IMG/VR virus record: IMGVR_UViG_3300033431_000002
Coordinates: 1-23,422 of that record
From: a virus
Strand: one strand, 5' to 3'
Length of the DNA: 23,422 nt
Positions 1-23,422 of this stretch are shown one piece after another. Both the position numbers and the translations under genes were made by a program. The first letter of the stretch is position 1. Every line of letters starts with the position of its first letter. Below the pieces are notes generated by a model. It saw nothing but the letters and a program-made list of their open reading frames with translations, was not told where the DNA came from and did not search any database.

Positions 1-1027
1 TAACAAAACTACCAGCTCTGGAAAGCAAACTTGGTAAAAAAGAAGCAGTAAGTGGGTCTATATCTTGTTCTATAAGTGGAACTTCTCTTGGTATATACTC
101 AACTTTTCCATCTTTTCCTATCCTCATTTCCCACAACACACCATCACGCCAAAAAGACATTACAGAAGATTGTTGTGGTTTTTGTTCTTTGGTAGGTTTT
201 GTTTTATTATCTTGCTTAACTTGTCCTTCCCTACCGATATTACCTGCTTGGCTTCCACTAACAACAGGCTTCTGCTTAACTACTTTAGGTACTTTTGGAG
301 AAGCTGGTTGTGATGCTACTACTTTAGGTATTTGCGGAGGACTAACTTGTGGAAAAGTAAGCTTAGGTTCCTCTAACTTAATACCAAACTGCTTTCTATT
401 CTGTCCATCTAAACTCAACCGCCAACCACCAGTTCCACCTCCTTGTTGAGTATCTTCTTGTTTCTTTTTGCTAAGGTTCTCAAGAAGCTTTATGTAGGAG
501 CTGAAAAGTTCTGGTCTTTTTGCTATTTTCTCTGCAAGCTCTGGAGCATAAGCACGAAGGAGAAGCTTTAACTCCTCAGGTATATCAGCTTTGTCTAAAG
601 CTTCGTTATATTTATCTGCAATGATTTTGACTTTAAAACTTTTCTCTAAAATCTTAGGATTAGTTGATGTAGAATAAACACCCAGTTTTTCCAGCTTTTC
701 TCCGATAGGAAGATTTGCAAACTCTTCTCTCATTTTTCTGGCGTTGATTAGATAACTTGCTACCTCCTGTTTAAATAGGTCTTCAGACTTAGCATACTCT
801 TCAACTTTATTCCAGTCTATCTTACCATCTTGCGTAAGCAGGTCTGGAGCAAAGCGTTTGAGAACAGGTATGTGGTCAGTCAATTCTTTATCTGAAAACA
901 AGGCTATCTGCTCTTTGTTTCGTGAAAGTTCTGTAATAAAAGGTATCACTTGATTTCCTAAAACCTCAGCTAAAACTCCAAACGGGTTCGTGATTTCAAT
1001 AGTAGGCAAAACAACAATCTTAGACAT
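1..1027 (-). CDS. Unknown probable virion protein, C-terminus cut by window edge
   Basis: I do not recognise this gene. It starts at 1027 with a good ribosome site (AGGAGGTG, six bases before ATG) and stays open for 342 codons to the left edge. The N-terminal 200 residues are charged and look mostly helical, with a repeated theme of acidic 'APDLL' and 'APELAEK' helices. Residues about 205-300 are low-complexity, rich in Pro, Lys, Gln, Ser and Val, with repeated 'PKVV' and 'PKVPKVV', typical of a flexible linker. A more ordered segment rich in aromatic residues follows from about 295. It lies 10 bp downstream of the glycine-zipper gene, at the end of the structural block, so an internal virion, ejection or tail protein is likely by context only. 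Confidence 0.7.
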   Translation of the reverse strand, partial: MSKIVVLPTIEITNPFGVLAEVLGNQVIPFITELSRNKEQIALFSDKELTDHIPVLKRFAPDLLTQDGKIDWNKVEEYAKSEDLFKQEVASYLINARKMREEFANLPIGEKLEKLGVYSTSTNPKILEKSFKVKIIADKYNEALDKADIPEELKLLLRAYAPELAEKIAKRPELFSSYIKLLENLSKKKQEDTQQGGGTGGWRLSLDGQNRKQFGIKLEEPKLTFPQVSPPQIPKVVASQPASPKVPKVVKQKPVVSGSQAGNIGREGQVKQDNKTKPTKEQKPQQSSVMSFWRDGVLWEMRIGKDGKVEYIPREVPLIEQDIDPLTASFLPSLLSRAGSFV

Positions 1028-1037
1028 TTCTCACCTC

Positions 1038-1871
1038 CTATTTAGCTAATAATTTATAAAGCCCAATACCAGAAGCTACTAAAGGAGGCAAAGAACTCAA
1101 CAACCCTTGCTTATAAACAGGTTGCACAATTGTAGGCACACCCATCAAAGTTTTAGCTATATCAAGTTTATATTGCTGTTCAAGAATGTAAGGATTAACA
1201 GACACCATCTCATCAGCAAGTCTTGCGTAGAAGTCAGGTTTTGCAAACAGATACTTTAACATTGCATCAGTTTGTGCTTCAGAAAGCCCAGCTAAAGTTC
1301 TGGTTTTCTCTTGCAAGATAGGAAAAGCAGTTCTATTCAAAATATCTGCCATAGTCCATTGTTGTGCCTGAGTATTGAGCAAACCTAATGCACCAAGCCT
1401 TGCATTTTGCTTTGCTTGTTCTGATTGTATGATATCTCGTGTTCGTGAAAGTAAATTTTCGTAAAGGCTTGAAACTTCACTTTTTGTTCTACTAAACAAA
1501 CTCGGTATTTCTGTTTGCAAACTTTCAAGCGATGTTATTGCTTGTTCTAAATAAGGACGTTTAATGCTTGCTACAACTTGCGCATATTGAGGAGCTTGAC
1601 CAAGCAACTGTTCTAAAATACTTGCACCTTTTTGTGCATAAGGAGGTATCATAACTTGAGTAGAATACTGGTCTTGAAGTCTTATTCCACCAGACGCACC
1701 TAACATACCTCCAGCAACACCACCAACTACTCTTCCAACTTTACTACCTAAAGCACCAGCTAAAGCACCGCCTATTTTTCCACCAACCCAACCACCAAGC
1801 AATGCACCAGCTATCGGGAGTGCTGGTTTGAGAATTTTTCTAAAAGCCTTTCCTATTTTCTTAAAAGGCAT
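1038..1871 (-). CDS. Glycine-zipper virion protein, possible DNA-ejection protein
   Basis: 277 residues. The N-terminus is basic (MPFKKIGKAFRKILK), followed by a Gly/Ala-rich hydrophobic stretch at about residues 17-63 with many GxxxG spacings (for example GGWVGGKIGG), a glycine-zipper signature that could insert in or cross a membrane. The rest is helical and Gln/Ala/Leu-rich, with heptad-like stretches at about 100-200. The ribosome site AGGAGG precedes the ATG. The gene follows the capsid and connector genes with 2-bp spacing, where podophages commonly encode internal or ejection proteins that form a channel in the host envelope. The family was not identified; the ejection role is inferred from composition and position. 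A structural or assembly role is equally possible. Confidence 0.75.
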   Translation of the reverse strand: MPFKKIGKAFRKILKPALPIAGALLGGWVGGKIGGALAGALGSKVGRVVGGVAGGMLGASGGIRLQDQYSTQVMIPPYAQKGASILEQLLGQAPQYAQVVASIKRPYLEQAITSLESLQTEIPSLFSRTKSEVSSLYENLLSRTRDIIQSEQAKQNARLGALGLLNTQAQQWTMADILNRTAFPILQEKTRTLAGLSEAQTDAMLKYLFAKPDFYARLADEMVSVNPYILEQQYKLDIAKTLMGVPTIVQPVYKQGLLSSLPPLVASGIGLYKLLAK

Positions 1872-1873
1872 TT

Positions 1874-2509
1874 TTAATACCTCCTGAAGTAAAATTTAAG
1901 CCTTGCTTTCTTGAACCGTTGCATTGACTGAACACCTCTTTCAAGTGCTTCTTGCATTGCTTTTGCTTGTGCTTCAAGACTAATATCTGCAGTGAAGTAT
2001 CTTTCAATCCAGAAACTCAAAGCATGGATTAGCAGAGTTTTGTTCTCAAAAATCAAAGGGTGGGATTGCGTTGGTTCCACAAGATTGCTTCTGTAAGTAT
2101 AGACGTAGTAGTCTGCTATGTAATCTATGTTATCTATTGCTGGGCAATCAAAGTAAAGTGTTCCGCCGATTGAGTTAGTATTCGGTATATAAAGAAACCT
2201 TGACGGTATGCCTCTTATATCCGTGGCATAAGCAAAAAGCATTTTTACATCTTCATCGCCTGTCAGCTTCATTCTACGTTTTTTATCCACAATCTCGTTG
2301 AACTGCTTGATGTCTTCAGTAAAATTGACGAAGAAGCTGTCTTTGAGAAGAGTAAAAAGAGAAGTTCTACGCATATAGTTGAAGTTGTTGCGTTTTTCTA
2401 AGTCTTCAATTACAAGCTTGAAGTATTGAAAAGCAAGGCTGAGGAGCTGGTCGTTATACGGAACCTTGCGGTCTTCTATAACAAACCTAACCAGCTCCTC
2501 ATTGGTCAT
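1874..2509 (-). CDS. Probable head-tail connector (adaptor) protein
   Basis: 211 residues, mainly helical, directly downstream of the major capsid gene. A segment near residues 151-168 (HPLIFENKTLLIHALSFW) has the character of the helix in head-completion/adaptor proteins of the HK97 gp6, P22 gp4 or T7 gp11 type, and the C-terminus is basic and aromatic (KKARLKFYFRRY). This is a fold-level impression, not a clear family match. No Shine-Dalgarno is visible before the ATG. The capsid gene stops seven bases upstream, so translation may depend on re-initiation. Alternatives are a tail-tube A-type protein or another neck component. The gene itself is secure by length, coding character and close packing. 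Confidence 0.7.
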   Translation of the reverse strand: MTNEELVRFVIEDRKVPYNDQLLSLAFQYFKLVIEDLEKRNNFNYMRRTSLFTLLKDSFFVNFTEDIKQFNEIVDKKRRMKLTGDEDVKMLFAYATDIRGIPSRFLYIPNTNSIGGTLYFDCPAIDNIDYIADYYVYTYRSNLVEPTQSHPLIFENKTLLIHALSFWIERYFTADISLEAQAKAMQEALERGVQSMQRFKKARLKFYFRRY

Positions 2510-2515
2510 GATTTA

Positions 2516-3622
2516 TTAGCCAGCTATCAGAATACCACCAACAGGTTGTCCGCCATCTTCACTTGCAAACCAAGTAGGTTGTTCGCCTCTGTAAGTATTT
2601 ACTCCTATCGCACGGAACCTGTTGAAGTCTCCTTTTTGGCTTATGAACTCTTCAGGCTTCACGATTGCTTCTCTGATAGCATCTTTTCCGATGAAAATGC
2701 ATATGGACTTGTCAAGAAGTTTTGCATCCACTTCAGAAAATACAAACTCTATCCATCTTCCATTGTCTTCTACAAGTTCTTGTCCGTAGTAGCTACCAAT
2801 ATAACCTTCTTTAAACGCTCTCGCATCTTGCAACCTTGAGAATATCGTTTGAAACTCTGGGTCAGAATACAGTCTGTTCTTTGCTTGTATATTCATGATT
2901 ATGACATATCTACCGTAGCCTCTTCCGTCGTAGCTTGGACATCTGTTTTTAGCTAAGAATGTGGCGAATTCTCTTATCGCTTTAAGTGTTAGAGGTGCAA
3001 ACCTTGTATTGTCGTGGTCTATTCTATATTGTCTTATGGTTATAGGAAAACCGCTTTCCTGTGCAAAGGTTTTTGTTTCATTAAGAGATACGCCTATTTG
3101 CACCTCAAGTATTTCTTCAGTTCCGTTAGTAGTCCAGAGCCCAAGCACATCAAGATACATAAATCCGTTCTTTATCAAGTCTCTTTCTATAGAACCAACC
3201 ACTATTTCTTCAATATGCTTTCTAATTTCGCTTTCTAAGTCTATCGCTGAGAAAATCTGTGCTCTTTCTGTCCAAGGTATCTGAGCACCTCTTTCTTCTA
3301 CTTTTACTGAGTATCTCTTATAAGCAGGGTGCATCACAGGTAGAGGGTCAAATTCTCCAACCGTTTGCCAGTATTGAGAATACGGTGCTGTAGTCTTCTT
3401 CCACATTTCAAAATACATATCCGTTCCCGCTCTGAAGTCAGTCCATTTGGAAACAAACTTCCTAAATGTCAGCTCAGGCATTACCTTCTTCATTATCTCC
3501 TTGCTTATAGATGCTCTGCTAAGCTTGTAAGTGCCTACTTCGGTGCTGTAAGAGAAAAATTCGTCATCACTAAAACCTAACTGGCTCATTGGTGTTATTG
3601 TAGGTTGCCAAAATATCGCCAT
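2516..3622 (-). CDS. Major capsid protein, resembling the N4-gp56 family
   Basis: 368 residues, start preceded by AAGGAGGTG. Features typical of HK97-fold capsid proteins of the N4-gp56 type are visible: an N-terminal arm, a long charged helix (about residues 130-150, LESEIRKHIEEIVVGSIERD), a central mixed domain with 'YVIIMNIQAKNRLYSDPEF', and a C-terminal strand-rich end with 'AIGVNTYRGEQPTW' and 'GGILIAG'. Position supports the call: it follows an acidic scaffold-like gene and TerL and precedes a connector gene. About 370 residues is within the usual size. No delta domain or protease is evident, so scaffolding seems to be supplied by the separate upstream gene. The fold is likely; the exact family is inferred from pattern and context. 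Confidence 0.75.
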   Translation of the reverse strand: MAIFWQPTITPMSQLGFSDDEFFSYSTEVGTYKLSRASISKEIMKKVMPELTFRKFVSKWTDFRAGTDMYFEMWKKTTAPYSQYWQTVGEFDPLPVMHPAYKRYSVKVEERGAQIPWTERAQIFSAIDLESEIRKHIEEIVVGSIERDLIKNGFMYLDVLGLWTTNGTEEILEVQIGVSLNETKTFAQESGFPITIRQYRIDHDNTRFAPLTLKAIREFATFLAKNRCPSYDGRGYGRYVIIMNIQAKNRLYSDPEFQTIFSRLQDARAFKEGYIGSYYGQELVEDNGRWIEFVFSEVDAKLLDKSICIFIGKDAIREAIVKPEEFISQKGDFNRFRAIGVNTYRGEQPTWFASEDGGQPVGGILIAG

Positions 3623-3641
3623 GTTTCACACCTCCTTTTAT

Positions 3642-4256
3642 TTATATATTAATCTCATCAATCGTTTCGCCAAGTCTAAGTTTAGGTTCACCATATTTAC
3701 CTTTTTCGGAACCATCTTTATAATAAATCTCCGCTACATCTTTGTAAGTGACATACTCAAGCATCTTCTTATAGTCGTTTCTGTAGTCTTTAATCGTGTA
3801 AGGCTTTTCTGCAATCTGTTTGGCTAAACTTTCTTGCATAATTGCAGTTTTGCTTATATCTACATAATCCTTACTTATAGCTTTTAATTCTTCAAGAACC
3901 TCTCTAAAAGCTTCCTCAAGATATTTGTCATAGCTGTCTTTTGCTTTGCCTTGTGCAAGGTCTATTTGGAATTTTTGTTCTGCTCGTTGCTCTATAAACG
4001 GTAAATACTTACCAATGTTTGGTAAATTAGCATGTCTGCTAAGAAATACGCTTCTTCCGAGATTTTTCTGATTTTCCCAATACAGTTTCTGATACGCTTG
4101 TTGGTAGTCTTCTTGCTCTTCAGTTTCATAATTTTGTTCCTGAGGTTGGTTATCTACGTTTTGCTCAGACTGGCTCTCTTGCTCAGAAGAATTTTCCTCG
4201 TTTTGTCCAAGCAAAGCCTCTAATTCTTTCATCAAATCTTCAAGCCTTTCGTTCAT
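3642..4256 (-). CDS. Probable capsid scaffolding protein
   Basis: 204 residues from the second of two adjacent ATGs (4254-4256), which sits six bases after GGAGG; the first ATG (4257-4259) would be only three bases away. The protein is very acidic and polar: residues about 15-55 are Glu/Gln/Asn/Ser-rich and disordered, followed by helical Glu/Lys-rich segments with coiled-coil character (about 85-150) and a Lys/Tyr-rich end. Scaffolding proteins are usually helical, acidic in the N-terminal part, basic near the C-terminus, and placed immediately upstream of the capsid gene, as here. It has its own promoter (4279-4306), suiting a protein needed in large amounts with the capsid protein. No sequence family was recognised. 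Confidence 0.65.
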   Translation of the reverse strand: MNERLEDLMKELEALLGQNEENSSEQESQSEQNVDNQPQEQNYETEEQEDYQQAYQKLYWENQKNLGRSVFLSRHANLPNIGKYLPFIEQRAEQKFQIDLAQGKAKDSYDKYLEEAFREVLEELKAISKDYVDISKTAIMQESLAKQIAEKPYTIKDYRNDYKKMLEYVTYKDVAEIYYKDGSEKGKYGEPKLRLGETIDEINI

Positions 4257-4278
4257 CATTCACCTCCATTGGTCTATT

Positions 4279-4306
4279 AATATAGATAGTGCAAAAAATT
4301 TGTCAA
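4279..4306 (-). promoter_or_regulatory. Internal sigma70-type promoter for scaffold and capsid genes
   Basis: On the minus strand there is TTGACA (4306-4301), a 16-bp spacer, and TATATT (4284-4279), about 20 bases before the scaffold start. The TGA stop of TerL (4305-4303) is contained inside the TTGACA box. It probably boosts scaffold and capsid expression relative to terminase. Confidence 0.75.
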
Positions 4307-5763
4307 TATTTTGGAGTTTTTATTACGAGTTTTGAAGTCTTTGCTTTTCTGTAAAGTGGATAACAAACATAACGCAAGGCATCATGAATGTGTTCGTAGT
4401 ATCCATCTTTTACCAATTTACCTTTCTCATCAACTCGGAACTCGCCCAAAAGACCGTTCATGGTTAGATGACAGTTTTGATAAACACGCAACCATCTTTT
4501 GCCTTGAATATCGGTAATAAGCATGTCCCGTATTGCTTCTATGCTTTGAAGTTGTGGGACTTGCATGGTTTTAATACTTATCCTGAATTCATCTTGAATT
4601 TTCTTAAGCAAAGACAAACCTTCATACTGGTCTCTCTGTCTGCCAGCTATATCGCCCCACCATTCTACATCGTGAATGGTAATACCGAAATTACTTCTCA
4701 ACCGCTTTGCTACATTCTCCATAAACACAGCCATAGGTTCATTCTCGCCAAGTAGTTCATCCATCACAATCAATCTACCAAGCTCATCTTCAATAAGCAG
4801 AACATATGCTGGTCTTCTCAAGCCGAAGTCTATTCCTGCGTAAAAGTTGTAATAAAAAGGCAATGTTGCATTTGGGTTCCAATCAGAGTAAATGTTTTCT
4901 TCAGAGAAGTATTCAGTGTAAATACCGTTGCCTTCAAAGTAAGCATTACCCCATTCACCATAAAGCATAACTCTTCTGTAGTAATAGGGTCTATGCTCCA
5001 TTTGAGCAAGGTAGCTGTGCGGTGGGTTATACCGCTTAGCTATCACTTCTCCATCTTTCTCTGAAACTATCTCATACCGCCTGTTGTTAATAACGTAAAA
5101 GACTTTATTGTCATAAATGTAAGTGTCCGCCTTAGCAAGAAAGTCTTTTGACAACTTAACATACACAAAATTGTCATACACGCTTGACTTGATAATCTTC
5201 GTAAATGGTGCAAAAGTTCCGCTTTCTTCTACAAACTCTTTATAAATCCAATGGTCTTGCGGAACTGGGTTCAAATTCACAAGACCACGAATGAACTTGT
5301 GAGGATACCTAAGCCTCTCAGATGCTTCAATAAAAGCTTTTTGACTAATTCTGTCTAACTCGTCAATAATTATGACATTAAACTCGTAGCTTCGGACTGT
5401 CTTGTATTGCTCGTTCTTGTCGGACAAGCTTAAGTAGAATATCTCAGACTGATTTACATACGAATAAATCCTCTGAAGTTGCTTGTTTTCGTCATAGTCT
5501 ATACCAAGCTTAATACCTTTCTCAGTGCAAAGCCTGATAAACTCGTCAATTAGTGTGTTTTTCAAATCTCTCAGACTTTCCCGTGCCACGAGTATTTTGC
5601 TTCTTGCGTATTGCTGGTCAAACATCAAACGCAAAAGAATAAACAAAGTCGCAGTAGTTTTAGCAGAACCTTTACCGCCAACAGACATTACCCACAGTTT
5701 ATCACCTTCAAAAAACGCCTTGATTATTTCTTCTTGCTTAGGTGTAAGAACTATATCCTTCAC
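4303..5763 (-). CDS. terL: Terminase large subunit (ATPase plus nuclease)
   Basis: 486 residues. The packaging motor cuts concatemeric DNA and pumps it into the prohead through the portal. The ATPase domain has a Walker A at residues 28-37 (VGGKGSAKTT), a Walker B at 129-135 (NVIIIDE, catalytic Glu 135) and a coupling motif NLNP at 163-166. The C-terminal RNase H-like nuclease shows three likely metal-binding aspartates: D312 in GIDFG, D371 in WGDIAG and D461 in HDALRY. Length is normal for a Terminase_6/Terminase_3-type protein. The start is GTG, overlapping the TGA of the upstream gene (GTGA), without a clear ribosome site, so translation is probably coupled. Its stop codon lies inside the -35 box of the next promoter. 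No small terminase was recognised in the window. Confidence 0.95.
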   Translation of the reverse strand: MKDIVLTPKQEEIIKAFFEGDKLWVMSVGGKGSAKTTATLFILLRLMFDQQYARSKILVARESLRDLKNTLIDEFIRLCTEKGIKLGIDYDENKQLQRIYSYVNQSEIFYLSLSDKNEQYKTVRSYEFNVIIIDELDRISQKAFIEASERLRYPHKFIRGLVNLNPVPQDHWIYKEFVEESGTFAPFTKIIKSSVYDNFVYVKLSKDFLAKADTYIYDNKVFYVINNRRYEIVSEKDGEVIAKRYNPPHSYLAQMEHRPYYYRRVMLYGEWGNAYFEGNGIYTEYFSEENIYSDWNPNATLPFYYNFYAGIDFGLRRPAYVLLIEDELGRLIVMDELLGENEPMAVFMENVAKRLRSNFGITIHDVEWWGDIAGRQRDQYEGLSLLKKIQDEFRISIKTMQVPQLQSIEAIRDMLITDIQGKRWLRVYQNCHLTMNGLLGEFRVDEKGKLVKDGYYEHIHDALRYVCYPLYRKAKTSKLVIKTPKY

Positions 5764-6134
5764 GGGACAACTTTTTGTATCTTAAACTGCAACCAACCCG
5801 CAGGTATTTTAAACTGGTCTCCCGCAAGGTAAGGCTTGCTTACTACATCGGTTTTAGCTAACATATTTCCACCGCTGTTTGCATCATACAAGGCTACCTG
5901 CACTACTGGATTATCTGCTGGTGCTACATCCATAGTAGCTACAGGAAACACAATATCGTTCAAGTTTGAAAGCACAATATAATCTGGGTCAGAAGCATCT
6001 ACAACAACAGAACCTAAAGCTATTCTACCTATAGGACATTCAGAACCATCTTGTCTTATTAAACCTACATAGCTATTTTGGAGAATTCTTGTAGCAACCG
6101 CTTGTGCATAGGCAACACCTACCGTCGTTGCCAT
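5760..6134 (-). CDS. Small beta-rich structural protein, tail-fibre-like
   Basis: 124 residues, start preceded by GGAGGATG. The C-terminal half has a pattern seen in small phage fibre or decoration proteins with a jelly-roll-like strand layout: a strand 'VVQVALYDANSGGNML' (about 77-92), then 'AGDQFKIPAGWLQFKI' (about 104-119), reminiscent of the 'VGLYDAxxGG...GDTFxIPAGxL' theme in phage minor structural proteins. The resemblance is by eye. The N-terminus is helical and Ala-rich. It sits between a small gene and TerL and overlaps the TerL start by four bases. It may be a virion decoration or fibre component. Confidence 0.65.
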   Translation of the reverse strand: MATTVGVAYAQAVATRILQNSYVGLIRQDGSECPIGRIALGSVVVDASDPDYIVLSNLNDIVFPVATMDVAPADNPVVQVALYDANSGGNMLAKTDVVSKPYLAGDQFKIPAGWLQFKIQKVVP

Positions 6135-6304
6135 TTTTCATCCTCCTCAGATATAAATATAGCACAAGAAAACAAGCTTTCATCAATGTAAATGTTTTGA
6201 GGTTGTTCTATCAGTCTTGCTTCAACAGTTAAATCATGCTTCACAAAAATCACTACACCTTTTTCCACTCTCACAGTTCTCCCAGCTTTAATAATCCTTA
6301 CCAT
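6119..6304 (-). CDS. Small protein of unknown function
   Basis: About 61 residues if started at the ATG at 6302-6304, which overlaps the stop codon of the upstream gene (ATGGTAA) and gives a compact, strand-rich protein beginning MVRIIKAGRTVRV. An in-frame ATG eight codons upstream (6328) is possible, but neither has a strong ribosome site. The end overlaps the start of the next gene by 16 bases, fitting translational coupling. The composition suggests a small beta-barrel-like structural piece with an acidic C-terminal tail (SEEDEKWQRR). No family was recognised; a minor virion role is guessed from location. Confidence 0.55.
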   Translation of the reverse strand: MVRIIKAGRTVRVEKGVVIFVKHDLTVEARLIEQPQNIYIDESLFSCAIFISEEDEKWQRR

Positions 6305-7452
6305 GCTTGAAAAGTTCTTATCCTGCAAGCTTGGTTTGTGTATAAAGATACTACAAACTCCTCACCACGCAAAGCAAGCCTGTAATTTGTTCGTGTTGCT
6401 CTAACTGTGTAGTTAAAGAAGTTCTGAAAATCAAGAAACCTGCTAAGCACCGCCATGTGTCCTATATCGTATTCTGTTGTTTCAAGCACTTCTATGCTTA
6501 TACCGTTCAACCAGTTTTTCTTAAACTTTACTGTGAATTCTTTCTGAAGTGGAATATGTGGTTTGTCTGGGTCTATTATATCTTGCAACGTGTAAAGGTT
6601 TCTGTCATACACTACATAATGCTGAGATAAATACAAATAGTTTGTTGAAAAGTAAATCCGCCTGTTGCCTTTGCTAATCCACACTAAACTGTTAAACAAG
6701 GAGTTTTTGAATAGGTAGAAATTCTGCGTTTCTCTTACAAACTCAATACCTTGTTCCTCAAATTCTGGAAACGGACAAATTCTTTGCAAAGAGGTTTCTT
6801 CAGTTCGCAAGTAAATCAGGTCTGAAATTTGGAGGCTAAGCAGAACTGTAGCATCATCTCCAATGAGGTAAAGCAAATCATCTCTTTTCACAAGTTGTGG
6901 GTTAATCTTAGGATTAGCAAACACTCCATACGAATATGCTGGAAGAGTTATCGTGCTTCCATCAGTTGCGGTTGCAATTCTTCCAGCATCATCCATGCTG
7001 TAAATATACACAGTAGTCGGTGGAGTTGTGATAACTGCAAAGAGGTAGGCTGATAATTGATAGACATAAACAATGTTTGACGGTTCTGAAATCGCTATAG
7101 TCTTAACTTCATCTGTTGCGGTGTTTATAACCAAGCATTTGTTGTTATCAACAAAACAAAAGATTACATCACCAAACACCACCACACCAGCAAATTTGTA
7201 GTATGTTCTAATTGTGTTTTCGTAAAAAACATCGTATAAGGTGTTTCTACTCAAAACCAAAAACACTTTACCGTTCAAAACAAAACCTTCTACAAAGTTG
7301 TTCGGTAAAGTGTTTATTTCCAAATACCTTTGACGCACTACCTGAGGAAAAACAATAAAACCTTCTTCAGACAAATAAACCGCATCGCCTTTCATATTTA
7401 CAATCGGTAGTTTAGTTAGGTCAAGGGCATCCACGTGTCGCATGAACTCCAT
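6298..7452 (-). CDS. Propeller-like virion protein, possible tail nozzle or stabilisation protein
   Basis: About 384 residues from the ATG at 7450-7452, which lies just after GGAGGTGT. An in-frame ATG nine bases later (7443) is nearly as good. The upstream fibre gene ends at 7416, so the genes overlap by about 36 bases. Nearly the whole protein consists of short hydrophobic strands separated by turns, with recurring blocks such as 'VFLVLSRNTLYDVFY', 'VVVFGDVIFCFVDNNKCLVI' and 'YLFAVIT...TVYIYSMDDAG', the texture of a beta-propeller. P22 gp10, the packaged-DNA stabilisation (tail nozzle) protein, is a propeller of similar size. That comparison is structural inference, not sequence recognition. 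Another adhesion or hub protein is possible. Confidence 0.65.
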   Translation of the reverse strand: MEFMRHVDALDLTKLPIVNMKGDAVYLSEEGFIVFPQVVRQRYLEINTLPNNFVEGFVLNGKVFLVLSRNTLYDVFYENTIRTYYKFAGVVVFGDVIFCFVDNNKCLVINTATDEVKTIAISEPSNIVYVYQLSAYLFAVITTPPTTVYIYSMDDAGRIATATDGSTITLPAYSYGVFANPKINPQLVKRDDLLYLIGDDATVLLSLQISDLIYLRTEETSLQRICPFPEFEEQGIEFVRETQNFYLFKNSLFNSLVWISKGNRRIYFSTNYLYLSQHYVVYDRNLYTLQDIIDPDKPHIPLQKEFTVKFKKNWLNGISIEVLETTEYDIGHMAVLSRFLDFQNFFNYTVRATRTNYRLALRGEEFVVSLYTNQACRIRTFQAW

Positions 7453-8357
7453 ACACCTCCAAACCTTGCCCAAGATGTATCTCTACAGTTAGCTATAACT
7501 GGAACGGAAAAACTACTAACATCACCAAACACACTCGGGACAACACGCATAATAACATAATCACAGTATATTGAGTTAGAAGTAATAAAATCTGTGTAAA
7601 TGTTTCGTATATTTGTATAGTCTGTAGCTATCGCATTTGCCATGCTAAAATCAAGAGAGTAGGTTCTCTGTCTTATGTAGCTTGGCTCCAAAATTTTTAC
7701 GCTTCTAAAACTTGCTTGCTGATAAGCTGTTCTTTGCATAGTTGGAACAGAAAAGCTATTAACACCACTAAACATACTCGGAACAGTGCGTATAGCAATG
7801 TAATTACAATATGTTGAGTTAGAGGTAATAAAATCAGCACCAAAACGTCGTGTGGCAATATAGTTCGTAGTTATCTTGCCTGCTGTATTAAAACCAGAAG
7901 AAGTATGTCTTAACCTGATGTAGTTTAAATTTGAAAACTCTACACTTCTAAAAACCGCTTGCTTATATTCAACTGCTAAAATCGGAACAGCTTGTTTGCG
8001 TAATTTGTATCTCGTTGCTACTTTAAACCTAAACTCTTTTCCAGACACCACAAACATATTACCATAGTTCTCTTTACTTCTCACTTGATACTCCACTCCA
8101 TCAATAAAAACTTTCTTAACACCTTCATCTGAAGTCTTAACTACAAACGGAAAAATTAACGTGGCGTTCTCTACAGGATTATCAAACTTTACTCTGTATT
8201 CATAAGCACTGACAAAAGCAACAACATTCGTCATAATCCAATACCAGTTTCTACTCTGAGCATCAATCCATTTGCCAGTCGGAAAATTACCTAACCAAGA
8301 GTTCAAAGGTGGTGTCTCATCGTCGTAATAAACAAGCGTAGGCTTTACCTCACTCAT
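7416..8357 (-). CDS. Repetitive beta-rich fibre or receptor-binding protein
   Basis: 313 residues. It starts with ATG overlapping the upstream stop (ATGA). The N-terminal ~120 residues are a strand-rich attachment or dome-like domain (aromatic, with a 'KWIDAQSRNWYWIM' segment). Residues 136-297 are two copies of an 81-residue repeat, and within each copy a 20-residue motif recurs three times: Y-[IVT]-x-x-R with Phe ten residues after the Tyr (Tyr 146, 166, 186 and 227, 247, 267). Internal periodicity of this kind is usual for shaft-forming fibre proteins. The short C-terminal end begins a third partial repeat and is Trp/Cys-containing. It precedes the propeller-like gene. The fibre role is inferred from repeats and context. 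Confidence 0.7.
   Translation of the reverse strand: MSEVKPTLVYYDDETPPLNSWLGNFPTGKWIDAQSRNWYWIMTNVVAFVSAYEYRVKFDNPVENATLIFPFVVKTSDEGVKKVFIDGVEYQVRSKENYGNMFVVSGKEFRFKVATRYKLRKQAVPILAVEYKQAVFRSVEFSNLNYIRLRHTSSGFNTAGKITTNYIATRRFGADFITSNSTYCNYIAIRTVPSMFSGVNSFSVPTMQRTAYQQASFRSVKILEPSYIRQRTYSLDFSMANAIATDYTNIRNIYTDFITSNSIYCDYVIMRVVPSVFGDVSSFSVPVIANCRDTSWARFGGVWSSCDTWMPLT
7467..7952 (-). repeat. Two-copy 243-bp direct repeat inside the fibre gene
   Basis: Codons 136-216 and 217-297 repeat with a period of 243 bp. The best conserved part runs from about 7501 (GGAACGGAAAAACTA) and about 7744 (GGAACAGAAAAGCTA) and remains clearly alignable for more than 90 bases. The reading frame is preserved, so copy number could change without breaking the gene. 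Confidence 0.8.
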
Positions 8358-8734
8358 TGCTCTTCCTCTACAATTGGAGTATCTGGAGAAGAGGTTATGA
8401 TGTTTATCTGTATGGCCGTGGTCGGTGTGCTTTCTTCTTTTGCTCTGAAAGACTTAAAAGCGTCATAAATAGACTTCTCAAGCTCAAGCAGTTTTGCTTT
8501 TACCATTGCGATTTCATTTTTTGTCCGAACAGGGTTCTTTATACCAAGCACATCTGCCTGTCTTTCAAGCTTTTCAAGATTGCGTTTTTCTCTCTCTATT
8601 TCCTCAAGTAGTTTCTTGTAGCCTTGAAATTGAGCCTCAATGGACATAATATCAAGGCTTCTCTGATTAAACGATTGAATTTTCTCATACTCTTTCAGCA
8701 ATTCTTCAAGTCTTGTGTATTTCATTATCTCCAT
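8354..8734 (-). CDS. Coiled-coil protein of unknown function
   Basis: 126 residues (123 if started at the ATG at 8725, which overlaps the upstream stop as TAATG). A ribosome-site-like GGGAGG lies upstream of both. Residues about 5-95 are almost uninterrupted charged helix with heptad spacing (LEELLKEYEKI, LLEEIEREKRNLEKLERQ, KAKLLELEKSIYDAF), followed by a Ser/Thr/Pro/Ile-rich tail ending in acidic residues. It is encoded between the ATP-grasp gene and the fibre gene with overlaps on both sides, so all three are probably translated together. It may act as a chaperone or structural linker for the neighbouring fibre protein. No family was recognised. Confidence 0.7.
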   Translation of the reverse strand: MEIMKYTRLEELLKEYEKIQSFNQRSLDIMSIEAQFQGYKKLLEEIEREKRNLEKLERQADVLGIKNPVRTKNEIAMVKAKLLELEKSIYDAFKSFRAKEESTPTTAIQINIITSSPDTPIVEEEQ

Positions 8735-9936
8735 AGCTTTTTCGCCTCCCGTAAAGCAAGTGGTAGATTAGACAAATCGTCGGATAAAGATACAGCAGAG
8801 ACTTTCTTTATCAATTGTTCCATAGTTTTCATAATTTTAGCCTCATCAAGTGAAGAAAAACATTCGCAAACACAACCTTGAACTGCCTCACCTTTTGGAA
8901 TGTAATACTCACCTCTTATCTTCATCAGTGCCTCAAAGTTGTATCTTGCGTCTTCTTCTGGACTTGGAGTATCTACATACACAAAAAAGTCTCTTGCTTC
9001 ATCAAACCTCAAAGGCACTGCTATATAAAACTTGTCTCTGAAAACAGGTCTTGCTCCGTTTAACACTACATCAGCAAAATTCTTCATTGCGTATCTATAA
9101 CCAAGTCCAAGTGGGTAAGGAGACCTGACTGTTATATCAAGAAAGTAGTGGTCTGTGCCTCGTGTATTGATGAACTCTTCTGTGCTTATAAAACCTTTGT
9201 ATTTGAACTTTTTCAGAATTGGGTCAAGCTTTATCAGTGTTTCTTGCAAAGGTTTTGGCAACTCGGACAAACTGTTGCATACTCTGCCGACATACGCACC
9301 CTTTTTATACTCTATTCCACAAAGCACTGGAAAGAGAAAACCACCTTGTTCATAGTCATATACCGCATCCACGCCAATCTCAACATATCTGTCATCAAGT
9401 TTAAGCTGTTCCTCTACAACAAACTCTACTCGGTCAAGAAATTCTCCGAACTCTTTTCTTAACTTGGTTTCGTAATTACGCTTTTCTGCTTCATTGTTTA
9501 TGAAGAAGGTTTCGGTGGAACCACGAAAAATAGAAAGCTTCACAACACACGGCGGTTTAACATTCTTAAAACCTCGCACAATCTTGTATCCTGGAGTAGG
9601 AACATCAACTGATTTTAACATCACTTTGAGAAATCTTCTATCCAGCTCCAGCTCCGTAGCTATTCCTCCACCAAAAGTCTTGTATCCTTTGTTTGCTAAG
9701 AACGAAAATAGGTCTCCACCATACACATCAAAGCTAACAATCTTATCAACTCTGTCTATGTAGGCAAAGAAATTATGCACCTTTTTGATATTCTCAAAAC
9801 CAAAGCCTGTAGCAAAATCATCAAAGCTTGGATACGGAGAAATGTAATCGGTATAGTAATACACTTCATGTCCTGCGGTAGCTAAACCAAGCACATGACT
9901 AAACTCAATACCTGTTCCAAATACAAGCACTCTCAT
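8725..9936 (-). CDS. PurD-like ATP-grasp ligase encoded among virion genes
   Basis: 403 residues. The N-terminus is a Rossmann-like pre-ATP-grasp domain with a glycine loop (MRVLVFGTGIEFSH, residues 1-14). Residues about 92-125 (TELELDRRFLKVMLKSVDVPTPGY) match the entry helix and 'xxDVPTPxY' of PurD/carbamoyl-phosphate-synthetase-type ATP-grasp enzymes. K133 (VVKLS) is the likely ATP lysine, EEQL (175-178) is the adenine-side motif, and D267-I-T-V-R271 replaces the metal-binding E-x-N-x-R of PurD. Such enzymes join a carboxylate to an amine through an acyl phosphate. The substrate is unknown. The Asn-to-Thr change and the Cys-rich C-terminus (QGCVCECF, 353-360) differ from housekeeping PurD. 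It overlaps genes on both sides (ATGA, TAATG), so its product is needed with the structural proteins. Confidence 0.85.
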   Translation of the reverse strand: MRVLVFGTGIEFSHVLGLATAGHEVYYYTDYISPYPSFDDFATGFGFENIKKVHNFFAYIDRVDKIVSFDVYGGDLFSFLANKGYKTFGGGIATELELDRRFLKVMLKSVDVPTPGYKIVRGFKNVKPPCVVKLSIFRGSTETFFINNEAEKRNYETKLRKEFGEFLDRVEFVVEEQLKLDDRYVEIGVDAVYDYEQGGFLFPVLCGIEYKKGAYVGRVCNSLSELPKPLQETLIKLDPILKKFKYKGFISTEEFINTRGTDHYFLDITVRSPYPLGLGYRYAMKNFADVVLNGARPVFRDKFYIAVPLRFDEARDFFVYVDTPSPEEDARYNFEALMKIRGEYYIPKGEAVQGCVCECFSSLDEAKIMKTMEQLIKKVSAVSLSDDLSNLPLALREAKKLWR

Positions 9937-10361
9937 TGCGTCATTGCCTCCAAATATTTTTTCTGTGCTGTTTGTAAATCAAACTCTCCGTTCCAAACCC
10001 TTGCAAGCAGTGAGAAAGGTTGCACATCAAACACATCAGAAGAATACATCTTGCTAAAGAAAACTGGTCTAATGATACCATCATAATAAACAATTGATTG
10101 TCTGAAGTAAATGTATTGCCCTGTGTTGGTTAGCAAGCCTTCTCTTGTGGGTTTGTAAGGGTCTGGCACCACGATTGGTTTATAAACTTTTATAGCTTGC
10201 TTCAAAAGTTTAGCTGTCTCAATCGTTGGATGAAAATCACAGAACAGTTCATTTCCAAGCTTCTTGCCTATATACACTCCGTCCAGAAAGACAAACTTTA
10301 TAAACTTCGTTTCCTTCTCCATAGCTTGTTGAAAAGTTATTGCATCATCCTGCCATATCAT
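9933..10361 (-). CDS. Unknown protein coupled to the ATP-grasp gene
   Basis: 142 residues. The start follows AAGGAAG and overlaps the membrane/coiled-coil gene upstream by 17 bases. The end overlaps the ATP-grasp start (ATGA). The protein is mixed alpha/beta, rich in aromatic and basic residues, with 'FVFLDGVYIGKKLGNELFCDFHP' near the N-terminus (residues about 24-46) and a 'VVPDPYKPTREGLLTNTGQYIYFRQS' region in the middle. No family was recognised. Tight coupling with the ATP-grasp gene suggests that the two act together, for example as enzyme and substrate or accessory protein; this is inference from arrangement only. Confidence 0.7.
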   Translation of the reverse strand: MIWQDDAITFQQAMEKETKFIKFVFLDGVYIGKKLGNELFCDFHPTIETAKLLKQAIKVYKPIVVPDPYKPTREGLLTNTGQYIYFRQSIVYYDGIIRPVFFSKMYSSDVFDVQPFSLLARVWNGEFDLQTAQKKYLEAMTQ

Positions 10362-10653
10362 GGCTAAACTTCCTTATCAAAAATTGTTTAACTTTGTCTT
10401 TATCTTCTTCACGCTTAACCTGAATGCGTTCCACAAGCTGTTCTATCTCCTTAACTATGTCAATCTTTTCATCAACCTTCCGAATGCGTTCTATCAAATC
10501 TTGTAAGCTTTCATGCAAGATTTCAAACTTTGCTTCCATAAGCTCCAACCTTGCTTGAAGTCTCATCAGCTTAAACACGACAAACACAAAAGCAAACAAA
10601 AGCACAACATTAATTGCTACAGTACTTATAAGCAAGTAATCATTCACCTGCAT
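10345..10653 (-). CDS. Small membrane-anchored coiled-coil protein
   Basis: 102 residues from the ATG at 10651-10653, which has GGGAGG eight bases upstream. A TTG start seven codons earlier is less likely because the ribosome site would then lie inside the gene. One hydrophobic segment (residues about 8-29, LLISTVAINVVLLFAFVFVV) is followed by a basic patch and a long charged coiled coil (about 35-95). It overlaps the end of the portal gene by 14 bases and the next gene by 17. The layout (N-terminal anchor, coiled coil) resembles an inner-membrane or virion membrane-interacting protein. It could also belong to DNA ejection or lysis control. No family match. Confidence 0.7.
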   Translation of the reverse strand: MQVNDYLLISTVAINVVLLFAFVFVVFKLMRLQARLELMEAKFEILHESLQDLIERIRKVDEKIDIVKEIEQLVERIQVKREEDKDKVKQFLIRKFSHDMAG

Positions 10654-12424
10654 CGCTACTACCTCCCATTGCAAGGTTTAGATACGTCAATAGGTCTTTT
10701 GATTTCGGTGCTATCTTAAGCAACAATTCTTCGTCAGAAAGAATTTGTTTGATAAATTGCCTGATATTTTCTTCTTTAACTTTTTGTGCTTGTGCCATTG
10801 CTTCCATTTCCTCTGGAGTAGGTATCCGCACAAGCTCAGAAGGTAGTTGCATAATATCCGCAATTCTCTTTACGATGATAGGCACATTGAGGAACGGCAA
10901 AGCGCCAAGTTCGCTAAACAATTCAAGTATAGACAGCAAGCTTTCAAGCTCTTCTTTTTGCCTTACTACACCGCTTAAACCTTCAACTCTGATTGTTATA
11001 CCTTTGTAGATGTTTTTGACAAGGTAGTAGTATTTAGGCTTGTCCTCTATGATTGCTTTATTGACAAGCACGTTAAACTCTTGTGCTTCTTCTGGGGTAA
11101 GCATTGCTGGTATTTCATCTATAAATGTTTGAATAAAGACCGCAAGCATCTTACGAACCGCTTTTGCTATAAATTCTTCTTCAATTCTGTTGATAAGAGT
11201 ATTTACATACTGCATGTTCAATTGAGATTTAATGAGTATTTCTTTTGCCGTTGGTCTGCCTTTTGAGGTTGGTTTGCCTTCTAATATTTCAGATATTGCA
11301 CTTACGTTTTGTGCTTCCATAAGTATCATTTGTCTAAATGGTAGTGCGTTTGGGTCAATGCTTGCAAGCTGGAATGTTCTGACTGCTTGGTTTGGAGAAG
11401 TTGTCTTAAACACCATATAAGGTGCTATTTCAAGCTCCTCTTTATCTTCTTCTTGTTTAATAGCATCCACGTATATTTCAAAAGCGGTTGCTGTGCTAAG
11501 CAAAACTCTATCAATGAAAGACCGCAAAAGTCTTGTGTCTTCTTTGTAATAGTCCCATATCAGGTCTGCGTAGCTTAGTTGAAAGTCAGAGGCGTAGAAG
11601 TAAGTATGGACAATTGGCATCAAATTGTCCGCATGGTTGATTTCTTCTACATCAACAAGCTTGGTATCGTTTAAAAGAGTTATCTTAATTGGTGTAGATA
11701 CTACATCATTATTGACATACCGTCCGTAAATGTAAGTAAGCTTCACAAAAGCCCGCTTGCGAGAACTTTTCACTAAATACTCCACTGTCTCTTTTGATGT
11801 TGATATACTATACGGCTCAAGCTTCTCTGGTTTTATCATCCAAAACTTTTGAAGTCTATAAGCTTTCTCAAGAGGGACATACACATCATATGCGTAAAAG
11901 GAACCATCATTTGAAACATAAAAATCCAACGGATGTAAAGCTTTTACTATAAGCTTTTTCTCAACCTCACCAAACTGGTCTATCTCAAGGTCTGTGTCTA
12001 TAAGCAAAGCAAGGTGTCCAGACAAAAGACCGTAAAACAGTGTAAGTCCTACCTCTTGAAAGAAGTCAGATTTGTATATAGCAAGGTCATAGCACTTCTT
12101 AAGAATAGATGGCATCTTGCTATATGGGTCTGATGCGTAAAAAGTAAGCAAGTTTTTACTTGCCCTATCTACGAGAGACCTAAAGTAATAGTAAGCAAAT
12201 GCGAGTTTTTGAAAGAAAAGACTTGACTTGATATTGCTTTGCCAATCTAGTTCTGGTTCCGGAATTGCTGAGTTCCCGTTTAGTTCTCTAATGTAGTCTC
12301 GGACTTTTGAGTGTCTTTTTTCGTTCAAACTTTTTAGTTCGTTGTATATACTAACTGCAAAGTTTTCTAACTCACCTTCCTCAACAGCAAATGGTGTATT
12401 AGTATAGTCATTCAAAACAATCAT
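10640..12424 (-). CDS. Portal (head-tail connecting) protein
   Basis: 594 residues, the usual size for podophage portals. Portals form the dodecameric ring at one capsid vertex through which TerL pumps DNA. Visible in sequence: an N-terminal helical region, an alpha/beta wing domain (about 150-300, with 'LHPLDFYVSNDGSFYAYDVY'), a central helix-rich stem/clip region with 'AISEILEGKPTSKGRPTAKEILIKSQ' (about 380-405, typical of podophage portals, where a 'G..TA.E' helix follows the stem), then long helices and an acidic/Gln-rich C-terminal crown. Order beside neck, fibre and terminase genes supports the call. The ATG has no Shine-Dalgarno but has a -10-like box seven bases upstream, suggesting a leaderless or coupled start. 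Confidence 0.85.
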   Translation of the reverse strand: MIVLNDYTNTPFAVEEGELENFAVSIYNELKSLNEKRHSKVRDYIRELNGNSAIPEPELDWQSNIKSSLFFQKLAFAYYYFRSLVDRASKNLLTFYASDPYSKMPSILKKCYDLAIYKSDFFQEVGLTLFYGLLSGHLALLIDTDLEIDQFGEVEKKLIVKALHPLDFYVSNDGSFYAYDVYVPLEKAYRLQKFWMIKPEKLEPYSISTSKETVEYLVKSSRKRAFVKLTYIYGRYVNNDVVSTPIKITLLNDTKLVDVEEINHADNLMPIVHTYFYASDFQLSYADLIWDYYKEDTRLLRSFIDRVLLSTATAFEIYVDAIKQEEDKEELEIAPYMVFKTTSPNQAVRTFQLASIDPNALPFRQMILMEAQNVSAISEILEGKPTSKGRPTAKEILIKSQLNMQYVNTLINRIEEEFIAKAVRKMLAVFIQTFIDEIPAMLTPEEAQEFNVLVNKAIIEDKPKYYYLVKNIYKGITIRVEGLSGVVRQKEELESLLSILELFSELGALPFLNVPIIVKRIADIMQLPSELVRIPTPEEMEAMAQAQKVKEENIRQFIKQILSDEELLLKIAPKSKDLLTYLNLAMGGSSDAGE

Positions 12425-12437
12425 ACAAATAAATATA
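12425..12437 (-). promoter_or_regulatory. Candidate -10 element giving a leaderless portal mRNA
   Basis: TATATT (12437-12432) preceded by TGTGT lies exactly seven bases before the portal ATG. No Shine-Dalgarno is present and no good -35 is visible (AAACTG at 17 bp). It matches the geometry found before genes 15239 and 15478. As a promoter it is weak evidence. Confidence 0.4.
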
Positions 12438-12442
12438 ACACA

Positions 12443-13033
12443 TTACCAAAACTTCAGTTTATCTTCTCCCGTGCGGTAGTATTGTCCGTTTTGATAAACT
12501 TTCTTGGAATAGCTGTAGTTTATATCGCAAGCGTTTCTGTATTGCCTACACGTCAAACCGTCAAACCACACGCATACGTTTTTTCGTCTGCACTGTGCTT
12601 TACAATCTTCCCACCGCATACTATTAGCTCTACTACACTCACGCAAAACCAAATCACCGCCATTGTATCTTTGATACATTATCCAAAGCGGTTCTTTGTA
12701 AAGACTGCGTAGGTAATACGCAAAGGCATAAAAGTGGTCTAAATGGTTCTCGGTGTATTTCGGAAAATAAGGTCTAAGCATCGGGTCTAAAAATTTGGGT
12801 GTAAGCTGGAAGTAGCCTACAGAACCGTGTCCGTCTTTGCTTATAACAAATCTGCATTTTGTCTCTGTATGTGCCAAGCCTACGTTATACCAATATGGAA
12901 AATCCGAACCAAAGAACCGTGCGGTAGCCAGTTTAGTCTTATCTGCTATTCTTATACAAGCTTCAAGAGGCTGTGCATTAGCCGAAAATGAAAGCAAGAG
13001 CAACAATAAGCTGAAGAACAATCGCATAAACAT
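12443..13033 (-). CDS. Secreted lysozyme/transglycosylase-like endolysin
   Basis: 196 residues from the ATG at 13031-13033 (AAGGAG nine bases upstream); in-frame codons further upstream are less likely. A classical signal peptide is present: MRLFFSLLLLLLSFSANA, with probable cleavage after residue 20. The mature part carries lytic-transglycosylase landmarks: catalytic Glu 57 (HTETKC), GYFQLTP at 73-79 (the G-L/F-x-Q motif) and YNGG at 123-126. It therefore cleaves the glycan strands of peptidoglycan from the periplasm. Eight cysteines in the mature protein (26, 60, 133, 144, 148, 154, 162, 169) could form disulfides after export, stabilising it. It overlaps the holin gene by 56 bases, as in a lysis cassette. 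Export by Sec would let the holin act only as a trigger. Confidence 0.85.
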   Translation of the reverse strand: MFMRLFFSLLLLLLSFSANAQPLEACIRIADKTKLATARFFGSDFPYWYNVGLAHTETKCRFVISKDGHGSVGYFQLTPKFLDPMLRPYFPKYTENHLDHFYAFAYYLRSLYKEPLWIMYQRYNGGDLVLRECSRANSMRWEDCKAQCRRKNVCVWFDGLTCRQYRNACDINYSYSKKVYQNGQYYRTGEDKLKFW

Positions 13034-13247
13034 ACTGCCACACTCCTTGCCAGTCAATTTTACCTATTATCAACCGCCTTGCAAGATAACCAAACCCAAG
13101 ACTTGCCAAAGCGATAGATAACTTGCGAAATACAAGGTCTGGTATTAGCTGTGGGTCAAAAGCATTTGCATAGTAAAGATACAAAGCAAGTGGTAAAAAT
13201 AAAACCACGAACCAGTAGTAAGTTAAAAAGTCCTTAATCGCCTTCAT
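12978..13247 (-). CDS. Putative holin (small membrane protein)
   Basis: 89 residues, with GAGGAGG before the ATG. Hydrophobic segments at about residues 10-29 and 67-88, plus a weaker amphipathic one at 40-60 (KLSIALASLGFGYLARRLIIG), are separated by short charged loops. Small size, two to three membrane passes and overlap with the endolysin gene downstream and with an unknown gene upstream are the usual marks of a holin, which forms lesions in the inner membrane at a set time. The internal 'RKLSIALASLGFGYLARR' pattern resembles phage membrane proteins often labelled holin. Function rests on topology and position, not a verified family match. Confidence 0.7.
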   Translation of the reverse strand: MKAIKDFLTYYWFVVLFLPLALYLYYANAFDPQLIPDLVFRKLSIALASLGFGYLARRLIIGKIDWQGVWQYVYAIVLQLIVALAFIFG

Positions 13248-13572
13248 ATATGTCCTCCTCTGGATAAGCTATGCTTACAATAAGGTTTCTGGATTTTACA
13301 TCAAGCATGTCAATATTCATAGACAAAAACACCACATCTTTTGCACTATGGGTTCCCAGTTCATAAACAAGTCTATTGTCTTGCGTTGGATAGATGTGTT
13401 CCATTACTACAATATCACTGTTGTCTTCTGCAAGTTCATGTACCTTGATAACGTCGGTTATAAGGTCTGGGTCGCTCTTCAGTATGTTTTCAATTCTGTT
13501 CAAATCTTCTTCAAAAATCACAACACCATCATCTAACAAAGTTTCAATTACGCCAAGTCTTTTTCTGCTCAT
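13234..13572 (-). CDS. Unknown acidic protein inside the lysis cassette
   Basis: 112 residues with AAGGAGGTAAG before the ATG. It is acidic and soluble, with alternating strands and helices; residues 11-45 are Asp/Glu-rich (LLDDGVVIFEEDLNRIENIL) and the end is YPEEDIYEGD. No signal peptide or membrane segment is visible. It overlaps the holin start by 14 bases and follows the o-spanin gene by 40 bases. A cytoplasmic regulator of holin timing is conceivable because of position, but nothing in the sequence shows it. No family recognised. Confidence 0.65.
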   Translation of the reverse strand: MSRKRLGVIETLLDDGVVIFEEDLNRIENILKSDPDLITDVIKVHELAEDNSDIVVMEHIYPTQDNRLVYELGTHSAKDVVFLSMNIDMLDVKSRNLIVSIAYPEEDIYEGD

Positions 13573-13612
13573 GACTTACCTCCTTTTTAAACAATTTTAG
13601 AGACTTTTCCCT

Positions 13613-13852
13613 TTACTTGCAAGTATCTAAAACGCTTCTCAACAGCTCGTTTTCTCTTTCAAGCTTGAACATGTAGTCTAACAAGGTCTTGAGTTTTTCT
13701 GGATAAGTTGCATCTTTTTTGATTACTGGTCTTTCTGTTTTTGGAATATCAGGCACTGGACACCGCACAAATACTTCCTTTTCCACTATCTGAGGTTTCG
13801 TTGCACAAGCAAAAACTGTAAAACTACTCACTAAAATAAGAAGACGCCTCAT
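13613..13852 (-). CDS. Outer-membrane spanin lipoprotein (Rz1-like)
   Basis: 79 residues with AAAGGAG before the ATG. The N-terminus is a lipoprotein signal: basic start (MRRLL), hydrophobic core, then VFAC with Cys 16 as the likely lipidated residue. The short mature part has a proline-containing region (CPVPDIPKTERP, about 31-42) and a helical end. It overlaps the upstream i-spanin gene by 29 bases in a different frame. Two-component spanins link inner and outer membranes and fuse them in the last step of lysis of Gram-negative hosts. Size, lipobox, proline content and overlap with a membrane-anchored coiled-coil gene support the call. Confidence 0.8.
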   Translation of the reverse strand: MRRLLILVSSFTVFACATKPQIVEKEVFVRCPVPDIPKTERPVIKKDATYPEKLKTLLDYMFKLERENELLRSVLDTCK

Positions 13853-14162
13853 CTATCATCTCCTTTAAAGCTTGACATTCATCCTCAGTCTTTGGTATCG
13901 TAATTTGAGGTATTGGTTCCAGTGATTTTTTCAAGAGTGCGGAGTATCTGCGTTCAATTTGTTTTTTATCCAGTTCGCACTTATTCCGCAAATCTGTATA
14001 TAGTTGTGTGTATTTGAGTAAGTTTTCTTGCGTAGCTTGAAGTTCTGCTTGGCATGTTGCAAGTTTGCTCATTGTTCTGAGATGAGTTCTACGTTCATGG
14101 AGTAATACTACAACATGTAAAAAATACACAAGTCCAAAAGCAATAAGCAAAGCTTTAACCAT
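13824..14162 (-). CDS. Inner-membrane spanin (Rz-like)
   Basis: 112 residues with GGAGG upstream of the ATG. One N-terminal membrane segment (about residues 3-21, KALLIAFGLVYFLHVVVLL) is followed by a periplasmic helical domain with coiled-coil character (about 25-90) and two cysteines at 37 and 62 that could form an intermolecular disulfide as in lambda Rz. The gene partly overlaps the o-spanin gene, which is the common arrangement. Together with that lipoprotein it would span the periplasm and disrupt the outer membrane. The gene also overlaps the tail-fibre assembly gene by eight bases. Topology and arrangement are the evidence; sequence is not conserved in this class. Confidence 0.8.
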   Translation of the reverse strand: MVKALLIAFGLVYFLHVVVLLHERRTHLRTMSKLATCQAELQATQENLLKYTQLYTDLRNKCELDKKQIERRYSALLKKSLEPIPQITIPKTEDECQALKEMIDEASSYFSE

Positions 14163-14592
14163 TCCACTTAACCTCCAAGCTTCTCAACTCTTCTAAAGTC
14201 TGTGCTTTTCTGATTGCTTGTTTTATTTGTTCGCTCCATTGCCGTATTGCTTCTCTTTGTTGGAGTTGCTTTGCGTATTTCTGCTTTAATCTCCCTACTT
14301 CATCCGTGTCTCCAAGCATTTGTGCTTCTGAAATCTTTACTACGATGTAATCAGTCTGTTCAAGCAGGCTTGCGACGTAGTTTTTGAGTTCTGCAAGTTT
14401 TTTCTGTTTCTCCTCTACAAGTTTTTCCGCCTCTGTTTTTAGTCTGATTTGTCCGTTGTCAAGAATAACATCATCAGGACTTTCTACTTCAAATTCTACA
14501 GCTTCAACGCCTTCTGGCACTGCTTCAGGTAGTACAGCACAACAAAGAGTTTTCAAATCTGGATGAATAAAGGCATAAATTTTTATTTTCAT
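14155..14592 (-). CDS. Probable tail-fibre assembly (chaperone-like) protein
   Basis: 145 residues, with AGGAGG upstream. The N-terminal ~55 residues are strand-rich (MKIKIYAFIHPDLKTLCCAVLP) and the rest is helical: a Lys/Glu-rich helix from about 55 to 78, then 'LLEQTDYIVVKISEAQMLGD' (about 78-97) and an Arg/Gln-rich helix ending 'AQTLEELRSLEVKW'. This order (small beta domain, then a helix containing a 'LLxxTDYxxx' stretch, then 'R..WR..I...' type helix) recalls DUF4376/tail-fibre-assembly proteins, which sit immediately downstream of the fibre gene they help fold. Here the gene is directly after the fibre-like gene (one-base junction), supporting the call. Match is by eye. Confidence 0.65.
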   Translation of the reverse strand: MKIKIYAFIHPDLKTLCCAVLPEAVPEGVEAVEFEVESPDDVILDNGQIRLKTEAEKLVEEKQKKLAELKNYVASLLEQTDYIVVKISEAQMLGDTDEVGRLKQKYAKQLQQREAIRQWSEQIKQAIRKAQTLEELRSLEVKWNG

Positions 14593-15239
14593 TATAGCAA
14601 CCTCCTGACTAAAATATAACCTGCATAATGTGGATAATTACAATAAATATAAACCGTTCCAAGAGATGTCCAACGTATTGCTCTATCATCCCAAAGAGAA
14701 ACATACAAAGTTGGCTCTGATGATATCACGCTAACAACCTTAAACCAATTAAAATTTGTAATATACGCTCTTATGCTTGCATTCCCACTACCAGAAAAAA
14801 TTTCAAAATAACTATTACGAACTTGACTAAACCCACTTGAGGATATTTTCCTAAAAATAAAAGCATTTGCATAGGACATATTATTCGGATATAAGTGAAT
14901 ACTAACAAGTGAGTTTGAGTAATTAAGAAAAATCATATCCATTTCGTAATATGTCCCGCTTTGAGTAGATATACGCAACGGTATAAAAACTTCATACTCT
15001 TCATACTCAAAACTTATAATTGCTTCTTCTCCTACTTGCAACATATAATCACTCATCGCATTTGTCAAATCAACTCTGCGAAATGTATAAACATCACTCT
15101 TCAAAACTCTTGTTGTTGGGTCGTTATTCAAAAATGCTTGTGCCAGTATATCAAAATTCTCGTTTGCTTGGTTTAATTCATTTACTACTTGGTTTGGTGT
15201 TGGTGTCAGAGGGTTAAATGGTCTTCTTACGTAAGCCAT
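14592..15239 (-). CDS. Tail-fibre or tip protein, candidate receptor-binding protein
   Basis: 215 residues. The N-terminal 40 residues (MAYVRRPFNPLTPTPNQVVN then ELNQANENFDILAQ) form a short helix like the N-terminal trimerisation or attachment segments of phage fibre proteins. The remainder is almost entirely beta strand, rich in Tyr, Ser, Asn and Phe, with a Tyr-rich end (VYIYCNYPHYAGYILVRRLL). It is followed at once by a fibre-assembly-like gene. There is no Shine-Dalgarno, but a promoter (15247-15274) lies so close that the mRNA would start at or within two bases of the ATG. A receptor-binding tip is inferred from composition, position and partner. Confidence 0.65.
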   Translation of the reverse strand: MAYVRRPFNPLTPTPNQVVNELNQANENFDILAQAFLNNDPTTRVLKSDVYTFRRVDLTNAMSDYMLQVGEEAIISFEYEEYEVFIPLRISTQSGTYYEMDMIFLNYSNSLVSIHLYPNNMSYANAFIFRKISSSGFSQVRNSYFEIFSGSGNASIRAYITNFNWFKVVSVISSEPTLYVSLWDDRAIRWTSLGTVYIYCNYPHYAGYILVRRLL

Positions 15240-15246
15240 GCTAAAT

Positions 15247-15274
15247 ATTATACATCAAACTCGTATCTTGGCAA
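15247..15274 (-). promoter_or_regulatory. Promoter for the fibre gene, predicted leaderless transcript
   Basis: Minus-strand TTGCCA (15274-15269), 16-bp spacer, TATAAT (15252-15247), then seven bases to the ATG at 15239. The predicted transcription start falls at about 15240, so the mRNA would have essentially no leader. The promoter overlaps the end region after the upstream small basic gene. Confidence 0.65.
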
Positions 15275-15277
15275 GGC

Positions 15278-15478
15278 TTATCCTTTCTTACGTCTCTTAG
15301 CGAGCTTTCTAAGAGTTTCAGCAAGCACCGCCCGACGTCTTGTAGTCGGGTTCGGACTGCGTTTGCCTTCTTCAATGCATTCTTTCGTCACCCCTTCATA
15401 GCCTCGCCTTCTGCACCACTCAGTAAAAGCACCTGGGTTTTTAATAGCCTCTTGTATCCACTTTTTCTTCCTCGCCAT
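15278..15478 (-). CDS. Small basic phage protein, function unknown
   Basis: 66 residues from the ATG at 15476-15478; a GTG further upstream (15514) would add a hydrophobic stretch unlike the rest. It is strongly basic, with MARKKKWIQEAIKNPGAFTE at the start and a C-terminal 'RRAVLAETLRKLAKRRKKG'. This pattern (N-terminal 'KKKWIQxAIKxPGA' plus C-terminal 'ARLAxTLRKL') is common in many unrelated tailed phages as a small conserved protein without an assigned function. It may bind nucleic acid or be a minor virion protein. There is no Shine-Dalgarno; a TATATT box lies seven bases before the ATG, the same arrangement as for portal and fibre genes. Confidence 0.75.
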   Translation of the reverse strand: MARKKKWIQEAIKNPGAFTEWCRRRGYEGVTKECIEEGKRSPNPTTRRRAVLAETLRKLAKRRKKG

Positions 15479-15491
15479 ACTATTAAATATA
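15479..15491 (-). promoter_or_regulatory. Candidate -10 box for a leaderless transcript
   Basis: TATATT (15491-15486) is exactly seven bases before the ATG at 15478. No convincing -35 is found upstream (a T-rich tract occupies the spacer). Supported mainly by its repetition before two other genes lacking ribosome sites. Confidence 0.35.
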
Positions 15492-15513
15492 AAACAAAAA
15501 AGAAAAACTGCCA

Positions 15514-15975
15514 CTAATCATCTGGATTGCGATAATAACAGTCATAATGACAATAAAACATAAAGCAAAACCTATCTTTTGAATTGCACGGAATAACATA
15601 TTCTTCATTACTATTGCTTACCAAATAAAATAAAGAATTTTCTTCAACATCTGCTTTTGTAATTCTTTTTACTACCAAATCTCCACCAGTCATTCCACCA
15701 ACATATATTTTGTAAAACTTTAAAACATATTCACCTACTTTTTGACTAAATTCTTCATCTGGCTCTATCCAACAAACCGTTTCTCCTGTTTCTTCGCAAA
15801 ACTGTTTTAACTTGTTTCTGTCTTTTATGAAATAAACATGCGCCCATCCATACATATGGTCATCTTCATTGACAAACCCGACTTCATATTTCGCATACAA
15901 ACTGTTTTCAAACTCTTTCTCTACTCTGATGTATTCTTCCCCTGGCACAAAAACAACCTTTCCTACCTGCAACAT
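15514..15975 (-). CDS. Unknown acidic protein with Cys/Tyr-rich C-terminus
   Basis: 153 residues, ATG preceded by AAGGAGGTG. The protein is acidic with mixed strands and helices. Notable parts are 'GWAHVYFIKDRNKLKQF' in the first half and an aromatic, cysteine-rich end (residues about 136-153, FCFMFYCHYDCYYRNPDD) with Cys spacing CxxxxCxxxC that could bind a metal or form disulfides. It lies between the clamp gene and the small basic gene, in the early-type part of the operon. No family was recognised. Confidence 0.7.
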   Translation of the reverse strand: MLQVGKVVFVPGEEYIRVEKEFENSLYAKYEVGFVNEDDHMYGWAHVYFIKDRNKLKQFCEETGETVCWIEPDEEFSQKVGEYVLKFYKIYVGGMTGGDLVVKRITKADVEENSLFYLVSNSNEEYVIPCNSKDRFCFMFYCHYDCYYRNPDD

Positions 15976-15989
15976 GACTTACACCTCCT

Positions 15990-17057
15990 TTACAACCTCA
16001 TCGGCATCAGCACATACATATAATCCTCACCATTTTCAAACACCATCGGACTTTCTACATCCACAAGCCTTATTTCTACTTTACCATCTGCGTTGTCAAT
16101 GAACTGTTTGAGATACTTACCATTAAACGCTATATGCATTTCACCAGAAACCTCTCTCGCTGGCACCTTTACTTCAATTTCTCCGTAGTCCGGACTTTGC
16201 GTCTTCATCACTATTTCTTCACTACCTACAAACATCTCAACACCAATCGCATCTTTACCAAGCACGAGAAGTTTCTTTAATGCTTTTTGCATATCATCAG
16301 CATAAAATACCGCTTTGCAAGTGTAGTCAGAAGGTATCACTGCTTCGTAGTCTGGATATTCGCCTTCTGTATTTCTCAAAGCCAGTTCCCACAAATCCGT
16401 TGCTACAAAAGTCATGTTTTCCGTTGCACCGAGTTTGACAACGTCAGTATCGTCAAGCAAGTCTTTAAGCACAACCAAACCACTTACATGCAACTTAAAC
16501 CGTTTATCAAAACTCATCGGATGCTTGTAAATTACAAGCCTGTATCCGTCAGAACCTACAAAGTTTATGTGGTCTCCTTTACCATCAATCAATATACATT
16601 TCAGATTGTCAGTCTCCTTGCTTGTTGCAAAACCTACTCTTTCAATTGCGTCAAGGAGTAGCTTTGCGTCAAACTCAATGTCATAAACTGGTTCTGGAAA
16701 TTCTGGTAAATCTGCATCACCTATCACTAAAAACCTCGCCTTAGCCCTGCCAGACTTTACTTCAAGATGTGTATCCTCTGGTGCAAGAAGTATTTCTTCA
16801 TCCAACTCTTTTACAAACTTTGCAAACTTTGTTCCATCAACATACACTGTCTTGGGTTCAAGGAATAGACCAACAGGTTCCAATGGCACTCTAACTGTCA
16901 AAAACCGCTCCAAGTTCGTAGCTTGCATGATAAGATAGTCCTTCTCAAAAGTTAGCTTAACTGCTTGCAAATAAAAAGCTGATGCTTTTCTCTCAACAGC
17001 TTTTGCTACAGTTTGCAAAGCATCTGCAAGTTGTGATTTGTAAAGTCTCACCAACAT
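15990..17057 (-). CDS. dnaN: DNA polymerase III beta sliding clamp
   Basis: 355 residues, close to the 360-370 of bacterial clamps. The homodimeric ring encircles DNA and tethers polymerases. Three repeated domains are recognisable: an N-terminal helix with 'LADALQTVAKAVERKASAFYL' (residues about 10-30), 'NFVGSDGYRLVIYK' (165-178, equivalent to the ATDGHRLA motif), 'EGEYPDYEAVIP' (231-242, equivalent to RFPDYxRVIP), and a C-terminus 'YVLMPMRL' (348-355), which carries the conserved pocket-lining MPMRL. The start has AAGGAGGTGTGAGCC. A phage-borne clamp is uncommon, since most phages borrow the host clamp or use unrelated processivity factors. It could recruit a phage or host replicase, or compete with the host clamp. 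Confidence 0.95.
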   Translation of the reverse strand: MLVRLYKSQLADALQTVAKAVERKASAFYLQAVKLTFEKDYLIMQATNLERFLTVRVPLEPVGLFLEPKTVYVDGTKFAKFVKELDEEILLAPEDTHLEVKSGRAKARFLVIGDADLPEFPEPVYDIEFDAKLLLDAIERVGFATSKETDNLKCILIDGKGDHINFVGSDGYRLVIYKHPMSFDKRFKLHVSGLVVLKDLLDDTDVVKLGATENMTFVATDLWELALRNTEGEYPDYEAVIPSDYTCKAVFYADDMQKALKKLLVLGKDAIGVEMFVGSEEIVMKTQSPDYGEIEVKVPAREVSGEMHIAFNGKYLKQFIDNADGKVEIRLVDVESPMVFENGEDYMYVLMPMRL

Positions 17058-17060
17058 GGC

Positions 17061-17546
17061 TCACACCTCCTTGCCAAACATTTTTGTATCAACAAACAAA
17101 ATTTGCTTGGTATTGTAGTATAACTCTTTTGCTATACGCCTTTCAACCTCGTCAAAGGTTAAAAAGCGGAACCTTTCGTGAAAATGTTCGCTTTTTGTAA
17201 AAGGCAACCAGAATTTCTTCTTTCCATCAGTAAAAATTGCTATTCTTTCTGGTTCTTTGTCCGTGTCTTCATATGCTCTTTGCAAAGCTACGGTTTCCTG
17301 GTCAAAGTCAAGTTGATAGTATTCTTCAATAAGCATCGTTTCAAAATGCTTGTGATACCACCTAAACTTTGCCAAGAGTTTCGGTTCTAATGCGTCTGCT
17401 AAATCGTGCTTTGAGTGTTTTACTGCTTCTTCATCAAGAAGACGCACATGAATGCGTATCTCTCCGTTGTTGCCGAACAAGATGAAAGTATAGTCATAAA
17501 TGGAAGGAAACTGCAACGGGTGAGGTATAAGTTTGACTAACTCCAT
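17061..17546 (-). CDS. Unknown protein upstream of the clamp gene
   Basis: 161 residues from the ATG at 17544-17546, which has AAGGAGGTG seven bases upstream and overlaps the upstream stop (TGATG); a longer form to 17585 would place the ribosome site inside the gene. Mixed alpha/beta, with 'YTFILFGNNGEIRIHVRLLD' (about 17-37), a His/Lys-rich segment (KHSKHDLADAL) and a helix 'FDEVERRIAKELYYNTKQIL' near the end. It ends four bases before the clamp gene start, so the two are probably translated together. No family recognised; a role in DNA replication is a guess from the neighbour. Confidence 0.7.
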   Translation of the reverse strand: MELVKLIPHPLQFPSIYDYTFILFGNNGEIRIHVRLLDEEAVKHSKHDLADALEPKLLAKFRWYHKHFETMLIEEYYQLDFDQETVALQRAYEDTDKEPERIAIFTDGKKKFWLPFTKSEHFHERFRFLTFDEVERRIAKELYYNTKQILFVDTKMFGKEV

Positions 17547-18091
17547 CACAACACCTCCTTCAGGCTTTTTAATTTTTCCTTCCAAGAAGGGTGGATGTAA
17601 AACATTTGTTTAAGTTGTTCAAAACTTTTTTGTAAGACATCTAAAAACTCCTCTTCCGTTAGAAATTCAACAGTGAAATTACCTTCGTTATCAGAGAAAA
17701 CATTTTCATCCTCAAAAACCTTTGGATTTTCATCAACACGAATAACAAAAACTTTATCGCAATCTTCATGAGAAAAGTAAATAAAAGTTTCTCCTATATT
17801 TTGCTCTGCGTTTCTCTCTACTATTTTTACATAAAAAACCTCTCCACAAAAGTCAAGCTTATATACCAATAGTAGATTATTATTTCTCTCAAACTTCATT
17901 ATTAACTCTGCTTCCTTCGCTTCTGAAAATTTCCGAGGGGGAGGATTTAATTTTCTCATAATGTAATCTAACATATATGAAGGCAAAACTTCCACACGAA
18001 TATTACGCTCTTTTCTGCTATCAAAAACACGCAAATGAAATTCTTTATAACTAATATACACAGTTTGTGAGAGAACTTGATGTGCTCTCAT
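17546..18091 (-). CDS. Unknown protein following the AcrIII-1 gene
   Basis: 181 residues from ATG at 18089-18091 (GGAGG seven bases upstream), overlapping the stop of the AcrIII-1 gene as TGATG. Charged alpha/beta protein; a Pro-rich turn (KLNPPPRKF, about 47-55), a strand-rich middle part (FYVKIVERN, FVIRVDENPK) and an acidic region (VFEDENVFSDNEGNFTVEF) precede a helical C-terminus (LQKSFEQLKQMF). It lies directly after AcrIII-1, so it is a candidate anti-defence or early host-takeover gene by association only. No family recognised. Confidence 0.7.
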   Translation of the reverse strand: MRAHQVLSQTVYISYKEFHLRVFDSRKERNIRVEVLPSYMLDYIMRKLNPPPRKFSEAKEAELIMKFERNNNLLLVYKLDFCGEVFYVKIVERNAEQNIGETFIYFSHEDCDKVFVIRVDENPKVFEDENVFSDNEGNFTVEFLTEEEFLDVLQKSFEQLKQMFYIHPSWKEKLKSLKEVL

Positions 18092-18450
18092 CACACTACC
18101 TCCACCATCACAAAGCTTGCTTGTCCTTTGTTATACAGGTCAAGCACTTCTTCTTTGCTTAGCACTTGTCCTTCTTGAAGTCTTACGCCTAACTGAAAGA
18201 CAATCAAAATGTCTCCTGACTGAAGCTTGATTGCGGTTCTGTTAGTTGGAACTTCAATGCCAAGTAAAGCTGAAAGAATTTCTGCAGTACTTTGGTGTCC
18301 GACTGCACTTTCAAAACCGAGTTCAAGCAAGGACTTAACCCGCTGAAGGTCAATCGGTCTGACGAACAGTCTGACTGGTACTGGAACTTCAGGGTTAAGG
18401 TTAAGCATGTTGAGGCTGAATGCATTGGATAAGTAGATTTTGTGTTGCAT
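18091..18450 (-). CDS. acrIII-1: AcrIII-1 family anti-CRISPR ring nuclease (DUF1874)
   Basis: 119 residues, the normal size. The family signature is clear: N-terminal 'YLSNAFSLNML' (6-16), 'SAVGHQSTAEILSALLGIEV' (48-67), 'GDILIVFQLGVRLQEGQVLS' (79-98). The key catalytic His of the family (H47 in SIRV1 gp29) corresponds to His 52 in GHQSTAE; Arg 90 and Glu 93 keep the R-x-x-E spacing of the active site. Characterised members cleave cyclic tetra-adenylate (cA4), the second messenger of type III CRISPR, and so switch off the Csm6/Csx1 defence. Located first in the operon behind a near-perfect promoter and an AAGGAGGTGTAGCC leader, it is placed for immediate expression. It also resembles STIV B116 of archaeal viruses. 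Enzyme activity here is inferred from conserved residues. Confidence 0.93.
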   Translation of the reverse strand: MQHKIYLSNAFSLNMLNLNPEVPVPVRLFVRPIDLQRVKSLLELGFESAVGHQSTAEILSALLGIEVPTNRTAIKLQSGDILIVFQLGVRLQEGQVLSKEEVLDLYNKGQASFVMVEVV

Positions 18451-18477
18451 GGCTACACCTCCTTAAGGTTTTGCAAT

Positions 18478-18506
18478 ATTATACCACAAAACGAGGCAAA
18501 AGTCAA
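18478..18506 (-). promoter_or_regulatory. Strong promoter of the AcrIII-1-led operon
   Basis: Minus strand: TTGACT (18506-18501), 17-bp spacer, TATAAT (18483-18478), followed 28 bases later by the AcrIII-1 ATG with AAGGAGGTG. The near-consensus host sigma70 pattern suggests expression as soon as the DNA enters. Confidence 0.85.
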
Positions 18507-18540
18507 GTGGGTTGCCCATTGGAAAAAGAACTTCTGTAGG

Positions 18541-18620
18541 AACAACGATAGGCCCGCCCGCGCCCCGCTGTGGGCGTTTCCGTGCGCCGTGCCCGTGCCG
18601 TGCCCATGTCCCACTTGAGA
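18541..18620. other. GC-rich island upstream of the operon promoter
   Basis: A run of GC-rich DNA (for example GGCCCGCCCGCGCCCCGC and repeated CCGTGC/GTGCC words) stands out in an otherwise AT-rich window. It is non-coding as far as I can see. It lies between the inverted-repeat cluster and the promoter. Use as a protein-binding or DNA-topology element is only a guess. Confidence 0.5.
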
Positions 18621-18633
18621 ACCGCCACGCTTT

Positions 18634-18724
18634 GTAAATAAACACTCACTTATACACCCATGCTTTGTAAATAAACACTTACTCACACGCCGTGCCATGC
18701 TTTGGTAAGTGAGTGTTTATTTAC
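18634..18724. repeat. Three-copy 19-bp repeat, two direct and one inverted
   Basis: GTAAATAAACACTCACTTA (18634-18652) is a perfect inverted match to 18706-18724, and a third, slightly diverged copy lies at 18667-18685 (direct to the first). Each direct copy is preceded by GCTTT and the word CCATGCTTTG recurs. The cluster is about 130 bp upstream of the operon promoter, so operator or activator sites are plausible; it could also fold as alternative hairpins if transcribed. Confidence 0.8.
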
Positions 18725-18730
18725 TTGCAA

Positions 18731-18770
18731 GGTAAAAAGAAAAGAGAGCATGGCATTTAAGCCATGCCCT
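18731..18770 (-). terminator. Rho-independent terminator of the two-gene operon
   Basis: On the minus strand GCATGGC and GCCATGC form a 7-bp stem with a 6-base loop (18748-18767), followed by a T-rich tract (TCTCTTTTCTTTTT). It sits 15-50 bases after the stop of gene 18782-19144 and separates that operon from the AcrIII-1 operon. Confidence 0.8.
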
Positions 18771-18781
18771 GGGATGGTAAT

Positions 18782-19144
18782 CTAACTACTTATAAGGGTT
18801 TTTAACTGTTTATATTTCCCTTCATCATAAATTAATGGGTACCCATCAAAATTTTCCAATTGCAAAGCTCTTTTAAACTTATCCAAATCTTCTAATATGT
18901 AGATTGTGAAAGGTTGGAAATTCTGAATTCTGAATAACAGCTTTCTTTTTTCATAAATAGAGATAAGCACCTTACCATCCCTTAAAAGGTTATACTCTTT
19001 TGTAATAACAAATATACCATTTTCCCAATAAACTCTTATCCTGTTTCCATTGTTAAAATAGACAAAAACAGGAATTAAGGTGTTTATTTTTCTCTCTGTC
19101 TTAGCATCTAAAGGTTTTACTGTAAAGGTTATATCCCTTCTCAT
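18782..19144 (-). CDS. Unknown early protein, second gene of small operon
   Basis: 120 residues, ATG preceded by AAGGGGGGTGTAAGCC. Basic, strand-rich protein: N-terminal 'DITFTVKPLDAKTERKI', then a run of alternating strands (FVYFNNGNRIRVYWENGIFVI is the clearest, about residues 27-47) and a helical C-terminus with 'EDLDKFKRALQLENFDG'. It follows the acidic 85-residue gene by 14 bases and is terminated by the hairpin at 18731-18770, so the two form one operon. No recognisable family. Early expression is inferred from the promoter and the leader sequence. Confidence 0.75.
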   Translation of the reverse strand: MRRDITFTVKPLDAKTERKINTLIPVFVYFNNGNRIRVYWENGIFVITKEYNLLRDGKVLISIYEKRKLLFRIQNFQPFTIYILEDLDKFKRALQLENFDGYPLIYDEGKYKQLKTLISS

Positions 19145-19158
19145 GGCTTACACCCCCC

Positions 19159-19416
19159 TTATAGGATTTCTTCATTTTCTATATGCTCTATATCCTGTAA
19201 AATATCCCTAACTTCATCAGTTAAATATTCCGTAATATCATCCAAATCATACTCACCTAAATAAATCACCTTGCCATTGTCTAAACCTATTTCATTAATC
19301 CCTTCTTTTATAGCCAGCTTCAACACATCACTTAAATCACCTTCTAAATCTTCAAAGCTAAAGCACCAAGTATAATATGCAAACTCTATAAGATCTCTTA
19401 ACCTTACGTATGTCAT
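19159..19416 (-). CDS. Small, very acidic early protein
   Basis: 85 residues, ATG preceded by AAGGGGGTGTTGCC. It contains 23 Asp/Glu against six Lys/Arg, a net charge near -17, mostly in helix-forming stretches (FEDLEGDLSDVLKLAIKEG; ITEYLTDEVRDILQDIEHI). Such acidity is typical of DNA-mimic anti-restriction or other inhibitor proteins, but no specific family is recognised and many small phage proteins are acidic. Its mRNA leader of about 115 bases contains a predicted pseudoknot, so expression may be regulated after transcription. It is the first gene of a two-gene operon. Confidence 0.7.
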   Translation of the reverse strand: MTYVRLRDLIEFAYYTWCFSFEDLEGDLSDVLKLAIKEGINEIGLDNGKVIYLGEYDLDDITEYLTDEVRDILQDIEHIENEEIL

Positions 19417-19442
19417 GGCAACACCCCCTTAAAGTAGTTTTT

Positions 19443-19486
19443 GGGCGTAATATTATTTTTACATGCCCTTACGCCCTTGGGCATGT
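19443..19486 (-). promoter_or_regulatory. Predicted H-type RNA pseudoknot in the early-operon leader
   Basis: Read on the minus strand: ACATGCCC, AA, GGGCGTAA, GGGCATGT, AAAAATAATA, TTACGCCC. The first block pairs with the third (8 bp) and the second with the fourth (8 bp), giving crossing stems, loop 1 of two bases and an A-rich loop 3 of ten bases. It lies between the promoter (19539-19567) and the ribosome site, ending 26 bases before the ATG. A cis-regulatory element, such as a protein-binding site or riboswitch-like fold, is inferred. Confidence 0.6.
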
Positions 19487-19538
19487 GATTACCTAGCTTC
19501 TACCTGGCCTATCCCTTATGTATCTCATGGTAAGGTTC

Positions 19539-19567
19539 AATATAGCACAAGTTTTTTAGCTTGTCAA
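19539..19567 (-). promoter_or_regulatory. Promoter of the two-gene minus-strand early operon
   Basis: Minus strand: TTGACA (19567-19562), 17-bp spacer, TATATT (19544-19539). The predicted start is near 19532, giving a leader of about 115 bases before the ATG at 19416. Confidence 0.8.
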
Positions 19568-19570
19568 GTG

Positions 19571-19647
19571 GTTAAATTTAACATCACATTATGCAAGTCT
19601 TTGTCTTTCAATACTTTGCAAATACTCCGTAATGTTAAATTTAACAT
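19571..19647. repeat. Two copies of palindrome GTTAAATTTAACAT
   Basis: GTTAAATTTAACAT occurs at 19571-19584 and 19634-19647; its core GTTAAATTTAAC is a perfect palindrome. The first copy abuts the -35 box of the promoter at 19562-19567, a position typical of an operator or activator site. The DNA between the copies has no gene. Confidence 0.7.
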
Positions 19648-19726
19648 GCAAGGTTATTATCTCTTTGCATAAACAAACCTGTTCTTGTTAAAATTGTGTT
19701 AAAATTAACATAAAATTAACACAAAA

Positions 19727-19844
19727 TTAACATGTTAAAATTCACGTTAAATTCACGTTAAAATTAACATGTTAAAATTCACGTTAAATTCACGTTAAAA
19801 TTAACATGTTAAAATTCACGTTAAATTCACGTTAAAATTAACAT
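19727..19844. repeat. 37-bp AT-rich tandem repeat, three copies plus a partial
   Basis: The unit begins TTAACATGTTAAAATTCACG and repeats exactly with 37-bp period at 19727, 19764 and 19801, then TTAACAT at 19838. TTAACATGTTAA within each unit is palindromic. Upstream (about 19687-19726) imperfect TTAAAATTAACA words extend the AT-rich block. Candidate DNA-unwinding element or repressor array. Confidence 0.85.
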
Positions 19845-19846
19845 AA

Positions 19847-19894
19847 GAATATTCGCATATTCGCATATCAGAATATTAGCATATTAGAATATTC
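19847..19894. repeat. GAATATTC / GCATAT short repeats
   Basis: GAATATTC occurs at 19847-19854 and 19887-19894, joined by variants (CGCATATTCGCATAT, GAATATTAGCATATTA). All are AT-rich and partly palindromic. Their place between the 37-bp and 24-bp repeats suggests that they are part of the same control or origin region. Confidence 0.55.
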
Positions 19895-19922
19895 ACAAGA
19901 GCGGGTTTTAGTGTTTTATAAC

Positions 19923-20018
19923 ACTGCTGTTAAAACTTTTGATAAGACTGCTGTTAAGACTTTTGATAAGACTACTGCTAAGACTTTTGATAACACTACT
20001 GTCAATACTTTTGATAAT
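19923..20018. repeat. Four 24-bp repeats with a DnaA-box-like word
   Basis: Units at 19923, 19947, 19971 and 19995, consensus ending ACTTTTGATAA. On the minus strand each carries TTATCAAAA, matching the DnaA box TTATCCACA at seven of nine positions, spaced exactly 24 bp. Read in one plus frame the units encode an octapeptide (TAVKTFDK-like), but that frame has no ribosome site and runs into G-rich DNA. Confidence 0.75.
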
Positions 20019-20037
20019 TCTTTTGTCAAATCAGCAA

Positions 20038-20060
20038 GGTGGGGCGGGGTGGGGTGGCGG
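20038..20060 (+). other. G-rich tract with G-quadruplex potential
   Basis: GG, GGGG, GGGG, GGGG, GGCGG separated by single bases on the plus strand. It could form a G-quadruplex. It lies just before the first block of ACCGAAAA boxes. Confidence 0.55.
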
Positions 20061-20095
20061 TTGGTTATGGTGCGTGTTTTTGAGTTTGTCAAGAA

Positions 20096-20391
20096 ACCGA
20101 AAAGCTACTGAAAAGCTACCGAAAAGGATACCGAAAAACTTTCAAACGCTACTCTCTCAATGTTTTTCTTTGTTTCTTGTTTTTTGTTTTTCGGTTTTTC
20201 GGTAGTAGAGAGATGTATAGAAATGTCGCGGGTCTTGCCTGCAAAAATCGCGCCAGGGGTGGGGGTGGGTCGGGTAGGCGGGTTTGGGTAGCAAAACCGA
20301 AAAACCGAAAAGAATTTCACGAAATGCTTGATTTTCAACGGTTTGACGCTTTTCGGTACCCTTTTCGGTGGCTTTTCGGTGGCTTTTCGGT
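20096..20391. repeat. Mirror-symmetric array of twelve ACCGAAAA boxes
   Basis: Forward boxes at 20096, 20107 (ACTGAAAA), 20118 and 20130 are spaced 11, 11, 12 bp. Reverse boxes (TTTTCGGT) at 20350, 20362, 20373 and 20384 are spaced 12, 11, 11, so the outer arms (42 bp each) are inverted copies with four mismatches. Inside, TTTTCGGTTTTTCGGT (20188-20203) and its perfect inverse ACCGAAAAACCGAAAA (20296-20311) give four more boxes. The 11-12 bp spacing puts boxes on one face of the helix. Candidate initiator or regulator binding array. Confidence 0.85.
20256..20288 (+). other. Strong G-quadruplex motif in the array centre
   Basis: GGGG-T-GGGGG-T-GGG-TC-GGG (20256-20274), then GGCGGG and GGG. 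Four G runs with one- or two-base loops fit a stable quadruplex. It sits in the spacer between the two inner ACCGAAAA pairs. Confidence 0.65.
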
Positions 20392-20453
20392 GCTGAGAAA
20401 ATCTTTGATTTTCAACGCTTTGCTAATATCACGCAAGTGCTTGATTTTCAACG
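20328..20453 (+). repeat. Three copies of TTGATTTTCAACG
   Basis: Exact 13-mers at 20328-20340, 20405-20417 and 20441-20453, each followed by a (G/C)TTT. They interleave with the right arm of the ACCGAAAA array. Each includes TTGATTTTCAA, a 4-bp inverted repeat, suitable for a dimeric binding protein. Confidence 0.7.
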
Positions 20454-20508
20454 GTTTTAAGCATCTTTGCAGTGCTGGGCGGGTTGGTCTGATTGCATAA
20501 AAAAGGAC

Positions 20509-20537
20509 TTGACAAACGCTAAAAAGTGTGCTATAAT
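20509..20537 (+). promoter_or_regulatory. Promoter of the first plus-strand gene
   Basis: TTGACA (20509-20514), 17-bp spacer, TATAAT (20532-20537): a full consensus. The AAAGGAGGTGAAGGC ribosome site and ATG follow 32 bases later. Confidence 0.9.
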
Positions 20538-20569
20538 ATACTATAGAAAACTTGAAAGGAGGTGAAGGC

Positions 20570-20758
20570 ATGAGGAGCAAAATTGAAAGACTAAAAAGAG
20601 ATTTTAGTTCCTTGAAAAGAAAGATTGAAAGAAACACAAAAAACATGAAGCTAAGTTTAGAAAACGAGTTAGAAATTTTCTGCAGTCTTGACAAAATAGA
20701 AAAGCTTTTAGAAAAACTTGACAAGTATGAAAAAATGTGTTATAATATACCTATATGA
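20570..20758 (+). CDS. Small charged coiled-coil protein
   Basis: 62 residues from the ATG at 20570 (AAAGGAGGTGAAGGC upstream). It is almost one continuous Lys/Glu/Arg/Leu helix: MRSKIERLKRDFSSLKRKIE at the start, LEKLDKYEKM near the end, with leucines at heptad-like spacing, suggesting a dimeric coiled coil. No family recognised. The final residues (LDKYEKMCYNI) are encoded by the -35, spacer and -10 of the next gene's promoter (20718-20746), so the C-terminal sequence is constrained by promoter function. Possibly a DNA- or RNA-polymerase-binding small regulator; that is speculation. Confidence 0.7.
   Translation: MRSKIERLKRDFSSLKRKIERNTKNMKLSLENELEIFCSLDKIEKLLEKLDKYEKMCYNIPI
20718..20746 (+). 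promoter_or_regulatory. Promoter inside the end of the coiled-coil gene
   Basis: TTGACA (20718-20723), 17-bp spacer, TATAAT (20741-20746), lying within the last codons of the upstream gene. It directs gene 20780-21142. Confidence 0.88.
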
Positions 20759-20779
20759 AAACCTTAAGGAGGTGAAGCC

Positions 20780-21142
20780 ATGAAGATTAAAACAAGCCGG
20801 GAAGTGCTTCAAGAAGCCTTAAATTATGTTAATGCTCTTTATGATGGGAATGTAATTATGGAAACTAAAGACAGAGGACTTTACTATCTTGTGCGGTTAA
20901 AGGTAAAAGACAGTAGGAAAAAAGGAGCAAGACGGAGCCCTAACGGGAGGAGATTAGCTAACGCATGCTGGCATGTGCATGGTTATTTTATTGATAAGAT
21001 TTTTGAACTAGATAATAAGGCAGTAGTGCGTACGAGGGGTAAAACATTCAAAAGAGACAATTGGGATTGGGAAGATTGGAATGCTGGAAGTTTATATAAT
21101 CCTGTTTTTATTTCTGAACTTTGTGATTGTGAAAGGACTTGA
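20780..21142 (+). CDS. Unknown early protein
   Basis: 120 residues, AAGGAGGTGAAGCC before ATG. It has an N-terminal helix (TSREVLQEALNYVNALYDG), a strand 'GLYYLVRLKVKDS', a very basic middle (KKGARRSPNGRR, about 47-58), a 'CWHVHGYFIDKIF' segment and a Trp-rich region (NWDWEDWNAG) before a Cys-containing end (ELCDCERT). The mix of basic loop, His and Cys could suit nucleic-acid or metal binding, but no family was recognised. Its TGA stop (21140-21142) falls inside the -35 box of the next promoter. It has its own consensus promoter. Confidence 0.75.
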   Translation: MKIKTSREVLQEALNYVNALYDGNVIMETKDRGLYYLVRLKVKDSRKKGARRSPNGRRLANACWHVHGYFIDKIFELDNKAVVRTRGKTFKRDNWDWEDWNAGSLYNPVFISELCDCERT

Positions 21143-21167
21143 CAAGGTGTAGATTTTATGCTATAAT
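21139..21167 (+). promoter_or_regulatory. Promoter overlapping the stop of gene 20780-21142
   Basis: TTGACA (21139-21144), 17-bp spacer, TATAAT (21162-21167). The TGA of the preceding gene lies within the -35. It leads first to an 11-codon open frame, then a hairpin, then gene 21318-21716. Confidence 0.88.
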
Positions 21168-21194
21168 AAATATAAAAATGTAGGAGGTGAAGCC

Positions 21195-21230
21195 ATGAGG
21201 AGAAGCAGAGATGAACCTAACCACTTGTAA
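21195..21230 (+). CDS. Eleven-codon leader ORF or gene remnant
   Basis: ATG after a full ribosome site (GGAGGTGAAGCC) encodes only MRRSRDEPNHL before TAA. It follows the promoter at 21139-21167 and precedes a GC-rich hairpin (21237-21273). Its first bases (ATGAGGAG) equal those of gene 20570-20758. It may be a leader peptide that couples translation to the hairpin, or the stub of a deleted cassette gene. Too short to be judged on coding grounds. Confidence 0.4.
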   Translation: MRRSRDEPNHL

Positions 21231-21236
21231 AAACCC

Positions 21237-21273
21237 ACTCCCCCGTGCCTGTGCTGGGCGGGTGCGGGGGAGT
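21237..21273 (+). other. GC-rich hairpin between cassette genes
   Basis: ACTCCCCCG and CGGGGGAGT form a 9-bp stem, extendable by weaker pairs. There is no T-tract after it, so it does not look like a standard terminator. The next gene starts 45 bases later without its own promoter. Confidence 0.7.
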
Positions 21274-21317
21274 AATGAAGCCCAGTAAAACTAAAACACT
21301 ATTGAGGAGGTGAAGCC

Positions 21318-21716
21318 ATGGTAAAGGTAGAAATTGTACCTGACTATTATGTGCTAGAAAAAGTTAATCCTGAAGCTTTGCCAGACCCTAAAAAAGTTTT
21401 AACCATAAAAGAGAGATGCGATTGCTTTGAATTGTATGGTTCTGTTATGCATAATAATGGAGGAAACTATCATTCTGTAATTGTAGTTTATGAGGTTCCA
21501 GATGCAGATTACTATATATTTAGATACGGAAACACAAGGGAGGACTTTTGCGGGGACGAATATCACTTATGGGTAGTTCTTATAAACGATGAACCAAGAT
21601 ATAGTTTTCTTACTAGGTCGGATGAAAGCTTTGCTCTTTACAGCAAGGAAGAAGCTGAAAAAATAATAAAGTCATATGAGGAAGATGAAAACTACTATAT
21701 AGATTATTACGATTGA
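21318..21716 (+). CDS. Unknown acidic early protein
   Basis: 132 residues, TTGAGGAGGTGAAGCC before ATG. Acidic, aromatic alpha/beta protein with strands 'HSVIVVYEVPDADYYIFRYG' (about 52-71) and 'EYHLWVVLIND', ending in a Glu/Tyr/Asp-rich tail (EDENYYIDYYD). Cys at 34, 36 and 78. It has no promoter of its own and probably shares the transcript from 21139-21167 after the mini-ORF and hairpin. The stop is followed by a TTGACA that lacks a partner -10. No family recognised. Confidence 0.75.
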   Translation: MVKVEIVPDYYVLEKVNPEALPDPKKVLTIKERCDCFELYGSVMHNNGGNYHSVIVVYEVPDADYYIFRYGNTREDFCGDEYHLWVVLINDEPRYSFLTRSDESFALYSKEEAEKIIKSYEEDENYYIDYYD

Positions 21717-21734
21717 CAGATATCAAGATATTAA

Positions 21735-21768
21735 CCCACCCAGTCCTCAGGTGGCGGGACTGGGTGGG
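21735..21768 (+). other. GC-rich hairpin before gene 21809-22639
   Basis: CCCACCCAGTCC (21735-21746) and GGACTGGGTGGG (21757-21768) give a perfect 12-bp stem with a 10-base loop. No T-tract follows. It is placed between two genes that seem to share a transcript. Confidence 0.75.
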
Positions 21769-21808
21769 GTATTAAAGCCACCAAAAACTAACGAAAGGAG
21801 GTGTTGCC

Positions 21809-22639
21809 ATGAAGAGAGTTGTTTATTTAATTACAGAAGCTTACGAGTATAAAACAAAGTATGGTGAGAGACTGTCAAAGGATGTAGATTACAAAATAAC
21901 TCTCTATCAAAATTATGCTGATGTAGAAATATATACACCACGTATGTTTAAGGAAAATTGGGATAGGATACCGAGTAAGGCCAGAATAAAGAGAGATGAT
22001 TTCGTATATTGGATTTTATCTCTGAATAAAAAGGAACGAAAATTTCTTGATGCTAAGTTAGGTAATTTTACGATTGGAGACTTTATAGCTGTAGTGTCTT
22101 ACATATTTGAAGACGAATTTTATGAAAAGTTGAAGGCTTTAGAAAGGGCGTATAGTGAAGAAGTGTTTGGTATTTATGAGAGAATGAGCCTAACAGACTT
22201 AGAAAATCTTGTAGTTTTGGATAAGGTGGATGTTGAAATAAAAGGTTGGAAAGACCTAATGCTGAAGGAAAAACCGAGAATGTTTCATCCTCACTCAATA
22301 TTTTACAATCCGTTTTTCTACCATTACAAAAATAAAGATATTAATAAGACAAAACTTATTGAAAGTTCTACCGAAGATATTGAAGATTTTCTGAACTTTC
22401 TCTTTAAAACTAACCCCGAAATTATAAAGAAATATATAGAAAAGGTTGAAATAGATGAAGATAAAGACTGGCAGTTTGGATATATACACTTACACCCCAA
22501 ACTGAAAAGGTGCATAAAAGAAGCTTGGTGGAGTAGAGAGATATGTTTAGTGTCAGCAAGTGATACTGTAAGAAGCAGACTGAAGTATGATAAAGACTGC
22601 GTGATGAGATTAGCGGAGGAATTGGATATGATACTGTAA
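21809..22639 (+). CDS. Unknown early protein with duplicated-DNA C-terminus
   Basis: 276 residues, AAAGGAGGTGTTGCC before ATG. Charged, mostly helical, Lys/Glu/Tyr-rich. Visible parts are a strand-rich start (MKRVVYLITEAYEYKTKYG), 'DFVYWILSLNKKERKFLDAK' (about 63-82), an acidic helix 'TEDIEDFLNFLF' and a 'WWSREICLVSAS' segment near 240. No family recognised. The last codons are altered by a perfect 68-bp tandem duplication (22561-22696): without it the protein would end EELDKVKA (stop at 22710), with it the protein ends EELDMIL. No promoter was found directly upstream, so it is probably read with the preceding gene. Confidence 0.75.
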   Translation: MKRVVYLITEAYEYKTKYGERLSKDVDYKITLYQNYADVEIYTPRMFKENWDRIPSKARIKRDDFVYWILSLNKKERKFLDAKLGNFTIGDFIAVVSYIFEDEFYEKLKALERAYSEEVFGIYERMSLTDLENLVVLDKVDVEIKGWKDLMLKEKPRMFHPHSIFYNPFFYHYKNKDINKTKLIESSTEDIEDFLNFLFKTNPEIIKKYIEKVEIDEDKDWQFGYIHLHPKLKRCIKEAWWSREICLVSASDTVRSRLKYDKDCVMRLAEELDMIL

Positions 22640-22696
22640 GAAGCAGACTGAAGTATGATAAAGACTGCGTGATGAGATTAGCGGAGGAATTGGATA
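22561..22696 (+). repeat. Perfect 68-bp tandem duplication
   Basis: 22561-22628 and 22629-22696 are identical (both start TGATACTGTAAGAAGCAGAC). The period is not a multiple of three. The second copy is now untranslated because a TAA in its first codons stops the gene at 22639. The lack of any difference between copies implies a recent event. Confidence 0.95.
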
Positions 22697-22719
22697 AAGT
22701 AAAAGCTTAACCCTTTCCA

Positions 22720-22747
22720 CCTCAGGAGCCGTGAGAGGCTCCTGAGG
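22720..22747 (+). terminator. GC-rich hairpin, likely end of the preceding transcript
   Basis: CCTCAGGAGCC and GGCTCCTGAGG form an 11-bp stem with a 6-base loop, directly before the next -35 box. It lacks a T-tract, so termination is plausible but not proven. It could instead protect the 3' end of the mRNA. Confidence 0.55.
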
Positions 22748-22749
22748 GC

Positions 22750-22778
22750 TTGACAAAGCATCAATTTTATGGTATAAT
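22750..22778 (+). promoter_or_regulatory. Promoter of first tandem paralogue
   Basis: TTGACA (22750-22755), 17-bp spacer, TATAAT (22773-22778), followed by ACAAGGAGGTGTTGCC and ATG at 22807. Confidence 0.9.
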
Positions 22779-22806
22779 ACTATAAACCATACAAGGAGGT
22801 GTTGCC

Positions 22807-23259
22807 ATGAAGAACCTAAAGCTTGAGATTTTTAAACTGGAGCCCATAGGTTTATATTACTTTAAACTACACAAAGCTACTTTTATTTTTGATGAATTCT
22901 ATAAAGAAAAAATACTACATCAAGCTTTGGAAATACCAGACGCAAGAGCAACTGTAGTTCTTTTTAAAGAAACAATTATAACAAGGCTTAGTGAGAAGAC
23001 TTATTACCTTAAACTAAGTTTATTTTATGATGCTACTGTTATTATACTAAAAGAAACGGGAGAAACGAAACCAGACCGTGTAGATATAAATTGTGTAAAG
23101 AAGAAAGGCGAAGATTTGCTTAGAACAAGGCTTTATAATGTTATGTATAATGATGGTTTGTTGGTGTTTGAGTTTGACAGATACAGAGAGGATTTATTTA
23201 TTATTGAAGCAAGACTACACAACATCTCTAAATTGATACTACAGTGCGGTGCCTCTTGA
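22807..23259 (+). CDS. Unknown early protein, first of a tandem paralogue pair
   Basis: 150 residues. Basic alpha/beta protein with many hydrophobic strands (FKLEPIGLYYFKLHKATFIF, about residues 9-28; YDATVIILKE; LLVFEFDRYREDLFIIEARL). The N-terminal 37 residues are clearly related to those of the next gene (23317 onward): shared 'LYYFKL' and 'FDEFYKEKIL'. Its TGA stop (23257-23259) lies inside the -35 of the next promoter, so promoter and gene form one repeating cassette. No known family recognised. Probably a small host-takeover protein, from position alone. Confidence 0.78.
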   Translation: MKNLKLEIFKLEPIGLYYFKLHKATFIFDEFYKEKILHQALEIPDARATVVLFKETIITRLSEKTYYLKLSLFYDATVIILKETGETKPDRVDINCVKKKGEDLLRTRLYNVMYNDGLLVFEFDRYREDLFIIEARLHNISKLILQCGAS

Positions 23260-23284
23260 CAAATTGTAAAGTTTATGGTATAAT
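23256..23284 (+). promoter_or_regulatory. Promoter of second tandem paralogue
   Basis: TTGACA (23256-23261) containing the upstream TGA stop, 17-bp spacer, TATAAT (23279-23284), then AAGGAGGTGTTGCC and ATG at 23317. It shares TTTATGGTATAATA with the promoter at 22750-22778. Confidence 0.9.
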
Positions 23285-23316
23285 ATTAACATAAAACAAC
23301 TTAAGGAGGTGTTGCC

Positions 23317-23422
23317 ATGAGGAACTTAGAACTTTTCAAGCTGGAAGATGTAGCTCTCTATTACTTTAAGCTTGGTGAAGTTAGCTTTTTGTTTGATGAA
23401 TTTTACAAAGAGAAAATACTAC
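23317..23422 (+). CDS. Second tandem paralogue, cut by right edge
   Basis: 35 codons visible: MRNLELFKLEDVALYYFKLG, then a strand 'EVSFLF' and 'DEFYKEKIL'. After a two-residue gap, about two thirds of the visible residues match the N-terminus of gene 22807-23259, with the same promoter and ribosome site, so this is a duplicated cassette that has diverged. The C-terminal part and function are outside the window. Confidence 0.75.
   Translation, partial: MRNLELFKLEDVALYYFKLGEVSFLFDEFYKEKIL

Follow-up and report, generated by a model that had tools for sequence, protein, structure and literature searches.

A twelve-slot box array with a sigma54-type centre as a candidate origin/control element of a Pyrovirus-type phage

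The divergent intergenic region and its array

The window analysed here, the whole 23.4-kb stretch of DNA, is an IMG/VR virus record in which terminase, portal and DnaN-type clamp genes were recognised. A relative, G001 (IMGVR_UViG_3300005853_000017, 40.3 kb), encodes a portal and a clamp that are 90–95% identical to those of the window, and the structural proteins of the two are mostly 80–97% identical. Pyrovirus, a proposed genus of Aquificae phages, is defined by a PolA polyprotein with DUF927, a helicase and a PD-(D/E)XK nuclease (PMC7689252). The window fragment ends short of these genes, and the set was found in G001, which carries a 3'-5'exo/PolA polyprotein with DUF927, a SNF2-type helicase and a PD-(D/E)XK nuclease. 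Judged from its genes, the window phage appears to be of the Pyrovirus type and to belong to hot-spring Aquificaceae, whose phylum had yielded no phage isolate as of Palmer et al., 2020 (PMC7689252). Among the ORFs listed for the window and for G001, of which a part were profiled, no integrase or transposase was noticed, and the genome account of Palmer et al. likewise reports neither (PMC7689252). A portal search of 136 Aquificota genomes returned no provirus.

Two divergent gene blocks of the window are separated by an intergenic region of 1,153 bp (19417–20569), with a leftward ORF starting at 19416 and the ATG of a rightward ORF at 20570. Divergent blocks, an intergenic region of 750–1,350 bp and a GC-skew switch, as described for Pyrovirus, are thus all present. 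The cumulative G-C minimum falls at 19869 in the window and at 2658 in G001, 140–230 bp from the array described below, and the maximum in G001 coincides with the other block switch at 28355. Skew alone is weak evidence for a replication start because skew and gene orientation switch together. A tmk gene on the opposite strand (G001 6401–6991) retains the regional skew, at +0.084 overall and +0.195 at third positions (77 sites, ~1.7 sigma), which weakly favours replication over coding bias.

Within this region lie twelve boxes in 296 bp (20096–20391), and their start offsets by orientation are +0, 11, 22, 34; −92, 100; +200, 208; and −254, 266, 277, 288. The left outer arm (20096–20137, plus strand) holds four boxes at 20096, 20107, 20118 and 20130, spaced 11, 11 and 12 bp, and the right outer arm (20350–20391, minus strand) holds four at 20350, 20362, 20373 and 20384, spaced 12, 11 and 11 bp. 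Between them are a left inner pair on the minus strand (20188–20203, TTTTCGGTTTTTCGGT, boxes at 20188 and 20196) and a right inner pair on the plus strand (20296–20311, ACCGAAAAACCGAAAA, boxes at 20296 and 20304), each with a spacing of 8 bp. A sequence-only reading of this DNA had described a mirror-symmetric array of twelve boxes, and its core observations were recovered: the facing, spaced boxes are real, the 42-bp arms are inverted copies that differ at exactly 4 positions, and the inner pairs of 16 bp are perfectly complementary. Two of its terms need to be narrowed. There are twelve slots, but only eleven hold an exact ACCGAAAA, the box at 20107 being ACTGAAAA with a single mismatch. The mirror symmetry holds for the outer arms but not for the inner pairs, since outer and inner boxes are separated by 58 bp in the left half and by 46 bp in the right half, a difference of about one helical turn. 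This asymmetry is kept in all other copies of the element (58/46, 58/45 and 59/47).

All 11 exact copies of ACCGAAAA in the window are confined to these 296 bp. Under a first-order Markov null model, 300 simulated windows contained a mean of 0.8 exact copies, with a maximum of 4 in total and of 1 per 300 bp. No other 8-mer of the actual window clustered more strongly than 4 copies per 300 bp, compared with 10 for the array in one scan frame.

The centre of the array is occupied by TGGCGCGATTTTTGCA (20240–20255, minus strand), a leftward-reading sigma54-type −24/−12 motif and the sole match to that consensus in the window. It fits TGGCAC-N5-TTGCW with GG-N10-GC, the sequence form of a sigma54-dependent promoter. 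Next to it on the plus strand is a G-rich tract with a G-quadruplex motif (20256–20288). Three TTGAWWWTCAA dyads of the form TTGATTTTCAA lie to the right of the centre, at 20328–20338 (the 'D2' motif), 20405–20415 and 20441–20451, and with these the whole conserved element spans 20089–20465. Two sigma70-type promoter-like sites flank it. On the minus strand, TTGACA-N17-CATAAC (20064–20092) abuts the left arm and reads TTGACA-N17-TATAAC in G001 and in a chromosomal copy (L145); on the plus strand, TTGACA-N17-TATAAT (20509–20537) lies upstream of the rightward gene block. A hairpin of the leftward RNA was unremarkable (z = −1.43), and searches for Rfam families and tRNAs found nothing.

Outside the element, the same intergenic region contains direct repeats with a 24-bp period (TTTTGATAAGACTGCTGTTAAGAC, 19914–20033). 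Together with AT-rich repeats of the TTAACGTGAATT type they make two further families, at 19700–20033, that are poorly conserved in G001. Profile searches gave no family match for the genes neighbouring the array, including those to its right, and a structure model of one 276-aa neighbour was uninformative. Another neighbour (20780–21142, plus strand) is a 120-aa early protein with an invariant ACWHVHG(Y/D)F and a CxC, conserved at 30–42% in four unrelated viral contigs; it had no family match, and its structure model had no significant fold match.

Copies in a related phage and in host chromosomes

The sequence-only reading had proposed looking for the same 8-mer array in related genomes, and it is present in the phage relative G001 and in a chromosome. 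In G001 the array is turned the other way round, and its groups comprise five, two, two and four slots. Its contig end carries an ilvE gene, and by way of that gene we reached Thermocrinis genomes, where a copy (L145; G007:C15:111594–111977) lies on a 200-kb chromosomal contig and matches window positions 20086–20479 at 86% by blastn. One flank of this copy is an IS110-family transposase gene (Pfam PF01548/PF02371; the NCBIfam IS110 match is below the curated cut-off), and the other holds a tRNA-Leu-like and then a murJ-like gene, both named by inspection. The surrounding IS110-type element (L145 14495–17701) contains a 1.1-kb insert with the phage-like array and GC-rich short repeats. A transposase 94% identical to it occurs in G063, whose IS copy is without the 1.1-kb stretch, so the array was either inserted into or lost from such an IS element. 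Among the copies that share ACCGAAAA, the boxes are 98% identical (94/96 and 86/88), compared with 80–82% at other sites outside the core and dyads. Gains and losses of boxes comprise whole 11-bp units, and degenerate boxes stay in their slots. The offsets of G001 and L145 are nearly the same as those of the window.

The first 2,600 bp of G001 (L003, 1–2600) join a Thermocrinis ilvE/peptidase segment, which has ~96% DNA identity to MAGs and ends at 1759, to the array and the phage genome, with a stretch resembling an IS110-element end at 1755–1827 between the ilvE segment and the array. This junction may be an assembly chimera or a recombinant of chromosomal and phage array copies; informative sites along the G001 array are mixed with respect to these two options.

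A 53-bp match (87%, E 5.5e-11) in conserved sequence other than the boxes led to a further copy, which stands alone in an intergenic stretch of a second Aquificaceae chromosome (L183; G049:C1:1348.7–1349.15 kb). Its boxes are TTGCACAAT, and they lie at offsets 0, 11, (22, degenerate), 34 | 93, 102 | 209, 218 | 265, 277, 288. The four copies align collinearly over the full length of the element. When the window is compared with G049, the core and the dyad region each retain 75% identity, and the boxes and the spacers 41% each. Scored for the 12-slot layout, the four copies reach 95, 90, 87 and 84, and the best other tested locus 59. In a box-agnostic scan of 1.83 Mb, which rewards any 9-mer in the eight outer slots, only these elements scored at least 55 (62 for G049), and simulated DNA (0.58 Mb) reached a maximum of 49.

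The sequence-only reading had likened the facing, helically phased arrays to the loading sites of a protein multimer, and this likeness is strengthened at the sequence level, for the layout survives even a complete change of box sequence. Conservation of the layout independently of the box letters points to a protein assembly of fixed geometry and not to intrinsic curvature; the G049 boxes are without A-tracts. Although the second box type is represented by one instance, that of G049, the comparison suggests that spacing matters more than box letters.

What the centre retains is also informative. The sigma54-type motif TGGCRCGAWWWTTGCA is central in all four copies, with the core reading TGGCGCGATTTTTGCA in the window, TGGCACGATTTTTGCA in G001 and L145, and TGGCACGAAAATTGCA in G049, and the TTGAWWWTCAA dyads likewise occur in every copy. 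The G-quadruplex motif to which the sequence-only reading had drawn attention is present in the three ACCGAAAA copies but absent from G049, and so falls outside the conserved design. By this alignment, the conserved central feature is the sigma54-type promoter motif and not the G-quadruplex.

In 64 Aquificaceae genomes TGGCRCGAWWWTTGCA occurs 10 times, and its reversed control does not occur. Outside the two arrays, at least four of these copies lie 15–49 bp upstream of an ORF in the correct orientation, and one lies ahead of a gene that by sequence is glutamine-synthetase-like. A sigma54 DNA-binding domain (Sigma54_DBD) was found in three of the four Aquificaceae genomes tested (G039, G049 and G063) but not in the fourth, the 1.3-Mb MAG G007. 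The element itself is present in 2 of the 64 Aquificaceae genomes and in both phage contigs that cover the origin region, and collections of phages and plasmids contained no DNA match to it. Two unrelated viral contigs (L008 and L009) were considered as relatives and set aside: in them the same 8-mer forms short three-box runs, and inverted arms are absent.

A candidate origin/control element and its alternatives

On the basis of the GC-skew switch and repetitive sequence, Palmer et al. proposed that replication proceeds in both directions from the region between the divergent blocks, so both the origin proposal and the repetitive elements were already known for this phage group (PMC7689252). 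The published putative origin resembles the present locus in phage group, in its divergent intergenic region of 750–1,350 bp, in its skew switch and in a repetitive sequence capable of stem-loops; compared by description, the origin text differs in giving no box sequence, 12-slot layout, sigma54 core or chromosomal copies (PMC7689252). What is new here is the 12-slot layout kept in G001 and in an IS110-type element of a Thermocrinis chromosome, the unrelated box in the same slots of another Aquificaceae chromosome, and the sigma54-type −24/−12 centre in all four copies.

We propose that the array is the core of an origin/control element of ~380 bp with built-in sigma54-type control in a Pyrovirus-type phage, a reading to which we give an even chance on the sequence comparisons above. 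A sequence-specific protein, probably phage-specific, would bind all twelve 8-bp boxes on the same face of the DNA, at one box per helical turn; the bound boxes would form two inner pairs and two outer arms of four that face each other, with the sigma54-type promoter reading leftward between the inner pairs. The resulting multimer could loop or strain the ~200 bp between the arms, where bidirectional replication would start, and sigma54-dependent transcription through the element, controlled by the host, might activate the process or set its timing. The geometry would follow from the shape of the multimer, and the box sequence would change with the specificity of its protein.

In its multiple repeated and phased putative binding sites the element is like the iteron origins, such as lambda ori with O and the V. 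cholerae PLE ori with RepA, where repeated sites serve a cooperative initiator. It differs from them in its twelve short boxes in four oriented groups with fixed helical spacing and in the sigma54-type promoter inside. In plasmid R1 parC, a promoter sits between two sets of 11-bp iterons. The present locus shares with it two arrays of ~11-bp repeats around a promoter, but its arrays are inverted, inner pairs are present, and the genes on its right side gave no hits to parM/parR-like families. Box replacement has a precedent in the PLE types, where the origin varies in step with the DNA-binding domain of RepA (PMC8263062). Against an origin, the element has no clear AT-rich unwinding region (its AT content of 0.35–0.68 per 40 bp is not above the genome background), and the two chromosomal copies have no phage genes nearby.

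The sequence-only reading had offered an origin or a bidirectional switch between divergent early genes. The location between divergent blocks, with two sigma70-type promoters and at the skew switch, fits this reading, an origin agrees with the proposal of Palmer et al. (PMC7689252), and the two options are not mutually exclusive. A purely transcriptional switch, in which the boxes are enhancer or operator sites for the sigma54 and flanking sigma70-type promoters of leftward late genes and no replication starts, is in our view unlikely, though it deserves serious weight. Its case rests on the exact −24/−12 motif at the centre of every copy, on the dyads upstream on the same side, on the TTGACA-type promoters on both flanks, and on distance: the right outer arm lies 121–162 bp upstream of the start inferred from the core, in or near the usual sigma54 activator zone of ~100–150 bp (PMC7057263). 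The GG-N10-GC core and arrays at about the enhancer distance are indeed what sigma54 promoters with upstream activating sequences would share with this locus. Yet the boxes are mirror-arranged and occupy the downstream side of the start as much as the upstream side, dyads and not 11-bp direct repeats are the usual form of sigma54 activator sites, and other host sigma54 promoters were found without such boxes or dyads. Moreover, the two chromosomal copies have no correctly oriented downstream gene, and a leftward transcript in the window would run for ~0.8 kb before reaching its first ORF.

The chromosomal copies without surrounding phage genes, one of them in an IS110-type element, were not foreseen by the sequence-only reading, whose picture is to that extent incomplete. 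They raise the alternative that the array belongs first and foremost to host chromosomes or to mobile elements in them, for instance as a stand-alone unit that IS110-type elements carry, and that the phage acquired it and has only a secondary use for it. The 86% copy inside the Thermocrinis element, whose closest IS relative is without the insert, the stand-alone G049 copy with other boxes, and the G001 contig, in which an IS-end-like stretch connects Thermocrinis ilvE with the array, all fit such an acquisition. We nevertheless regard it as distinctly improbable: the element was found in only two of the Aquificaceae genomes but in both phage contigs, its boxes are strongly conserved in phages, and the phage copy sits exactly at the block and skew switch. 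An element acting through DNA structure, with phased A-tracts (curvature) and the G-quadruplex but no specific box-binding protein, could draw on the GAAAAG tracts at an 11-bp pitch and on the G4 motif of three copies. It is hardly credible given that G049 keeps the slots without box A-tracts or a G4 motif; both curvature and the G-quadruplex were rejected as the conserved feature.

If the array is an origin/control element, a vaguely defined 'repetitive intergenic origin' of uncultivated hyperthermophile phages becomes a concrete element with defined slots, and an example of complete binding-site replacement with conserved spacing, in which the architecture stays constant as the specificity changes. 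The presence of a sigma54 core points to a coupling of replication or late transcription to a regulatory sigma factor of the host, and the chromosomal copies prompt the question whether decoys, satellites or sensors are involved. Stand-alone copies in Aquificaceae chromosomes, with boxes matching particular phage types (ACCGAAAA and TTGCACAAT), could act in trans on infection, which we put forward as a speculation with little probability behind it. Such copies would titrate the phage box-binding protein, be replicated by the phage, or fire a sigma54 transcript as an infection sensor, and an arms race would explain why all boxes change jointly with constant geometry. Plasmid-borne lambda oop-ori fragments inhibit replication (PMC3349717), and by analogy this inhibition and the co-variation in PLE (PMC8263062) make a decoy or satellite reading of the chromosomal copies conceivable.

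Related boxes and dyads elsewhere in Aquificaceae

Boxes of another kind were encountered at the ends of a Mu-like transposable prophage in G039 (C1, ~818.5–849.5 kb; L184, L185 and L182), which encodes a DDE transposase and a TniB/AAA protein and has lysis genes resembling window positions 12443–14162. Both of its ends carry TGGGACA boxes and TTGAWWWTCAA dyads, and its left end also holds a resolvase and TnpB/Cas12f-like gene pair (IS607-type). Mu-type transposase ends were rejected as an explanation of the array, since the TGGGACA boxes of this prophage are without the 12-slot layout.

A longer form of the dyad, RTGCTTGATTTTCAA, occurs 11 times in the 64 genomes, and its control does not occur. 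These loci include arrays with other boxes beside a comM-like gene, CRISPR leaders and one CRISPR spacer. The comM-side arrays consist of GTGAAATT/TGTGGAATT boxes with the same dyad (L179 4690–5390, L180 4880–5443 and L181 8640–9400); those of G049, G057 and G059 with GTGAAATT were rejected as the same element, having the dyad in common but a different layout.

At three loci of one genome (L168, L177 and L178) the dyad, as ATGCTTGATTTTCAA, adjoins CRISPR repeats, probably in the leader. One CRISPR spacer of an Aquificaceae genome (L171, around 1501) starts with TTGAAAATCAAGCA, the dyad motif of the element, which points to the dyad being present in invaders of these hosts. In the window itself, ~1.6 kb from the array, positions 18091–18450 (minus strand) encode an STIV B116-like protein (PF08960; Csx16 by PADLOC), a candidate anti-CRISPR of the AcrIII-1/ring-nuclease type.
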